Origin: Phenylobacterium sp. | GTDB taxonomy: Bacteria > Pseudomonadota > Alphaproteobacteria > Caulobacterales > Caulobacteraceae | Assembly: GCA_020402745.1 (NCBI GenBank) | Contig: JADBYZ010000001.1 | Location: forward strand, 248,001-312,000 | DNA: 64,000 bases | Reading direction: 5' to 3' | Part shown: piece by piece, positions 1 to 64,000 of the stretch | Position numbering within the stretch: position 1 is the stretch's first letter | How the letters are laid out: each line of letters begins with the position of its first letter | Translations under genes and position numbers: made by a program | The notes under the pieces: generated by a model | The model's database searches: none | Seen by the model: the letters and a program-made list of their open reading frames with translations, nothing else | What the model was told of the DNA's origin: nothing

Positions 1-1300
1 CCTCGAAGGCCGCCTGCACCGCCGCCCCGAGGTTGACGCCGGGCTGGGACCGCCCCGATCCCTTCCCCACCCCGGCCGCCGTGTCCACGCCGATCACGAC
101 CGCTGGGCGTCGATAACGCTCGCGCAGTCGGCCGGCGACGATGCCGATCACCCCGGGGGGCCAGCCCTGGGCTGACACCACCAGGACCGGCGCCGTCTCA
201 AAGCTGCGGTCAGCCTCGAGGATCGCCACGGCCTCGTCGAGAACCGCCTGTTCCACCGCCTTGCGCTGGCCGTTCAGCTCATCCAGTTGGGCGGCCAGGA
301 GAGCGGCCTCGGCGGGATCGTCTGTCGCCAGCAGGCGCGCCCCCAGATCGGAACGGCCAATGCGCCCGCCCGCGTTGATCCGCGGTCCCAGGATGAATCC
401 GGCGTGGAAAGTGGTGGCGTTCCCGCTGACCTTGCCGATGTCCGCCAGCGCCTTCAGACCGGGGTTGGCCCAGCGCGACATCACCTTCAGCCCCTGCGCC
501 GTCAGGGCGCGGTTGAAGCCTGTCAGGGCGGTGACGTCGCACACGGCGCCCAGGGCGGCGAGGTCGAGCCACTGCCGCAGGTCGGGCTCCGGGCGGTCCT
601 TGAAGAGACCTTGCTGTCGGGCCTCCCGGTTGAGGGCGGCGAGCAGGACAAAGGCCACGCCCGCAGCCGCCAGCATCCCCTGACCTGAATTGTCGTCAGG
701 CCGGTTTGGATTGACCAGGGCCAGGGCCGGAGGAACCTCGCCCGGCCGCATCAGGTGGTGATCGATCACCACGACGTCGAGGCCGATCTCCTGCGCCGCC
801 GCCAGGGCGTCTACGGCGGCCGCCCCACAGTCGAGGGTGACGACCAGGTCGGCGCCCTTCTCCTTAAGCGACCTGAAGATGGCCGGGCTGGGTCCGTAGC
901 CCTCCGTGACGCGGTCAGGAATGTAGACCGGAACCTCCCGGCCCATGGCGCGCATCCAGCGCACCAGTTGGGCCGCGCTGGCGGCGCCGTCGACATCGTA
1001 GTCCGCAAAGACGACCATTGCGCGCTCCTTCACGAGCGCATCGACCAGCACCTCCGCCGCCCGGTCCATGTCGCGGAAGGATGAGGGGTTGGGAAACTGG
1101 GCCTTCAGAGTAGGGTTGAGGTAGATCTCACCCTCATCGGGCCCCACTCCCCTAGAGGCGAGGGCGCGGGCGAGGGGCTCGCTGAGCCCCAGGGCGCTCT
1201 GGTGCCGGCGGACCAGCTCGGCCTCCGCCGGCCGGGCCGCCCAGGTGCGCCCCGTCAGGGATCGGGCCACTCCGAGAAACGGGCCCTCCCTTTCAGTCAC
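1..1300 (-). CDS. recJ: Single-stranded-DNA-specific exonuclease RecJ (3' end beyond window)
   Basis: RecJ degrades single-stranded DNA 5' to 3' during recombinational repair. The frame reads from a GTG at 1300 down to base 1, giving 433 codons before the window edge cuts off the C-terminus. DHH-family motifs are present: DYDVDG at residues 100-105 and DHH at 180-182, the Mn-binding core of the phosphoesterase domain. Later segments such as NAGGRIGRSDLGARLL and GWPPGVIGIVAGRL fit the rest of the core and the DHHA1 domain. The GTG lies four bases after the glpX stop, so translation is probably coupled in an alaC-hom-glpX-recJ run. The truncation is only the edge of the window. Confidence 0.96.
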   Translation of the reverse strand, partial: MTEREGPFLGVARSLTGRTWAARPAEAELVRRHQSALGLSEPLARALASRGVGPDEGEIYLNPTLKAQFPNPSSFRDMDRAAEVLVDALVKERAMVVFADYDVDGAASAAQLVRWMRAMGREVPVYIPDRVTEGYGPSPAIFRSLKEKGADLVVTLDCGAAAVDALAAAQEIGLDVVVIDHHLMRPGEVPPALALVNPNRPDDNSGQGMLAAAGVAFVLLAALNREARQQGLFKDRPEPDLRQWLDLAALGAVCDVTALTGFNRALTAQGLKVMSRWANPGLKALADIGKVSGNATTFHAGFILGPRINAGGRIGRSDLGARLLATDDPAEAALLAAQLDELNGQRKAVEQAVLDEAVAILEADRSFETAPVLVVSAQGWPPGVIGIVAGRLRERYRRPAVVIGVDTAAGVGKGSGRSQPGVNLGAAVQAAFE

Positions 1301-1304
1301 GGGA

Positions 1305-2255
1305 TCAGACCGGCCGCCGCATCCGCACTTCGCGGACATCGCCAGTGGAGGAGTTCATCACCAGGCTGTGGGTGATGATGTACCCGCCCTCACGCCGGAT
1401 TCCGTCCAGAAGGGCGCCCTTGGTCACCCCTGTGGCCGCGAAGATGGCGTCGGCCCGGACCATCTCGTGGAGGTCGTACTTCTTGTCGAGGTCGGTGATC
1501 CCGACCCGCCGGGCGCGCTCCTTCTCATCGACGTTCCGGAAGACCAGGCGCCCCTGGAACTGCCCGCCGACGCACTTGAGGGCGGCGCAGGCCAGCACCC
1601 CCTCGGGGGCGCCTCCCTGCCCGACATAGAGGTCAATCCCCGTAGCTGGGTCTGCCGTGTGCATGACGCCGGCGACGTCGCCGTCTGTGATCAAATTGAC
1701 CCGGGCGCCGACCGAGCGGATCGAGGTGATGACCTCGGCGTGACGGGGCCGGTCCAGAACACAGACAGTGATCTCCTCAGGCGAGACCCCCTTGGCCGCG
1801 GCCAGAGCCCGAACATTGTCGGCCGCCGAGCGGTCAAGGTCGATCACCCCAGCGGGATAACCCGGCCCGCAGGCGATCTTGTCCATATAGGTGTCAGGGG
1901 CGTTCAGAAGGGTGCCCTTGGGCGCCCACGCCATCACCGCAAGGGCGTTGGCCATGGCCTTGGCGGTAAGGGTCGTGCCTTCCAGTGGGTCGAGGGCGAT
2001 ATCAATGGCCGCGCCGCCGCGTCCAACCTTCTCCCCGATATAGAGCATCGGCGCCTCGTCCCGTTCGCCCTCGCCGATAACGATTTCACCGTCGATGGCC
2101 AGGCTGTTGAGGGCCGTACGCATCGCATCCACGGCGGCCTGATCGGCAGCCTTCTCGTCGCCCCTGCCTACCAGCGTAGAGGCGGCGATCGCGGCGATTT
2201 CGGTAACTCGGACTGCGTCCAGGACAAGGCTGCTGTCCAACTGCTCAGTACTCAT
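1305..2255 (-). CDS. glpX: Class II fructose-1,6-bisphosphatase
   Basis: GlpX hydrolyses fructose 1,6-bisphosphate to fructose 6-phosphate in gluconeogenesis. The 316-residue length is normal for the family. Diagnostic motifs are GEGERDEAP at 61-69 (metal and active-site acids), DPLEGT at 89-94, and a downstream LYVGQGGAPEGVLA segment. It sits between hom (44 bases upstream) and recJ (four bases downstream) on the same strand. In many alphaproteobacteria glpX follows hom, so the context supports the call. Confidence 0.97.
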   Translation of the reverse strand: MSTEQLDSSLVLDAVRVTEIAAIAASTLVGRGDEKAADQAAVDAMRTALNSLAIDGEIVIGEGERDEAPMLYIGEKVGRGGAAIDIALDPLEGTTLTAKAMANALAVMAWAPKGTLLNAPDTYMDKIACGPGYPAGVIDLDRSAADNVRALAAAKGVSPEEITVCVLDRPRHAEVITSIRSVGARVNLITDGDVAGVMHTADPATGIDLYVGQGGAPEGVLACAALKCVGGQFQGRLVFRNVDEKERARRVGITDLDKKYDLHEMVRADAIFAATGVTKGALLDGIRREGGYIITHSLVMNSSTGDVREVRMRRPV

Positions 2256-2299
2256 CAGGAAGTCTCCGGGCCGCGTCGGGCCGTGATTATCGTCGATTT

Positions 2300-3601
2300 T
2301 CAGATTCCTGCGATGTGCAGAAGCCTCGGGGGTTCGAGCACCGCTGGCAGGCGGCCGATCCGGGACACGGCGGCCTCGAGGACGGTTTCGGCCACGGCGT
2401 GGGTGGTCATGACGATGGGCACGCCAGGCGTGTCACCCGGGGGCTTCTGGAGGAAGCTCTCGATGGAGACGCCCGCCTCGGCCAGCCCCTCCGAGACTGA
2501 GGCCAAGACCCCCGGTTCATCGCGAACCATGACCCGGATATAGCCGCGGCCTTCTGCGACGACGCCTTCGGGAGGCGCGCAGGGCCGCAATTCCAAGGCG
2601 GGAGACAGGAACACCGGCCGGCAGCCGCCGACCATAACATCAGCGATATCAGCGGCTACAGCCGCAGCGGTCGGTCCTGCCCCCGCTCCGGGGCCCTGCA
2701 GGAAGATCCTGCCAATTCGCCTTCCCTCGACGTAAAGGGCGTTCAGAGCCCCGTCCGCCTGGGCGATCGGATGACTCTTGCGGATCAGGAAGGGCCTCAC
2801 CCGGACCCGGGCGCCTTCCCCGGCTCGCTCTGCCGAGGCGATCAACTTGATCCGATAGCCGAGGTCGCCGGCCAGGCGGATGTCGAGGAGGTCCACATTG
2901 GCGATGCCTTGGATCTCTGCGGCGGCGAAGTTTGGCGATCCGCCGAAGGCCAGGGCCGCCAGTATGGTGATCTTGTGGGCGGCGTCGAAGCCGCCGACAT
3001 CCATGGTCGGGTCCGCCTCGGCATAGCCCAGCCGCTGGGCCTCAGCCAGCACGTCGGCGAAGGCCGAACCCGAAGCCTCCATCTCCGTCAGGATGTAGTT
3101 GCAGGTGCCGTTCAGAATACCGGAGAGGCTTTGGATGTCCTCGCCAACCAGGGCCTCACGGACCGTCTTCACCGCTGGAACGCCGCCCATGACGGCGGCC
3201 TCGAACAGCAGGGGAACCCCACGCGCCTCGGCGAGGGCCGCCAGTTCCGCCCCATGCTCGGCGATCAGGGCCTTGTTGGCGGTGACAACAGCCTTGCCGG
3301 CCTGCAAAGCGGCCTCGACTGCCGCCTTGGCGGGTCCGTCCGAGCCGCCTACCAGCTCGACGAAGACATCGATGTCAGGAGACTGGGCCAGGGCGACGGG
3401 ATCGTCGAACCAGGCCAGGTGAGAGATGTCCACCGGGCGCGCCCGTGACCGGGATCGCGCCGAGACACCCGTGACAACAACCCGCCCGCCCGCCGGTGCG
3501 TAGTCGGGTCGCTCGGCGAGAAAGGCCAGCAGCCCAGACCCGACCGTGCCCAATCCGGCGACCCCGATTCGCCAGGCCCTGGGGTTCCTGGTTGTGCTCA
3601 T
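2300..3601 (-). CDS. hom: Homoserine dehydrogenase
   Basis: Catalyses NAD(P)H-dependent reduction of aspartate semialdehyde to homoserine, the branch point to threonine and methionine. The 433-residue protein has an N-terminal Rossmann fold (GLGTVGSG at 16-23), the conserved TANKALIA lysine at 110, NGTCNYI at 164-170 in the catalytic domain, and a C-terminal ACT domain from about residue 348 (RGYIRVMVRDEPGVLA). The ACT domain implies allosteric feedback, probably by threonine. The ATG overlaps the stop of alaC by four bases (ATGA), so the two are translationally coupled. Confidence 0.97.
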   Translation of the reverse strand: MSTTRNPRAWRIGVAGLGTVGSGLLAFLAERPDYAPAGGRVVVTGVSARSRSRARPVDISHLAWFDDPVALAQSPDIDVFVELVGGSDGPAKAAVEAALQAGKAVVTANKALIAEHGAELAALAEARGVPLLFEAAVMGGVPAVKTVREALVGEDIQSLSGILNGTCNYILTEMEASGSAFADVLAEAQRLGYAEADPTMDVGGFDAAHKITILAALAFGGSPNFAAAEIQGIANVDLLDIRLAGDLGYRIKLIASAERAGEGARVRVRPFLIRKSHPIAQADGALNALYVEGRRIGRIFLQGPGAGAGPTAAAVAADIADVMVGGCRPVFLSPALELRPCAPPEGVVAEGRGYIRVMVRDEPGVLASVSEGLAEAGVSIESFLQKPPGDTPGVPIVMTTHAVAETVLEAAVSRIGRLPAVLEPPRLLHIAGI

Positions 3602-4818
3602 TGACCCGTTCCCGTGTTGTGAGCCCGTCCGAGGATCTCGTCTGCGCTGGACAAGAACCGACGCACATTCCGGGCGGCCTGCCGGATGCGGTTCTCGTTC
3701 TCGACGAGACCAATGCGGACATAGCCTTCGCCGTACTCCCCGAAGGCGACGCCAGGGGCGACGGCGACCCCGGCCTCCTCGATCAGGAGCTTCGAGAAGA
3801 GCATGGACCCAGCCTCACGGAAGGCTTCCGGAAGCGGCGCCCAGGCGAACATTGAGGCGGGGGGCGCGGGGATGTCCCAGCCCGCCCTTTTCATCGACTC
3901 CACGAGGGTGTCCCGGCGCCCCTTGTAAATGGATCGGATCTCGTCAACGCAGTCCTGCGGCCCGTTGAGGGCGGCGGCCGCCGCCACCTGGATCGGGGTG
4001 TAGGCGCCATAATCCAGGTAGGATTTTACGCGCGCCAGCGCCGCGCAGATGCGGGCGTTGCCGACCACCATGCCGACTCGCCAGCCGGCCATGGCGTAGG
4101 TCTTGGACAGAGAGTTGACCTCCACTGCGATGTCCTTGGCGCCGGGAACCTGGAGCACCGACGGAGGAGGATTGTCGTCGAAGTAGATCTCGGAATAGGC
4201 GATGTCCGAGAGGACCAGCATGTCATGCCGGCGCGCCAGGGCCACAGCCTCCTTGTAGAAATCGAGGTCAACCCACTGCGCCGTCGGGTTCGACGGATAG
4301 GACAGGATGAGGACCGACGGCGGCGGCGCCGAATGCTTCACCGCGCGGCTGATGCCTGACAGATACTCTTCCGGCGACAGGGCCGGGACATGGCGGATGA
4401 CGCCGCCCGCCATGATGAAGCCATAGGCATGGATGGGATAGGCCGGGTTCGGGCAGATGATGACGTCGCCCGGCGCGGTCAGGGCCTGGGCCAGGTTGGC
4501 AAACCCCTCCTTCGAGCCCAGGGTGGCGATGACCTCGGTGTCGGGGTCCAGTTGAACGCCGAACCGACGCTCGTAATAGCCTGCCATCGCCCGGCGAAGG
4601 CCGATGATGCCCTTCGAGGCGGAATAGCGTCCGGCCTTCGGATCCCGGGCCGTCTCGATCATCTTGTCCACGATGTGCTTGGGCGTCGGCATGTCGGGAT
4701 TGCCCATGCCGAAGTCGATGATGTCCACGCCCTCGCCTCGCAGACGGGCCTTGATGCGGTTGACCTCCTCGAAGACGTAGGGCGGGAGGCGACGGATACG
4801 GTGAAACTCGGGTGTCAT
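3598..4818 (-). CDS. alaC: PLP-dependent aminotransferase, AlaC type
   Basis: Fold-type I class I/II aminotransferase of 406 residues. It resembles E. coli AlaC (glutamate-pyruvate aminotransferase) closely along its length: IRRLPPYVFEEV near the N-terminus, DFGMGNPDMPTP, GSKEGFANL, CPNPAYPIHAYG, SYPSNPTAQWVDL, and the PLP-lysine motif SLSKTYAMAGWRVG with Lys239. Homologues upstream of hom are often annotated as aspartate or LL-diaminopimelate aminotransferase. The neighbour hom makes an aspartate-family role possible, so the amino donor and acceptor are not settled. It is the first gene of the alaC-hom-glpX-recJ run, with 108 bases of non-coding DNA upstream. Confidence 0.88.
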   Translation of the reverse strand: MTPEFHRIRRLPPYVFEEVNRIKARLRGEGVDIIDFGMGNPDMPTPKHIVDKMIETARDPKAGRYSASKGIIGLRRAMAGYYERRFGVQLDPDTEVIATLGSKEGFANLAQALTAPGDVIICPNPAYPIHAYGFIMAGGVIRHVPALSPEEYLSGISRAVKHSAPPPSVLILSYPSNPTAQWVDLDFYKEAVALARRHDMLVLSDIAYSEIYFDDNPPPSVLQVPGAKDIAVEVNSLSKTYAMAGWRVGMVVGNARICAALARVKSYLDYGAYTPIQVAAAAALNGPQDCVDEIRSIYKGRRDTLVESMKRAGWDIPAPPASMFAWAPLPEAFREAGSMLFSKLLIEEAGVAVAPGVAFGEYGEGYVRIGLVENENRIRQAARNVRRFLSSADEILGRAHNTGTGQ

Positions 4819-4926
4819 GTCTGCTCTGGCCGCGCTGATCGCAGCGAATGGGGAGCCTGTCCATGCTTGGCATAGCCTTCGCTCCGAAGGCCGCCAAGCG
4901 GTTTGAGAGGATCGCCTCCGCGGGCC

Positions 4927-5370
4927 CTAGCGAACGGGCGGCGGAGGCGGTGTAGCTCGCTTGCGTATCTCCCGGGCGAAGGACTCTGCAGCCGCCGTCG
5001 CGGAGACCAAGGGTGCGGCAGGCCCGGAGTCTTGCCGCGCCCCGGAAGCGAACGCCTCCGTGTCCTGTAGCGTCCAGGTCTCTTCCCCGGTGTCCTCAAA
5101 AAGGTCAGAGCCACTCGCGAGGACCTCACTGGCGGCCTGTCCCCAGACCGCCAAGGGACGGCTATCCTCGGGAAGCGTCGGGATGTCCGAGAAACGGGGG
5201 TAGGACCTTTCAGCCCGTGCAATAGCCGAAACTTCCGCCTCCGCCGCCGCCGGCTTCAGCGCGGGGGCGGCCTGCGGCGTTGCGCATCCGCACACCAGTA
5301 AGGCGAGCACCATGGGCGCCGGGGCGAGGCCAAAACGGGGAATCGAAGGTTGTGCGGGGTAGCGCTTCAT
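4927..5370 (-). CDS. Small exported, probably lipidated protein of unknown function
   Basis: A 147-residue protein with a basic start, a hydrophobic stretch (PMVLALLVCGC) and a cysteine in a weak lipobox (VCGC) near residue 29. The rest is rich in Ala, Glu, Ser and Pro and ends in a run of prolines (TPPPPPVR). No enzymatic motif is visible. It diverges from phaC, with 76 bases between the start codons, so the two may share a control region. The high-GC, Ala/Pro-rich composition looks native to the chromosome. Function unknown. Confidence 0.7.
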   Translation of the reverse strand: MKRYPAQPSIPRFGLAPAPMVLALLVCGCATPQAAPALKPAAAEAEVSAIARAERSYPRFSDIPTLPEDSRPLAVWGQAASEVLASGSDLFEDTGEETWTLQDTEAFASGARQDSGPAAPLVSATAAAESFAREIRKRATPPPPPVR

Positions 5371-5446
5371 GATCGCCCCGGTCTTATGTCATGATCAGCG
5401 TTTAAGAAAGCCTGAGGGCCCCGCCTGGGGCGACGGAGGCCACATC

Positions 5447-7408
5447 ATGGTCGGCAAGAAAACTCCCGCGACAAAGCCGGCGAAGGCCGCGCCTAAGCGC
5501 AGCCGCGCCAAGCCCAAGGCGGCTGCGCCGGACTCCAAACCCCAGATTGAAGCCGCTGGAGCGGCTTCCAGCGCCGATCCGGCTCCCGGGCCGCAGGCGG
5601 GAGACGGCTTCGCCGATGCGTTCTCGGCCGCGGGCGCGGAGACGCTTGAATCCCTGGAAGCCCTGTCGAGGAACCTCGCCCGGGCTGCAATGACCGCACA
5701 GGGCGCCATGGCGGACGCCGCATTGAGGCAGGCCGATCGTCCCCCCGGCATTGACACCGATCCCTTCCACGTCGGTCCGGCGATGGCGAAGGTCATGTCC
5801 AGTCTCGCGGGTCGTCCGGACGCCATGATGGAGGCGCAGGGCGACCTCTGGAGGCGTTACGCTGAGCTCTGGCATTTCGCCGCCCGCCGGGCGATGGGCG
5901 AGACCGCGTCCCCGGTGGCGTCGCCCGCCAAGGGCGACAAGCGATTCAATGCTCCGGACTGGACCGAGAACCCGGTCTTCGATGTGATCAAGCAGTCCTA
6001 CCTGATCACCTCTGACTGGATGAACGGCCTCGTGACGCGGGCGGAGGACATCGATCCGATGTCCCGCCGCAGGGTCGAGTTTTTCACGCGGATGCTGACC
6101 GACGCCCTGTCGCCCTCGAACTTCCTCGCCTCGAACCCAGAAGCCCTCAAGGAGGCCCTGTCCACCCGGGGCGAGAGCCTGGTTCGCGGCATGGAGAACT
6201 TCGCAGGAGATCTTGCCCGGGGTGAAGGGCAGCTGGCGATCAGCCAGACGGACTACGACCAGTTCGAAATCGGCGTGAATGTCGCGACAGCGCCCGGCAA
6301 GGTGGTTTTCCAGAACGATATCATCCAGCTCATCCAGTTCGCCCCCAGCACCGGGCAGGTGCATGAGATCCCGCTGGTGATCTTCCCGCCGTGGATCAAC
6401 AAGTTCTACATCCTCGATCTGCGGCCCGAAAACTCGATGATCCGCTGGCTGACCAGCCAGGGTTTCACGGTCTTTGTCGCCTCCTGGGTCAATCCGGACG
6501 GTCGCCTCTCAGACAGGACCTTCGAGGACTACATGCGCCTCGGCATCTATGAGGGCACGGCGGCCGCCATGAAGCAGGCGGGCGTCGATCGGGTGAATAC
6601 GGTCGGCTACTGCATCGGGGGCACCCTCCTGTCCGCCACGCTGGCGCACATGGCGGCGAAGGGCGACGAGCGGATCGCTTCAGCGACCTTCTTTGCCGCC
6701 CAGCAGGATTTCTCCGAAGCGGGCGACCTCCTGCTGTTCACCAGTGAGGAATGGCTGTCGGACCTCGAGAAGCAGATGGAGAGCGGCGGCGGTGTCCTTG
6801 CCGGCCAGGCCATGGCCGATACCTTCAATATGCTGCGCTCCAACGACCTGATCTGGTCCTTCTTCGTCAGCAACTACCTGCTGGGTAGGGAGCCCAAGCC
6901 CTTCGACCTGCTGTTCTGGAATTCCGACCAAACGAGGATGCCCCGGACCCTCCACCTCTACTACCTCCGTCGTTTCTACGGCGACAACGCCCTCGCCAAG
7001 GGAGAGCTCGAGCTGGACGGCGTCAGGCTCGATCTCGGCGCGGTGAAAACCCCGGTCTATGTCCAGTCCTCCAAGGAGGACCACATTGCTCCGGCCCGGT
7101 CGGTCTATCGCGGCGCGCGCCTGTTCGGTGGCCCAACCACCTTCACCCTCGCCGGGTCCGGGCATATCGCAGGGGTGATCAATGCGCCGGTGGCCAACAA
7201 GTACCAGCACTGGACAAACCCCGCCCTGCCGGAAACCCTCGAGGCTTGGCAGGCGGACGCCTCAGAGACGGCGGGATCCTGGTGGCCCCACTGGGCGGAC
7301 TGGCTCCGGGCCCGGTCGGGCCAGATGGTCCCGGCGCGGGATCCCTCCGCCGGTCCCCTGCCCGCCCTTGAGGATGCGCCGGGAAGCTACGTCAAGGTGA
7401 AGTCCTGA
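5447..7408 (+). CDS. phaC: Class I poly(3-hydroxyalkanoate) synthase PhaC
   Basis: Polymerises (R)-3-hydroxyacyl-CoA, chiefly 3-hydroxybutyryl-CoA, into storage granules. The start at 5447 was chosen because GGAGG sits seven bases upstream; the frame is open further 5' but without such a site. The product is 653 residues. The first ~70 residues are Lys/Ala/Pro-rich and low in complexity, longer than in textbook class I enzymes but known in Caulobacter-type synthases. The catalytic triad is visible: lipase-like box GYCIGG with Cys389, Asp545 in SSKEDHIAP, and His573 in GSGHIAG. Its end overlaps the convergent lipoprotein gene by 17 bases. No phaA, phaB or phasin gene is adjacent. Confidence 0.97.
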   Translation: MVGKKTPATKPAKAAPKRSRAKPKAAAPDSKPQIEAAGAASSADPAPGPQAGDGFADAFSAAGAETLESLEALSRNLARAAMTAQGAMADAALRQADRPPGIDTDPFHVGPAMAKVMSSLAGRPDAMMEAQGDLWRRYAELWHFAARRAMGETASPVASPAKGDKRFNAPDWTENPVFDVIKQSYLITSDWMNGLVTRAEDIDPMSRRRVEFFTRMLTDALSPSNFLASNPEALKEALSTRGESLVRGMENFAGDLARGEGQLAISQTDYDQFEIGVNVATAPGKVVFQNDIIQLIQFAPSTGQVHEIPLVIFPPWINKFYILDLRPENSMIRWLTSQGFTVFVASWVNPDGRLSDRTFEDYMRLGIYEGTAAAMKQAGVDRVNTVGYCIGGTLLSATLAHMAAKGDERIASATFFAAQQDFSEAGDLLLFTSEEWLSDLEKQMESGGGVLAGQAMADTFNMLRSNDLIWSFFVSNYLLGREPKPFDLLFWNSDQTRMPRTLHLYYLRRFYGDNALAKGELELDGVRLDLGAVKTPVYVQSSKEDHIAPARSVYRGARLFGGPTTFTLAGSGHIAGVINAPVANKYQHWTNPALPETLEAWQADASETAGSWWPHWADWLRARSGQMVPARDPSAGPLPALEDAPGSYVKVKS

Positions 7409-8264
7409 CGCGGGGCATGGCCAGCCTCAGGCTAGCCAGCAGTGCGCCCACCGGGATCGTCAGGCTGACCATCCACGGCGCCAGCGGCGAGGGTCCCTTC
7501 TCCAGGCCAAAACCCATCAGCCTCAGGCTGAGGGGATTGAAGCCCGTCACGCCTGAGGTCCAGTCCATCCAGGCCGTCCCTGCGCCGGCAAGGCAAAGGA
7601 GCGCCCAGAGAATCCGCCCCTCCAGTGCGGGCGCCCGAAAGACGCGCATTGCAGTCCAGAGCATGAAGACGGGCGTCGCCGCCGCCATGACCAGGAACAG
7701 CCACTGTCCCGCCGTCCGTCCAGGAGCCCAGAAGGACTGGGCCGCAGAGTCCTCGTTCGTGACTTCCGTGTAGGACATGGACAGGGCCTTGTAGACCCGG
7801 ACCACCTCATAGCCACCAGCCCCTGGCGGCGGGGCTTCCGGCTTCTCGGTCAAGATCGCGGACTCCCGCCGGGGCGTACGCGCCGTTGCCGGGACAACCG
7901 TACGCCAGCCCACTGGCACAACCGCGAGGTCAATCACCGCCCTGCGCTCAGCGAAGGTGTAGAGATACTGCATCTCCGCCCGCTCATCGGAGTCCTTGGC
8001 GTCGGGCAGCACCTGCCTGGAAGAAAGGAGCCGGATGGACCAGGGCGGATCGGCGGGAAAAGCGACGCGGACATTCTCAATCCGCTGCGCGTAATCGGGA
8101 GAGGCTACAAGGGCGGGGGCGAGGCTGCGGTCAATCGCGGGCCAGTCGCCACGCTGCACCGCATCGATGAAGAGCCTCCCCATCCGGTCCGCATCTAGCT
8201 CCGCCCTCGGGGGAACACAGCCTGCGAGGATCAGGAGGATCAGCGGGAGGACCAGACGGATCAT
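7392..8264 (-). CDS. Lipoprotein with C-terminal membrane segments, unknown function
   Basis: A 290-residue protein with a clear signal peptide and lipobox (LILLILAGC, Cys16). About 170 soluble residues follow, including a stretch resembling a small secreted lipoprotein domain (RLFIDAVQRGDWPAIDR). Three hydrophobic segments then occur near residues 195-275: QWLFLVMAAATPVFMLW, ILWALLCLAGAGTAW and WMVSLTIPVGALLAS. A lipid anchor followed by helices suggests an inner-membrane protein with a periplasmic N-domain. The start overlaps the msrB stop by four bases (ATGA). I do not recognise the family. Confidence 0.75.
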   Translation of the reverse strand: MIRLVLPLILLILAGCVPPRAELDADRMGRLFIDAVQRGDWPAIDRSLAPALVASPDYAQRIENVRVAFPADPPWSIRLLSSRQVLPDAKDSDERAEMQYLYTFAERRAVIDLAVVPVGWRTVVPATARTPRRESAILTEKPEAPPPGAGGYEVVRVYKALSMSYTEVTNEDSAAQSFWAPGRTAGQWLFLVMAAATPVFMLWTAMRVFRAPALEGRILWALLCLAGAGTAWMDWTSGVTGFNPLSLRLMGFGLEKGPSPLAPWMVSLTIPVGALLASLRLAMPRVRTSP

Positions 8265-8755
8265 GCCGGCCGGAACCTCAGGGCGAACCCATTGCTGCAG
8301 TACCGCAGACCGGTGGGGCGGGGTCCGTCATTGAAGCGATGCCCGTGGTGTCCCAGGCAGCGGGCGCAGTGGTACTCGGTACGGGGGACCCCTATCAGCC
8401 AGTCGGTCTTGAAGCCGAGGGCGCCGGGCATCGCCGTGTGGAAGCTCGGCCAGCCGGTCCGGCTGTCGTACTTCCAGGCCGAGCGGAAAAGGGGCAGGTC
8501 ACAGCCCAGGCAGTGGTAGGTTCCGTTGCGCTTCTCGTGGAGAAGCGGGCTCGACCCCGGCCTCTCGGTGTCTTCCTTCCGAAGGATGGCGAAGGCGACC
8601 GGAGGCAGGCGCCGGCGCCACTCCGCCTCGGTGAGACGCCGGAAGGGCGAGCCGGCGTAGGGGTCAGATGCGGCCAGCGCCGACGGCGCGCCCAGAGCGA
8701 CCGCCACCCCCAGGAGGAGGGACCGGCGGCTCGGGTGGGAGTCAGAGACCTGCAT
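8261..8755 (-). CDS. msrB: Peptide-methionine (R)-S-oxide reductase MsrB, exported
   Basis: Reduces the R epimer of methionine sulfoxide in oxidised proteins. The 164-residue protein has the two zinc CxxC pairs (Cys82/Cys85 in CLGCDLPLF and Cys130/Cys133 in [10 protein letters not shown]) and the catalytic cysteine Cys153 in [11 protein letters not shown]. The N-terminus carries a twin-arginine-like signal ([20 protein letters not shown]), so the enzyme is probably exported folded to the periplasm. It overlaps argC by 14 bases upstream and the lipoprotein gene by four bases downstream. The stop-start overlaps suggest one transcript. Confidence 0.95.
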
Positions 8756-9719
8756 CTTCTTCCAGCCCCAGCATGAGGTTCAGGTTCTGCACGCAGGCCC
8801 CCGAGGCGCCCTTGCCCAGATTGTCGAGAATCGCCAGCAGCCGGGCCTGGCCCCCGTCCGGTGATCCGAAGACGAAGAGCTTCAGGAGGTTGGTCCCGTT
8901 CACCGACTCCGGGTCGAGCTCCCGGACGTAACCGGCGGCGCCCGCCCGGGTCTTCTGCAGCTCGGCGCAGGCCTCAGCCCCGGCCACCTGGACGAAGCGC
9001 TCGCCGGCATAGGCGACCTCAAGGGCCTGGCGTAGGGCCTCGGGCGAGGGGCGGCCCGGCAGGGCGTGAAGCGCCAGCGGGACCTCCACCAGCATGCCCT
9101 GGGCGAACCGGCCGACGGACGGGGCGAAGACCGGCGCATGGTCCACGCCGCCGTGGATCTGCATTTCCGGCAGGTGCTTGTGGGCCAGAGACACACCATA
9201 GCTGCGGAAGGCATCGGCCGTACCCTCAGGCGGGGCGCCCTCAAACTCGGAAATCAGTCCCTTGCCACCGCCCGAATACCCGGAAATGGCGTTGACGGTG
9301 ATCGGGAAGTCCGACGGCAAGAGCCCGGCGCGCACCAGGGGCCGGACCAGCCCGATGAAGCCCGTCGGATAGCATCCCGGGTTGCTCACGCGCCGCGACC
9401 CACGGATCGCCGCCCTCTGGCCCGACGACATCTCGGCGAAGCCATAGGTCCAGCCGGGGGCGGTGCGGAAGGCGGTCGAAGCGTCGATGACCTTGACCCG
9501 ATCCGAGGCGATCATGGACACCGCCTCGCGGGACGCGTCATCTGGCAGGCACAGCACCACCAGGTCCGCCGCATTCAGCAGCTCGCGACGCGCCTCCGGG
9601 TCCTTGCGACGCGCCGGATCGATGGACAGCAGGGACAGGTCGTTGCGGCGCTCGAGCCGCTCACGGATCTGCAGGCCGGTCGTTCCGGCCTCGCCGTCGA
9701 TGAAAACCTTTGACGCCAT
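8742..9719 (-). CDS. argC: N-acetyl-gamma-glutamyl-phosphate reductase
   Basis: NADPH-dependent reduction of N-acetylglutamyl phosphate to the semialdehyde in arginine synthesis. The 325-residue protein is the shorter type 2 form, with the N-terminal [17 protein letters not shown] dinucleotide-binding segment and the active-site cysteine Cys116 in SNPGCYPTG. It lies downstream of rplM-rpsI, and a terminator hairpin separates it from rpsI, so argC probably has its own promoter in the short gap. It heads the argC-msrB-lipoprotein group. Confidence 0.96.
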
Positions 9720-9742
9720 GGCGACATGTCCCCGATCAGGAG

Positions 9743-9779
9743 AAACGAAAAGGGGCGCCCCGGTTGCCCGAAGCGCCCC
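9743..9779 (-). terminator. Rho-independent terminator after rpsI
   Basis: Read on the minus strand, GGGGCGC and GCGCCCC (9773-9779 and 9752-9758) form a 7-bp GC stem with a 14-base loop. A T-rich tract (TTTTCGTTT) follows directly at 9751-9743. It lies 24 bases past the rpsI stop and would separate the ribosomal-protein operon from argC. Confidence 0.75.
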
Positions 9780-9802
9780 AGGATCCTCGCAAGAGCCGGC
9801 TC

Positions 9803-10288
9803 CTAACGCTTCGAGAACTGGAAGCTGCGGCGGGCCTTGGCCTTGCCGTACTTCTTGCGCTCGACCACGCGGCTGTCGCGGGTCAGGAAGCCGTGCGGCT
9901 TCAGGACCGAACGCAGCTCGGGCTCGAAATAGGTCAGGGCCTTGGAGATGCCATGGCGGATCGCGCCGGCCTGACCGGAGAGGCCGGAGCCCGCAACCGA
10001 GACCAACACGTCGAACTGGCCGGAGCGGTTCGTGACTTCGAGAGGCTGGGCGATCATCATGCGCAGAACCGGGCGGGCGAAGTACACGCCCTGGTCGCGG
10101 CCATTGATGGTGATCTGGCCCTTGCCGGGCTTGATCCAGACGCGGGCGACCGCGTTCTTGCGCTTGCCGGTCGCGTAGGCGCGGCCCTGGGCGTCGAGCT
10201 TGCGCTCATGGACCACCGCCTGGGGGGCGGCCTGGGTGGAGAGGCTTTGCAGGGCGTCAAAGCCTGTGGGAGCGGGAGCGTCGGTCAT
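9803..10288 (-). CDS. rpsI: 30S ribosomal protein S9 (uS9)
   Basis: Component of the small ribosomal subunit head, with its C-terminal tail reaching the P-site tRNA. The 161-residue form has the alphaproteobacterial N-terminal extension (first ~35 residues). The conserved core follows ([33 protein letters not shown]) and ends in the usual basic tail RRSFQFSKR. It starts four bases after the rplM stop, the standard rplM-rpsI order. Confidence 0.99.
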
Positions 10289-10292
10289 CGGC

Positions 10293-10766
10293 TTACTTGG
10301 TCCGCACGTTCTTGGCGTTCATGTCGCCGAAGACCACGGTCTCCGGGTTTTGGGCGGCGTGGGGATGATCCGCACTGGCGTAGATGCGCAGGTGCGTCAT
10401 CTGCTTGCGGGCCAGCGGGCTCTCCTTGGGCAGCATGCGCTCCACGGCCTTCTCGAGGACGCGCTCGGGGAAGCGGCCGCCGAGGATCTTGTCCGCGGTG
10501 CGCTCCTTGATCCCGCCGGGATGCCCAGTGTGCCAGTAGTAGGTCTTCTGCTGGAGCTTGCGCCCCGTCAGACGTACCTTGTCGGCATTGACCACGACGA
10601 CGAAGTCACCGCAATCGACGTGCGGGGTGTAATCGGGGCGATGCTTGCCGCGGAGACGGTTGGCGATGAAGGATGCGAGGCGGCCGACCACGGCGTTCTC
10701 GGCATCGATCACGATCCACTTCTTCTCGACGTCGGCGGGCTTCAGCGAAGCCGTCGTCTTCAGCAT
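10293..10766 (-). CDS. rplM: 50S ribosomal protein L13 (uL13)
   Basis: Early-assembling large-subunit protein, 157 residues. Recognisable segments are [39 protein letters not shown] and [17 protein letters not shown]. First gene of the rplM-rpsI operon; a candidate promoter lies about 55-80 bases upstream of its ATG. Confidence 0.99.
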
Positions 10767-10820
10767 GGGAACGGGTCCATTCGGTTGAACACGGGCCGGA
10801 GCCCGGAGGTGAGGCGCGCG

Positions 10821-10848
10821 GATACGACAGACCTCACCGGGCTGTCAA
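10821..10848 (-). promoter_or_regulatory. Candidate housekeeping promoter of rplM-rpsI
   Basis: On the minus strand TTGACAG (10848-10842) is followed 13 bases later by GTCGTATC (10828-10821). This fits the Caulobacter housekeeping pattern (TTGAC-type -35, 10-14 base spacer, GCTANAWC-type -10) at the -35 and at five of eight -10 positions. The predicted 5' leader would be about 50 bases. Inferred from pattern and position only. Confidence 0.5.
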
Positions 10849-10903
10849 CCGCAACTCGCGCCGAAACCGCTAAGCTACGGAAACTTCGAAAGAAATAACC
10901 TAC

Positions 10904-10917
10904 GGTATTATAATACC
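10904..10917. repeat. 14-bp perfect AT-rich palindrome upstream of rplM promoter
   Basis: GGTATTATAATACC is a perfect inverted repeat in otherwise high-GC DNA. It lies five bases past the ctaA stop and about 55 bases upstream of the candidate rplM -35. It contains TATAAT in both directions. It could be an operator, an upstream promoter element or a second promoter's -10. No matching -35 was confirmed. Confidence 0.6.
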
Positions 10918-10921
10918 AAGA

Positions 10922-11953
10922 TCAGGCGCGCCGGGCGATCCAGAGGAAGCCTGTCGCCAGGCCCAGCAGGCCAGCTGCGGCGCCCTGATGGGCCAGACCG
11001 AGGGACAGGGGTGTCGCCGAGATCAGCGTCCAGACACCCAGCGCCGCCTGGCTGAAGATACCGACGCCCAGGGCGAGGCCCATGCCGCGCAGGCCAGGCG
11101 ACCCCCGCCGGGTCCTCAGGCAAACGGCGATCAGGATCGCGGCGCAGGCGCAGAGGATGTAGGCGCCAATGCGATGATTGAACTGAACGGCGGGGATGGA
11201 ATGGGCGATCGTCGACCACAGCCCCGAGGACGCGTAGCCCTCCGGGAACCAGCGCCCGTCCATGAGGGGCCAATCCGTCAGCACGTAGCCGGCGTCGTTG
11301 CCGGCCACCAGGGCGCCCAGCAGGATCTGGACATAGACCATCACCGCCAGGGCAAGGGCGGCCTTCGGCCAGGGGCCTCGCGCCGGGCGCCTCGAGGGCC
11401 CGTTCCAGGCCTCGAGCCCGGTCCACAGAAGCGCCGCGAGAAGGAAGAAGGCCATGCCCAGGTGGGTCATCAGCCGTTCCGGCGCCACCGTGATGCGCTC
11501 GCTCAGGCCGCTGGCCACCATCCACCAACCGATGGCGCCCTGAAGCCCGCCGAGGGCGAACAGCGCCCAGCAGCGCCCGATAAGCCTCTGGGGTATCTGT
11601 CTGCGGAACAGGAATAAGGCGAAGGGGACGGCGAACGCCAGACCGACCAGGCGTCCCAGGAAGCGATGACCCCATTCCCACCAGTAGATGAACTTGAAGG
11701 CCTCGAGGGACATGCCCCGGTTGACCTGCTGGTACTGCGGGATCGACTTGTAGAGCTCGAATTCCTTTGCCCATTGGGCGTCCGAGAGGGGCGGAAGGGT
11801 TCCGGTGACGGGACGCCATTCTGTGATCGAAAGCCCCGATCCCGTCAGGCGGGTCGCACCCCCGACGATCACCATGAACAAAACGAGGGCGGCCACGGCG
11901 AAAAGCCAGACGGCGACGGCCCTGGAGCGGTCAGGAGCGGGCAAGGCACTCAT
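10922..11953 (-). CDS. ctaA: Heme A synthase (COX15/CtaA type 2)
   Basis: Inner-membrane enzyme that oxidises the C8 methyl of heme O to give heme A for cytochrome aa3 oxidases. The 343-residue protein has about eight hydrophobic helices and the family's histidine-bearing segments: GGATRLTGSGLSITEWRPV near the N-terminus, WWEWGHRFLGR, RLMTHLGMAF, QFNHRIGAY and LAHQGAAAGLLG, which carry the heme ligands. It has the type 2 (COX15-like) length and lacks the cysteine pairs of Bacillus CtaA. No other cytochrome oxidase assembly gene is adjacent. Confidence 0.95.
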   Translation of the reverse strand: MSALPAPDRSRAVAVWLFAVAALVLFMVIVGGATRLTGSGLSITEWRPVTGTLPPLSDAQWAKEFELYKSIPQYQQVNRGMSLEAFKFIYWWEWGHRFLGRLVGLAFAVPFALFLFRRQIPQRLIGRCWALFALGGLQGAIGWWMVASGLSERITVAPERLMTHLGMAFFLLAALLWTGLEAWNGPSRRPARGPWPKAALALAVMVYVQILLGALVAGNDAGYVLTDWPLMDGRWFPEGYASSGLWSTIAHSIPAVQFNHRIGAYILCACAAILIAVCLRTRRGSPGLRGMGLALGVGIFSQAALGVWTLISATPLSLGLAHQGAAAGLLGLATGFLWIARRA

Positions 11954-12030
11954 GAGCCCCTGCTAGCGGGAAGCTGGGCTTTCGTCCATCTTTCGATGAC
12001 GCGCCGCCCCCATCCGTCTATAGGCCTGGC

Positions 12031-12228
12031 ATGCACCCGCGCCTGCGCAGTTTCATCGGGTCCGTTGCGATCCTGGTCTTCCTGGTCGGTTACGTCTGGG
12101 CCGCGACGGCCATAGCCGACCGGCTTCCGGATGACCCCGTGATCAAGCTTGTCTACTTCGCTGTGGCGGGCCTGGCCTGGGGCCTGCCCCTCCTGCCCCT
12201 GATGACCTGGATGAACCGGGGCAGGTAG
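12031..12228 (+). CDS. Small membrane protein, DUF2842 family
   Basis: A 65-residue protein with two hydrophobic helices: [19 protein letters not shown] and [21 protein letters not shown]. Size, the two-helix layout and the [15 protein letters not shown] ending match the DUF2842 family found across alphaproteobacteria; its function is unknown. It diverges from ctaA (77 bases between starts) and is followed closely by the tRNA-Pro gene on the other strand. Confidence 0.85.
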
Positions 12229-12233
12229 GCCGA

Positions 12234-12310
<77 letters not shown>

Positions 12311-12366
12311 ACATCGGCGAGCGGTTCTTCTAGCGGCTTGCGCCTGACGGGCAAGCGATTTCGACT

Positions 12367-12786
12367 TCAGCGGGAAAGCAGGGCGTCGAGCCTAAGCTTG
12401 ATCGCCAGAAGCTCGTCACGGGTGGCTGTCAGTCGCCGCCGCCCTTCAATTTCAGGCGCAGGCAGCTGAACCCTGCCCGCCGGCGCCGACCCGGCCGCCC
12501 CTTGCTCGGGAGTGGCGGCCGCAGCCAGCGCGGCGAGCGCCCGAGCACCCTCCGACCGACTGAGCCGCTGGACATCCCTGATTGAGCGACCTTGATCGTG
12601 AAGCAGAATCCTCAATGTCCGAAGCAGCGCGACGTCCTGGGGACGATAGAACCTCCGGCCGCCCGCTCGCTTCATGGGCCGGATCACGGAAAAGCGGGTT
12701 TCCCAGAAGCGCAGGACGTGGGGCGCCACTCCCACCTCTTCGGCGGCCTCCGAAATCGTCCGAAAGGCTTCAGGACCCTTGGCCAC
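12367..12786 (-). CDS. MerR-family transcriptional regulator
   Basis: A 139-residue protein with an N-terminal winged helix-turn-helix of the MerR type: [26 protein letters not shown], then [25 protein letters not shown]. The C-terminal half is Ala-rich and ends in a likely dimerising helix ([17 protein letters not shown]). No cysteines or ligand pocket are visible, so the effector is unknown. It follows ihfA by three bases. The order plsX-fabH-ihfA-merR is common in alphaproteobacteria, where this regulator is uncharacterised. Confidence 0.93.
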
Positions 12787-12789
12787 GGC

Positions 12790-13092
12790 CTACTTGGAGA
12801 GGGCGCTGTCGATGCGCGCCTTCATCACCTGACTGGCGCGGAAGCCGATCACCCGACGCGGTTCAATGGCCGCGGGCTCGCCGGTCTTGGGGTTCCGCCC
12901 CATCCGGGCCCGCTTTGACCGGACCTGGAAAACGCCAAATCCTGACAATTTAACCTGCTCTCCCCGCTCAAGGGCCTGGGCGGTAAGCTCTAGGGTTCGT
13001 TCGACAAGCTCGGCGCAGTCCTGACGCGTCAGCCCCACCTCCTCATGGACCGTCTCGGCGAGATCCGCGCGGGTGACTGTTGATCCATTCAT
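12790..13092 (-). CDS. ihfA: Integration host factor subunit alpha
   Basis: Nucleoid protein that bends DNA as an IHF-alpha/IHF-beta heterodimer and acts at sigma-54 promoters, flagellar and replication sites. The 100-residue sequence has the HU/IHF fold with VTRADLAETVHEEVGLT, ELTAQALERGEQVKLSGFGVF and the DNA-contacting GRNPKTGEPAAIEPRRVIGFRAS arm. The partner ihfB is not in this window. The 111-base gap upstream to fabH is the likely promoter region. Confidence 0.97.
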   Translation of the reverse strand: MNGSTVTRADLAETVHEEVGLTRQDCAELVERTLELTAQALERGEQVKLSGFGVFQVRSKRARMGRNPKTGEPAAIEPRRVIGFRASQVMKARIDSALSK

Positions 13093-13203
13093 GAATCCGG
13101 TTCCTAGTGGAGGCGTGTCTGGCGCAATGAAACACTTCGGGTTGAAGCAGATAAGCCTTGAAAGTCAGCTCCATCAAGGCCGATCTTGACCATGGATTTC
13201 CAG

Positions 13204-14175
13204 TCAAAGCCTCAGCGTGCAGGCGCCCCAGGTCAAGCCTCCGCCCATGGCCTCGAGGAGCAAGAGGTCTCCTCTGTGAATTCGGCCATCGTTGATGCCT
13301 TGAGCCAAGGCGAGGGGAATTGACGCTGCGGAAGTGTTGGCGTGCTCGGCGACCGTCGAGATCACCTTCGATTCGTCGAGACCTAGCCGGTTAGCGACAC
13401 CAATCAGAATTCTCTGATTAGCCTGGTGCGGAATGAACCAGTCCACGTCGCTGACCTTGACGCCGGCGTCGAGCGCCGCCGCCGTCACCGCTTCAGAGAT
13501 GTTGATCACCGCGTGCTTGAAAACCTGGTTGCCCTGCATCCGAAGGTGACCGACCTGGCCGTTTGTCGACACTCCGCCGTCCACATAGAGCAGGTCCTGC
13601 TTTGTCCCGTCAGCCCTCAGCGCGAATCCGAGCAGACCGCGGTCGCCCGCATCCCCCCTGCCCTCTCCCGGCTCAACCACGACAGCGCCCGCCCCGTCGC
13701 CGAACAGCACGCAAGTCGCCCGGTCGCTCCAGTCCATCAACCGGGTCATGATCTCCGCGCCAATCACCAGGGCGCATTTCGAGCGCCCACGGGCGACAAA
13801 GCCGTCGGCCGTGGAAAGCGCGTAGACGAAACCGGAGCAGACCGCTTGAATATCGAAGGCGATACCGACGGGGCAGCCGAGTTTGCGCTGTACTATCGTC
13901 GCCACAGCAGGAAAGGTAAGGTCCGGGGTCGTGGTGGCCACAATGATGAGGTCCACATCAGCGGGGGCCCGGCCCGCCGCCTCAAGAGCCGTCTTCGCAG
14001 CCTCGACAGCAAGGTCGGAGACAGCCTGATCCGGCGACGCCCTGTGCCTCTGCCGAATGCCCGTTCGCTCGCGAATCCACTCATCGTTGGTGTCGACAAA
14101 ACCCGCCAAATCCGCGTTGGTCAGGATCTCATCGGGCAGATATCCGCCGACACCAGTCACGACGCTGCGGATCAC
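13204..14175 (-). CDS. fabH: 3-oxoacyl-ACP synthase III
   Basis: Condenses acetyl-CoA with malonyl-ACP to start fatty acid synthesis. The 323-residue thiolase-fold protein shows the catalytic triad Cys113 (AVCSGFVYAL), His250 (IPHQANQRI) and Asn280 (EHANTSAASIP). The start codon is GTG at 14175, overlapping the plsX stop (GTGA). Lipid genes plsX-fabH together with ihfA form a conserved cluster. Confidence 0.98.
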   Translation of the reverse strand: MIRSVVTGVGGYLPDEILTNADLAGFVDTNDEWIRERTGIRQRHRASPDQAVSDLAVEAAKTALEAAGRAPADVDLIIVATTTPDLTFPAVATIVQRKLGCPVGIAFDIQAVCSGFVYALSTADGFVARGRSKCALVIGAEIMTRLMDWSDRATCVLFGDGAGAVVVEPGEGRGDAGDRGLLGFALRADGTKQDLLYVDGGVSTNGQVGHLRMQGNQVFKHAVINISEAVTAAALDAGVKVSDVDWFIPHQANQRILIGVANRLGLDESKVISTVAEHANTSAASIPLALAQGINDGRIHRGDLLLLEAMGGGLTWGACTLRL

Positions 14176-15269
14176 GCCCGGTCCCCTTCCGGTGGCTCGC
14201 TGAGCTTTGACATGTTGCGCTGGATCTGGCTCGTAAAGTCGCTCGCGGCGAGGTCCACGGCCAGTCCCACGGAGCGGCCGAAGTCTTGGGCGTCAGCGGC
14301 CCCATGACACTTAATGACGAGGCCATTAAGGCCCAGGAGCGGCGCCGCCGGCGTCGGTGTGATCCTGGCCTTGAAGCGCTTCAGGGCTGGCCGGGCGAGA
14401 AGCGCCGCGATCTTGGCCGGCAGACTGGATGTCAGGGCCGCCCTAAGCTCCTCGGTAATGTAACGTGCTGCGCCCTCGCCGGTCTTCAGGGCCACATTGC
14501 CGGTGAAACCGTCCGTAACGACGACATCGACCAGGTTCGTGGACAGGTCATCCCCTTCCACAAAGCCGTGATACGCGATGTCCAGCCGCCCGCTGCGAAG
14601 CAGGGCGTGGGCCTGCTGGACAGCATCGTGGCCCTTCATGTCCTCAGACCCGATGTTCAGTATGCCCACACGCGGCCGCTCCACCCCGTAGGCCACCCGA
14701 TGGTAGGCCTCCCCCAGAATAGCAAACTCAACCAGCCGCTCGGCGTCGCAATCGACGTTCGCGCCAGCGTCGAGAAAGGTGGTCACCCCTTTCAGTCCAG
14801 GCCAGGGGACAACAAGGGGCGGGCGATCCATAGGAACACTCATCCGAAGGACGAGCCGAGCGATGGCCATCAGACTGCCTGTGCTGCCACAGGACACCGC
14901 CGCCGCCGCCTCGCCGGATTTCACCGATTCCAGGCTGTTCCACATAGACGAGCCCCTGCCGCGTCGAACAGCGACGGCAGGTTTCTCGTCGGAGGCGATC
15001 GTCAGGTCTGTATGCCGGACCTCACTCCGTTCAGCGAGCCCGGGGAACCGGACCAGCTCAGGGCCGATCTGCGCCTCATCGCCATGCAGAACAAACCGCA
15101 CGCCCGCCGGAAGATGCTTGAGAGCAAGGGCGAGACCCGGCACCGTGACCGAAACTCCAAGATCGCCGCCCATAGCGTCGATCGAAATGACACTGGAAAC
15201 CGCCAAAAGACTCAGCCTCGCCCCTCGCCGCGCGAGGGCGCAGGATACAGGCCGCCGACCGGCATGCAA
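14172..15269 (-). CDS. plsX: Phosphate acyltransferase PlsX
   Basis: Converts acyl-ACP to acyl phosphate, the first step of the PlsX/PlsY phospholipid route. The family hallmark SIDAMGGDLG appears near residues 29-38 from the ATG at 15269; ERPRVGILNIGSEDMKG and VVTDGFTGNVALKTGEGAA follow. PlsX normally begins a few residues before DAMGGD. The ATG at 15269 therefore adds about 25 unusual residues, and a TTG at 15206 with a GAGG upstream is an alternative start. The far end is coupled to fabH. Confidence 0.95.
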   Translation of the reverse strand: MHAGRRPVSCALARRGARLSLLAVSSVISIDAMGGDLGVSVTVPGLALALKHLPAGVRFVLHGDEAQIGPELVRFPGLAERSEVRHTDLTIASDEKPAVAVRRGRGSSMWNSLESVKSGEAAAAVSCGSTGSLMAIARLVLRMSVPMDRPPLVVPWPGLKGVTTFLDAGANVDCDAERLVEFAILGEAYHRVAYGVERPRVGILNIGSEDMKGHDAVQQAHALLRSGRLDIAYHGFVEGDDLSTNLVDVVVTDGFTGNVALKTGEGAARYITEELRAALTSSLPAKIAALLARPALKRFKARITPTPAAPLLGLNGLVIKCHGAADAQDFGRSVGLAVDLAASDFTSQIQRNMSKLSEPPEGDRA

Positions 15270-15288
15270 ATGAGACGCGCGGGCGTGT

Positions 15289-15819
15289 TCATTCCGGTGG
15301 CGTTTTCAGGGCGCTCAAGGCTGCGAAAGGAGAGATCACTTCGGCCTCAGCCGCCCACTCAAAGACGGCGTCAGGACGCCGGGGAAAGGGATCGATCGCC
15401 AGTGCGAGATGCTCGCTGAGCAAGGCGCTCAGGTCGATCAGATCTCCCTCCAGCGCCTCTGGCGGATCTGGAGTGTCGAGGGAGACCTCGATCTCTCCGG
15501 CTTCAACTTCCGCAGGAAGATGAGGACTTCCCATTGGCGCAAAGCGGACGTCTATGTCTCCGACGACCGATTGGGTGAAGACCTCCAGGCTCACCCCGCA
15601 AACCTGTGCCACCTCGCCTCTGAAGTGACCCTGGATTTGGCACCCGTCCATCCACGGTCGGATCTCAAAATCCGCCTCAAGGACTGGAAGGGCCTCCAGA
15701 CCCAGTTGCGCAGAGAGGGCTTCCCTGGCGTCCGCCCCCAGCTCCAGGCGCCGCCGTATCGGTCCTGCAGCGAGGTCGCCGAGGCGGAGCCATTCCCCCC
15801 CGGTCATGGCTGGGCCCAA
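15289..15819 (-). CDS. YceD/DUF177 family protein
   Basis: A 176-residue member of the family that in other bacteria precedes rpmF or plsX and has been linked to 23S rRNA and large-subunit maturation. Visible signatures are CQIQGHFRGEVAQVCGVSLEVF, with the two cysteines typical of the family, and the late FEWAAEAEVISPFAALSAL segment. Its usual partner rpmF is absent here. It overlaps the upstream chaperone gene by 16 bases and precedes plsX, which fits the family's usual neighbourhood. Confidence 0.88.
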   Translation of the reverse strand: MGPAMTGGEWLRLGDLAAGPIRRRLELGADAREALSAQLGLEALPVLEADFEIRPWMDGCQIQGHFRGEVAQVCGVSLEVFTQSVVGDIDVRFAPMGSPHLPAEVEAGEIEVSLDTPDPPEALEGDLIDLSALLSEHLALAIDPFPRRPDAVFEWAAEAEVISPFAALSALKTPPE

Positions 15820-16325
15820 GTCACAGCCCCCTCAAGCATATCGCGCAGCTCGAGAGAGGCCAGGTGAGCCCGCTGCGTCTGAACGTACGCGGCCATGCCC
15901 GCGACCGGCGGATCAGCGACGCCTTCATAGACCGTCCGGGCCAGGAGGGTCTCAAGGGAATCGGCGCCCTCCTCACCGTTGAAGGCCGCCTCGTAGTTTC
16001 GCAGCCGACCATACAGCGCCTCACCGATCCGGCGCATCTTCCGTCCGACAGAGAGGTCGCCGACTCCCATTTCGCGAAGGGTGTCGTCCAACGCACGGAC
16101 GTAGGCGTCAAAGAGCCCCTGCGAGACCTCGGCGGCCTCGTCCCCCTGCCGGACCAGGCGATCAAGGATGAAAATCACATGCAGGCTGTAATGCTCAAAA
16201 CGCCCCTCAATCGTATCCGGCGTCGCCAGCTCAGCGTAGAGCGAGGGGGTTCGGGCCTGCTGCACACAGGCGGCGTAGAGCCTTCGACCGTTCTCGGTTG
16301 CAGGTCGCTTGCGGAAGAGTCGCAT
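15804..16325 (-). CDS. Ubiquinol-cytochrome c chaperone family protein
   Basis: Relative of mitochondrial CBP3/UQCC1, which helps assemble cytochrome b into the bc1 complex. The start at 16325 (MRLFRKRP) has GAGG six bases upstream; a longer frame to 16367 has no such signal. The 173-residue product is helical and has the family's YAACVQQARTPSLYAELATPDTIEGRFEHYSLHVI and RKMRRIGEALYGRLRNYEAAF segments. Next to YceD in many alphaproteobacteria. It diverges from bamE with 99 bases between. Confidence 0.88.
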   Translation of the reverse strand: MRLFRKRPATENGRRLYAACVQQARTPSLYAELATPDTIEGRFEHYSLHVIFILDRLVRQGDEAAEVSQGLFDAYVRALDDTLREMGVGDLSVGRKMRRIGEALYGRLRNYEAAFNGEEGADSLETLLARTVYEGVADPPVAGMAAYVQTQRAHLASLELRDMLEGAVTWAQP

Positions 16326-16424
16326 CTTGGCCTCGATTTCGCCGCGACACGCGGCTAATGGCGGCATTGCAGTAAGGGGCGGCGAGCGTTAGGTCAAAGC
16401 CCGGACACAGGAAACCGAAACCCG

Positions 16425-16910
16425 ATGCTGAAACGCGCCGCCTTCGCCGTCATTCTCGCGGGAGCCGCCCTGACGAGCGCCTGTGCGCCGATCGCCTCCT
16501 TTTCCGGTTTTCAGGCCATTGAAGCGAATCCAAGGGATGTGAAACCCGGGGAGGACAGCAAGGCGACGGTCCGCGGTCGCCTCGGTTCGCCCTCCGCAGT
16601 CTCGGCCTTCGATCCCGACGTGTGGATCTACATGAACCAGGTCAAGGAGACCGTCGCCTTCATGCGTCCGGTCGTGACGCGCCGGGATATCACCGTTATC
16701 GCCTTTGATAAGGAAACCGAGGCGGTGAAGACCGTCGACAACCTCACCCTGGCGGACGGCAAGGTCATCGCCTTCAACGGCCGCGAGACTCCGACCCGCG
16801 GCCGTGAGCTCACGGTCATGGAGCAGCTGATCGGCTCGATCGGCGCGGGCGGCCTCCTGCCGCGCGACGAAGAGGGCGTTCCGGGCTCTCGCCCTGGCGA
16901 CCGTCGCTGA
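16425..16910 (+). CDS. bamE: Outer membrane assembly lipoprotein BamE (SmpA/OmlA)
   Basis: Accessory lipoprotein of the BAM complex that folds outer-membrane beta-barrels. The 161-residue protein has a signal peptide with lipobox LTSAC (Cys20) and the BamE fold segments DVKPGEDSKATVRGRLGSPSAVSAFDPDVWIYMNQ and DITVIAFDKE. A Gly/Pro/Arg-rich tail after about residue 135 is an extension seen in alphaproteobacterial forms. A strong hairpin follows 56 bases after the stop. Confidence 0.93.
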   Translation: MLKRAAFAVILAGAALTSACAPIASFSGFQAIEANPRDVKPGEDSKATVRGRLGSPSAVSAFDPDVWIYMNQVKETVAFMRPVVTRRDITVIAFDKETEAVKTVDNLTLADGKVIAFNGRETPTRGRELTVMEQLIGSIGAGGLLPRDEEGVPGSRPGDRR

Positions 16911-16960
16911 GGGAGAGCAAGGTCCATCCCGAGCCGGCGGCGCCAGGACGCTTCCGAGAA

Positions 16961-17002
16961 TGAAAAACGCCCCGGGATCTCTCCCGGGGCGTCGTCTTTT
17001 TT
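16961..17002. terminator. Bidirectional terminator between bamE and hppA
   Basis: ACGCCCCGGGA (16967-16977) and TCCCGGGGCGT (16982-16992) form a perfect 11-bp stem with a TCTC loop. T residues at 16997-17002 serve the plus strand (bamE), and an A tract at 16963-16967 gives a T tract for the minus strand (hppA). It sits between the two convergent genes. Confidence 0.9.
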
Positions 17003-17045
17003 GGGGAAGGCCGCCAGCGGACCTTGAGGGCCGCTGGACCTGTCC

Positions 17046-19160
17046 TCAGCCCGCTGCGTGCAGAATAGCCAGCAGCAGCAGGGCGACGATGTTGGTGATC
17101 TTGATCATCGGATTCACGGCGGGACCCGACGTGTCCTTGTAGGGGTCGCCGACGGTGTCGCCGGTCACCGCGGCCTTGTGAGCCTCGGAACCCTTGCCGC
17201 CGTAGTGACCCTCTTCGATCAGCTTCTTGGCGTTATCCCACGCGCCGCCGCCAGAGGTCATCGAGATGGCCACGAACAGGCCGGTCACGATCACGCCCAT
17301 CAGCATGGCGCCCAGCGAGGCGAAGCCATTGGCCTTGCCCGCCACGGCGGTGATGACGAAGAACAGGACCACGGGTGAGACGACCGGCAGCAGGGACGGC
17401 ACGATCATCTCGCGGATGGCGGCGTTGGTCAGGATGCTGACCGCCCGGCCGTACTCCGGCTTGACCTCGCCGGTCATGATGCCGGGGTTCTCACGGAACT
17501 GGCGGCGGACTTCCTCCACCACCGACTCCGCGGCCCGGCCCACGGCCGTCATCGACAGGCCGCCGAACAGGAAGGGCAGCAGGCCGCCGAACAGCAGGCC
17601 GACAACCACATAGGGGTTCGACAGGTCGAACGCGACAGTTCCCAGGCCCTCGAAGAAGGAGCCCGGCTTGGCCTCGGCCGAGAAGTACTTCAGGTCCTCG
17701 GTATAGGCGGCGAAGAGCACCAGGGCGCCCAGGCCGGCTGAACCGATGGCATAGCCCTTGGTCACGGCCTTGGTGGTGTTGCCCACGGCGTCCAGGGCGT
17801 CGGTGGTGACGCGGACTTCCGCAGGCAGGCCCGCCATTTCCGCGATACCGCCAGCGTTGTCGGTGACCGGGCCAAAGGCGTCGAGGGCGACGATGAAGCC
17901 TGCGACGCCGAGCATGGCGGTGGTCGCGATGGCGATGCCATAGAGGCCCGCCAGGCCGAAGGTGATCATGATGCCGGCGATGATGACGAGGGCCGGAGCG
18001 GCCGTCGATTCAAGGCTCATGGCCAGGCCCTGGATCACGTTGGTGCCGTGGCCGGAGACCGAGGCCTTGGCGACCGACTTCACGGGACGGAAGCCCGTTC
18101 CGGTGTAGTACTCGGTGATCACCACGATGAGAGCCGTCACGGCCAGGCCCACGAGGCCGCAAAGGAACAAGGACTGGGCGTCGATCACCAGGCCGCTGTT
18201 GGTGGTGACCGGCGCCGGCACCAGGGCGTGCACCGCCCACCAGACCGCGCCAATGGACAGGATCCCGGTGACGATGAGGCCCTGGTAAAGGGCGCCCATG
18301 ATGTTCCGCGACCGGCCCAGACGCACCGCGAAGGTGCCCAGGATCGAGGTGACGATGCAGACCGCGCAGATGACCAGCGGCAGCAGCATCAGGTTTAGCG
18401 CTCCGGCGCCGAAGAAGATGGCGGCCAGGACCATGGTCGCGACGATGGTCACGGCGTAGGTCTCAAACAGGTCGGCGGCCATGCCGGCGCAGTCACCGAC
18501 ATTGTCGCCCACATTATCGGCGATGGTGGCGGCGTTGCGCGGGTCATCCTCGGGGATGCCCGCCTCGACCTTGCCCACCATGTCGCCGCCCACGTCCGCG
18601 CCCTTGGTGAAGATGCCGCCGCCCAGACGGGCGAAGATGGAGATCAGCGAAGCACCGAAGCCGAGGGCGACCAGGGCGTCAATGACGTGCCGGTCATTGT
18701 TCGGCAGACCCATCACGTCGGTCAGGACGTAGAAGTAGCCCGCCACCCCCAGAAGGGCGAAACCGGCAACCAGCATGCCGGTGATGGCGCCCGACCGGAA
18801 GGCCATGGAAAGGCCCTGGGCCAAGCCTTCAGAGGCCGCTTGGGCCGTCCGGACGTTGGCGCGGACCGAGATCAGCATGCCCACGAAGCCGGCGAGGCCG
18901 GAGAGGACGGCGCCGATCAGAAACCCGAAGGCCGCAAGACTGCCCAGCAAGGGGAAAAGCGCCACGAAGATCACGGCGCCGACAATGCCGATCGCCGTGT
19001 ATTGACGGTTGAGATAAGCCTGAGCGCCCTCCTGAATGGCCGCAGCGATCTCCTGCATGCGCGCATTGCCGGGCGATGCCCGCATGAGCGAGACCGTCTG
19101 AACGGCGCCGTAAAGCACCGCAAGGAGGCCGGCCAAGATCGCCAGCATGATGTAGCTCAT
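17046..19160 (-). CDS. hppA: Membrane-bound proton-translocating pyrophosphatase, K+-independent type
   Basis: Pumps protons using hydrolysis of inorganic pyrophosphate. The 704-residue integral membrane protein has roughly 16 helices. The pyrophosphate/Mg site is visible as [24 protein letters not shown] at about 186-209 followed by [11 protein letters not shown]. The [10 protein letters not shown] motif at about 461-470 carries Lys464 and Thr467, the residues that mark the K+-independent class (K+-dependent enzymes have Ala and Gly there). Next to it lie bamE (convergent) and a 228-base upstream gap in which I could not define a promoter. Confidence 0.97.
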
Positions 19161-19388
19161 AGTCGAAACGCCCCTTCAAAGACTGAGCGGAGACCGACGG
19201 AGGTGAAACAGCTTCACACCCTGCTTGTCCGTCTCCCGATGTTTTCCCGACACGACGGAGTCAGCAAGGCTGCCCCCCGCCGAAAGACGCGCGAAACTGC
19301 CAAACCTCAGCCTCGCATGCAACGACTGTTACAGCCCCCGCCGCTGACGGGCGCCCGGTTTCTCGAGCTGACAGACAAAGACGAGGTT

Positions 19389-19859
19389 TCACGGCCGAAT
19401 GGGCGGCCCTGAGCTCCGCGGCAAGGCCGCAGAGGGAGAGACCAGCTTCTGCGCCTTCTGGCTCCGCAGGCGAACAGAGCTGACGATCTTGGCTCCGAGC
19501 ACCGACCTTGCGTCTCTCAGGAGAACAGCTTCAAAGACCTTCGGATCCAACGACATGAAGTCGTTGGGTGGGTTAAGCGGGGATCGATACGCCGAACGCA
19601 GGAGGGCCTCGCGGATAAAGGGTTCCTGCGCATCCACCTCGGCCCGCGCAAGCCCCGGGTTCAGGTAGATGCGCGCTCGGACGAAGACGAAGTTCATGAC
19701 CCTTCCGTCCTTGAGGACCGGAAGGCCGACCCCGGAAAGATCCAGCCTGAGATCAGCGTTGGTCTCACCTGCCTCCTGGGGTTTCTCCGCCGCTGCAAGC
19801 GCATGAGTCCCCATGAATAACGAGAGGACGAGGACGATAAGGAAGTGAGATCGGATCAT
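19389..19859 (-). CDS. Exported protein of unknown function
   Basis: A 156-residue protein with a Sec signal peptide (FLIVLVLSLFMGTHALAA) and a small soluble domain. Its pattern (GRVMNFVFVRARIYLNPG, then FIREALLRSAYR) is loosely reminiscent of FliL-like periplasmic domains, but too weakly to assign. The final ~20 residues are Ser/Pro-rich. It is the last gene after thiL, 72 bases downstream, and may belong to the glyA-thiL operon. Confidence 0.65.
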   Translation of the reverse strand: MIRSHFLIVLVLSLFMGTHALAAAEKPQEAGETNADLRLDLSGVGLPVLKDGRVMNFVFVRARIYLNPGLARAEVDAQEPFIREALLRSAYRSPLNPPNDFMSLDPKVFEAVLLRDARSVLGAKIVSSVRLRSQKAQKLVSPSAALPRSSGPPIRP

Positions 19860-19931
19860 TCAGTCACTCTTCGGGCTTAGGTCGCTTCACCAGGTCATTT
19901 CTGAGCAGGGGAAGCCCGGGTGCGGCTCCAC

Positions 19932-20903
19932 CTACGCATGACGCCAGCCTCCGGGGCCCGCCGCCAGCTCTGCGCCATACAGCAGCACCTGCGAGGGACC
20001 GTCAACAAACGCCCCGATGACCGTGCAACCCGCTGCCTCAAGGCGAGCCCGATGCACCGGGGCCGCCGCAAGAACAATCTCGTAGTCATCTCCACCGGAA
20101 GCCAACGCGCACCGGGCGACCGCTTCATCAGGGCGCTGCGCCAGCCAGTCTGCCGCCATCCGTGATAGGGGAACCTCTTCAAGAGCCAGCCGGACCCCGC
20201 AGCGAGAGGCCACTGCAATGTGCCGGGCGTCCGCGATCAATCCGTCGGAGACATCCGCCGCCGCCCGGGCGCAGGCCCTCAGACTGCTCCTGAGGTCAAG
20301 GCGGGGTTCAGGGCGGCGGAACTTTCGCGCCAGACGTCCGGAAGGATCATCGAGGCTGCCGGTCACGGCCTGTAGACCAAGCCATCCGTCGCCCACCGGA
20401 CCCGAAACCAACAGAAGATCGCCTGGCCTCGCCCCGGAGCGCGGCGTCATGCCTCCCTTCGGACATCGGCCGAAAAAGGTTCCCGAGATCACCAAAGGTC
20501 CAGGCGTGGAGACCGTGTCGCCGCCGAGAAGTGTGAGCCCGAAGGCCACGGCCTCCTCCGCCAGTCCGCGGGCGAAGGCGCGACGGCGATCCAACGGCCA
20601 GTCAGGCGACCAGGCCAGGGTCTGTAGCCAGGCGAAAGGCTCCGCGCCCTTAGCCGCCAGGTCGGACAGGTTGACCCGAATGAAGCGGGCCGCGACGTCC
20701 TCTGGCGTTTCTCCAGGCGGGAAGTGCACCCCTTCTACCAGCGCGTCCTGGGTCACGACGATGTCCATACCCTCCCGCGAGGTCAGCACCGCGGCGTCGT
20801 CCAGCAGGTCAAAGGCGCCCGGATCCCCCCGGGTCAACGGCCGGAAGAACTCGGCGATCTGGCCGAACTCGTCCGATCCTTCGGGGGATTCAGGCCCTGA
20901 CAT
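19932..20903 (-). CDS. thiL: Thiamine-monophosphate kinase
   Basis: Phosphorylates thiamine monophosphate to the active cofactor TPP. The 323-residue protein has the PurM-like fold with [56 protein letters not shown] and [10 protein letters not shown]. The ATG at 20903 ([13 protein letters not shown]) was chosen; another in-frame ATG at 20918 is equally inside the end of nusB. Overlap with nusB indicates coupling, and nusB-thiL is a common arrangement. Confidence 0.96.
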
Positions 20904-21351
20904 CCCGCGCAAGTCCATCGAGCGCGGCGTTCACAAAGCCGGGCTCGGGCCCCTCAAAAAAAGAGCGGGCGACATCGACATACTCGTTGATGACAACCTC
21001 CACCGGGACATCGGGCCGATGGGAAAGCTCAAAGGCCCCTGCCCGGAGAATGGCGCGGACCGTGGCGTCGAGCCGGTCCAGCCGCCAGCCCTGGGCCAGC
21101 CGGTGAGCGATGGCGGGATCGATCCCACGCTGGTGTTCCACCACGCCGCGGACCAGGTCGGCGAAGAAGGACTCGTCGGCAGCGGCCAGCGCCGCCCCTT
21201 CCACCTCCTCACCGCCCAGTGGGCGGTCAAAGCGATGGTCCGAGAACTCCCGCACCACCGCCTCGACCCCCGCGCCGGACACCTCCATCTGGTAGAGGGC
21301 CTGGACGGCGGCCAGACGCGCGACGGAGCGGGCCTGGTGAGACGCGGACAT
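20890..21351 (-). CDS. nusB: Transcription antitermination factor NusB
   Basis: All-helical protein that binds boxA RNA with S10 to support rRNA antitermination. The 153-residue length is normal. [18 protein letters not shown] at the N-terminus and [34 protein letters not shown] at the C-terminus are family signatures. Its ATG shares one base with the ribH stop (TAATG), the usual ribH-nusB coupling. Confidence 0.97.
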
Positions 21352-21815
21352 TACCGGTCCTGACCCAGGAACCGTCGACGCAGGGAGATCATGTCCAGGG
21401 CGGCCCTTGCGGCGCCGCCGCCCTTGTCGCCCTCCCTGACCCGGGCTCGCTCCCAGGCCTGGTCCTCGTCCTCGACGGTCAGGATGCCGTTGCCCAGGCA
21501 GACACCCTGCCGGACGGTCAGGTCCATCAGGCCCCGTGCGCTCTCATTCGAGACGATTTCGAAGTGGTAGGTTTCGCCCCGGATCACAGTGCCGAGGGCC
21601 ACATAGCCATCATAGCTGACCCCCGCTGGCGAAAGGCGCGCCTCGTTCGCGAGGGCGATCGCCCCAGGAATCTCGAGGGCTCCGGGAACGCTCACCACGT
21701 CGAACTCGGCCCCGTGGGCTGAAAGGACGTCGGCGGCGCCCTTCAGGAGCTCGTCGGCGAGATCGTCGTAGAATCGGGCCTCAACGATGAGGAGGCGGAG
21801 CTTCTGCGGGGTCAT
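21351..21815 (-). CDS. ribH: 6,7-dimethyl-8-ribityllumazine synthase
   Basis: Condenses 5-amino-6-ribitylaminouracil with dihydroxybutanone phosphate. The 154-residue subunit shows [46 protein letters not shown] with the catalytic histidine region, and [17 protein letters not shown]. It lies 24 bases after ribE and is coupled to nusB. The ribBA gene that commonly precedes ribH is not present between ribE and ribH. Confidence 0.97.
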
Positions 21816-21839
21816 TCTGGGTTCCTTGAAGGCTTCAGC

Positions 21840-22430
21840 TTAGGCCGTTTCCCGCCAGCGGGCGAGATAGCGGGCCAGCATGTCAATCTCGAGGTTGACC
21901 CGCATGCCGGGCGCGAGGTCGCCGAGGGTCGTGACATCCCAGGTATGGGGGATCAGGTTGACGCCAAAGAGATCGTCCTCGACCTCGTTGACCGTCAGGG
22001 AGACGCCATCGACTGTGATGGAGCCCTTGGGCGCAATGAACCTGTGCAGCGGACGCGGCGCGCGGAAGCGGACCCGGCGCGAGCCCCCCTCCGGGGTCAC
22101 GGAGAGCACCTCCCCGATCCCGTCCACATGGCCCGAGACGATGTGCCCGCCGAGCTCGTCGCCCACCTTGGCGGCGCGCTCGAGATTGACGCGCCGGCCG
22201 ACGCCCCAGTCGCCCAGGTGGGTCAGGGCCAGGGTCTCTCCGGAGACCTCCACCGCGAACCAGTCGGGGCCCTTGTCCACAACCGTAAGGCAGCAGCCCG
22301 AGTGGCTGATCGAGGCGCCGATGTCGACCGAGGTCAGGTCATAGGCCGTCGCGATCTCGAAGCGGAGGTCCCGGTTGGTGTCGCGAACCGCCCGAACGAT
22401 TCCGATGTCTGTGACGATCCCGGTGAACAT
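21840..22430 (-). CDS. ribE: Riboflavin synthase, alpha chain
   Basis: Dismutates two lumazine molecules to riboflavin. The start at 22430 ([10 protein letters not shown]) is the invariant family N-terminus; it overlaps the ribD stop by one base (TGATG). The 196-residue product contains the two lumazine-binding repeats, each with an SHSGCCLTV or VDGVSLTVNEV strand and a VNLERAAKVGDELGGHIVSGHVDG or VNLEIDMLARYL segment. Confidence 0.97.
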   Translation of the reverse strand: MFTGIVTDIGIVRAVRDTNRDLRFEIATAYDLTSVDIGASISHSGCCLTVVDKGPDWFAVEVSGETLALTHLGDWGVGRRVNLERAAKVGDELGGHIVSGHVDGIGEVLSVTPEGGSRRVRFRAPRPLHRFIAPKGSITVDGVSLTVNEVEDDLFGVNLIPHTWDVTTLGDLAPGMRVNLEIDMLARYLARWRETA

Positions 22431-23080
22431 CAGGTCCTCTCGTAGGTCTCGCAAAGGTCGGGGCCGAACTCGGTGACGCCCGTCCGGCGGAAGCGGGGCG
22501 CCTCCGACAGGGCCTCCATTGGCAGATCGCCGACAGCCGGTCGACCCCGGGCGCCGAGAACCAGGGGCGCGCGAAACCAGACCAGACGGTCCACGAGGCC
22601 CGCAGACAGGAAGGCTGCAGCCACCTGCCCGCCGCCCTCGATGAAGAGCTGCTCCAGTCTCTCTGCGCGCAGGGCGGCGATGACGCCCGCCGGCGAAGGC
22701 CGCACGCCGTCCGGCATGGAGGAAAGGATCCTCACCCCAAGACGCGACAGGGTCGGGTCCGGGGGTCCGGCCGCGACCAGGTAGGTGGGAACCTCCCCCG
22801 CCGTCCGGACCAGGCGCGAAACCGGCGGGAGCCTCTGGCGGGTATCCAACACCACCCGCGCCGGCTGAGGTCCGGAATAGCCATCCAGCCGGACCGTGAG
22901 CTCCGGATCATCCGCAAGCGCGGTCTCGATCCCCACGATCACGGCCTGGTGGTCGGCCCTCAGCCGATGCACCTCGGCGCGCGCCGCCTCGCCGGTGATC
23001 CAGCGGCTCTCGCCGGACGCCGTCGCGATCCGCCCATCCATGCTCGTCGCGAGCTTCAGCGTGATCCGGCTAGCGGTCAT
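22430..23080 (-). CDS. ribD: Stand-alone RibD reductase domain (no deaminase domain)
   Basis: 5-amino-6-(5-phosphoribosylamino)uracil reductase, an NADPH enzyme of riboflavin synthesis. The 216 residues align with only the C-terminal half of bifunctional Rib[66 protein letters not shown] and [13 protein letters not shown]. The N-terminal zinc deaminase (HAE and PCxxxGxxxPC motifs) is missing: the frame starts directly at the domain boundary and overlaps the nrdR stop by 11 bases, leaving no room for it. The deaminase step must be encoded elsewhere. Confidence 0.92.
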
Positions 23081-23543
23081 CCTCGCCGTTCTCGCTCAGG
23101 CCCTCGCGTCCCAGGAAGGTCGCAAACTCGGCCGCCTCCCGGAAGTCGCGATAGACCGAGGCGTAGCGGACATAGGCCACGTCATCGAGGGCCTTAAGCT
23201 GCTTCATGACCATCTCGCCGACCACAGAGGATGGCAGTTCAGTCTCGCCCAGGCTCTCCAGCTGGCGGACGATCTGGGAGATCATGCGCTCGATCCGTTC
23301 GGGCTCGATGGGGCGCTTTCGCGTGGCGATGGCGATGGAACGCGCCAGCTTGTCCCGATCGAAGGGCGTGCGCCGCCCCGACCGCTTAAGGATGGTGATC
23401 TCACGCAGCTGGACGCGCTCGAAGGTCGTGAAGCGGCCGTTACACTCCGGGCATGACCGGCGACGACGGATCGCCGCGCCGTCATCCGACGGGCGGCTGT
23501 CCTTCACCTGGCTCTCTGGGTGTCCGCAGAACGGGCAACGCAT
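23070..23543 (-). CDS. nrdR: Transcriptional repressor NrdR
   Basis: ATP/dATP-sensing repressor of ribonucleotide reductase genes. The 157-residue protein has the N-terminal zinc ribbon (CPFCGH at residues 3-8, then [12 protein letters not shown]) and an ATP-cone domain ([18 protein letters not shown]). It lies between glyA and ribD on the same strand, the usual alphaproteobacterial order. It ends inside the start of ribD. Confidence 0.97.
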
Positions 23544-23584
23544 GATCTGGCCCCTCCCGGCTGGGCCAACCCCTATTAGAGGCC

Positions 23585-24880
23585 TCAGCCGTAGATGGGA
23601 AAGCGTTTCGTCAGGGCCAGCACCTCGCCGCGGACCCGCGCCTCGACGGCCGAGTTGTCACCACCCGTAGCCACGCCATCCAGAACCTCGCCGATCCAGC
23701 GGCCGACCTGCCGGAACTCGGCCTCGCCGAAGCCGCGCGTCGTCCCGGCGGGGGTGCCGACCCGGATACCCGAGGTCTGGACGGGCGGAAGCGGGTCAAA
23801 CGGGATCCCGTTCTTGTTGGTCGTGATGCCGGCCCGCTCCAGCGCGATCTCGGCGTCGGCGCCGCTGACCCCCTTGGGCGTCAGGTCCACCAGCATCAGG
23901 TGGCTGTCCGTACCGTTCGAGACGATCCGGAAACCGGCCTCCTGCAGACTGTCGGCCAGGGCCCGGGCGTTGTCGATCACCTGGCGGGCATAGGCCTTGA
24001 ACTCAGGCCGCAGGGCCTCGCCAAACGCCACCGCCTTGGCGGCGATCACGTGCATCAGGGGCCCGCCCTGCAGCCCGGGGAAGACCGCCGAGTCCAGCTT
24101 CTTCGCCAGCTTCTTGTCATTGGTCAGGATCAGGCCGCCGCGCGGACCGCGCAGGGTCTTGTGGGTCGTGGTGGTCACCACATGGGCGTGCGGGAAGGGA
24201 TTGGGATAGACGCCGCCAGCCACAAGCCCCGCATAGTGGGCGATATCGGCCATGAGGAGGGCGCCGACCGAGTCTGCGATCTCGCGGAAGCGGGCGAAAT
24301 CGATGTGCCGGGAATAGGCCGAGCCGCCGGCGATGATCACTTTGGGCTTCTCGGCCAGGGCCAGCTCGGCGGCCTGATCATAGTCGATCAGGTGATCCTG
24401 AGGGCGCACCGCATAGGACACCGGCCGGAACCACTTGCCGGACTGGTTGACGCTCTTGCCGTGGGTCAGGTGGCCGCCGGCGGCCAGGTCCATGCCCATG
24501 AAGGTGTCGCCGGGCGTCAGGGTGGCCATGAAGACCGCCTGGTTGGCCTGGCTGCCCGAATGCGGCTGGACGTTGGCGTATTCGCAACCGAACAGGGCCT
24601 TGGCCCGCTCGATGGCCAGGACCTCGGCCTCGTCGACGACCTCGCAGCCGCCATAGTAGCGCTTGCCGGGATAGCCCTCGGCGTACTTGTTCGTCAGGAC
24701 CGACCCTTGAGTTTCCAGCACGGCGCGGGAGACGATGTTCTCCGAGGCGATCAGCTCGATCTGATCCTGCTGGCGGCGGAGTTCACCCGAGATCACCGCA
24801 CCGAGGGCGGGGTCGGAGGCCGCAACGGATGCCGAGAAGAAACCTGCCGGGACGCCGGCGGCGAGGGTTTGTGTGGTCAT
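23585..24880 (-). CDS. glyA: Serine hydroxymethyltransferase
   Basis: PLP enzyme that converts serine and tetrahydrofolate to glycine and methylene-THF. The 431-residue protein has the PLP lysine Lys241 in [16 protein letters not shown], plus [25 protein letters not shown] and [13 protein letters not shown]. It leads the glyA-nrdR-ribD-ribE-ribH-nusB-thiL run. About 106 bases separate it from hemA upstream. Confidence 0.98.
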
Positions 24881-24986
24881 GTGGTCTGTCCTGAGGATTC
24901 GGCGCGGCCGAACGTGGGCTGTTTACAGCCTCGATGCGTCGGGCGGAACCGCCTACTCAGGGTCAAGACCCGAAAAGTCAGAGCCG

Positions 24987-26213
24987 TCAGGCGGCCTGGC
25001 CGCCCACCCTCTGGATGTTGCAGCGGACCCAGAGCTTCTCCAGGGCGCGGACCAGGTGGTCCATCATCTCGTCCGAGTGGGCCGGGCTGGGGGTAAAGCG
25101 CAGCCGCTCGGTGCCGCGGGGCACGGTCGGATAGTTGATCGGCTGGACATAGACCCCGTGCTCTTCCAGCAGGATGTCGGAGATCAGCTTGCAGTGGACC
25201 GGATCGCCCACCAGAACCGGAACGATATGGCTGACCGAGGGCATGACCGGCAGGCCGGCGGCCTCCATGCGGGCCTTGAGCGCAGCGGCGCGCTCCTGGT
25301 GCGCGTCCCGGACCTCGTTGTGCGCCTTAAGCCAGCGGATCGAGGCCACGGCGCCGGCGGCGACGGCCGGCGGGACCGATGTCGTGAAGATGAAGCCGTC
25401 GGCATAGGACCGGATGGCGTCGACGATTACAGCGTCGGCCGCGATGTACCCGCCCATCACGCCGAAGGCCTTGCCCAGGGTGCCCTCGATGATGTCGATG
25501 TCGGCCATGACGCCGTCGCGCTCGCAGACCCCGGCGCCGCGCGGGCCGTACATGCCCACGGCGTGGACCTCATCGATGTAGGTCATGGCGCCGTACTTCT
25601 TCGCCAGGGCCACGGTGCCAGGGATGTCGGCGATGTCGCCGTCCATCGAATAGACGCTCTCGAAGGCGATCAGCTTGGGCGCGGACGGATCGGCGGCGGC
25701 CAGCAGTTCCTCGAGGTGGGCCAGGTCGTTGTGCCGGAAGACGTGCCGGGGACCCCGGCCGCCCCGGATGCCCGAGATCATCGAGTTGTGGTTCAGCGCA
25801 TCCGAGAAGACGATCAGACCGGGCAGGATCTTGTATAGGGTCGACAGGGACGCCTCGTTCGAGACGTAGCCCGACGTGAAGAGCAGGGCCGCCTCCTTGC
25901 CGTGCAGGTCGGCCAGTTCGAGCTCCAGCTCCACATGATAGCGGGTGGTCCCGGAGATGTTGCGGGTGCCGCCGGAGCCGGCGCCGGCCTCGTCGATGGC
26001 CGCCTTCATGGCGTCCAGCACCACCGGGTTCTCGCCCTGGGCCAGATAGTCGTTTGAGCACCAGACCACGACCTCGGAGGTCGAGCCGTCGGGCCGGGTC
26101 CAGGTGGCGTTCGGGAAACGTCCGCGATGGCGCTTGAGGTCTGCAAAGACCCGGTAGCGTCCCTCGGCCCGGACCTTGTCCAGCGCGTCAGCGAAGGCGG
26201 CCTTGTAATCCAT
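24987..26213 (-). CDS. hemA: 5-aminolevulinate synthase (ALAS, C4 pathway)
   Basis: Condenses glycine and succinyl-CoA to 5-aminolevulinate, the first committed step of heme synthesis in alphaproteobacteria. The start at 26213 ([15 protein letters not shown]) matches the usual ALAS N-terminus and gives 408 residues. PLP lysine is Lys248 in [38 protein letters not shown] and [12 protein letters not shown] are further signatures. A FNR/FixK-like half-palindromic site lies about 112 bases upstream. hemB, the next pathway enzyme, is 3.3 kb away. Confidence 0.98.
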
Positions 26214-26311
26214 GGCTCTGATCCCAGCGGACCGGGCGAGGACCCGGACCGAAAAACCCAACGAAAACGGGCGGACTTTTGCACCCCGGCCCGCTTAATG
26301 TCCAGCCAACC

Positions 26312-26325
26312 TGACGCTGGCGTCA
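26312..26325. promoter_or_regulatory. Palindrome TGACGC-TG-GCGTCA upstream of hemA
   Basis: Two perfect 6-bp arms (26312-26317 and 26320-26325) with a 2-base centre. It abuts, and shares one base with, the FNR/FixK-like site. Spacing and symmetry look like an operator for a dimeric regulator, but no known regulator is assigned. Confidence 0.4.
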
Positions 26326-26338
26326 TGATCCGGGTCAA
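26325..26338 (-). promoter_or_regulatory. FNR/FixK-type box upstream of hemA
   Basis: The minus strand reads TTGAC-CCGG-ATCAT, matching 8 of 10 positions of TTGAT-N4-ATCAA. Its nearer edge is 112 bases upstream of the hemA ATG, a plausible activator distance. Oxygen control of hemA by FnrL or FixK is known in other alphaproteobacteria; here it is inferred from the site. Confidence 0.5.
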
Positions 26339-26360
26339 ATCGGGCGGCGGTCCCGAAAAC

Positions 26361-27245
26361 TCAAGTCTCGCCGCGCAGGAATTGCAGCATGGAGGAGAAG
26401 TCCCGGCCGCCGTTTCCTTGGCGTTCCCACAGCGCGTAGAGGGCTTCTGCCTGGCCGCCCAGCGGCGTTGAGGCGCCGCTGGCGGCGGCGGCGGCCTGGG
26501 CGAGCTTGAGGTCCTTCAGCATCATGGCGACGGCGAAGCCGCCCTCGTAGTCCCGGTTCGACGGCGCGGTCTCCACCAGCCCCGGCCAGGGCGAATAGCT
26601 GGTCAGGGACCAGCATTGGCCCGAGGACTTCGAGGCGATGTCGAAGAACCTGTCGGCCTCCAGGCCCAGCCGTTCGGCCAGGGCGAAGGCCTCGCAGGCG
26701 CCGATCATCGAAATGCCCAGCAGCATGTTGTTGCAGATCTTGGCCGCCTGCCCGGCCCCGTGGTCGCCGGCCCTCAGGACGGCCCGGGCCATGGGCGCCA
26801 GCAGGGCCTCGATCCGGGCGAAGGCGGCTTCCTCGCAGCCGACCATGAAGGCCAGGGTCCCGGCCTCGGCGCCCGCCGTGCCGCCGGAGACGGGCGCGTC
26901 GGCGAAGACATAGCCTGCGGCGGCGGCCTCCCCGGCCACGTGCCGGGCGCTTTCCACGTCGATGGTGGAGCCGTCGATCAGGAGGGCGCCGACGGGGGCG
27001 ACGCCCAGGATGTCCGCCGCATAGACCGCCCGGACGTGAGGGCCGGCGGGCAGCATGGTGATCACCGCCTCCGCGCCGGAGACGGCGTCGCGGGCGCTGG
27101 CGGCGGGGGTGCAGCCGCGCGCCTCAGCGCGCTCCAGGGCGGCGGCGGAGAGGTCGAAGGCGGTGACCTCATGGCCCGCGCCGACGAGCCGGGCGGCCAT
27201 GCCGCCGCCCATGTTTCCGAGGCCGATGAAGGCGATGCGGGTCAT
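26361..27245 (-). CDS. mmsB: 3-hydroxyisobutyrate dehydrogenase
   Basis: Oxidises 3-hydroxyisobutyrate to methylmalonate semialdehyde in valine breakdown. The start at 27245 ([17 protein letters not shown]) gives 294 residues; the long upstream open frame is a high-GC artefact. Signatures are GLGNMGGGMAARL (NAD fold), DAPVSGGTAGAEAGTLAFMVG (substrate site), and the catalytic lysine in GQAAKICNNMLLG. Its ATG overlaps the stop of the preceding hydrolase gene (ATGA), which supports the valine assignment. Confidence 0.93.
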   Translation of the reverse strand: MTRIAFIGLGNMGGGMAARLVGAGHEVTAFDLSAAALERAEARGCTPAASARDAVSGAEAVITMLPAGPHVRAVYAADILGVAPVGALLIDGSTIDVESARHVAGEAAAAGYVFADAPVSGGTAGAEAGTLAFMVGCEEAAFARIEALLAPMARAVLRAGDHGAGQAAKICNNMLLGISMIGACEAFALAERLGLEADRFFDIASKSSGQCWSLTSYSPWPGLVETAPSNRDYEGGFAVAMMLKDLKLAQAAAAASGASTPLGGQAEALYALWERQGNGGRDFSSMLQFLRGET

Positions 27246-28297
27246 TGCGGAGTCCTTTCCAGGGGCGTCCAGGCCTCGTCCGCCGGCAGGGGGGCGAAGA
27301 TGGCGTCGAGCAGATCCTCGCCGACATCCTCGAGCCGGGCCGGGTTCCACCTCGGGGCGTTGTCCTTGTCGACGATGACGGCCCGGACGCCCTCGAGGAA
27401 GTCGTGGCGCTGCACCACCCGGGCGCCGATCCGGTACTCCAGCTCCATGTTGGCGGCGAAGTCCGGGGCGGCGGCGCCGAGGGCCAGCTGGCGGAAGGCG
27501 ACCTTCAGGGTCTGGGGGGACTTGGTGCGCAGGGCGGCGGCCTGGGCCTGGGCCCATTCGGAGCCGGCCTCCAGGGCGGCGAGGATGGCCTCCACCGAGC
27601 CCTGGCCGAAGGCGGCGTCAAGCTCGGCGCGGTGCGCGAGCAGGGGCGCGGGGCCCGGATCGACATGAGATTTCTCTAGTAGCGCCTCGATATCACGGGT
27701 ATTTTCAGCCAAGGCCGCCTTCAGCTCCGGGAGCCGTTCGGAGGGCACGTAGTGCGTCGCCAGGCCCGCGTGGAGGCAGTCGGCGGCCTTGATCCGGGCG
27801 CCGGTCAGGGCGAGCCAGAGGCCGATCCGGCCGGGCAGACGGGGCAGGAACCACCCCCCGCCGACGTCCGGGAAGAGGCCGATGCCGGTCTCGGGCATGG
27901 CGAAGGTGGTGCGCTCGGTGGCGATCCGGAACCGGGCGGGGGCCGAGAGGCCGACGCCGCCGCCCATGGTGATCCCGTCCATCACCGCGATGACCGGCTT
28001 CGGATAGGAAAAGAGCAAATGATTCAGCTGGTACTCGAGAAAGAAGAACTCGCGCGCCAGGCGGCCATCCCCGGCGCCGCTCTCGGCGAGCATGCGGATG
28101 TCGCCCCCGGCGCAGAAGCCGCGCTCGCCGGAATGGTCGATCAGCACGGCCCCCACGGCGGGATCGTCCCGCCAGGCCGTAAGGGCCGTTATGCAGGTCG
28201 AACACATAACGGTCGTGAGGGCGTGGAGGGCCTCTGGCCGGTTCAGGGTCAGTCGCCCTATCCGCCCCTCGATCCGGGGGATCACCGTCTCGCTCAT
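27242..28297 (-). CDS. 3-hydroxyisobutyryl-CoA hydrolase
   Basis: Crotonase-fold thioesterase of valine catabolism. The 351-residue length is that of HIBCH rather than of simple enoyl-CoA hydratases (~260). Key segments are [12 protein letters not shown] (oxyanion hole), [12 protein letters not shown], and [25 protein letters not shown], the latter distinctive for HIBCH. It overlaps both neighbours by four bases: the isobutyryl-CoA dehydrogenase upstream and mmsB downstream. Confidence 0.93.
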
Positions 28298-29433
28298 CGT
28301 CCCAGCAGCTCCCGGCTGATGATCACCCGCATGATCTCGTTCGTGCCTTCCAAAATCTGGTGGACCCGCAGGTCGCGCACGATCCGCTCCAACGGATAGT
28401 CCCGAAGATAGCCATAGCCGCCGTGCAGCTGGAGGGCCTGGTTGGCGACCTCGAACCCGCCGTCGGTGGCGAACCGCTTGGCCATGGCGCAGTAGAGGGT
28501 GGCGTCAGGGTCGCCGGCGTCCAGGGCGTGAGCGGCGCGGCGCACCATCAGGCGGGCGGCCTCCAGCTCGGTGGCCATGTCGGCGAGGCGAAACTGCAGG
28601 GCCTGGAAATCCGCCAGGGGCCGGCCGAACTGGCGCCGGGCGGCCAGGTGGGCGCGGGCAGTGTCGAGGGCAAAGCCCGCGCCCCCCAGGGAGCAGGCGG
28701 CGATGTTGATGCGTCCGCCGTCGAGGCCGGCCATGGCGAAGCGGAAGCCCTCGCCCTCGGCGCCGATCCGGTGGGTCGCCGGCACGCGCACGCCGTCGAA
28801 GTGGACCATGGCGGTGGGCTGGGCGTTCCAGCCCATCTTGCGCTCCTGGGCGCCGAAGGACAGGCCGGGCGTGCCCGCCTCGACCACGAAGGCCGAGACG
28901 CCCCGGGCGCCGCCCTCCCCCGTGCGGGCCATGACGAGGTAGAGGTCGGAGGTCCCGGCCCCGGAGATGAAGGCCTTGGCGCCCGTCAGCACATAGTCGT
29001 CGCCGTCGCGCACGGCGCGGGTGGAGAGCGAGGCCGCGTCCGACCCGGCGCCCGGCTCGGTCAGGCAATAGCTGGAGAGCATCTCCATGGTGGCCAGCCG
29101 GGGCAGCCAGCGGTGGCGCTGGGCGTCATCGCCGAACCGGTCGATCATCCACGAGACCATGTTGTGGATGGAGATGTAGGCCGCCACGGACACATCGCCC
29201 CGGCTCAGCTCTTCGAAGACCAGGGCCGCGTCGAGCCGGCCCAGGCCTGAGCCGCCGACATCCTCGCGCACATAGAGCCCGGCGAAGCCCAGGGCCGCCG
29301 CCGCCCTCAGCGTCTTGACCGGAAACTCCCTGTCCTCGTCCCAGCGGGCCGAGTGCGGCGCCAGCTCGGCCCCGGCGAAGGCGCGCGCCGCCGCCTGGAT
29401 GGCCGCCTGGTCCTCGGTAAGCGTGAAATCCAT
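28294..29433 (-). CDS. Acyl-CoA dehydrogenase, probably isobutyryl-CoA dehydrogenase
   Basis: FAD enzyme of 379 residues. Family segments are [50 protein letters not shown] and [41 protein letters not shown]; the catalytic glutamate is expected in LEGTNEI. The substrate is inferred from the neighbours, which encode the next steps of valine degradation. First gene of the three-gene operon; it diverges from hemB with 120 bases between start codons. Confidence 0.9.
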
Positions 29434-29469
29434 GATCCGGAGCGCTCCCTGCCCGCCCCCGCCGTCTGA

Positions 29470-30570
<1,101 letters not shown>

Positions 30571-30633
30571 GAGGGACTCGACTCTCGTGTGAATTGAGCG
30601 CCGCCAGGCTTACATTCATCCGAAACTCAAATT

Positions 30634-33585
30634 TCAGAACTTAACCTCTTTGATATTTGTAACGACATCGAAGTCGATGCCGAGCACTTCAAAATGCCGG
30701 CGACCGCACAGGATTTTCTGGTTCTCCTTTGCCCGCCGGTCCTGACTGTCCAGTGTGCTCTTTGTCTCGCGTACGAAATAAAGTCGCTCTTCCCGCTCCG
30801 TCACGAAAGCCCAATCGGGGTTGTAATTTCCTATCGGCGTCTCAATCCTGAACCAGCCGGGAAGTTTCACAAAGAGCTTCACGTTCTCATTGGAATCGAG
30901 GTCTTGGGCGAACTGCCGCTCGACCTCGGACTCAAATTCAATCGCATCGAACAGCGCCTTGGAGCGGTTCTTCACCTCGTAGAGGTTCTTCAAATAACGG
31001 CTGATGCCCTTCTCGGCATCCTCTTCGATCCGCTTCATCTCCCAGAATTCGCCCGAGATCTTCTCGTACTGAATGCCCTCCAGCATCAGGTCGTGCATGG
31101 CGTATCCGATCTCGCGGGCGACAGCGGCCATAAACTGCTGAGGATTGATCCGGAACTCGCCGATCCGATTTGACCCCTTCAGGATCGCAACCAAAGTGTG
31201 GCGGGTTAGCTCTGTTTCCTTCTGCAGATAGGCGATGATGTCGGGCAGAACCGTGGGCCCCTGAAGAAACTGGATCTCGCTCTCTCGCAACTGGTTGGCC
31301 TGGATGCCAGCGCGCGTGAACTCCACATCGACCCGTGTCGCGGTCAGCACTAAGGGGTTTATCCGTTCCATCGCCTTCAAGCGGTTGACGGCGCGATCAA
31401 TCAGATCAGACGTCTCGAACTGCACACGATAGCGGGTCTTCTGGCTTATCCGCGCCCATAGCTCTCGGAAGTCTTCACGCAGGTGGACCTGTTTGTGGAA
31501 GTGGACGTCGCGCTTTGCATCAGCGTTGCCGATGCGGTCGGCAAACACGTAGCGCCGCATCTCGTCCAGAATGGGCGCACGGAGGTCTTCTAATTCCTCG
31601 GGCAACTCCAGCCGGAAAAGGAGATTGTTCGGATCGAATTTGGGCTGAATGTCGCCGGTGGCGCTAATGTAGCCTTCGGCGTGCATAGCGCTCCAGATTT
31701 GCGCCGATACATCCTGCCCAATCGCCTGGTCCTGACCGTCTTCAGCGGGGCGCACGAGTTTGGCGAACGCCTGGCGCTCGATGCGGCCGAACTTGATGTC
31801 GAAGTCGCGCTCGTATTCCGTTTGGAGCGCGGCGGCGAAGTCCTTGTAGGACTCGCTAGCGATCACAGTCAGGCGATTGAGCTGCTCGTCGTGGACGCGC
31901 TCGCCTTTCTCGTTCACCGGCAACCGAAGGCCACGCCCGATCTGCTGGCGGCGCTCCAATTCGGTGCCGACCTCACGAAGGGTGCAAATCTGGAAGACGT
32001 TCGGGTTGTCCCAACCTTCACGCAAAGCCGTGTGGCTGAAGATGAAGCGGAGAGGCTCCTTGGGGTCGAGGAGCCTTTCCTTGTCGCGCATGATGAGGGC
32101 GTAGGTGTCCTCGTCGTCGGCGGTGTTGCCGCGCGTGTCCTTGGCCTGCCCTTTCTTATCTTGAGAGAAATAGCCGTTGTGCAGCTGGCTTAGCTCGAAC
32201 GGGACGAGGCCTTGGTACATCGGCTTGGCGAGAAACTCCGTGAGCGCCTCCTCCAGCCAGACGCCCACCGGCCCTAGCGCCGTCGAACCATCGTCGCCAT
32301 AGGTTCGGTAGCTCGCGACCTTGTCGAGGAAGAAGAGCGAAAGCACCTTGATCCCCTGATTGCGAAGGGCGCGCTCTTTCTTGAGGTGCTGCTCAACCGT
32401 CTTGCGCACCATGGCCTTCATCACGTCGGCTTCCACGCCGCCGATGGCCTGGCCAAGCTCCAGGAACCGACCTTGGTTGAACTCGACGGTCTCAGCGCCA
32501 GGTGTCGCGTCGATGTGCTGGACGACAAAGCCCTGCTGATAGGGGAAGTGCTCGTCTGACAGATGGAACAGATCGTCGCCCTGCTTGACCCATGCCTTCA
32601 CGGACTTTGGTGTCCCGCTTGTCAGGCGGTGGAATTCGAGTTGCGCCTTGATGCCGTTCTTGTTGTCGGTCTTGAGCAGCTTGACGTAGGCGTCCGAGAA
32701 ATCAGCGTCGGCGTGTATCGAGGCGACCTCGATCCGCTTCACGAGGCGCATGTCGTAGGCTTCGATTGGCCCCAGCCGGTAGAGCAGATTATAGGGATTG
32801 CGGTGGGTGGCGGAGTAGCGAAGCGTCGCCGCCGGATTGAGCTGAGAGATCGCGCGCCGCGACTTCGGCGTGGTGTCCACGCTCTGTGGCTCGTCGATGA
32901 TCACGATGGGATTGGTCGAACGGATGAACTCAATCGGCCGGCCACCCATCTTGTCGTTGTCGCGGTAGATCACGTTGAGGCGCTTGAGCGCTTCCTCGCC
33001 CATCTCGTCGATGTGCGTCTCGTCGTCCCCGACATCCTTCAGGAAGGCCTGGATGTTGATGACCATGATCTGGATGGCGTTGCCGCCAGCGAACTGACGC
33101 ACGTCGCCGAGGCGCTTGGAGTCATAGACGAAAGGCGCGAACGGCACATTGTCGTACAAGGCCTGAAAATGATCACGCATGATCTCTAGGCTCTTCAGGA
33201 CTCCTTCACGTATCGCGATGCTCGGGACGACGATGATGAATTTCTTTAAGCCGTAGCGCTTGTTCAGCTCGAAAACGGTGCGGAGGTAGACATAGGTCTT
33301 TCCCGTCCCCGTCTCCATTTCGACCGAGAACTCGCGTCCTTGGAGCGCTTCGACACGCTCGATGCCGTTCCGTTCTTGAACGGAACGGACGTTCGCCAGG
33401 AATTGTGCGTCGTCGAGGACCAAGTGATTGCCGACACCATGCTCGGTTAAGGCGACGCCCGTCGGCATCGTCGTGCTGATCTCAAAAGTCGTCTGGCCAA
33501 TCGGCTGGCCCTCGAACACGTCCGCAACCGCGCTGACGGCGTCCGACTGGTAGGCGAGAGAGGGATCAAACTTGAGCTTCATCAT
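30634..33585 (-). CDS. res: Type III restriction-modification system, Res subunit
   Basis: Superfamily 2 translocase/endonuclease that, with Mod, cleaves DNA near unmethylated sites. The 983-residue protein has a Walker A motif ETGTGKT at 91-97, a DEPQ box at 231-234, SATHRNPYN, and an SF2 C-domain ending in QQIGRGLRLPVNEKGER. A C-terminal PD-(D/E)xK nuclease shows Asp924 (NYNPDWAFV) and Glu940-x-Lys942 (VRETKS). All catalytic motifs are intact. The ATG pair MMK has GAGG upstream and lies 10 bases after the mod stop, so it is the last gene of helicase-mod-res. Confidence 0.95.
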   Translation of the reverse strand: MMKLKFDPSLAYQSDAVSAVADVFEGQPIGQTTFEISTTMPTGVALTEHGVGNHLVLDDAQFLANVRSVQERNGIERVEALQGREFSVEMETGTGKTYVYLRTVFELNKRYGLKKFIIVVPSIAIREGVLKSLEIMRDHFQALYDNVPFAPFVYDSKRLGDVRQFAGGNAIQIMVINIQAFLKDVGDDETHIDEMGEEALKRLNVIYRDNDKMGGRPIEFIRSTNPIVIIDEPQSVDTTPKSRRAISQLNPAATLRYSATHRNPYNLLYRLGPIEAYDMRLVKRIEVASIHADADFSDAYVKLLKTDNKNGIKAQLEFHRLTSGTPKSVKAWVKQGDDLFHLSDEHFPYQQGFVVQHIDATPGAETVEFNQGRFLELGQAIGGVEADVMKAMVRKTVEQHLKKERALRNQGIKVLSLFFLDKVASYRTYGDDGSTALGPVGVWLEEALTEFLAKPMYQGLVPFELSQLHNGYFSQDKKGQAKDTRGNTADDEDTYALIMRDKERLLDPKEPLRFIFSHTALREGWDNPNVFQICTLREVGTELERRQQIGRGLRLPVNEKGERVHDEQLNRLTVIASESYKDFAAALQTEYERDFDIKFGRIERQAFAKLVRPAEDGQDQAIGQDVSAQIWSAMHAEGYISATGDIQPKFDPNNLLFRLELPEELEDLRAPILDEMRRYVFADRIGNADAKRDVHFHKQVHLREDFRELWARISQKTRYRVQFETSDLIDRAVNRLKAMERINPLVLTATRVDVEFTRAGIQANQLRESEIQFLQGPTVLPDIIAYLQKETELTRHTLVAILKGSNRIGEFRINPQQFMAAVAREIGYAMHDLMLEGIQYEKISGEFWEMKRIEEDAEKGISRYLKNLYEVKNRSKALFDAIEFESEVERQFAQDLDSNENVKLFVKLPGWFRIETPIGNYNPDWAFVTEREERLYFVRETKSTLDSQDRRAKENQKILCGRRHFEVLGIDFDVVTNIKEVKF

Positions 33586-33595
33586 GGCTCAAGCC

Positions 33596-35587
33596 TCAAA
33601 CGGTTCTAAATTCGATAGCGGTCTCACGACTGCGAGCACGGGCCTTAAAGGTCTGCACCGCATTAGCCTTGAGCTGGTCGTTTCCTTGGAAGCCCGCGTC
33701 CAGACAGATCACGCGCGACGGCTCCAAATCTGCCATCGCATCGATAACTTCCTCCGAAAGGGTGTCGGCAAGGCAAATGAGGAGAGCGCCTTCTGCGAGC
33801 GAAAAGACTTCTTTTCCAGCCAACTCTAAACACTCGACCTTGGTCCCGAGGGGGAACCCGTCCTTCAGAATAAGCTCATAGAGAATGTCATACTTGGCAA
33901 CAGACAAATCCACATGCTCGACGTGAAGATCTAGCCGGTGCTGAAGGGCTGAGACATCATCTGGGAGCAATCCTTCAACGTCTCCATTCCAAATTTGGAA
34001 GTTAGAGGCAGAAAGCTCAAAGGCTCTGAAACCGAGATCAACATCGTGCCCGACGAGGCGTCCACTCAGGCTCTTTGCAGCACGCTTTAGACGTTCTCTC
34101 GCAATGGAAGATATATTGAGGAAGCCTGCTTTGCGTTCTTCGGAATCCTCGCCGGTTGGCTCAGGCAGCTGAACACAGATGAAGGGGCGATTCTTGCCGG
34201 TCTCTTTCGACAGCTCCATTGCTGCATGTCCCGTGGAGCCTGAACCCGCGAAGAAATCGAGTGTAATGTCACCCTCTCTAACGCCGCCTATCTCCATCAG
34301 ATACTTTATCAGTGCAGATGGTTTCGCAAAATCAAAAGGAATGTTAAGTGCTTTCAACTCTGCTGAGCTATGTCGACTCTCAAATTTCTCCAGAATATTC
34401 CCGGGCAACTGGCCATCTTCTAAACGGTCATCTAACCAAATTTTATAATAGACGTTCCAGGAGGCTGGAGAGCCATCAACCGTAATCAGGGAGGTCTTAT
34501 CGCTCCTTAGAAATTCGATATTTCCCTCGCGTTTTTCTTCAGCAAATCGCCGGTAGGTCCATCTCCAGACACCATCACCATCTCCGGGCTTGATTTGCTC
34601 ACCTTCTGCAGCTGCTTCGGGAAACGAATCCCCGGGTGGCAACACTAGTTGTCCGTCGGGGCACTCAATATAGAAGCGCTGATTTGCCCGCTGATCGAGC
34701 ATGGCCTGATAGAGGCCCATCGAGCGATAGCGCTTCCCGACCCTCGGCCCATCCTTCGCGATTTTCGTATAGACTTTGTCGATCAAGTTCTGACTGATCT
34801 GCTCGCGGAAAGGTGCGAGCTCGGCAATGTTCTTAGCCATTACGATGATGTAATCGACACTCGGGGAGAAGTGTACGCCTTTTTGACCCCCCGTCTTCAT
34901 CACACGTGAACAAATAGTAACTAGGTTTTCTTCTCCAAAAACGTCCTTGCAAACGGCAAGAAGATTTGAAACTTCGTCTTGGCCGATTGAAATGAAGATT
35001 GCGCCATCTTCTCTTAGCAAATTCTTTGCGAGATATATGCGAGGAAACATCATGTTTAGCCAACGCGTATGAAATCGGCCCGATGACTCTGTGTTTGTTG
35101 AAAAGCGACGCCCCTCATCATTTATCTGACCCGTGTAGGTGAGGTACGTATCTAGATTTTCTGCAAAACGGTCGGGGTATATAAATTCACCACCCGTGTT
35201 ATAAGGCGGATCTATATAGATCATCTTGATCTTCCCGAAATACGCCTTCTGCAAGAGTTTTAACACTTCGAGGTTGTCGCCCTCGATAAATAGGTTCTGG
35301 GTCGTATCCCAATCGACAGACTCCTTTTGCACGGGCTTGAGCGTTCCAACGCTCGGTGCCTGGATGACCTTCATGCAGGCAGCCTTGCCGGGCCAGTTCA
35401 AACCGAACCGCTCACGATCCGGTTCGACCCACTCGCCGAGGACGCGTTTGAGTTGGTCGAGGTCGATTTTCCCCTCAGCGACCGCCTCGGGGAACGTAGT
35501 GGCCAGTACACGCCGAAGCTCGTCCCGCTTTTCGGCGGCAACATCCATCGACGTCAGGGGGAATTTTTCGGGAAGTTCGTCGGTCAT
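33596..35587 (-). CDS. mod: Type III DNA methyltransferase, Mod subunit
   Basis: Adenine-N6 methyltransferase that sets sequence specificity for the type III system. The 663-residue protein is of the beta class: catalytic DPPY at 126-129 precedes the SAM-binding FAGSGSTG at 446-453, with the target recognition region (about 230-400) between. GGGGGA lies just upstream of the ATG, eight bases after the helicase stop. The middle of the gene is strikingly AT-rich for this chromosome (a 60-base sample at 34921 has 24 G+C), consistent with horizontal transfer. The recognition site cannot be read from sequence. Confidence 0.96.
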   Translation of the reverse strand: MTDELPEKFPLTSMDVAAEKRDELRRVLATTFPEAVAEGKIDLDQLKRVLGEWVEPDRERFGLNWPGKAACMKVIQAPSVGTLKPVQKESVDWDTTQNLFIEGDNLEVLKLLQKAYFGKIKMIYIDPPYNTGGEFIYPDRFAENLDTYLTYTGQINDEGRRFSTNTESSGRFHTRWLNMMFPRIYLAKNLLREDGAIFISIGQDEVSNLLAVCKDVFGEENLVTICSRVMKTGGQKGVHFSPSVDYIIVMAKNIAELAPFREQISQNLIDKVYTKIAKDGPRVGKRYRSMGLYQAMLDQRANQRFYIECPDGQLVLPPGDSFPEAAAEGEQIKPGDGDGVWRWTYRRFAEEKREGNIEFLRSDKTSLITVDGSPASWNVYYKIWLDDRLEDGQLPGNILEKFESRHSSAELKALNIPFDFAKPSALIKYLMEIGGVREGDITLDFFAGSGSTGHAAMELSKETGKNRPFICVQLPEPTGEDSEERKAGFLNISSIARERLKRAAKSLSGRLVGHDVDLGFRAFELSASNFQIWNGDVEGLLPDDVSALQHRLDLHVEHVDLSVAKYDILYELILKDGFPLGTKVECLELAGKEVFSLAEGALLICLADTLSEEVIDAMADLEPSRVICLDAGFQGNDQLKANAVQTFKARARSRETAIEFRTV

Positions 35588-35595
35588 ATATCCCC

Positions 35596-38463
35596 CTACG
35601 CAATTTCGAATGTGATCGTGAACAGGTCTTCGGTCGCGACGTTTTGAGCAAGCTGCGCCTCAACGCGGTCGAGGAGGCTATCCTTCTCAACCTCGATTTC
35701 TTTTGCCGCCTCGTCATAGGCTCGCCATGCCGTATCGCGCTTCGCTTCTAACTCGCGCGCCTTTCGTTGGAGCGCGAGCTTGTCGGGCAGATTGCCCGTC
35801 TGGCGTATTTCCCGCTTCAGCGCCTTGAGCTGGTCGTCGAGCTCCTTGAGATCGAACTTCAGACCCGTGCGTCGGTCCTCCGCCCAACTATCGAGCTTGC
35901 CCATCTCATCGTCGAACCAGACCGATTGCCGCGCAGCGAGAACCTCAAGGATCCCGGCGGACTGCGTTTCGAGTGCCGATTGTAAGTCCGGCGCGCCGGC
36001 GACCGAGCCCTCACTGGTCCTTTTCACCGGCAGATCGAACAGTCGCAAGGCGGCTGGTGGATCAATCATCCGCCCATCGTTGGTGCGCGCCGCGATCAGG
36101 ACGTGGTCCTGGGCGTCGATGCCAGAGATAGAGAGTTTGCGGATAACCATGCTGCCGCTCGATCCGACAAACGGTTCGAGGCTGACGGCGTTCTGCTTCC
36201 AGCCCCCATAGTCGAAGACGACGTGTCCGGACGGGAGTTCGCGCTTGGCCGCTTTCTGAAGCACGTGTTGGGCGAGGGGATGACCGAGGCGATAGCGATG
36301 ACCGACCAGACCCTCCTTGGTGAGGAAGTAGGGGCCGTCCGGCACGTCCACACCCGGGGGGCGCTTCGTTAGATTGAAGTGGAGATAGTCCTCGTCGAAC
36401 TTCGCTTGTCCGGCCAGCTCAAATTGAGTGACGCGCCAGAGGAGCCGCTCATAGCGGTTTATGTACTCCCGGCTCTGATCGAGGTTCATCTTTAGCCGAT
36501 CGTGCACCTCGGCGTCGAAGTTTTCGAGGAGCTTGCGCCGCGTGTCCTCCATCGTCGTCGTGATCGAAGCGTCCATCTCGTCGCGAAGCGCCTGGAACTC
36601 GGTCTCGATCTCATCCTCGGTTCGACATTTTTGATAGATGCCGACGATGCGCTTCTCGAATTCGACGCCGGACTCGATAGCGCCGAGCACCTCGTCGCTC
36701 GCGCCGAATACGCCCGAGAAGAGTTTGAACTTCTCGGACAGCAGCTCGAACACCCTTAGGTCGGCGGCGTTGTTGCGGTTGAGGAAGTTGACCACGACGA
36801 CGTCGTGCTTCTGGCCGTAGCGGTGACACCGGCCGATCCGCTGCTCGATCCGCTGAGGGTTCCAGGGCAGGTCGTAGTTCACGACCATGGAGCAGAATTG
36901 CAGGTTGATGCCTTCGGCCGCTGCCTCAGTCGCAATCATGATCGACGACTTCGTCTTGAAATCATCGACGAGGGCCGCGCGCATGTCTGCTGTGCGAGAG
37001 CCGGTGACACGATCCGTGCCTTTGTTCGCCTCCGCCCAGGCCTTGTAGACCGCCTTCGACTTGTCGTCGTTGTTGCTGCCGTTGAACAGAACGATCTGCT
37101 CGCCGTAGCCATTCTCTGACAACAGCCGCACAAGGTAATCCTGCGTGCGCCGGGACTCGGTGAAGATGATGGCCTTGGGCGCTCCGCCAAGTTCAACGGC
37201 CTTCGCGAAACCGACCTTCAGGGCGCTGAGAAGCGATAATCCCTTGGCGTTCTCCGCGATGGAAACCGCGAGATCGCGAAACGCCCGCAGGTCAGCGATT
37301 TCGGCATTGATCGCTTCGATGTCCGCTTCGGTAAGGGGTTCACCTGGCTCGTCGTCATCGCTCCATTCTTCGGCCACTTCGGCCAGCTCCTCGAAGTCAT
37401 CCGCGAGCTCGTCTTGCAGTTTCTCGCGAGCGTCATTGTCGTCCTGAAGCTGGCGCTCAAGTTTGCGGGCAAGGGAATCCAGCGCGCCCGCGATGGCGAA
37501 AGTGGATGACGCCAGAAGCTTGCGCATGATCAGCGTCATCAAGGAGCGCTGACTCGAAGGCAGCGCCTGAAGGCTTGGACGCCGCAGGTAGTCCGATACC
37601 ATGTCGTAGAGTGCCTGTTCGGGCTCAGACGGGATGAACTCCTGGGTGATCGGAATCCGGTTGGTGTACCGGATGTATTCCAGAACTTGCCGTCTGAGCG
37701 TCCGGTGACAGACCGGCGCGAGACGCGCCTTTAGCTCATCGAAGAGGGCGTCACCCGTGAGCCGCGCGTACTGTGCGCGAAAGCTCTTGGCGTCGCCAAA
37801 GGTGTAGTCGTCGATGATGCTGACCAGTCCATACAGCTCCATCAAGGAGTTCTGGAGCGGCGTCGCCGTCAGAAGCACCTTTGGTGCGTTGGCCAGCGCC
37901 GTTTTCAGGGCGCGGCCAATCTTGTTGTCGGTGCGATAGACGTTTCGGAGCCGGTGGGCTTCGTCGATGACGACCAAATCCCACCGCGTCACCATCAGCT
38001 CGTCGGCCTGGCGCGCCGCGAACTGGTAGGAACAAATGACGAGTTCGTCCTGCTCGAACGGGTGACGAACGTCGGCTTTTCGCAGCTTGTTGAAGCTGGC
38101 GCTTTCGAGAATGCAGCTGGGCAGAAAGAACTTGTCGGCCATCTCCTGTGACCACTGCTTCCGCAAGCTGGCGGGGCAGATAATCAGGATGCGACGTTTC
38201 CCTTCGGTCCATTTCTGGGCCAGCAGCAGACCCGCTTCAATGGTTTTGCCGAGCCCAACCTCGTCGGCGAGGATCGCGCCTTTCGAGAGAGGTGATTTGA
38301 ACGCAAAGAGCGCCGCTTCGACCTGATGAGGATTCAGATCGACCTGGGCATCGAGCAGCGTTCCGGCGAGCTTTTCAGAATCGCTGGCGGAGTGACGCCG
38401 CATGAGTTCATGCGCGAACAGCTTTGCGTGATAGGCCGTAGTCAAGCTCTCTCCTTGAATCAC
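35596..38463 (-). CDS. SNF2-family helicase/translocase linked to type III R-M genes
   Basis: A 955-residue SF2 ATPase of the SNF2/RapA type. Motifs are DEVGLGKT at 67-74 (Walker A), DEAH at 167-170, LLTATPLQN at about 197-205, an acidic insert near 340-400, and QRIGRCHRYGQ at 541-551 (motif VI). The last ~400 residues contain coiled-coil-like helices and no nuclease motif I can see. It resembles the DrmD-like helicases of defence loci. The start is GTG at 38463 or TTG at 38445, the latter preceded by AGGAG. It is first in an operon with mod and res (gaps of 8-10 bases), suggesting a joint role. Not part of standard type III systems. Confidence 0.88.
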   Translation of the reverse strand: MIQGESLTTAYHAKLFAHELMRRHSASDSEKLAGTLLDAQVDLNPHQVEAALFAFKSPLSKGAILADEVGLGKTIEAGLLLAQKWTEGKRRILIICPASLRKQWSQEMADKFFLPSCILESASFNKLRKADVRHPFEQDELVICSYQFAARQADELMVTRWDLVVIDEAHRLRNVYRTDNKIGRALKTALANAPKVLLTATPLQNSLMELYGLVSIIDDYTFGDAKSFRAQYARLTGDALFDELKARLAPVCHRTLRRQVLEYIRYTNRIPITQEFIPSEPEQALYDMVSDYLRRPSLQALPSSQRSLMTLIMRKLLASSTFAIAGALDSLARKLERQLQDDNDAREKLQDELADDFEELAEVAEEWSDDDEPGEPLTEADIEAINAEIADLRAFRDLAVSIAENAKGLSLLSALKVGFAKAVELGGAPKAIIFTESRRTQDYLVRLLSENGYGEQIVLFNGSNNDDKSKAVYKAWAEANKGTDRVTGSRTADMRAALVDDFKTKSSIMIATEAAAEGINLQFCSMVVNYDLPWNPQRIEQRIGRCHRYGQKHDVVVVNFLNRNNAADLRVFELLSEKFKLFSGVFGASDEVLGAIESGVEFEKRIVGIYQKCRTEDEIETEFQALRDEMDASITTTMEDTRRKLLENFDAEVHDRLKMNLDQSREYINRYERLLWRVTQFELAGQAKFDEDYLHFNLTKRPPGVDVPDGPYFLTKEGLVGHRYRLGHPLAQHVLQKAAKRELPSGHVVFDYGGWKQNAVSLEPFVGSSGSMVIRKLSISGIDAQDHVLIAARTNDGRMIDPPAALRLFDLPVKRTSEGSVAGAPDLQSALETQSAGILEVLAARQSVWFDDEMGKLDSWAEDRRTGLKFDLKELDDQLKALKREIRQTGNLPDKLALQRKARELEAKRDTAWRAYDEAAKEIEVEKDSLLDRVEAQLAQNVATEDLFTITFEIA

Positions 38464-38596
38464 CTTCTCGGACTTTCAGGACACAGGCGAACAACTCACG
38501 GCAGAAATTGCCTTAAATCTGTATTCAAGGCTTCGCAGTGAGGGGTCAAGCGTACCTGCGATCGAGATAAGGTCACACGACCGTTTCTGTCGCCTA
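38464..38596 (-). promoter_or_regulatory. Upstream region of the helicase-mod-res operon with a weak promoter candidate
   Basis: This non-coding stretch lies between the helicase start and the GNAT fragment. On the minus strand TTGACC (near 38549) is followed 17 bases later by GAATAC (near 38526), a weak -35/-10 pair. A GATTC (GANTC, the CcrM methylation site) overlaps the GTG start region. No inverted repeats suggesting a dedicated controller were found. Confidence 0.3.
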
Positions 38597-38760
38597 CCCC
38601 CCTACCCCTCCGATACAAAATACGCGCTGTCCTCGTCCTTCCCCGGCAGCCGCACCACCCCAGCCGCCTTCAGCCCAATCTTCTTCAGCACCGCCTGCGA
38701 GGCGGTGTTGCCCGGGGTGGTGATGGCGACGATGCGGCCCAGGCGCAGGGCGCGGCGGGC
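38597..38760. repeat. Direct repeat copy 1: duplicated 3' end of the GNAT gene
   Basis: 164 bp nearly identical to 39924-40087, with 7 mismatches by eye, in the same orientation. It starts five bases beyond the GNAT stop and ends abruptly inside the coding sequence. The two copies flank the antitoxin/PIN genes. Most mismatches fall at silent codon positions. Confidence 0.93.
38602..38760 (-). pseudogene. Truncated GNAT acetyltransferase remnant
   Basis: Encodes only the last ~50 residues of the acetyltransferase at 39929-40444 (LRLGRIVAITTPGNTAS through the stop). Against the intact gene there are two amino-acid changes (His to Ala and His to Gln) and otherwise silent changes. The N-terminal two-thirds, including the acetyl-CoA loop, are absent. 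An open frame continues upstream to 38880 but is unrelated to GNAT and runs antisense into the antitoxin gene, so I treat it as non-functional. Confidence 0.85.
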
Positions 38761-38782
38761 CAACCGCGCCGAGCCAACGCAC

Positions 38783-38810
38783 CATTCAATACATTTATTG
38801 CATTTATTGC
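38783..38810 (+). promoter_or_regulatory. AT-rich repeats upstream of the antitoxin gene (candidate operator)
   Basis: CATTTATTG occurs twice in tandem (38792-38800, 38801-38809), followed by CAT. A CAATA-CATT-TATTG inverted repeat (38787-38800) overlaps the first copy. It lies 40-67 bases upstream of the antitoxin ATG in otherwise GC-rich DNA. Position and symmetry suit an autoregulatory site of a toxin-antitoxin operon. Confidence 0.5.
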
Positions 38811-38849
38811 ATCTAATCCCTAGATCGAGGACAGGATAAGGAAATTCCC

Positions 38850-39314
38850 ATGACCCTGCTCGCACACCGACAGCCCCCACCCTCCGCGCAGGACGCCGCC
38901 CTGGCGCGCGCCTCGGGGCAGCTCCTGTCCCGCTATGCGCGGGGGCAGCGCCCCCTCACGCTTCGCGTTCGGGACGCCGGCCAGGACCAGCCCCTTGAGC
39001 TGCCCACAGGCGCGGCCGCCCTGCTGATGGACATCCTCGAAGCCATGGCCGCAGGACGCGGCGTCACCCTTATTCCGGAGAACGCCGAACTGACCACCGT
39101 GCAGGCCGCCGAGATCCTGAACGTCTCCCGCCCCTTTCTGATCAAGTTACTGGAGGAGAACGCCATCCCCCATCGCAAGGTGGGCAAGCACCGTCGGATC
39201 CGCATGGAGGACGTCATGACCTACAAGGCGAGGATCGACCGTGAGCGCGAAGCCGTTCTGGACCAGCTGGTGAGCGAGGCGCAGGCGCAGGACATGGGCT
39301 ATGGCCCTGCATGA
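38850..39314 (+). CDS. Helix-turn-helix antitoxin (excisionase-like DNA-binding domain)
   Basis: A 154-residue protein whose residues 81-126 form an excisionase/MerR-like winged helix: LTTVQAAEILNVSRPFLIKLLEENA, then IPHRKVGKHRRIRMEDVMTYK. The N-terminal 75 residues are helical and Ala/Leu-rich. The C-terminal ~28 residues are charged and could wrap the toxin. The stop overlaps the start of the PIN gene by four bases (ATGA). Antitoxin-toxin order, overlap and upstream repeats together suggest an autoregulated VapBC-like pair of the larger HTH/PIN type. Neither toxicity nor binding is shown by sequence. Confidence 0.8.
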   Translation: MTLLAHRQPPPSAQDAALARASGQLLSRYARGQRPLTLRVRDAGQDQPLELPTGAAALLMDILEAMAAGRGVTLIPENAELTTVQAAEILNVSRPFLIKLLEENAIPHRKVGKHRRIRMEDVMTYKARIDREREAVLDQLVSEAQAQDMGYGPA

Positions 39315-39880
39315 GCCGCTTTTCGGCGCTTCTCGACGCCAACGTCCTCTATCCCGCGCCCCTGCGGGACCTGTTCCTGCAACTGGCCGTTACGGACCTC
39401 TTCAAGGCCCGCTGGAGCGCCGACATCCATCGCGAGTGGATCGAGGCGCTCCTTCGCAATGAGCCCCACCGCGAGCGCGCCGCCCTGGAGCGAACCCGCG
39501 ACCTGATGGACCAACACACCCGCGACGCCCTGGTGACCGGCTACGAAGGGCTGATCCCGACGCTTGTGCTTCCCGATCCAGGGGATCGCCACGTCCTCGC
39601 CGCCGCCATCGCGGGGCGCTGCGATGTGATCGTCACGCAGAATCTCAAGCACTTTCCCGACGCGGCCCTCGCGCCCCTGGGCATCGAGGCGCTGCATCCG
39701 GACGAATTTCTCTGCAACCAGATGAGTCTTGCGCCTGGGCTCTTCTGCAGCGCCGTCAGGAAGGTGCGCGCCCGCCTCAGGAACCCGCCACATTCTGTAG
39801 AGTCGTATCTGGAAACCCTGACCCGGCAGGGCCTCGTGGCCACCGTCGCCGAGCTGGAACCGTTCGCCGACGGACTTTAA
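39311..39880 (+). CDS. PIN-domain toxin (VapC-like ribonuclease)
   Basis: A 189-residue protein with a PIN nuclease domain: Asp9 in ALLDANVLYPAPLRD, Glu42 in DIHREWIEALL, Asp92 in DPGDRHVLAAAI, and a fourth polar position around Asp105/Asn111 in CDVIVTQNLKHFP. The DANVLYP start and HVLAAA are characteristic of the PIN group paired with HTH antitoxins. About 60 C-terminal residues extend beyond the PIN core. The acid set looks complete, so it is probably an active Mg-dependent ribonuclease; its RNA target is unknown. Confidence 0.85.
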   Translation: MSRFSALLDANVLYPAPLRDLFLQLAVTDLFKARWSADIHREWIEALLRNEPHRERAALERTRDLMDQHTRDALVTGYEGLIPTLVLPDPGDRHVLAAAIAGRCDVIVTQNLKHFPDAALAPLGIEALHPDEFLCNQMSLAPGLFCSAVRKVRARLRNPPHSVESYLETLTRQGLVATVAELEPFADGL

Positions 39881-39923
39881 GTCCGAGCCATGATGGGCTT
39901 GGGCGTCCATTGGCTTTGGATCG

Positions 39924-40087
39924 CCCCCCTACCCCTCCGACACAAAATACGCGCTGTCCTCGTCCTTCCCCGGCAGACGCACCACCCCCGCCGCCTTCAG
40001 CCCGATCTTCTTCAGCACCGCGTGCGAGGCGGTGTTGCCCGGGGTGGTGATGGCGACGATGCGGCCCAGGCGCAGGTGGCGGCGGGC
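39924..40087. repeat. Direct repeat copy 2: 3' end of the intact GNAT gene
   Basis: Partner of 38597-38760; contains the natural end of the acetyltransferase gene. The two copies are separated by 1163 bases that hold only the toxin-antitoxin module. Confidence 0.93.
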
Positions 40088-40444
40088 GTGGTCGAGGCAG
40101 GCGCGGGCGGCTTCGGAGGCGTAGCCCCGGCCCCAGGCGCTGGCCAGGAAGGCGTAGCCGATGTCCGGGTCCTTCAGGCCGTCGCGCTTCAGCACGCCGC
40201 ACAGGCCCACGGGGCGGCCGCCGTCGCGCTCGGTCGCGCGCCACAGGCCATAGCCATAGCCGGCGTAGGAGGCGCGGGGGCCCTCTTCGATGTAGGCGCG
40301 GGCGCCGGCCAGGTCGCGCACGCCCCGGTCGCCGATGTTCTCTAGGAAGCCGGGCTCGTTCAGGAGGGCCAGGATGAAGTCGGCGTCGCGGTCGGTCTCC
40401 AGCTCGTCGAGGACGAGGCGCTGGGTGTGGAGGATGACGCTCAA
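39929..40444 (-). CDS. GNAT-family N-acetyltransferase
   Basis: A 171-residue RimJ/RimL-like acetyltransferase. It begins ILHTQRLVLDELETDRDADFI, with DIGYAFLASAWGRGYASEAARACLDHA as the acetyl-CoA-binding motif A region. The C-terminus is TTPGNTASHAVLKKIGLKAAGVV. No ATG is near the start of the domain. TTG at 40444 overlaps the stop of the preceding dehydrogenase gene (TTGA) and is the best start. Substrate unknown. Its 3' end is duplicated at 38597-38760. Confidence 0.88.
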   Translation of the reverse strand: MSVILHTQRLVLDELETDRDADFILALLNEPGFLENIGDRGVRDLAGARAYIEEGPRASYAGYGYGLWRATERDGGRPVGLCGVLKRDGLKDPDIGYAFLASAWGRGYASEAARACLDHARRHLRLGRIVAITTPGNTASHAVLKKIGLKAAGVVRLPGKDEDSAYFVSEG

Positions 40445-41301
40445 CGGGGGGGCTCCAGCCGGGTGAGGAGGCTGGAGGTGTCCCAGCGGGCGCCGCCGAG
40501 GCCCTGGACCTCGGCATACCAGGCGTCGACCTGGCGGGTGAGGTCGAGGCGGGCACCGTTGCGGGCGGCCTCGTCCAGCACCAGGGAGAGGTCCTTGCGC
40601 ATCCAGTCGACGGCGAAGCCGAAGTCGAACCGGCCCTCCGCCATCGTCGCCCAGCGGTTGTCCATCTGCCAGGACTGGGCCGCGCCCTGGGAGATGGCGG
40701 CCAGGACGTCGGCCGGGTCCAGCCCCGCGCGACGGGTGAAGTGCAGGGCCTCGGCCAGGCCCTGGACGACGCCGGCGATGGCGATCTGGTTGACCATCTT
40801 GGTCAGCTGGCCGGCGCCGGGGCCTCCCATGAGGCGGATGGCGCGGCCGTAAGACGCCAGGACCGGCTTGGCCCGGGCGAAGGCGGCCGGATCGCCGCCG
40901 CACATGAGGGTGAGCCGGCCGGCCTGCGCCCCCGCCTGGCCGCCTGAGACCGGGGCGTCGAGGAAGCTGTGGCCAGAGGCGGCGGCCAGGGCGGCCATGT
41001 CGCGGGCCAGCTCGGCCGAGGTGGTGGTGTGGTCGACGATTGTCGCGCCGGGGGCCAGGGCGGGCAGGATCTGGGGGACCAGGCCGCGCACGTCGGCATC
41101 GTTGCCGACGCAGAGGGCGACCAGCTCGGCGCCTTGGGCGGCCTCGGCGGGGGTGGCGGCGGCGGCGCCGGGGTGCTGATCCGCCCAGAGGCGGGCCTTG
41201 TCCGGGCTGCGGTTGAAGACGCGGACCGTGTGGCCCGCCGCGGCCAGGTGGCCCGCCATGGGCGCGCCCATGACCCCCAGGCCGATAAACGCCAGCCGCA
41301 T
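40441..41301 (-). CDS. NAD(P)-binding beta-hydroxyacid dehydrogenase
   Basis: A 286-residue member of the 3-hydroxyisobutyrate/glyoxylate reductase family. The start at 41301 (MRLAFIGLGVMGAPMAGHL) has GGAGGGG upstream. Family marks are GLGVMGAPM, DAPVSGGQAGAQAGRLTLMCGG and the catalytic lysine in GAGQLTKMVNQI. It is a paralogue of mmsB at 26361-27245, but without valine genes beside it. The substrate is therefore open (tartronate semialdehyde, 3-hydroxyisobutyrate or other small hydroxyacids). Coupled to the GNAT gene downstream and divergent from motB. Confidence 0.9.
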   Translation of the reverse strand: MRLAFIGLGVMGAPMAGHLAAAGHTVRVFNRSPDKARLWADQHPGAAAATPAEAAQGAELVALCVGNDADVRGLVPQILPALAPGATIVDHTTTSAELARDMAALAAASGHSFLDAPVSGGQAGAQAGRLTLMCGGDPAAFARAKPVLASYGRAIRLMGGPGAGQLTKMVNQIAIAGVVQGLAEALHFTRRAGLDPADVLAAISQGAAQSWQMDNRWATMAEGRFDFGFAVDWMRKDLSLVLDEAARNGARLDLTRQVDAWYAEVQGLGGARWDTSSLLTRLEPPR

Positions 41302-41376
41302 GCGCCCCTCCATCCTAAACTGCATTTTAACCCTCACCGTGATAAGGGTGGCGGAACTTCGAACCCGGACACCCCC

Positions 41377-42258
41377 ATGGCAGCCGACGATCGGCCTATT
41401 CTGATCAAGAAGGTCAAGAAGGTTTCCGGCGGCGGCCACCATGGCGGCGCCTGGAAGGTGGCCTATGCGGACTTCGTGACCGCGATGATGGCCTTCTTCC
41501 TCCTGATGTGGCTGATCAACACCACCAGCCCGGAGCAGAAGCGCGGCCTGGCGGAGTACTTCGCCCCCGCGTCCGTGTCGGATGCGACATCGGGCGCCGG
41601 CGGCATTCTGGGCGGCACCGCCCTGGACGACAATGGCGCGAAGTCAGCGGGCACCACCGCCATCATGGAGCAGATGGCGCCTGACACCCGCGAAGCTCAG
41701 GATGGCCCCAACGCCGCCGCCGAGATCTCCGACTCCGTGGAGATGGCCCGCAAGAAGCGCGAGGAGGCGGAGTTCGAGTCCGCCGCCCAGTCCCTGAAGC
41801 AGGCGCTCCAGTCGATGCCGGAGCTGGCGGAGCTCTCCAAGAACATCATCGTCGACAAGACCCCTGAGGGCTTGCGCATCCAGCTTGTGGACCAGGAGGG
41901 CCGGTCCCTGTTCGCGGAAAACTCCTCGGTGCCCAATGACAGGGCGAGGATCCTGTTGCGGGCGATCACAAAGACCCTGAACCAGCTGCCGAACCGGATC
42001 TCCATCTCAGGTCACACCTCCGCCGACTGGCGGGGCGGCGAAGCCGACAGCGACTGGGCGCTCTCGGCAGCCCGCGCCGACGCCTCACGCCGGGTCCTGC
42101 AGGCGGCGGGCATCAGCAAGGACCGGGTCTATCAGGTGTCCGGCAAGGCCAATTCCGAGCCGCTCTATCCGGATGATCCCAGCCTGCCGGGCAACCGGAG
42201 GATTGCGATTGTCCTGTTGCGGGAGGCGCCTGTCCTGCCGCCGGAACCGGCGTTCTGA
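41377..42258 (+). CDS. motB: Flagellar motor protein MotB
   Basis: Stator subunit that anchors MotA to peptidoglycan and conducts protons. The 293-residue protein has one membrane helix, AYADFVTAMMAFFLLMWLIN, with the proton-carrying Asp32. A C-terminal OmpA-like peptidoglycan-binding domain follows (ISISGHTSADWRGGEADSDWALSAARA). The basic N-terminus (LIKKVKKVSGGGHHGG) is typical. motA is not adjacent, as in Caulobacter. It lies 75 bases from the divergent dehydrogenase gene. Confidence 0.96.
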   Translation: MAADDRPILIKKVKKVSGGGHHGGAWKVAYADFVTAMMAFFLLMWLINTTSPEQKRGLAEYFAPASVSDATSGAGGILGGTALDDNGAKSAGTTAIMEQMAPDTREAQDGPNAAAEISDSVEMARKKREEAEFESAAQSLKQALQSMPELAELSKNIIVDKTPEGLRIQLVDQEGRSLFAENSSVPNDRARILLRAITKTLNQLPNRISISGHTSADWRGGEADSDWALSAARADASRRVLQAAGISKDRVYQVSGKANSEPLYPDDPSLPGNRRIAIVLLREAPVLPPEPAF

Positions 42259-42318
42259 GGCGTTTGCCCTTCGTCCCGGACTTGCGCCGACCCGCCAGAT
42301 CAGGGTCTAGTCCTGATT

Positions 42319-43080
42319 GTGACACAGCACTTTCCCACGCCACAGATCCGGTTTTACCTGACCGCGCCGGCGCCCTGCCCCTACCTGCCGGATCGGCAGG
42401 AGCGGAAGGTCTTCGCCCATCTCCCGTATTCCGAGGGCGCCCAGGTCAATGACAGGCTGACCCAGAGCGGGTTCCGGCGGTCGCAGAACATCGCCTATCG
42501 GCCCGCCTGCGAGGCCTGTGAGGCCTGCGTCTCGGTACGGATTCCTGTGGCGGATCACAGGCCATCCCGATCCGACCGAAAGATCCTGAACCGAAACACC
42601 GATCTCTACCGAAGCCTGGTGGAGGCCGAGGCGACCCAGGAGCAGTTCGAACTTCTGCGACGCTACCTGCAGGCGCGCCACGCCGAGGGCGGCATGACCG
42701 ACATGGGCTGGCCCGACTTCGTCGCCATGGTGGAGGATACGCCCGTCCGGAGCCATCTCATTGAGTACCGGCTGGCCTCGCCCGCAGGCGGGCCAGGCGA
42801 TCTTGTCGCCTGCACGCTCGTCGATCTCCTGGGCGACGGGCTGTCTATGGTCTATTCGTTCTACGATCCTGACCTGCCCCGCCGGAGCCTGGGCCGGTTC
42901 ATGATCCTCGACCATCTCGCCCAAGCAAGCCTGACCGGCATGCCCTTCGTCTATCTGGGCTATTGGGTGAAGGGGTCCCAGAAAATGGACTACAAGGCCC
43001 GGTTCCAGCCTCTGGAGGCGCTTGGCCCCTCAGGGTGGAGGCTTCTGGGCGCCCGCGAGCTGGCGCAAACCACCGACTGA
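42319..43080 (+). CDS. bpt: Aspartate/glutamate leucyltransferase (bacterial N-end rule)
   Basis: Transfers leucine from Leu-tRNA to proteins with N-terminal Asp or Glu, marking them for ClpAP. The 253-residue protein starts at GTG 42319. It shows PCPYLPDRQERKVFAHL, the cysteine-rich YRPACEACEACVSVRIPV, SLGRFMILDHLAQA and VYLGYWVKGSQKMDYKARFQPLE, which define the ATE1-like family. Alone on its strand between motB and hdaA. Confidence 0.95.
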   Translation: MTQHFPTPQIRFYLTAPAPCPYLPDRQERKVFAHLPYSEGAQVNDRLTQSGFRRSQNIAYRPACEACEACVSVRIPVADHRPSRSDRKILNRNTDLYRSLVEAEATQEQFELLRRYLQARHAEGGMTDMGWPDFVAMVEDTPVRSHLIEYRLASPAGGPGDLVACTLVDLLGDGLSMVYSFYDPDLPRRSLGRFMILDHLAQASLTGMPFVYLGYWVKGSQKMDYKARFQPLEALGPSGWRLLGARELAQTTD

Positions 43081-43177
43081 TTCCTCCACAGGGTGTCCAC
43101 ATGGGCGCGCGCTCCATCCCCGCTTCCGGGACGTCGGGGCGTCGACCGTTTTTGGCAAAGCGGGCTACCACCCGGCT

Positions 43178-43846
43178 ATGAAGCAGGCTCTGCTGAATTT
43201 CTGGGACCCCCTGTTCTCAGCCCGGGGCGCGTTTGTCGCCGGGGCCGGGAATGCCGAGGCCCAGGTGCGACTTGCGGATTGGCCGAACTGGCCGGCCGGC
43301 TGTCTGGTCCTTGTGGGTCCGGAGGGATGCGGAAAGAGCCGGCTGGCCGAAGATTGGGCGCGGCGTACCGGCGCCCAGAAGCTCGATCGCTTCAAGCCCG
43401 ACCCGGCCGTCGTCCGCTCCCACCCCGTCCTCCTGGAGGACGTCGATCAGGGATTTTGCGCAGAGGGCCTGTTTCACCTCCTGAACCTCGCCTCAGTCGG
43501 CCAGGGGCTCCTGCTGACCGCGCGCACCCGTCCCGCCGGGTGGCCCTCGGAGGTTGCCGATCTCCGCTCCCGCCTGAACGCCCTGCATGTCGTCCACGTC
43601 GAGTCGACGGAGGATGAAATCCTGATGAGCGTGCTGGAGGATTTCCTGCGCGCCCGGGGGATACGCCCTCCCCCGGATCTCGCCCCGTATCTCGTCCGCA
43701 GAATCGACCGCTCGGTGATCGCGGCGCGCGATATTGTTGAAAGACTGCACGAGGCGTCCGCAGGAGATCATCGGCCGGTCACGCGCGCCCTGGCGCGGGA
43801 GCTTCTCTCGGACGACACGGAAAATCTTGATCTTTTCGATCGGTGA
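43178..43846 (+). CDS. hda: DnaA-related regulatory inactivator HdaA
   Basis: AAA+ protein that with the DNA sliding clamp stimulates ATP hydrolysis by DnaA and so limits replication initiation. The 222-residue product from ATG 43178 has Walker A GPEGCGKS at 47-54 and a Walker B-like VLLEDVDQ at 84-91. It lacks the DnaA DNA-binding domain. The N-terminal QALLNF (residues 3-8) fits a QxxLxF clamp-binding motif in place of the more usual QLxLPL. The order hda-ppk-ppx is conserved in Caulobacterales. Confidence 0.88.
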   Translation: MKQALLNFWDPLFSARGAFVAGAGNAEAQVRLADWPNWPAGCLVLVGPEGCGKSRLAEDWARRTGAQKLDRFKPDPAVVRSHPVLLEDVDQGFCAEGLFHLLNLASVGQGLLLTARTRPAGWPSEVADLRSRLNALHVVHVESTEDEILMSVLEDFLRARGIRPPPDLAPYLVRRIDRSVIAARDIVERLHEASAGDHRPVTRALARELLSDDTENLDLFDR

Positions 43847-43915
43847 CTTCGGCTCGTCATAGACTTGGCCCATCCCGCTGCGGATGCTACCGATCCCGGG
43901 AAAGAGTTCCGCGAA

Positions 43916-46114
43916 ATGCCGCCCTCCGCCAAGACCGCCCCAGCGCCCGCCAAGTCCAGTACTTCGCTGAGCATGGACCTGATGCGCTCGCCAGATCGGT
44001 TCTTCAACCGGGAGCTGTCCTGGCTCGCCTTCAACCGTCGCGTCCTGGCCGAAAGCCGCAACCCCCGGCATCCCCTACTTGAACGCCTGCGCTTTCTGTC
44101 GATCTCCGCCAACAACCTCGACGAGTTCTACATGGTTCGCGTCGCCGGCCTGAAGGCCCAGGTGCGGGAAGGCGTCCGCTCCCTCAGCCAGGACGGCCTG
44201 ACGCCCGCCGAGCAGCTGGACCGGATCAACGCCGAGGCCGCGGACCTCATGGCGGACCAGCAGGCCCAGTGGCGCGACCTCGCCGGCGAGATGTCGACCC
44301 ACGGGCTGACCCTGGTGTCGAAGGCCAATCTCTCCCGCGAGGACCAGGCGGCCCTCGAGGACGCCTTCCAGACCCGGCTGTTCCCCATCCTCACCCCCCT
44401 GGCCATCGACCCGGCGCATCCCTTTCCCTTCATCCCGAACCTCGCCTTCTCCCTCGTCTTCAAGCTGCGGCTGAAGTCGGAGCGGCGCTTCCTCTACGCC
44501 CTGGTCCCGATCCCGGCCCAGGTCGCGCGGTTCTGGGAACTGCCCTCCCAGTCCAGCGGGCGGCGACGTGTCGAGAGGCGTTTCGTCAGCCTGGAAAACC
44601 TGGTGGCCCTCTTCGTCGACCGGCTCTTTCCGGAATCGAAGGTAGAGGCCAGCGGGGTCTTCCGCCTGATCCGGGACTCCGACGTCGAATTCGAGGAAGA
44701 GGCGGAGGACCTCGTCCGCGAGTTCGAGGAGCGCCTGAAGCAGCGGCGCCTGGGGTCCGTGGTCCGTGTGGAGCTCGAGGCGACCATGCCCCGTGACCTG
44801 CAGGACTTCATCTGCTCGAACCTGCACGCCCGGCGAGAGGACATCATCCGGATCGACGGCCTGCTGGGCCTGGACGAGCTGGCCCAGCTGATCCCGCCGA
44901 ACCGCCCGGAGCTGAAGTTCCGCGCCTTCGAGCCGAGGTTCCCGGAGCGGATCCGGGATCATGCGGGCGACTGCTTCGCCGCCATCCGGGAGAAGGACAT
45001 CCTTGTCCACCACCCATTTGAAAGCTTCGACGTGGTGGTGCAGTTCCTGCGGCAGGCGGCGCGGGACCCTCATGTCCTGGCCATCAAGCAGACCCTCTAC
45101 CGGACCTCGCAGGACAGCCCGATTATCGCAGCGCTGATCGAGGCGGCTGAGAACGGGAAGAACGTCACCGCCCTTGTGGAGATCAAGGCCCGTTTCGACG
45201 AGGAGGCCAACCTGAAGTGGGCCCGGGACCTCGAGCGCGCCGGCGTCCACGTCGTCTTCGGCTTCGTGGAGTACAAGACCCACGCCAAGCTCTCGATGGT
45301 GGTGCGCCGCGAGGGGGACCAGCTGCGAACCTACTGCCACTTCGGGACCGGGAACTATCACCCGCAGACCGCGCGCATCTACACCGACCTGTCCCTCTTC
45401 ACCTCCGACCCTGGCCTCGGCCAGGATTCGGCCCGCCTGTTCAACTACATCACCGGCTATGCCCGGCCGCAGCGGATGGAGAAGCTGTCCTTCTCACCCC
45501 TGACCATGAAGACCGACCTGATCCGGATGATCGCCGGAGAGGCCGACAACGCCAGGGCGGGGAAGCCGGCGGCCATCTGGGCCAAGCTCAACTCCCTGGT
45601 CGATCCCGAGATCATCGACGCCCTCTACGGAGCGAGCCAGTCAGGGGTCGACATTCAGCTGGTCATTCGGGGCATCTGCTGCCTTCGCCCGGGTGTCCCG
45701 GGCCTGTCCGAGAACATCCGGGTCAAGTCGATCGTCGGCCGATTCCTGGAACACTCGCGGATCGTCGCCTTCGCGAACGGATCGCCTATGCCGTCAGACG
45801 ACGCCCGGGTGTTCATCTCTTCAGCGGACTGGATGCCCCGGAACCTCGACCGCCGCGTCGAAGCCATGACGCCGGTGGAGAATCCGACCGTTCACCAGCA
45901 GGTCCTGCAGCAAATCCTGATGGCCAACATTCGGGATCAGGCGCAAAGCTGGACCCTGGACCCCTCCGGCGGGTATAGCCGGGACCCCGCCTGGGATCAC
46001 CCGGGAGCCTTTTCGGCGCACGAGTACTTCATGACCAATCCCAGTCTTTCGGGTCGCGGACAGAAGGTGAAGGACCTGCCGAGCGCAATCGATCATGTGG
46101 CCTCTCGCACCTAG
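43916..46114 (+). CDS. ppk: Polyphosphate kinase 1
   Basis: Reversibly makes polyphosphate from ATP. The start at 43916 (MPPSAKTAP) was preferred over an in-frame TTG at 43865 because a GGGAAAGAG stretch precedes it; the product is 732 residues. Signatures are [36 protein letters not shown], the phosphorylated histidine His456 in YKTHAKL, and His613 in [10 protein letters not shown]. It follows hda by 69 bases and overlaps ppx by 20 bases, coupling synthesis with degradation of polyphosphate. Confidence 0.97.
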
Positions 46115-47612
46115 TCGCACATCATCGGCAGTGGAGCCGGAGCTCCCGGAGACCCGGCACGCCGCCGTGATCGACATCGGATCCAATTCGATCCGGCTTG
46201 TCGTCTATCGCCTTGAAGGCCGGGCGATCTGGACCGTCTACAACGAGAAGGCCGTGGCCAGCCTGGGACGGGACCTCCGGACAACCGGGCGGCTTTCGCC
46301 CGAGGGGGTCGAGATCGCCATGGCCGCCCTGAGGCGCTTCCGCGTCCTCCTGCAGGGGTGGACGAGCCGTGAGACCTTCGTGGTGGCCACGGCCGCCGTC
46401 CGCGAGGCGCGGGACAGCCGCAACTTTCTCCGCGCGGTGGAGGAGGAGACCGGAATCACCGTGCGCGTCCTTTCGGGCGAGGAGGAGGCGAGATACGGCG
46501 CCCTCGGCGTGCTGGCGGGACAGGCGGACGCCGCTGGCGTCACAGGCGACCTCGGAGGCTCCAGCCTCGAGCTCGTCCGCCTCGACGACCTTGGCCAAGG
46601 GGTGAGCCTTCCCCTCGGGCCCCTGTCCCTCGGTGCGCCCCGGCCGATAGACGCCGAACGGGTGAGGCGCTCGGTGACCCAGGCCCTCCGCCCCCACGCC
46701 GCGCGCCTGTCGACCCGCGAGTTCCACGCTGTCGGCGGCGCCTGGCGCAACCTCGCCCTCCTGCACATGGAGCTGGACGGCTATCCCCTGCACATCGCCC
46801 ACCAGTATGAGATCCGGCGGACGGACCTGCTGGACCTCTGCCGGTTCGTCGCCCGGCAGTCCAGGACGTCCCTTGAGGGTATCCAGGGCCTGTCCCGGAA
46901 GCGGTTCGATACCCTGCCCTATGCCGCCGTGGTCCTCGGCGAGATCGTCCAGGCCCTGGAGGTGCAGCGGGTCACCGTCTCGGCCTTCGGCCTCAGGGAG
47001 GGGCTCCTCCTGGAGTCCATGCGCGAGGATGTCCGGGCCCTTGACCCCCTGGTGAGCGGCTGCGAGGCCCTTGTCGCCCAGCGCGGCCTGACCTCGAGCC
47101 TGGGGCCGGCCTTGGAGGCCTTCATCGGCCCGGTCTTCTCCCAGCTGCCATCCTTGTTTGGTCTCCGGGAACCGACCCTGCTGGCAGCCGCCTGCCGGCT
47201 GGCGGACCTTGGAGCGCGGCTGCACCCGGATCACCGGGCCGACCTCGCCTTCGAGAAGGCCCTTAGGGCTCCGATTGCGGGCATGAACCATGCGGAACGG
47301 GCCTTCCTCGCCTGCGTGGTCTACTCGCGGCACGATTCCGGTGCTGCGACCCCTGAGCCGGAGGTGATCGCCCGGCTGCTAACCCCTGAGCGTCGGGCCC
47401 GCGCCCGGGCGCTTGGCGCGGCGATCCGTCTTGGGTGCGACCTGGCGGGAAGGAATGTGGAGGTGCTCCGGCACGCCGCCCTGGGCCTGGACAATGACCG
47501 CCTGCAGCTGACAGCTGAGCCGGGCTGGGAAGACATGCTCCTGGGCGAGCAGACCGCCAAGCGGGCCCTGACTCTGGCGCAGGCGCTCAAGATCCGCTTC
47601 CAGATGGGGTGA
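46095..47612 (+). CDS. ppx: Exopolyphosphatase (Ppx/GppA family)
   Basis: Hydrolyses terminal phosphates of polyphosphate or pppGpp. The 505-residue protein has the actin-like ATPase fold: [16 protein letters not shown] at about 23-38, [42 protein letters not shown]-terminal HD-like helical region follows. Start ATG 46095 lies inside the ppk end. The choice between Ppx and GppA activity rests on the ppk linkage. Confidence 0.95.
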
Positions 47613-47619
47613 ACCGCAC

Positions 47620-48609
47620 GTGACCCAGATCCTCATGTCAGAGGCATCCCATCACCGGATCCGGGACAGGATCGCCCACCTGGCTCCCAAACTTGAGATT
47701 GTGACGGTCCCCGAACTGAACCGCTTTGTCCGCAACGGCGTCGATCTGGTGGCGGGCGACATAGCGCCGGAGATCGTCTGGAACACCCAAGAGGCCTACA
47801 TGTCGGGGCTTCTTCCCACCCTCATGCGGGCCCTTCTGGACAGTCCCAACGTCCGCTGGCTGCAGACCTTCAACGCCGGCCTCGACCTGCCCATCTTCCG
47901 GCGCATCATGGAGAAGGGCGTCCGGATCACCAAGTCCTCGGCCCAGGGCGTGGTGATCGCCGAGTACGTCCTGGCCCACGCCCTGTCCCTGATCGTGCCC
48001 ATCGACGCCCAGAAGGCGCTGCAGGCCCGGCGGGAATGGGGCCGCACCCCGTATCGCGAGGTCAGCCAGACGCGCTGGCTTCTCGTAGGCTACGGCGCGA
48101 TCGGCGAACAGATCGCCCAGCGGGCCCGGGCTTTTGGCGTGGACCTGACCGTCGTACGCCGGGGCTCGGACGCGGGACTGGCGCACCGCACCCTGCCCCT
48201 GTCCCGGATCGCCGAGGCCCTTCCGGACACCGACGTCGTGGTGCTGGCCTGCGCCCTGACGGACGAGACCCGGGACATGTGCAATGACGCCTTTTTCGCG
48301 GCGCTGAAGCCCGGCGCCATCCTGATCAACATCGGCCGGGGCGGTCTGGTGGACGAGGACGCCCTGCGCCGGGGTCTGGACGCGGGCCGGGCCGCGCACG
48401 CGGTGCTGGACGTCTTCCAGACCGAGCCCCTGCCTGAGGACCACTGGATCTGGAGCCACGCCCAGATCCGGGTCAGCGCCCATACCTCCAACTCGGGCGA
48501 CGGGGTCCAGCCCCGGGCCGATATCCAGTTCATCGAGAACCTGGAGCGCTACCTGGCGGGCGAGCCCCTGATGAACGAGGCGGAGCGTTCGGAGGTCGGA
48601 CTGGCCTGA
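47620..48609 (+). CDS. D-2-hydroxyacid dehydrogenase (NAD-dependent)
   Basis: A 329-residue member of the D-isomer-specific 2-hydroxyacid dehydrogenase family. It has the coenzyme motif VGYGAIGEQIAQ, ILINIGRGGLVDEDAL with the catalytic arginine region upstream, and the late VSAHTSNSGDG bearing the expected histidine. GTG at 47620 gives the frame; an ATG at 47635 is an alternative start. It follows ppx by seven bases. The substrate (for example glyoxylate, hydroxypyruvate or another 2-oxoacid) is not determined. Confidence 0.88.
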   Translation: MTQILMSEASHHRIRDRIAHLAPKLEIVTVPELNRFVRNGVDLVAGDIAPEIVWNTQEAYMSGLLPTLMRALLDSPNVRWLQTFNAGLDLPIFRRIMEKGVRITKSSAQGVVIAEYVLAHALSLIVPIDAQKALQARREWGRTPYREVSQTRWLLVGYGAIGEQIAQRARAFGVDLTVVRRGSDAGLAHRTLPLSRIAEALPDTDVVVLACALTDETRDMCNDAFFAALKPGAILINIGRGGLVDEDALRRGLDAGRAAHAVLDVFQTEPLPEDHWIWSHAQIRVSAHTSNSGDGVQPRADIQFIENLERYLAGEPLMNEAERSEVGLA

Positions 48610-48624
48610 TCCCTCGCCGCGCGG

Positions 48625-49803
48625 TCAGTCGCCGGCGGCGGGGCGGGGCGCCCGGCGCACCTCGACCACCCGGACCCGGGTCCCGTCGAGCACCAGGGCC
48701 AGTTCTCCCCGCTTCAACCTCAGGGCGTCGGCGCCAAAGGCCTCCAGCCGCCACCCACTAAGGGCGGGATTGTCGGCGTCATCGTCTTGGGCGATCTGCT
48801 CAAGGTCGGACACGGTCGCGATGAGCTTTGAGGCGACGCCGCGCTCCTCGGCCCGGGCCTTGAGCAGGACTTTGAGCAATTCCACCACCGCGCCGGCTGC
48901 GGGATTGTGGGGGGCGCGGGTCTTCTCGATCACCGGGGCGGTCGCCTCGGGGTTCCGCAGAGCCTCTCGGATGGTCTCCATCAGTTCCGGGCCAAATCGC
49001 GAGCCCGCAAAGCCCTTGGGCACAGACCGCAGCCGCTCCATCTGACCCGCGTCGGTGGGCGCCTGACTGGCCAGTTCGTCGATAGCCTCGTCCTTGAGAA
49101 TCCGACCGCGCGGCTGGTCACGGAGCTGGGCGGTGCGCTCGCGCCACTCGGCCACGGCGCGGTAGACGCTGAGATAGCGGGCCGTCTGCTTGCGCGGCTT
49201 GAGGCGTCGCCAGGCGTTGGCGGGGGCAACGTCGTAGAGGGCCGGATCGCAGAGCGAAGTCATCTCGTCGGCCACCCAGGCCAGCCGTCCCTCGGTTTCC
49301 AGGCGGGCGCGAAGACGCGGATAGAGGGCCGCCAGGTGGGTCACGTCCGCCAGGGCGTAGGTCAACTGGTTGTCGGTCAGGGGACGACGCGCCCAGTCGG
49401 TGAAGCGGCTGGACTTGTCGAGCTCGATCTTCAGCATGTTCCGGACCAGGGCGTCATAGGCGATCTGCTCGCCATAGCCCGCCGCCATGGCGGCCACCTG
49501 GGTGTCGAAAAGAGACACCGGCATCGCATTGAGGATATTGAAGATTTCCACATCCTGCCGGGCGGCGTGAAAGACCTTCACGATGGAGGCGTCGCGCAGG
49601 ATCTCCAGGAAGGGCTCCAGGTCGATCCCGTCCGCCAGAGGGTCGATCACCGCCTCGGCGTTTGGCGTGGCCGCCTGGATCAGGCAGAGCTTGGGCCAGT
49701 AGGTGGTCTCGCGCATGAACTCAGTGTCCACGGCGATGAAGGGGTGACCCCGGACTTTCGCGCAGAAAGTCTCGAGCTCGGCGGTGGTCGTGATGGGGGT
49801 CAT
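48625..49803 (-). CDS. rnd: Ribonuclease D
   Basis: 3'-5' exoribonuclease in tRNA 3'-end maturation. The 392-residue protein has DEDDy exonuclease motifs: VDTEFMRETTYWPKLCLIQ (Exo I), KVFHAARQDVEIF (Exo II) and NQLTYALADVTHL (Exo III, Tyr and Asp). HRDC-like helical domains follow (VAEWRERTAQLRDQPRGRILKDEAI). It is convergent with the dehydrogenase (15 bases) and diverges from purM (70 bases). Confidence 0.96.
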   Translation of the reverse strand: MTPITTTAELETFCAKVRGHPFIAVDTEFMRETTYWPKLCLIQAATPNAEAVIDPLADGIDLEPFLEILRDASIVKVFHAARQDVEIFNILNAMPVSLFDTQVAAMAAGYGEQIAYDALVRNMLKIELDKSSRFTDWARRPLTDNQLTYALADVTHLAALYPRLRARLETEGRLAWVADEMTSLCDPALYDVAPANAWRRLKPRKQTARYLSVYRAVAEWRERTAQLRDQPRGRILKDEAIDELASQAPTDAGQMERLRSVPKGFAGSRFGPELMETIREALRNPEATAPVIEKTRAPHNPAAGAVVELLKVLLKARAEERGVASKLIATVSDLEQIAQDDDADNPALSGWRLEAFGADALRLKRGELALVLDGTRVRVVEVRRAPRPAAGD

Positions 49804-49873
49804 AGGCTAGCTATACGCCGTCGCGGGGCCGAGTCTGCAAGCCCGGCGGGCGATTTTGTCGAAAGGTCCGGTC

Positions 49874-50899
49874 ATGAGCGAGCGTCCGAACGGTCTCACC
49901 TACGCCCAGGCGGGCGTGGACATCGACGCCGGCGCCGCCCTGGTCGACCGTATCAAGCCCCTGGCGAAGGCCACCCGCCGCCCGGGTGCGGACGGCTCCC
50001 TGGGTGGGTTCGGGGCCCTGTTCGACCTGAAGGCCGCCGGATTCACCGACCCCCTCCTGGTCTCGACCACCGACGGGGTCGGCACCAAGCTGAAGATCGC
50101 CATCGACACCGGTCAGCACGACACGGTCGGGATCGACCTGGTGGCCATGTGCGTCAACGACCTGCTGGCCCAGGGTGCCGAGCCCCTCATCTTCCTCGAC
50201 TATTTCGCGACCGGGAAGCTGGACGTGGAGGTCGCGGCCCGGGTTGTCGCCGGCATCGCCCAAGGCTGTCGCCAAGCCGGGTGCGCCCTGGCCGGCGGCG
50301 AGACGGCCGAGATGCCGGGCATGTACGCGGCGGGCGACTACGACCTGGCGGGTTTTTCCCTCGGGGCGGTGGAGCGTGGCGCAGTCCTGCCGCGCCTGGG
50401 CGACCAGAAGGCCGGCGACGTGATCATCGGCCTGGCCTCCTCCGGCCCGCATTCCAACGGCTACTCCCTGATCCGCCGGATCGTCGAGCGGAGCGGCCTG
50501 GAGTGGAGCGCCGCCTCCCCCTTCTCCGATGATGAGACCCTGGCCTCGGCCCTCCTGCGGCCGACCCGCATCTATGTCCGCCAGGTCCTGCCGCAGATCC
50601 GGGCGGGCCGGATCAGCGCCTGCGCCCACATCACCGGCGGGGGGCTTGTGGAGAATCCGCCCCGGGTGATCGCCGAGGGCCTGGTCGCCCGGTTCGACTG
50701 GAACGCCTGGACCCCGCCGCCGGTCTTCGATTGGCTGCAGCAGGCGGGCGGCGTCGCCGACGCCGAGATGCGCCGCACCTTCAACTGCGGGGTGGGCCTG
50801 ATCCTCACCGCGCGCCCCGAGGACGCCGGCGAGGTGCTGGCGGGCCTGATCGAAGCCGGCGAGGACGCCTTCGTCTGCGGCGAACTGACCGTCGCCTGA
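49874..50899 (+). CDS. purM: Phosphoribosylformylglycinamidine cyclo-ligase (AIR synthase)
   Basis: ATP-dependent ring closure in purine synthesis. The start at 49874 ([20 protein letters not shown]) gives 341 residues. Signatures are [54 protein letters not shown], and [14 protein letters not shown]. In many alphaproteobacteria purN follows purM directly; here the next gene is a convergent enoyl-CoA hydratase two bases away, so purN is not linked. Confidence 0.97.
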
Positions 50900-50901
50900 C
50901 C

Positions 50902-51687
50902 TCAGACGCCCCGGAAGACGGCGGGGCGCTTTTGGTTGAAGGCCGCCACGCCCTCGCGCCGGTCCTCGGTGGTGAAGAGCCGGTTGTACTCCGACAACTC
51001 CAGGTCCATCGCCTCGGCCAGGGGCAGGACCGCGCCGGTGCGCACCACGGCCTTGACCGCGCGGATCGACAGGGGCGCCTTGGAGGCGATCAGGACGGCC
51101 CGGGCGACCAGGTCAGCAACCAGGCTCTCGTTGGGGCGCACCGCGTTGACCAGGCCGATGGACAGGGCCTCGGCGGCGTCGACGGGCAGGCCGCTCATCA
51201 GCATTTCCGAGGCCCGGCGCTCGCCCACCGCCCGGGTCAGGAGCTGGGTGCCGCCGAGGCCCGGGATAATGCCCAGGCCGGCTTCCGGAAGGCCCATGCG
51301 GGCGGACTCTCCGGCCCAGGCGAAGTCGCAGGCCAGGGCCATCTCGGCGCCGCCGCCCATGGCCGCGCCGTTCACGGCCGCCAATATGGGAAAGGGACAG
51401 GCGAGCTGGGCCCGGATCATATCCTCGAAGAGGCGGTGCTGGGCGGCCCAGGCCTCGTCGGTCATGCCGTCCCGTTCCTTCAGGTCGGCGCCGGCGCAGA
51501 AGAAGCGCCCCTCCCCCGTCAACACGGCGGCGCGGACCGAGGCGTCGGCGGCAAGGCGGGTCCAGGCGTCCAGCAGTTCACGGCCCATGGCGGTGGACAG
51601 GGCGTTGGCCGCCTCTGGCCGGTTCAGCGTGACCTGCACCACGCCGGGGGCGGCCTCCTGGACGCGGATCGTCGAATAGTCGCTCAT
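50902..51687 (-). CDS. Enoyl-CoA hydratase/isomerase family protein
   Basis: A 261-residue crotonase: GRFFCAGADLKERDGM (first oxyanion-hole segment), AAVNGAAMGGGAEMALACDFAWA (second) and ARMGLPEAGLGIIPGLGGTQLL, which contains the glutamate of hydratases. Its start overlaps the CoA-transferase stop by four bases, and an acyl-CoA dehydrogenase precedes that. The trio resembles CaiA/CaiB/CaiD in composition, but the substrate is unknown. Confidence 0.92.
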   Translation of the reverse strand: MSDYSTIRVQEAAPGVVQVTLNRPEAANALSTAMGRELLDAWTRLAADASVRAAVLTGEGRFFCAGADLKERDGMTDEAWAAQHRLFEDMIRAQLACPFPILAAVNGAAMGGGAEMALACDFAWAGESARMGLPEAGLGIIPGLGGTQLLTRAVGERRASEMLMSGLPVDAAEALSIGLVNAVRPNESLVADLVARAVLIASKAPLSIRAVKAVVRTGAVLPLAEAMDLELSEYNRLFTTEDRREGVAAFNQKRPAVFRGV

Positions 51688-52907
51688 CTGCCCTCCGGTC
51701 CGGCGACCACGCCGTCGTCATGAAGCTTGCCGATCTGGGCGGCGGAGAGGCCCAGGACGGTCGAGAGAACCTCGTCCGTATGCTGGCCCAGGCGGGCGGC
51801 GGGCCGGGCCGGCTGGCGGTCATCCTGCGGCACGGTGCCAGCGAAGCCCGGGGCGGGATAGGTCTCGCCCGACGGATGGGTCAGGGTCGAGAAGACGGGG
51901 TTGCCGGCGAAGAGCCGGGGGTCATTCGCCGCCTGGGACAGGGTCTGGTAGGGGCCCCAGCAGACGCCGAGACGCTCGAACTCCGGCGTCAGCTCGGCGA
52001 GCCTTCGGCGGGCCATGGCGGCGTCAAAGATCGGGACCAGACGGTCGCGGTGGCTGAACCTGAGCCCCTCATCCCGGGCGAAGTCGACGCCCAGCTCGGC
52101 CTCCAGCGCCTTGACCTCATCGACAATTCCCAGCAGGGGCTGGATGCCCGACCATTGGCGGGGCGTGATCGCCACCAGCATGATCCGCACGCCATCAGCG
52201 GTTGTGAAGTCTCGACCGAAGGCGCCGAAGATGTCATTGCCCACGCGCGGACGGTCGCCCTCGCCCAGGGTGGCCTCGGCCAGCATGCCGAGGTTGGCCA
52301 GGCTGGCGGCGGCGATGTCGGAGAGGGGCAGGCGCACCTCCCGCCCCTTCCCATCCCGGCCGCGAGCCATCAGGGCCGAGACGAGGGAGAAGGCGGCGTA
52401 TCCGCCCGTCAGCAGGTCCCAGGCCGGCAGGATGTGGTTCACCGGGCGGGGATCATCCGCATGGCCGGTAAAGAGCGGCACGCCGACGGCGCTGTTGATC
52501 GTGTAGTCGACGCCGGGGCGACCATCGGCCCAGCCCATCACCCGCACGCAGACCAGGTCGGGCCGCAGCGCCGCCAGAGCCTCGTAGGACAGGAAGCCCT
52601 CGACGGGGAAGTTGGTCACGAAGGCGCCGGCGTTGTCGCCCGGCGCGGTCGCCAGCTCCTGAGCCAGGCGGCGACCCTCGGGGCGGGACAGATCGATGGC
52701 GATGGACTTCTTCGACTTGTTCAGCCCCTCCCAGTAGAAGCTGTCGCCCTTGGCGCTCAGGGGCCAGCGGTTGAAGTCCGGTCCACCGCCGATGTTGTCG
52801 AAGCGGATCACCTCGGCGCCCAGCTGGGCCAGGTAGAGGCCGCAGGTGGGGCCGGCGACGAAGGACGAGCCCTCGACCACGCGAAGGCCCTTCAGCAGGT
52901 CATACAT
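51684..52907 (-). CDS. Class III CoA-transferase (CaiB/BaiF family)
   Basis: Transfers CoA between carboxylic acids. The 407-residue protein has LKGLRVVEGSSFVAGPTCGLYLAQLGAEVIRFD at the N-terminus. NKSKKSIAIDLSRPEGRRLAQELA follows, and the region LVCVRVMGWADG...VDYTINSAVG is where the catalytic aspartate of the family lies. It is the middle gene of the dehydrogenase/transferase/hydratase set. Related families include formyl-, succinyl- and carnitine-CoA transferases; no specific substrate can be read. Confidence 0.92.
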   Translation of the reverse strand: MYDLLKGLRVVEGSSFVAGPTCGLYLAQLGAEVIRFDNIGGGPDFNRWPLSAKGDSFYWEGLNKSKKSIAIDLSRPEGRRLAQELATAPGDNAGAFVTNFPVEGFLSYEALAALRPDLVCVRVMGWADGRPGVDYTINSAVGVPLFTGHADDPRPVNHILPAWDLLTGGYAAFSLVSALMARGRDGKGREVRLPLSDIAAASLANLGMLAEATLGEGDRPRVGNDIFGAFGRDFTTADGVRIMLVAITPRQWSGIQPLLGIVDEVKALEAELGVDFARDEGLRFSHRDRLVPIFDAAMARRRLAELTPEFERLGVCWGPYQTLSQAANDPRLFAGNPVFSTLTHPSGETYPAPGFAGTVPQDDRQPARPAARLGQHTDEVLSTVLGLSAAQIGKLHDDGVVAGPEGR

Positions 52908-52922
52908 CAGATCTTCTCGGCA

Positions 52923-54080
52923 TCAGAAGCTCTTGGGCAGGCCCAGCACGTGGTTGCCCACATGGCTGAGGATGAGGTTGGTGGAGATCGGGGCCACCTG
53001 GTAGAGGCGGGTCTCCCGGAACTTTCGCTCGATGTCGTACTCCTCGGCGAAGCCAAAACCGCCGTGGACCTGGACGCAGGTGTCCGCCGCGAACCAGGAC
53101 GCCTCGGAGGCCAGCATCTTGGCCATGTTGGCCTCGGTCCCGCAGGGTTGGCCGTCATCGAAGAGGTCGGCGGCGTGGCGCACCATCAGGTCCGCCGCGC
53201 TGGTCTGGACATGGGCCCGGGCGATGGGGAACTGGACGCCCTGGTTCTGGCCGATGGGCCGGCCGAACACCTCGCGCTCACGGGCGTAGGCGCTGGCCCG
53301 GTCGATGAAGAAGCGGGCGTCGCCGATGCATTCGGCCGCGATCAGGATCCGCTCGGCGTTCATGCCGTCGAGGATATAGCGGAAGCCCTGCCCCTCCTTG
53401 CCGATCAGGTTCTCCACCGGCACGCGGAGGTCGTCGAAGAACAGTTCGGTGCTGGCGTGGTTCAGCATGGTCCGGATCGGCCGGATGGTCAGGCCGTTGC
53501 CGACCGCCTGCCGCATGTCGACCAGAAGAACGCTCATGCCATCGCTGGGCCGGGCGGCCTCTTCCCGCGCCGTGGTGCGGCAGAGGAGGACCATGAGGTC
53601 CGAGTGTTCGGCGCGGCTGATCCAGATCTTCTGGCCGCGGACCACATAGTGGTCGCCGTCGCGCCGGGCGAAGGTGGTGATGCGGGTCGTGTCCGTCCCC
53701 GCCCCTGGCTCGGTGACGCCGAAGGCCTGCAGGCGAAGCTCGCCCGAGGCGATCTTGGGCAGGTAGGCCTGCTTTTGCGCCTCGCTGCCGTGCTTGAGCA
53801 GGGTGCCCATGGTGTACATCTGGGCGTGGCTGGCGCCGCCATTGCTGCCGGAGCGGTGGACCTCCTCCAGCACGGCGATCGCCGCGCCGAGGCCCAGGCC
53901 GGAGCCCCCGTAGGCCTCGGGGATCAGGACGGAGAGAAAGCCAGACTCGGTCAGCGCCCGGACAAACTCCGTCGGGTAGGCGCGCTCACGGTCCTTCTCA
54001 CGCCAGTACTCGCCGGGAAAGCCGGCGCAGAGGCGGCGCACCGCCACTCGGATTTCAGGAAAGGTCTCGGCGTTCGACAC
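52923..54080 (-). CDS. Acyl-CoA dehydrogenase family protein
   Basis: A 385-residue FAD enzyme: AFGVTEPGAGTDTTRITTFA, GQKIWISRAEHSDLMVLLCRT, REVFGRPIGQNQGVQFPIARA and QVHGGFGFAEEYDIERKFRETRLYQVAPISTNLI. The last segment lies where the catalytic glutamate is found in the family. It sits 15 bases before the CoA-transferase gene and is first of three. Substrate unknown. Confidence 0.92.
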   Translation of the reverse strand: MSNAETFPEIRVAVRRLCAGFPGEYWREKDRERAYPTEFVRALTESGFLSVLIPEAYGGSGLGLGAAIAVLEEVHRSGSNGGASHAQMYTMGTLLKHGSEAQKQAYLPKIASGELRLQAFGVTEPGAGTDTTRITTFARRDGDHYVVRGQKIWISRAEHSDLMVLLCRTTAREEAARPSDGMSVLLVDMRQAVGNGLTIRPIRTMLNHASTELFFDDLRVPVENLIGKEGQGFRYILDGMNAERILIAAECIGDARFFIDRASAYAREREVFGRPIGQNQGVQFPIARAHVQTSAADLMVRHAADLFDDGQPCGTEANMAKMLASEASWFAADTCVQVHGGFGFAEEYDIERKFRETRLYQVAPISTNLILSHVGNHVLGLPKSF

Positions 54081-54137
54081 GGCGCGTCCCCTGCGGATGA
54101 ACGCCGCCGTGCTACCTTACCCGGACGGACAGGCAAA

Positions 54138-54157
54138 GGGGGCGGCGCGCCGCCCCC
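54138..54157 (-). terminator. GC-rich palindrome downstream of ndk, possible terminator
   Basis: GGGGGCGGCGCGCCGCCCCC is a perfect 20-bp palindrome 19 bases past the ndk stop. On the minus strand only three T residues follow, so it is a weak intrinsic terminator at best. Confidence 0.45.
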
Positions 54158-54176
54158 GCCCGGACCGTCGGCCGGA

Positions 54177-54596
54177 TCAGCCGGCGATGTCAGCTTCGCT
54201 GAAGAACTGGGCGATCTCGATCGCGGCGTTCTCCAGGCTGTCGGAGCCGTGGACCGAGTTCTCGCCCACGTTCAGGGCGAAGAGCTTGCGGATGGTGCCC
54301 TCAGCGGCCTGCTCGGGGTTGGTGGCGCCCATGACTTCGCGATAGCGGGCCACGGCGTTGTCGCCTTCCAGGACCTGCACGACAACCGGGGCGGAGGTCA
54401 TGGTCTCGACCAGCTCACCGTAAAAGGGGCGCGCCTTGTGGACTTCATAGAAGCGCTTGGCCTGCGCCTCGGTCATGTGGATGCGGCGCTGGGCGATGAT
54501 GCGCAGGCCCGCGTCCTCGATCACGGCGTTGATCTTGCCGGTCAGGTTCCGCTTGGTGGCGTCCGGCTTGATGATCGAGAAGGTGCGTTGGGTCAT
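54177..54596 (-). CDS. ndk: Nucleoside-diphosphate kinase
   Basis: Balances nucleoside triphosphate pools by ping-pong phosphate transfer. The 139-residue sequence is standard: [15 protein letters not shown], the phosphorylated His116 in [14 protein letters not shown], and the closing [13 protein letters not shown]. It diverges from the ABC-F gene with 155 bases between start codons. Confidence 0.99.
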
Positions 54597-54751
54597 GTGA
54601 GCCTGTCTTCAGGGGTGGAACTGTTGGCCCGCCGGGCCGGAAGAGAGCGGGCTTATAGCCGCAGCCTCGCTGCTCGCCAACACCGGCACGGCAAGACTGC
54701 GACGCCAGCACTGGGACGGCAGGCCCGGGCTCTGCTAGAGACCGCGCCGTC

Positions 54752-56641
54752 ATGCTTCAGATCCGCGACCTTACCCACGACGCCTGGGGGCGACGTTTCC
54801 TCGACCGGGCGAGTGTCAGCCTTCCGCCTGGCGCCAAGGTCGGGCTGGTGGGTCGCAACGGCGTGGGCAAGTCCACCCTGTTCGGGCTGATCCGCGACCA
54901 GGCGCGCTCGGGTGACGGCGAGATCAGCCTGCCCCGGGGCGCGCGTCTGGCGGCGGTTGACCAGGAGCATCCCGCCACCCCCGTCTCGTTGATCGACACC
55001 ATCCTGGCGGCCGACGAGGAGCGGGCGAGCCTCATGGCCCGGCTCGAGACGGCGCCGCCTGAAGAGATCGGCGACATCTACGGCCGCCTCGCCGAGATCG
55101 GCGCCGACCGGGCGCCCTCGCGGGCCGCGGAGATCCTGTCCGGCTTGGGATTTGCATCGGCGGACCTGGCCCGACCGATGGCGGAGTTCTCAGGCGGCTG
55201 GCGGATGCGGGTGGCCCTGGCGGCGGCCCTCTTCGCCGAGCCGGACATCCTGCTGCTCGATGAGCCGACCAACTACCTGGACCTCGAGGGCGCCCTCTGG
55301 CTCGAATCCCGGCTTCGGAAGTACCCGCACACGGCCCTGATCATCAGCCATGACCGGGACATCCTGAACCGGTCGGTGGACCACATCCTGCACATGCATG
55401 ACGCCCGCCTGGAGCTTTACCCGGGCGGCTACGACGACTTCGAACGCCAGAGGGAAGAGCGCGCACGCGTCGAGGACGCCATGCGCCAGAAGGTCGAGGC
55501 CCAGCGGGCGCACCTGCAGTCCTTCGTCGACCGGTTCCGGGCCAAGGCCAGCAAGGCGGTCCAGGCCCAATCCCGCCTGAAGATGATCTCCCGCCTGCCG
55601 CCGGTGTCCGCCGCCGCCCGGGAGCACACCGCCCCCTTTCTCCTGCCCTCTCCGGATAAGCCCCTCGCCCCACCCCTCCTGCGCATGGAGGACGCTTCTG
55701 TGGGCTACACGCCCGGACAGCCGGTGTTGAAGGGCCTGAACCTGCGCCTGGACCTCGACGACCGGATCGGCCTCCTCGGCGTCAACGGCGCCGGCAAGTC
55801 AACCTTCGCCCGCCTGGTGGCCGGCGACCTGGCCGCGCAGGGCGGAGAGGTCTGGCGCGACCGCCGGCTCAAGGTCGGATGGTTCCACCAGCACCAGATC
55901 GAGGCCCTCGATCCGGAAGAGACCCCCCTCGACATCCTGCGCCGGCGCCTGCCCGAGGCCAGCGAGGCCTCGCGCCGCAGCCGCCTCGCCCAATGGGGCC
56001 TTGGTGTGGACAAGGTCGAGACGACCGCCGCCAACCTCTCCGGCGGGGAGCGGGCGCGCCTGCTGCTGAACCTGGTGGCGATGGAGGCCCCCCACCTCCT
56101 GATCCTCGACGAGCCCACCAACCACCTCGACATCGACAGCCGCCGGGCCCTGCTGGACGCCCTGAACGATTATGAGGGGGCGGTCATCCTGATCACCCAC
56201 GACCGCTCGCTGATGGAACTGGTGGCGGACCGGCTCTGGCTGGCCGAGGACGGCTCGGTCCGGCCCTTCGACGGCGACGTGGAGGCCTATGCCCGCCGCG
56301 TGGTCGAGCGGGCCCGGCAGGCGGCCCGGGACACAGACGCCCGAGCCCCCGCGCAGGCGCCCGAACCCCCGCCCGAAACCCCTCCCCCTGCGCCCCCCCG
56401 GGCCCGGGCGCCCACGGGCAACGCCCGCCGGCGGATGGAGACGACCGAAGCCGCCATGGAGAAGGCCGCCGCGCGGCTGGCGGAGATCGACGCGGCCCTT
56501 GCAGATCCTGCCACCTTCTCAGGCGATCCCCGCCGCGCGGCGGAGCTGGGTCGGGCGCGGACGGAGGCACAGGCCACCCTGGACGCCGCCGAAAGAGACT
56601 GGCTGGAGGCGGTAGAGGCGTTCGAGGCCCTGAAGGCCTGA
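54752..56641 (+). CDS. ABC-F family ATP-binding protein (Uup-like)
   Basis: Soluble protein of 629 residues with two ABC ATPase domains and no membrane helices. Domain 1 has GRNGVGKST, FSGGWRMR and LLLDEPTNYLDL. Domain 2 has GVNGAGKST, LSGGERARLLL and LILDEPTNHLDID. The inter-domain linker (about 225-300) is helical and charged, as in translation-factor ABC-F proteins. The C-terminus carries a Pro/Ala-rich stretch and a coiled-coil-like tail (about 560-625) as in Uup. It probably acts on ribosomes or DNA; exact role unknown. Confidence 0.92.
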   Translation: MLQIRDLTHDAWGRRFLDRASVSLPPGAKVGLVGRNGVGKSTLFGLIRDQARSGDGEISLPRGARLAAVDQEHPATPVSLIDTILAADEERASLMARLETAPPEEIGDIYGRLAEIGADRAPSRAAEILSGLGFASADLARPMAEFSGGWRMRVALAAALFAEPDILLLDEPTNYLDLEGALWLESRLRKYPHTALIISHDRDILNRSVDHILHMHDARLELYPGGYDDFERQREERARVEDAMRQKVEAQRAHLQSFVDRFRAKASKAVQAQSRLKMISRLPPVSAAAREHTAPFLLPSPDKPLAPPLLRMEDASVGYTPGQPVLKGLNLRLDLDDRIGLLGVNGAGKSTFARLVAGDLAAQGGEVWRDRRLKVGWFHQHQIEALDPEETPLDILRRRLPEASEASRRSRLAQWGLGVDKVETTAANLSGGERARLLLNLVAMEAPHLLILDEPTNHLDIDSRRALLDALNDYEGAVILITHDRSLMELVADRLWLAEDGSVRPFDGDVEAYARRVVERARQAARDTDARAPAQAPEPPPETPPPAPPRARAPTGNARRRMETTEAAMEKAAARLAEIDAALADPATFSGDPRRAAELGRARTEAQATLDAAERDWLEAVEAFEALKA

Positions 56642-56666
56642 AGGCCAAACGGGGTTCTCAGGCCTT
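56633..56666. repeat. Inverted repeat spanning both stop codons of convergent genes
   Basis: AAGGCCTGA (56633-56641) and TCAGGCCTT (56658-56666) are perfect 9-bp arms with a 16-base loop. Both convergent genes end in the same three codons (Lys-Ala-stop), which creates the repeat. No T tract follows, so termination is uncertain. Confidence 0.5.
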
Positions 56667-57047
56667 CGGCTGGATGAGGTCCCAGCGATTGCCCCAGGGA
56701 TCCGCAAAGACCGCAACGCGTCCATAGGCCTCGTCGCGCGGCGCTTCCTCGAACGAGACACCATGCTTCAATAGGCGCTGGTAATCCCGTTCAAAATCAT
56801 CGGTATGCAGGAATAACCACACACGACCGCCGCCCTGTCTGCCGATCATGGCGACCTGATCCGGAGTCGCTGCTCTGGCGAGAAGCAGGGCGCCACCCTC
56901 CGGGGATGGCGCGACGACGACCCAGCGCTTGCCGCCGCCAAGGGCCTCGTCCTGAAGAACGACGAAGCCGAGCGCTGACCGGAAGAACTCCAGCGCCGGG
57001 TCGTACTGGTCGACAAGCAGGGTCGTATAGGCGAGGCGGGAGGACAT
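56658..57047 (-). CDS. VOC-superfamily (glyoxalase/dioxygenase fold) protein
   Basis: A 129-residue single-domain protein with two beta-alpha-beta-beta-beta modules: LAYTTLLVDQYDPALEFFRSALGFVVLQD in the first and GRVWLFLHTDDFERDYQRLLKHGVSFEEAP with AVFADPWGNRWDLIQPK in the second. The usual metal-ligand pattern is only partly present, so catalysis is not certain. Convergent with the ABC-F gene, three bases from the I78 lipoprotein gene. Confidence 0.88.
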   Translation of the reverse strand: MSSRLAYTTLLVDQYDPALEFFRSALGFVVLQDEALGGGKRWVVVAPSPEGGALLLARAATPDQVAMIGRQGGGRVWLFLHTDDFERDYQRLLKHGVSFEEAPRDEAYGRVAVFADPWGNRWDLIQPKA

Positions 57048-57050
57048 GAT

Positions 57051-57380
57051 CTAGCCGCAGGCGACCCGTTCGATCACGCCGGTGTCTGCATCGTAATAGA
57101 TATTCAGCCGCCGGGGATTGTCGTCTTGGGTCTGGACGCAAGTTGAGCAGGTGACCCTGCGGAGCTGGGGATTGACAGGAACCGGGATGGCGGACCGCGG
57201 CTGCCCGACCAGGCCCCTTACCGTCCTGAGCCCACAGGTATCCGGCGGCTCCACCCGCGGCTTCGGCGCGACGGGCGCTGGGGTGGGAGCCGACGCCGGC
57301 TTGGGCGATGACGGCGCAGCGCAGGCCGCCAGCAGGGCGAGGCCTCCCGCCACCGCCAGGGCCTGCACGGACCGCTTCAC
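57051..57380 (-). CDS. Lipoprotein with I78-family peptidase inhibitor domain
   Basis: Starts at GTG 57380, overlapping the holC stop (GTGA), and gives 109 residues. It has a signal peptide with lipobox LLAAC, a Pro/Ala/Lys-rich linker, then DTCGLRTVRGLVGQPRSAI and NPRRLNIYYDADTGVIERVACG. The two end cysteines and the RLNI...D...GVI...CG pattern are those of the I78 (Aspergillus elastase inhibitor-like) family. It has four cysteines in the domain, two more than the minimal form. Linked to the aminopeptidase gene pepA two genes upstream. Confidence 0.8.
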   Translation of the reverse strand: MKRSVQALAVAGGLALLAACAAPSSPKPASAPTPAPVAPKPRVEPPDTCGLRTVRGLVGQPRSAIPVPVNPQLRRVTCSTCVQTQDDNPRRLNIYYDADTGVIERVACG

Positions 57381-57826
57381 GACACCTTCTCCCAACCCTT
57401 CTCTCCCTGTCGCCAGTAGGCGGCGGTGACCCCGGCCTCGCGGAACCTGCGCCATTGGTCCCGGGCCGCCTGGAGAGCCGCATCATCCCGTCCGTCAAAC
57501 AGGACGGAGCAGCGCTGGAACCCGGACAGGTCCCCCGCCTCCGCGCCGTCCACCAGGAAGAGAGCCTCGGCCTGGTTGGGATTTCCGGCCTGCAGGGTCA
57601 GCACCACCGGGTCCGCCAGGTCTCCGCCCGGGTCGGCGGCGTGCGGCAGAAAGCTGTCGTCCCGATAGCTCCAGAGCCAGCCGTCAAGGTGTTCAACCCG
57701 CTCGGCGGAATTCGCCCTGACGAGGGCGCGCCAGCCCTTCTGGAGGGTGCGCTCCAGAAGGGTCGGCAGGACCTGGTCCAGGCCCTGGCGTTCGAGGTGG
57801 TAGAACCAGACCTCGCAGGCCGTCAT
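57377..57826 (-). CDS. holC: DNA polymerase III subunit chi
   Basis: Clamp-loader accessory subunit that links the replisome to SSB. The 149-residue protein has [44 protein letters not shown], and [24 protein letters not shown], which are characteristic. It overlaps pepA upstream (ATGA) and the lipoprotein downstream (GTGA). pepA-holC is a widespread pair. Confidence 0.95.
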
Positions 57827-59277
57827 GCGCGCTCTTCGTAGTGATCCTCGACCAGCCGGTTCAGGAGGCGCACGCCGTAGCCGGTGGCGCCCTCGGGAAT
57901 CGTCGGCACGGTGGAAGGCTTCTTCCAGGCCGTGTTCGCGATGTCGAGGTGGGCCCAGGGCAGGCCGTTGACGAAGCGCTGGATGAACAGGGCGGCGGTG
58001 ATGGACCCCCCTGGGCGTCCGCCGGTGTTCTTCATGTCGGCGATGACGCTGTCGATCTGCTTGTCGTAGGCCTTGGGAAGCGGCATCCGCCAGAGCAGCT
58101 CTTCCTCGCCCTTCGATGCTGACAGGAGGTTGTCCGCCAGCTCGTCATTGTTCGAGAAGAGGCCGGCATAGTCATTGCCCAGCGAGATGATGATCGCGCC
58201 GGTCAGGGTGGCGAGGTCGATCATGAACCGAGGCTTGAAGCGGTCCTGACAGTACCAGACCGCGTCGGCCAGCACGAGGCGGCCTTCGGCGTCGGTATTG
58301 ATGATCTCGATCGTCTGGCCGGACATGGAGGTGACCACGTCGCCGGGGCGCTGGGCGTTACCATCAGGCATGTTCTCCACGAGGCCGAGGATGCCGACGG
58401 CGTTGACCCTGGCCTTGCGGCCGGCCAGCACGTGCATGACGCCGGCCACGGCGGCGGCGCCGCCCATGTCCCACTTCATGTCCTCCATGCCATCGGCGGG
58501 CTTCAGGCTGATGCCGCCGGTGTCGAAGCAGACCCCCTTGCCGATGAAGGCCACGGGTTGGGCGGCGGGATCGGCGGCGCCGTTCCATCGCATCACGACC
58601 AGCTGGCTTTCCCGCACGCTGCCCTGGCCGACGCCCAGGAGCGAGCCCATGCCCAGCTGGCGCATCTCTTCCTCGCCCAGGATCTCGACGGAGAGCCCGA
58701 GGGCCTCCAGGGCCTTCACGCGTCGGGCGAACTCGACCGGGTAAAGAACATTGGGAGGCTCCGAGACCAGGTCGCGCGTAAAGACCACCGCGTCGGCCAA
58801 CGCCGAGAGCGCCGGCATGGCGGCGCTCGCGGCCGCCCCATGCCCGGTCGCCACCTGGGCGGCGGTGATGGAGGGCTTCTTATCCGCGGGCTCCTTGGTC
58901 CGGTACTTGTCAAACCTGTAGGCAGCCAGGCGAAGGCCCAGGGCGGCGCGGGCCGCCAACTCTCCGGTGTCCACCGCGGGAACCAGCCTTAGAGTCTCCA
59001 GACCCCAGAGCTTGACCGCGCCATAGGCGGCGGCGGCCGTCTGCTCCGCGGCCATGAGGTCAAACTCCGCAGTCTTGCCGGCCCCGACCAGGACGACCCG
59101 GTCCGCACCGCCGGAGACCTCCAGAACCTGACCCCGGGCCCCCGTGAAGCGGCTCGCTGCAACGACAGCTGCGAAGGCGCCGCCGCGGACGCTGGACGCC
59201 TCACCCTCAGGAACGGCGATGGCCAGGACCGTCCTGGGGGCCAGTCCGGCGTCGGGCGAAACGAATTCGATCTGCAT
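57823..59277 (-). CDS. pepA: Leucyl aminopeptidase (M17)
   Basis: Zinc/manganese aminopeptidase forming hexamers in the cytosol. The start at 59277 ([14 protein letters not shown]) gives 484 residues; a frame extension to 59319 is less likely. All active-site residues are present: Lys247 and Asp252 ([10 protein letters not shown]), Lys259, Asp270, Asp329, Glu331 and Arg333 (NTDAEGRL). First gene of pepA-holC-lipoprotein. It diverges from lptF with 133 bases between, in which I could not define promoters. Confidence 0.97.
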
Positions 59278-59410
59278 GGTTTTCCAATTCCTTTTGTCGG
59301 GCCGCCTTGCGGTCGACATGCACGGCGGTTGCGTCCCTAGTGCGGGTTATGATTAGAACAGGCTGCAGTTTCAGGCGCGGCAAATCGCCCGCTAGGATCG
59401 ATAATTCGTT

Positions 59411-60553
59411 ATGCGCCTGATCGACCGCTATCTCCTGCGCCAGCTTGTCGCACCCACTCTGTGGGCTGTCGTGGCCGCCACGGGCCTTGCGCTTCTTTCG
59501 ACATCACTGACCCAGATCGACCTTATCGTCGCGGGAGGACAGAGCGCCCTCGTCTTCATCAAGGCCACGGCGCTGGCCATGCCCCAGCTGATCAATATGG
59601 TCCTGCCGGTCAGCCTCTTCGTCGCCGCGCTCATCACCCTCAACCGACTCCAGACCGACCAGGAGCTCGTCGTCTGCTTCGCCGGTGGAATGAGCCGCTG
59701 GCGCGTGATGGCTCCGGCCTTCCGCCTCGCGGCCGTACTGACCCTCCTGTCTTTGGTCATCAATCTCTGGATACAGCCCGCCTCCCACCGAGCCATGCGG
59801 GATGTTCTGTTCGAGGTCAGGACCAACCTGCTCTCGGCCCTGATTCGGGAGGGTGAATTCACCCAGCCGGCGCCGGGGCTGACCGTCTACGCCCAGTCCG
59901 TCGACCGAAACGGTCAGATCCGGAACCTCTTCATTCACCGCGCCAAGGACGACGGCGGCGCTACGACCTACACGGCGGACAGCGGCCGAATTGTGATCAA
60001 GAATGGCGCGCCGATCCTGCGTCTCTCTCGCGGATCCACCCAGGAACTTTCCCCGACTGGCGTTCTGAATTTTCTGAGCTATGACGATTATCCCTTTGAA
60101 CTTAGTGAATTTATTAACTCTGAGGAGAGAGTTCACTACAAGCCGTCGGATCGCTTCCTTCATGAGCTTCTCTTCGCGGACCTCACCCAGGACTGGGAGA
60201 AGCGGAACCATTTGAAGCTCCTGGCTGAGGGACATGCCCGCCTCGCTACGCCCCTCTACAATCTGACCTTTATGGGCCTCGCCGTCTGGGCGATCGTCGG
60301 GGGGGCGTTTTCGCGCCTCGGCTATGGGCGGCGAATCGCCCTGGCCGGAGCCATCGCGGCCGTAACCCGAATACTTGGGTTTATCACTGTTTCTGCCGCA
60401 GAATCAGTGACTTGGTTGAATATTCTTCAGTACGCGATTCCCCTCTCAGTCTGGATCTGGGCCCTGGGCGAGGTGTTTCGCCAGCATCCCATTCAGGCAG
60501 CCTACCAAAGAGGCCGCCCGCCCCGCAGGGTAACGACGGGCCTACCGGCATGA
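59411..60553 (+). CDS. lptF: LPS export ABC transporter permease LptF
   Basis: Inner-membrane half of the LptB2FG extractor that lifts LPS to the Lpt bridge. The 380-residue YjgP/YjgQ protein has N-terminal helices (DRYLLRQLVAPTLWAVVAATGLALL and following), a periplasmic beta-jellyroll domain (about 130-265), and C-terminal helices (LYNLTFMGLAVWAIVGG and following). Its stop overlaps the lptG start by four bases (ATGA). Confidence 0.95.
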   Translation: MRLIDRYLLRQLVAPTLWAVVAATGLALLSTSLTQIDLIVAGGQSALVFIKATALAMPQLINMVLPVSLFVAALITLNRLQTDQELVVCFAGGMSRWRVMAPAFRLAAVLTLLSLVINLWIQPASHRAMRDVLFEVRTNLLSALIREGEFTQPAPGLTVYAQSVDRNGQIRNLFIHRAKDDGGATTYTADSGRIVIKNGAPILRLSRGSTQELSPTGVLNFLSYDDYPFELSEFINSEERVHYKPSDRFLHELLFADLTQDWEKRNHLKLLAEGHARLATPLYNLTFMGLAVWAIVGGAFSRLGYGRRIALAGAIAAVTRILGFITVSAAESVTWLNILQYAIPLSVWIWALGEVFRQHPIQAAYQRGRPPRRVTTGLPA

Positions 60554-61662
60554 CCCGGGTCTTCAGCATCCTGGATCTCTATCTCCTGCGCGTCGCCGTC
60601 CGGGCGGTAGGTGGCGCGCTTGCGGTCATTTCCGCCGTCATCCTCCTGATTCAGTTTGAGGAACTGTCTCGATCTGTAGGTGTGCGATCCGACGCAGGCG
60701 TGGCGGACATCCTCTGGCTCACCCTTCTGCGATCCCCGGGATTGATTCTGCTTCTCTCTCCCTTTGTCTTTCTGTTCGGCGGGATCGCGGCGTTTGTGAC
60801 CCTCAATCGTTCCAGCGAGCTCACGGCGATGCGTGCGGCCGGGGTCTCCGCCTGGCGGTTCATCGCCCCTTCAGCCGCCCTGGCTTTCGGAACCGGCGCC
60901 CTTGTCGTCACGATTCTGAACCCTCTGGCTGCAGGACTTTCAGCCAGGTTTGAGGTGGATCGCGCCCGCCTGATGCAATCCTACCTTGCGGACGCCCCGC
61001 GGGAGGTCTGGATGCGTCAGGGCGACGACCGGGACCTTGTTGTGATCTACGCCAAGTCCCGCGACCTGAAGGAGGATACCCTGCGCCTCAGGGCCGTCTC
61101 CCTCTTCGTCTACCAGAAGGACGCCGAGGGAAGGCTTCAGTTCCGCCGGCGGATTGAGGCCGCCGAGGCTGTACTCCGGGCGGGGTTTTGGAACCTCCGG
61201 GATGTTCGGGAGGCGGCGCCGGGCCAGAGCGCCGTCCGGTCCGACTCGATGTCGATCCGGTCCACCCTTACGGCGGGGGCGGGAGCGGCGTTGGATAGCT
61301 TCGCCTCTCCCGAGGCTGTGACCTTCTGGGGCCTGCCAGCCGCCATACGTCAGACAGAGTTGGCGGGCTTCAGCACCATGTCCCTGCGCTTGCGGCTGCA
61401 CCAGTTGCTGGCCACGCCCGTGCTGTTCGCCGCCATGTCGATCCTGGCGGCGGCATCGTCCCTGAGGCTTTCACGGCAGGGAGGTCTCGCGCTTGCGGCC
61501 GGCGGCGGGGCTGCGATCGGCTTTCTGGTGTTTTTCTTCAACCAGATGACGGGCGCCCTCGCGTCTGCGGACATCATTCCACCCGTCCTGGGGGCCTGGG
61601 CGCCGCCTCTTGTCGCGCTGCTGTCAGGTCTCGCCGTGCTCTGTTACACAGAGGATGGATAA
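60550..61662 (+). CDS. lptG: LPS export ABC transporter permease LptG
   Basis: Partner of LptF. The start at 60550 (MTRVFSILDLYLLRVAVRAVGG) gives 370 residues with the same architecture: three N-terminal helices, a periplasmic domain (about 140-265) and three C-terminal helices (LLATPVLFAAMSILAAAS, LALAAGGGAAIGFLVFFF, VLGAWAPPLVALLSGLAVL). Order lptF-lptG-lptD is typical of alphaproteobacteria. Confidence 0.95.
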   Translation: MTRVFSILDLYLLRVAVRAVGGALAVISAVILLIQFEELSRSVGVRSDAGVADILWLTLLRSPGLILLLSPFVFLFGGIAAFVTLNRSSELTAMRAAGVSAWRFIAPSAALAFGTGALVVTILNPLAAGLSARFEVDRARLMQSYLADAPREVWMRQGDDRDLVVIYAKSRDLKEDTLRLRAVSLFVYQKDAEGRLQFRRRIEAAEAVLRAGFWNLRDVREAAPGQSAVRSDSMSIRSTLTAGAGAALDSFASPEAVTFWGLPAAIRQTELAGFSTMSLRLRLHQLLATPVLFAAMSILAAASSLRLSRQGGLALAAGGGAAIGFLVFFFNQMTGALASADIIPPVLGAWAPPLVALLSGLAVLCYTEDG

Positions 61663-63994
61663 AGGGCGCGTCCGGGCGGTCGAATCACCGAACGTCGACC
61701 CGGATGATCCGTCGGTGAAAGTGTTGGAAGAGCTGTTGAAGAAGCGGTTTGGAGTTGGGGCGCTGTGGGCGGCGGCATGGATGGCGTGCGCCCTCTCCAG
61801 CGCGCCATCTTTCGCCCTTGCGGCGCCTCCGCCGGCCGATGGCCTCGGGCCGGACCAACTTTATCTCGAGGCCGATACGGTGTCCCGGGATGACAAAACC
61901 GGCATGACCGTCGCCCGGGGCGACGTCAAAGCCCGCTATCATGGGCGCACCCTCACCGCCGATGAAGTCACACTTGAGGCGGCCACCGGCGTCGTTCGTG
62001 CGAAGGGCAACGTCCGCATCGTCAATCCGGATCGGACCGCGCAGTTCGCCGACGAGGTCGTTCTGGACCAGTCTCTCACGGTGGGCGCCGCCGCCGGCTT
62101 CGCCGTGCGAAGCGAGGGTTCGATAAAGATGGCCGCCGCCACCGCCATCCGACGAAGCGAAACGCTGAATGAGCTTAACCGCGCCATCTATACGCCCTGC
62201 GAGATCTGCGCGAAGAGCGGCGATGACAAACCACCCTCCTGGTCGATCCAGGCCGAGAAGATTATTCAGGATCGGGAGCGGCAGCTGGTCTCGTACCGCA
62301 ACGCCGTTATCCGAGTCCGGGGCGCGCCCGTGCTCTGGCTTCCGGTCTTCTGGCACCCGGATCCACAAGCCGAGCGCCGATCGGGCCTCCTGACACCGGA
62401 TATCCAGACTTCGGGCCGCCGGGGTCTTTCATACGAACAGCCCTACGTCTTCGTGCTGGGTCCCAGTGCTGACCTTACCCTGTCACCGCAGATCAACAGC
62501 CGGGTCGCGCCGTTCCTGAACGCCCACTATCGCCAGCGATTCCGTACCGGGGCGATTGATGTCCGCGGGGGCTTTACCTACGACCGGGACTTTGACGGAG
62601 GTGGCAACGCCTTTGGCGATCCGACCTCCCGGAGTTACCTCCTGGCCTCAGGCGCCTTCGCGCTCTCGCCGGAATGGCGCTGGGGCTTCAGCGCCGAGCG
62701 CACATCCGACGACCTCCTGTTCGAGAAGTATGATGTCGGCGAGGTTTTTGTCGCCCGAGGCCCCTTTGTTCCGGATGACCGGCGCCTCATCTCGCAGGTC
62801 TACGCGACCCGGCAGACGGCCCTGTCTTGGTTTTCGGCGGGCGCGTTCAGCATCCAGGGCCTGCGTCCCGAGGACGATGACCGAACCTTCCCCCAGGTCG
62901 CCCCCTTCATCGAGGGCCGCTTCGAGCCGGTCTCTGATCTTGCCGGCGGCAGGCTGAGGGTTCGCGTCTCGGCTGTCGCCCTGACCCGCGACGCCGCCCC
63001 TGACAGCCCGGCCGGGACACCGGGTTTGGACAGCCGGAGGGCGACCTTTGAAACCGACTGGCGGCGCACCTCCACCAGCCAGGGTGGATTGCGGCTTTCG
63101 ACCTTCTCCAACCTTCGCATGGATGGCTACAACCTGGGGGACGTGAACGGGATCTCCGGCCGGACGATCTCCCAAGGGCGGGCGCTGGCCTCAGCCGGCG
63201 GGGAGATCTCTCTGCCCCTCGCGCGGCGGCTCTCCGATGCCCTTGTGGTGATCGAACCCACCGCACAGGCGGTGGCCTCCGCCGGCGCCGCGCTGGTTCG
63301 GGTCGGGAGCACGTCTTCGGGCGCGCCCATCTACCTCAATGAAGACTCCGCAACCGTGGTCTTCGACGAGACCAGCCTGTTCCGCCTGAACCGGTTCCCC
63401 GGATACGATCTCACCGAAGACGGACTGCGGCTCAGTGTCGCCGCCCGGACCAGCGTGCTTTGGGATGACGGCCGGCGGGCGAACCTGGTCCTGGGTCGCA
63501 GCTTCCGGTCCAGTGATTCAGGGGTTTTCTCCACCACGTCCGGGCTTTCGCAAAAGGCCTCGGACTGGATTGTCGCCCTGGAGGCTGAACCCATGAGCGG
63601 GATCAGCCTGTTCGTCCGCAGCCGGCTGGACAGCCAGGACCTGAGCGTCCGCCGCGCCGAGGCCGGGGCGAATGTCTCGCTCAGGCGCGGTTCGGGTTAC
63701 TTCCGTTACCTTAAGGAGGAAACCGGGCCCGGATCCGCCCGCAGGGAAAACGCGGACCTCGGCGGTGAGGTGTTCCTTTCGGACACCTGGGGTATCTCCT
63801 TCTATGGAAACCGGGACCTCGCCAGGAGCGCCTGGGTGCTGCGGGACATAGGAATTGTCTTCCGGGACGACTGCACCCGCCTGGACATCATATACCGCCA
63901 GGAAGATCTGCAGATCGGCCGCCTGGGATCCTCAACCTCGGTGAATGTCCGCCTCACCCTCGCCACATTGGGAGGCCCCCTTGGCGCGCGCTAG
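61655..63994 (+). CDS. lptD: LPS-assembly outer membrane protein LptD
   Basis: Beta-barrel that inserts LPS into the outer leaflet. From ATG 61655, which overlaps lptG by eight bases, the product is 779 residues. A signal peptide ends near ALAAP after an unusually long ~30-residue leader, so a later GTG or TTG start is possible. The N-terminal OstA/LptA-like domain (LYLEADTVSRDDKTGM, RGDVKARYHGRTLTADEV) is followed by a large barrel. Cys182 and Cys185 (TPCEICAK) and Cys740 (DDCTRLDI) may form the interdomain disulfide. Complete at 63994. Confidence 0.95.
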   Translation: MDKGRVRAVESPNVDPDDPSVKVLEELLKKRFGVGALWAAAWMACALSSAPSFALAAPPPADGLGPDQLYLEADTVSRDDKTGMTVARGDVKARYHGRTLTADEVTLEAATGVVRAKGNVRIVNPDRTAQFADEVVLDQSLTVGAAAGFAVRSEGSIKMAAATAIRRSETLNELNRAIYTPCEICAKSGDDKPPSWSIQAEKIIQDRERQLVSYRNAVIRVRGAPVLWLPVFWHPDPQAERRSGLLTPDIQTSGRRGLSYEQPYVFVLGPSADLTLSPQINSRVAPFLNAHYRQRFRTGAIDVRGGFTYDRDFDGGGNAFGDPTSRSYLLASGAFALSPEWRWGFSAERTSDDLLFEKYDVGEVFVARGPFVPDDRRLISQVYATRQTALSWFSAGAFSIQGLRPEDDDRTFPQVAPFIEGRFEPVSDLAGGRLRVRVSAVALTRDAAPDSPAGTPGLDSRRATFETDWRRTSTSQGGLRLSTFSNLRMDGYNLGDVNGISGRTISQGRALASAGGEISLPLARRLSDALVVIEPTAQAVASAGAALVRVGSTSSGAPIYLNEDSATVVFDETSLFRLNRFPGYDLTEDGLRLSVAARTSVLWDDGRRANLVLGRSFRSSDSGVFSTTSGLSQKASDWIVALEAEPMSGISLFVRSRLDSQDLSVRRAEAGANVSLRRGSGYFRYLKEETGPGSARRENADLGGEVFLSDTWGISFYGNRDLARSAWVLRDIGIVFRDDCTRLDIIYRQEDLQIGRLGSSTSVNVRLTLATLGGPLGAR

Positions 63995-64000
63995 ACTCTC

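Follow-up and report, generated by a model that had tools for sequence, protein, structure and literature searches.

A three-gene operon encoding an SNF2-family helicase/ATPase, a type III DNA methyltransferase (Mod) and a type III restriction subunit (Res) lies in the window, i.e., the whole 64,000-nucleotide stretch of Phenylobacterium sp. DNA analysed here, and is best read, with a probability of roughly 0.6, as a horizontally acquired type III restriction-modification system whose conserved third component, a DrmD-like SNF2 ATPase, aids Mod-Res in vivo. Taken by itself, the part of this reading that makes the helicase a functional partner of type III systems is very probable, while its assistance to Mod-Res as an ATP-driven DNA motor is a tentative and somewhat doubtful suggestion drawn from the sequences. 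Type III systems are generally described as consisting of two genes. The third gene described here is kept through changes of partner and is present in common E. coli, so that many studies of type III biology may have lacked a component; with the E. coli versions, its function can already be tested in laboratory strains.

The preliminary description of this DNA reported three genes on one strand with gaps of 8-10 bases and intact catalytic motifs, all of which was confirmed by the ORF coordinates, a motif scan and matches to PADLOC and Pfam models (Table 1). The operon runs from the helicase through mod to res on the minus strand, with 8 bases between helicase and mod and 10 between mod and res. 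For the helicase, the TTG at 38445, with AAGGAG just 5′ of it, is a likelier start than the GTG at 38463. The protein retains the motifs DEVGLGKT, DEAH, TATPLQ, TEAAAEG and QRIGRCHRYGQ, its residues K67, D161-H164, R536 and R539 are among those invariant across an alignment of 54 sequences, and its Pfam domains are of the SNF2/helicase type only, i.e., those of an ATPase without a nuclease domain. Res carries GTGKT, DEPQ and QQIGRGLR, followed by PDWAF...ETK. Three hallmarks of type III systems, namely an amino-methyltransferase Mod, a Res with a C-terminal PD-(D/E)xK nuclease and adjacent mod and res genes on one strand, were found in the window. In Mod, DPPY (aa 126-129) precedes FAGSGSTG (aa 446-453), and this order, with the SAM motif second, is what we take to be the beta-class order. 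Type III Mods have been termed beta-class (PMC8259958).

Table 1. Features of the operon and its surroundings (window positions).
Feature	Position	Strand	Details
res: type III restriction subunit, SF2 motor and C-terminal nuclease	30634..33585	-	983 aa; PADLOC REase_III PDLC03647, 980 bits; Pfam ResIII and RE_endonuc PF19778
mod: type III DNA methyltransferase	33596..35587	-	663 aa; PADLOC MTase_III PDLC03634, 556 bits; Pfam N6_N4_Mtase
SNF2-family helicase/ATPase, first gene of the operon	35596..38445 (listed ORF to GTG 38463, 955 aa)	-	Pfam SNF2-rel_dom, 117 bits; Helicase_C, 76 bits
Inserted stretch of about 9.35 kb between hemB and the 3′ end of the GNAT gene	30571..39923		same-genus comparison, GC
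Extra copy of the GNAT gene 3′ end	38597..38760	-	164-bp direct repeat of 39924-40087, 96% (repeat search)
HTH/excisionase-fold protein	38850-39314	+	TIGR01764, PF12728
PIN-domain protein	39311-39880	+	PF13470; NF046100, 137 bits, below cut-off 170

The operon lies within an inserted stretch. hemB and the GNAT gene adjoin in the same-genus regions L236-L238, no match to helicase, mod or res was found in 13 of 13 same-genus regions (tblastn, E 1e-8), and the GC content of the three genes is 51.0-59.8%, vs. 67.6% for the window outside the insert.

The helicase family is a conserved partner of type III systems, with relatives in DISARM. Of the 65 listed helicase-family loci, which come from many phyla and extend at least 6 kb beyond the helicase on its downstream side, 60 have mod and res following it in the same orientation, and so do 26 of 28 IMG/VR helicase loci; neither gene was found beside control SNF2 genes (0 of 20 regions). 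The co-occurrence check proposed in the preliminary description thus shows homologues that are mostly linked to mod and res, so that the outcome it regarded as refuting, mostly unlinked homologues, does not apply, and its view of the helicase as a third component of an extended type III system gains the support of this conserved linkage. The 65 loci derive from 106, of which 86 remained after removal of the duplicates L088, L115 and L137 and of helicases at or below 1000 bits, and 65 of these had 6 kb downstream; the count takes in the window itself and some near-copies (L049/L128). Since the best 80 of 561 relatives were used, distant members are under-sampled. The control regions were hand-picked from lower-scoring matches, with HKD+SNF2 genes excluded by choice, and three of the 20 span 12.6-14 kb instead of 20 kb. 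Among 11 annotated plasmid loci, a methyltransferase gene is downstream in all 11, and a Res-like protein is also encoded in nine. No phage record among 229 that matched covers 80% of the query, the best reaching 70% at 42% identity in a 4.5-kb record.

Seen from Res, the association takes another form, which speaks against a fixed partnership: most window-type Res genes are without this helicase family. The two stand close together on one contig in three of 44 Res-positive genomes, and in four more genomes (G001, G061, G185, and G203), where they may or may not be linked, both are present on different contigs. A different SNF2 gene, of the HKD+SNF2 kind, is upstream of window-type Res in 14 of 18 loci with readable context, from 20 regions hand-picked among the 44 genomes for high-scoring matches and usable contigs; the remark in the preliminary description that Mod and Res suffice for a standard type III system passes over this gene. 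The presence of another SNF2 protein in this position suggests a general use for SNF2 motors in these systems, and it also means that linkage to mod-res is not unique to the family of the window helicase. The genome of the window itself holds an example on contig C4 (L171), arranged HKD+SNF2, DUF4391, Mod, Res. As in the window, an SNF2 gene is upstream of mod-res, and its Res has the same best PADLOC model as the window Res (PDLC03647) with 39% identity to it. Unlike in the window, a DUF4391 gene stands between SNF2 and mod, and the helicase is distant (29% identity over part of its length) and of the HKD+Snf2 kind (PADLOC C3a139, 434 bits). A literature search found no description of this layout; earlier works on DISARM and MADS and works from 2011/2013 may hold one. 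A further batch of 20 regions, many of them cut at contig or region ends, gave five usable loci: the helicase is missing from two res1 loci whose context is readable (L268 and L271), one res2 locus has only a 109-aa helicase-like piece ahead of mod (L279), one has HKD+SNF2 (L283), and one has a window-type Res without SNF2 (L287).

The three-gene layout is not new: it has been known since 2021 and is widespread. A helicase-like ATPase gene 5′ of mod was reported that year in Eco86II, BspHIV and more than 500 genomes, its role being unknown there (PMC8259958), which weakens the claim that the system is under-described. The corresponding E. coli NCTC86 locus has, like the window, an SNF2 gene directly 5′ of mod, followed by res. 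Its helicase scores 1383 bits against the helicase-family profile and is 46% identical to that of the window (443 of 971 aligned positions, from residue 2 to 948 of 949), whereas the Mods share 24% over 405 aligned positions and similarity between the Res proteins is not detectable (E 0.08). The NCTC86 Mod is 1040 aa long and makes m4C (PMC8259958), compared with 663 aa in the window. From the gene order, and from strains F9792 and B4103-1, which carry the locus and for which the same motif is given in PMC8259958, we infer that the NCTC86 locus is Eco86II. The ATPase was dispensable for methylation in both systems studied, Eco86II included, and partly purified Eco86II that still cut gave no ATPase peptides (PMC8259958), so that a stable complex is not supported. 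Among 5,426 complete E. coli genomes, 145 contain 80% or more of one such locus.

Partners of the helicase have been exchanged repeatedly. The helicases of L053 and L056 are 84% identical and stand beside Mod and Res of different types, and the helicase tree, which was built quickly, has only SH-aLRT values as support and comes with a long-branch warning at L131/L136, carries 11 changes of Res type. Mod shows the lowest conservation of the three proteins in each of 10 same-type pairs; the helicase is better conserved than Res in six pairs and Res better than the helicase in four. Swapping of Mod-Res types argues against a tight, co-adapted protein interface with the helicase. Other defence-type genes also often occur within the operons (AIPR, Schlafen, SMC-like AAA, HEC-01A, RhuM, and SIR2), and plain trios make up at most 24 loci; these figures come from a simple ORF caller, which overlooked the annotated DUF262 gene of L037 and counted the IS transposase of L036 as a slot gene. 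The DrmD-like ATPase, Mod and Res may form a movable platform for recognising foreign DNA, in which the motor stays constant while Mod-Res types are exchanged beneath it, and to which effectors (AIPR, Schlafen, SIR2, GmrSD-like DUF262, RhuM) are added in a slot between the genes or DrmA-DrmB behind them. On this view the DrmD_b branch of DISARM would have grown out of type III restriction and not been invented separately, a proposal that we place a little short of even odds. The literature search found no report of helicase retention through a change of Mod-Res type, nor of other defence genes being frequent in the trio operon.

Kinship with DrmD, put forward in the preliminary description together with a comparison to DrmD profiles, was borne out. 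The window helicase scores 701 bits against PADLOC DrmD (PDLC02619), with its best stretch at aa 35-673 and ending at profile position 657 of 872, and 704 bits against NCBIfam DISARM_DrmD_b, whose cut-off is 950; its C-terminal part aligns with DrmD_b in a profile-profile alignment. DrmA (PDLC02575) and DrmB (DUF1998, PDLC02583) are absent from the whole 2.87-Mb assembly, the same models matching in 7 and 2 of 14 control genomes, respectively. The remark that the other DISARM genes are missing thus holds for these two across the genome, and membership of the trio in DISARM is rejected. Type III Mod-Res stands beside DrmA-DrmB in all five DrmD_b DISARM loci that have context, i.e., those of Anaerovibrio (L129) and Erysipelotrichaceae (L131) and three IMG/VR contigs; a DrmD_b-like IMG/VR contig that ends at the helicase (L331) was left out. 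These loci share with the window a homologous helicase in an operon with type III Mod-Res, whereas L129 and L131 also carry DrmMII and the window genome lacks DrmA and DrmB. A search for DrmD_b loci gave none with 80% coverage among 28 plasmid records and two in IMG/VR, besides those from another search. The literature search found no DISARM operon described with type III Mod-Res as a part, although earlier DISARM and MADS works may contain one. A type III system and DISARM lie side by side in Cutibacterium acnes DSM 16379, compared here by description, but that type III island is a 32.5-kb insertion splitting drmMI and not part of the DISARM operon (PMC7365801). The interplay of DrmAB with DrmD has been named as future work (PMC9142583), and DISARM loci with built-in Mod-Res offer a route to explaining the role of DrmD.

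Resemblance to other systems is partial. The Mod and Res domain plans are like those of EcoP1I/EcoP15I, with the window Res at 360 bits to the NCBIfam type III endonuclease model PRK15483 (below its cut-off of 564). We know of no third gene in these classical pairs. The excerpted text of a work on type III enzymes likewise mentions none (PMC3874151). Hma, BREX (BrxHI/BrxHII) and ARMADA (ArmA) resemble the window in having an SNF2/RapA-like or other SF2 helicase beside a methyltransferase, but the partners are an m5C methylase and an ATPase, BREX proteins, or PglX-like and YprA-like proteins, and not type III Mod-Res (PMC8565338; PMC12839542; PMC12458937). The window helicase scores 175 bits to HmaA, 245 to BrxHI and 177 to BrxHII, vs. 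701 to DrmD. A RapA-like C-terminal domain was considered for it and rejected, being absent by profile-profile alignment.

Three other explanations deserve consideration. The SNF2 protein could be a RapA-like regulator that acts, with an upstream HTH gene, on transcription of mod-res or of phage genes and so restrains a dangerous nuclease. RapA is indeed the PDB sequence that scores best against the family profile, ahead of chromatin remodellers, and the dispensability of the Eco86II ATPase for methylation, and apparently for in-vitro cutting (PMC8259958), would suit such a role, as would the small HTH gene (named MAD1 by PGAP) found immediately before the helicase, or overlapping it, in L036-L040 and L365. 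The RapA alignment is, however, confined to the motor core (aa 30-552) and does not extend to residues 575-949, where the helicase matches DrmD_b and not RapA. Five HTH queries gave an upstream match in 15 of 89 regions, of which five were the loci that supplied the queries, and found no MAD1-like gene of the MADS kind, or remnant of one, directly upstream of the helicase in the window, where the HTH protein on the other strand reaches 18 bits to mad1. We consider this regulator unlikely.

Slightly less likely again is that the helicase is a defence gene in its own right, carried along with type III genes because defence genes cluster. The packing of AIPR, Schlafen and the other defence-type genes into the same operons fits this idea, as do L083 and L333, where the helicase is present without a mod or res match; the fixed order and strand in the listed loci and the empty control regions speak against it. 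Very improbable is a decayed DISARM that lost drmA, drmB and drmC. The DrmD kinship and the Mod-Res genes of DrmD_b loci could be taken for its traces, but the trio without DrmAB is the usual state: DrmA and DrmB of L129/L131 match none of 89 genome and plasmid loci above 1000 bits (phmmer, duplicates included, some loci short) and none of 39 IMG/VR loci at or above 900 bits (phmmer, some loci short). In the tree, L129 and L131 also fall on a branch of their own (100*, with the long-branch warning), and the best stretch to the DrmD model stops well before the end of the profile.

If the helicase is instead a third type III component, Mod would recognise and methylate host DNA, and Mod-Res would find unmethylated foreign DNA, slide and cut. 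The SNF2 protein, as an ATP-driven translocase or remodeller on double-stranded DNA beside Mod-Res, might clear or displace proteins on the incoming DNA or turn recognition into a second step, and defence would then work in a cell where Mod-Res alone is weak. We infer that the helicase moves on DNA, works with Mod-Res and acts in vivo beyond simple cutting. The ranking of PDB sequences against the family profile, with RapA ahead of chromatin remodellers and the best match in the motor core, favours such a motor as well. The remaining genes of the insert, encoding the HTH/excisionase-fold and PIN-domain proteins between the two GNAT repeats, probably form a toxin-antitoxin pair, a passenger outside the proposed type III system.

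The preliminary description placed helicase, mod and res on one strand in that order, 8 to 10 bases apart and with intact motifs, and all of this was confirmed, the gaps being 8 and 10 bases and the motifs of all three genes intact. The helicase more likely starts at the TTG at 38445 than at the GTG at 38463, since AAGGAG precedes the former. The slot between helicase and res holds no extra gene in the window, and no HTH gene precedes the helicase. Comparison with DrmD profiles, also proposed there, gave 701 bits for PADLOC DrmD PDLC02619, of whose 872 positions 25-657 form the best stretch, and 704 bits for NCBIfam DISARM_DrmD_b, of which the cut-off is 950.

Coordinates of the trio, of the insert that holds it and of the other type III locus found in this genome
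Feature	Position	Strand	Content or context	Basis
helicase	35596-38463	minus		ORF; Pfam and PADLOC agree on family
mod	33596-35587	minus		ORF; Pfam and PADLOC agree on family
res	30634-33585	minus		ORF; Pfam and PADLOC agree on family
insert, ~9.35 kb	30571-39923		between hemB and GNAT gene	comparison with 13 same-genus regions
L171 (contig C4 100000-119999)	8174-17201		HKD+SNF2 helicase (1091 aa) - DUF4391 - Mod - Res

Homologues of the window helicase are closely tied to type III genes. Among 398 genomes of the phylum, near-full-length family members score at least 735 bits, and the next-best match, which covers a fragment, reaches 252 bits. A 20-member profile served to find family loci, and phmmer with seeds of several kinds to find Mod and Res. 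When only those 65 loci are counted that have 6 kb or more of downstream sequence, mod and res follow the helicase on the same strand in 60; the five exceptions have both genes upstream (L103, L113), mod only (L123, L133) or neither (L083). The same arrangement is found in 26 of 28 IMG/VR contigs, which lay outside profile building, the exceptions being an inverted arrangement with mod and res downstream on the opposite strand (L326) and a contig with neither (L333). The 20 control regions, which surround RapA or another SNF2 gene, contain no mod or res match, and the co-occurrence that the preliminary description wished to see examined is thus borne out. By record title, the genome loci, drawn from the best 80 of 561 relatives, come from Proteobacteria, Bacteroidetes, Clostridia, Planctomycetota, Actinobacteria, Patescibacteria, Spirochaetes and other groups. 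In L123 (3780-9185), the family helicase lies within an 1801-aa open frame, possibly a fusion, many genes before mod. An Archangium MAG carries a DrmD-like helicase (L122, 9884-12661; 617 bits to PDLC02619) in a 20.7-kb locus without mod or res match.

The earlier claim of an under-described system is weakened: PMC8259958 already describes a conserved gene for a helicase-like ATPase immediately 5′ of mod in Eco86II, BspHIV and more than 500 genomes. According to the same text, this ATPase has no nuclease motif, is dispensable for methylation and seemingly also for cutting in vitro, and was absent from a partly purified preparation that cuts; its role was left unexplained there. The E. coli NCTC86 locus (NZ_LT601384.1), presumably that of Eco86II, reads SNF2 - Mod - Res; along its length, the SNF2 protein encoded there shares 46% identity with the window helicase, whereas its Mod is 24% identical over part and its Res has no significant similarity. 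On this homology and layout, the window trio is an instance of an already published kind, and its Mod-Res is of another type. An earlier paper (PMC2292703, 2008) describes SNF2 helicases in restriction operons that contain MORC, a layout unlike that of the trio.

The motor is constant while its Mod-Res partners change. BLAST sorts the Res genes beside family helicases into three clusters, with 36, 21 and 12 members, and one fragment; on a helicase tree of 94 rows the Res type requires 11 changes, against a shuffled mean of 25.6, so that the types are clustered yet have been swapped repeatedly. The helicases of L053 and L056 are 84% identical, and their Mod and Res are of different types. Between the window and L037, identity is 73% for helicase, 65% for Res and 53% for Mod; in 10 same-type pairs, Mod is least conserved in all 10, and the helicase is more conserved than Res in six and less in four.

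The association was also counted from the side of Res, by subfamily. Window-type Res is present in 44 of 398 genomes (E 1e-20), near a family helicase on one contig in three (G000, G289, G304) and on different contigs in four more. In 20 window-type Res regions picked by hand, an HKD+SNF2 gene, different from the family helicase, lies upstream in 14 (11 of them with a DUF4391 match), none is seen in 4, and 2 are cut by contig ends, which makes 14 of 18 readable regions; a later batch added one region with it (L283) and one without (L287). In the source genome itself, the family helicase of the window trio coexists with the HKD+SNF2 gene of the second type III locus on contig C4. Res1, a second Res subfamily, is present in 20 genomes (E 1e-80), by coordinates close to a family helicase in 10; the helicase is missing in two loci with readable context (L268, L271), and the majority of the remaining loci are truncated where the contig or the fetched sequence ends. 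Res2, a third subfamily, is present in 5 of 398 genomes, near a family helicase in 3 (G138, G341, G394). A res2-type Mod-Res on contig C190 of G053 (L279) has only a 109-aa helicase-like ORF before mod, possibly a decayed helicase gene.

DrmD_b, unlike RapA, aligns over residues 575-949 of the window helicase family, with an hhalign probability of 99.7 and an E of 1.2e-26. DrmA and DrmB have no match in the window's whole genome, which upholds, for these two genes, the earlier statement that other DISARM genes are missing. Given this kinship and this absence, the trio is, by sequence, related to DISARM but outside it. DISARM loci with DrmD_b carry type III genes, in the orders DrmMII - DrmD_b - Mod - Res - DrmA - DrmB (L129) and Mod - Res - DrmMII - DrmD_b - DrmA - DrmB (L131), where phmmer is the sole basis for naming the two Mods and L131's Res reaches only 38 bits to REase_III. 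With three IMG/VR contigs (L332 = L363, L334 = L364, L336) in which phmmer from L129 and L131 matched Mod, Res, DrmA and DrmB, Mod-Res lies between or beside drm genes in 5/5 distinct loci with context, DrmMII having been tested in L129 and L131 only. The DrmA and DrmB queries found nothing in 89 loci with helicases above 1000 bits or in 39 IMG/VR loci of at least 900 bits. In Cutibacterium acnes, DISARM is split by an island that carries a type III system (PMC7365801).

Slot genes, defined as same-strand ORFs of at least 90 aa between helicase and res, were found by a simple ORF caller in 35 of 60 loci, or 36 with the DUF262 gene of L037. Across 86 loci the clusters, each name resting on one identified representative, comprise 10 AIPR, 7 Schlafen AlbA_2, 6 SMC-like AAA, 5 AAA_21/HEC-01A, 4 RhuM, 2 SIR2 and smaller ones. 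In E. coli LS45, a small HTH gene before the SNF2 gene (L365, 11811-12011) is labeled MAD1 (MADS) by PGAP and scores 38 bits to mad1; despite this label, the gene order there is SNF2 - Abi - AIPR - Mod - Res. In E. coli STEC309, a DUF262/DUF1524 gene lies between SNF2 and mod (L368, 12772-14877), the locus standing before dinD.

For the trio, linkage, gene order, motifs and kinship are what is observed. For EcoP15I it is established that the enzyme slides once Res has hydrolyzed ATP and that DNA is cut when it collides with another enzyme (PMC4490356). The SNF2 motor may help inside the cell, where proteins sit on foreign DNA, and could do so by moving on or remodeling DNA near Mod-Res, or by handing recognition over to a second effector. 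The varied slot genes, and DrmAB in DISARM, favor the second effector in loci with cargo; plain trios such as the window's favor movement or remodeling there.

The source assembly comprises 2.87 Mb in 46 contigs. None of the 13 same-genus regions has a helicase, mod or res match: hemB and the GNAT gene directly adjoin in three (L236-L238), are separated by 0.9-3.8 kb of other DNA in six (L239-L244), and in four (L233, L234, L235, L245) no GNAT match lies between hemB and the dehydrogenase gene. GC content is 58.3% in res, 51.0% in mod and 59.8% in the helicase gene vs. 67.6% outside. The GNAT gene's final 164 bp recur as a 96% identical direct repeat (38597-38760, 39924-40087) flanking an HTH/PIN pair, and this doubled end suggests two successive insertions there, of which the repeat may be a trace. 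With other inserts of 0.9-3.8 kb in 6/13 regions, the hemB-GNAT junction looks like an insertion hot spot in this genus.
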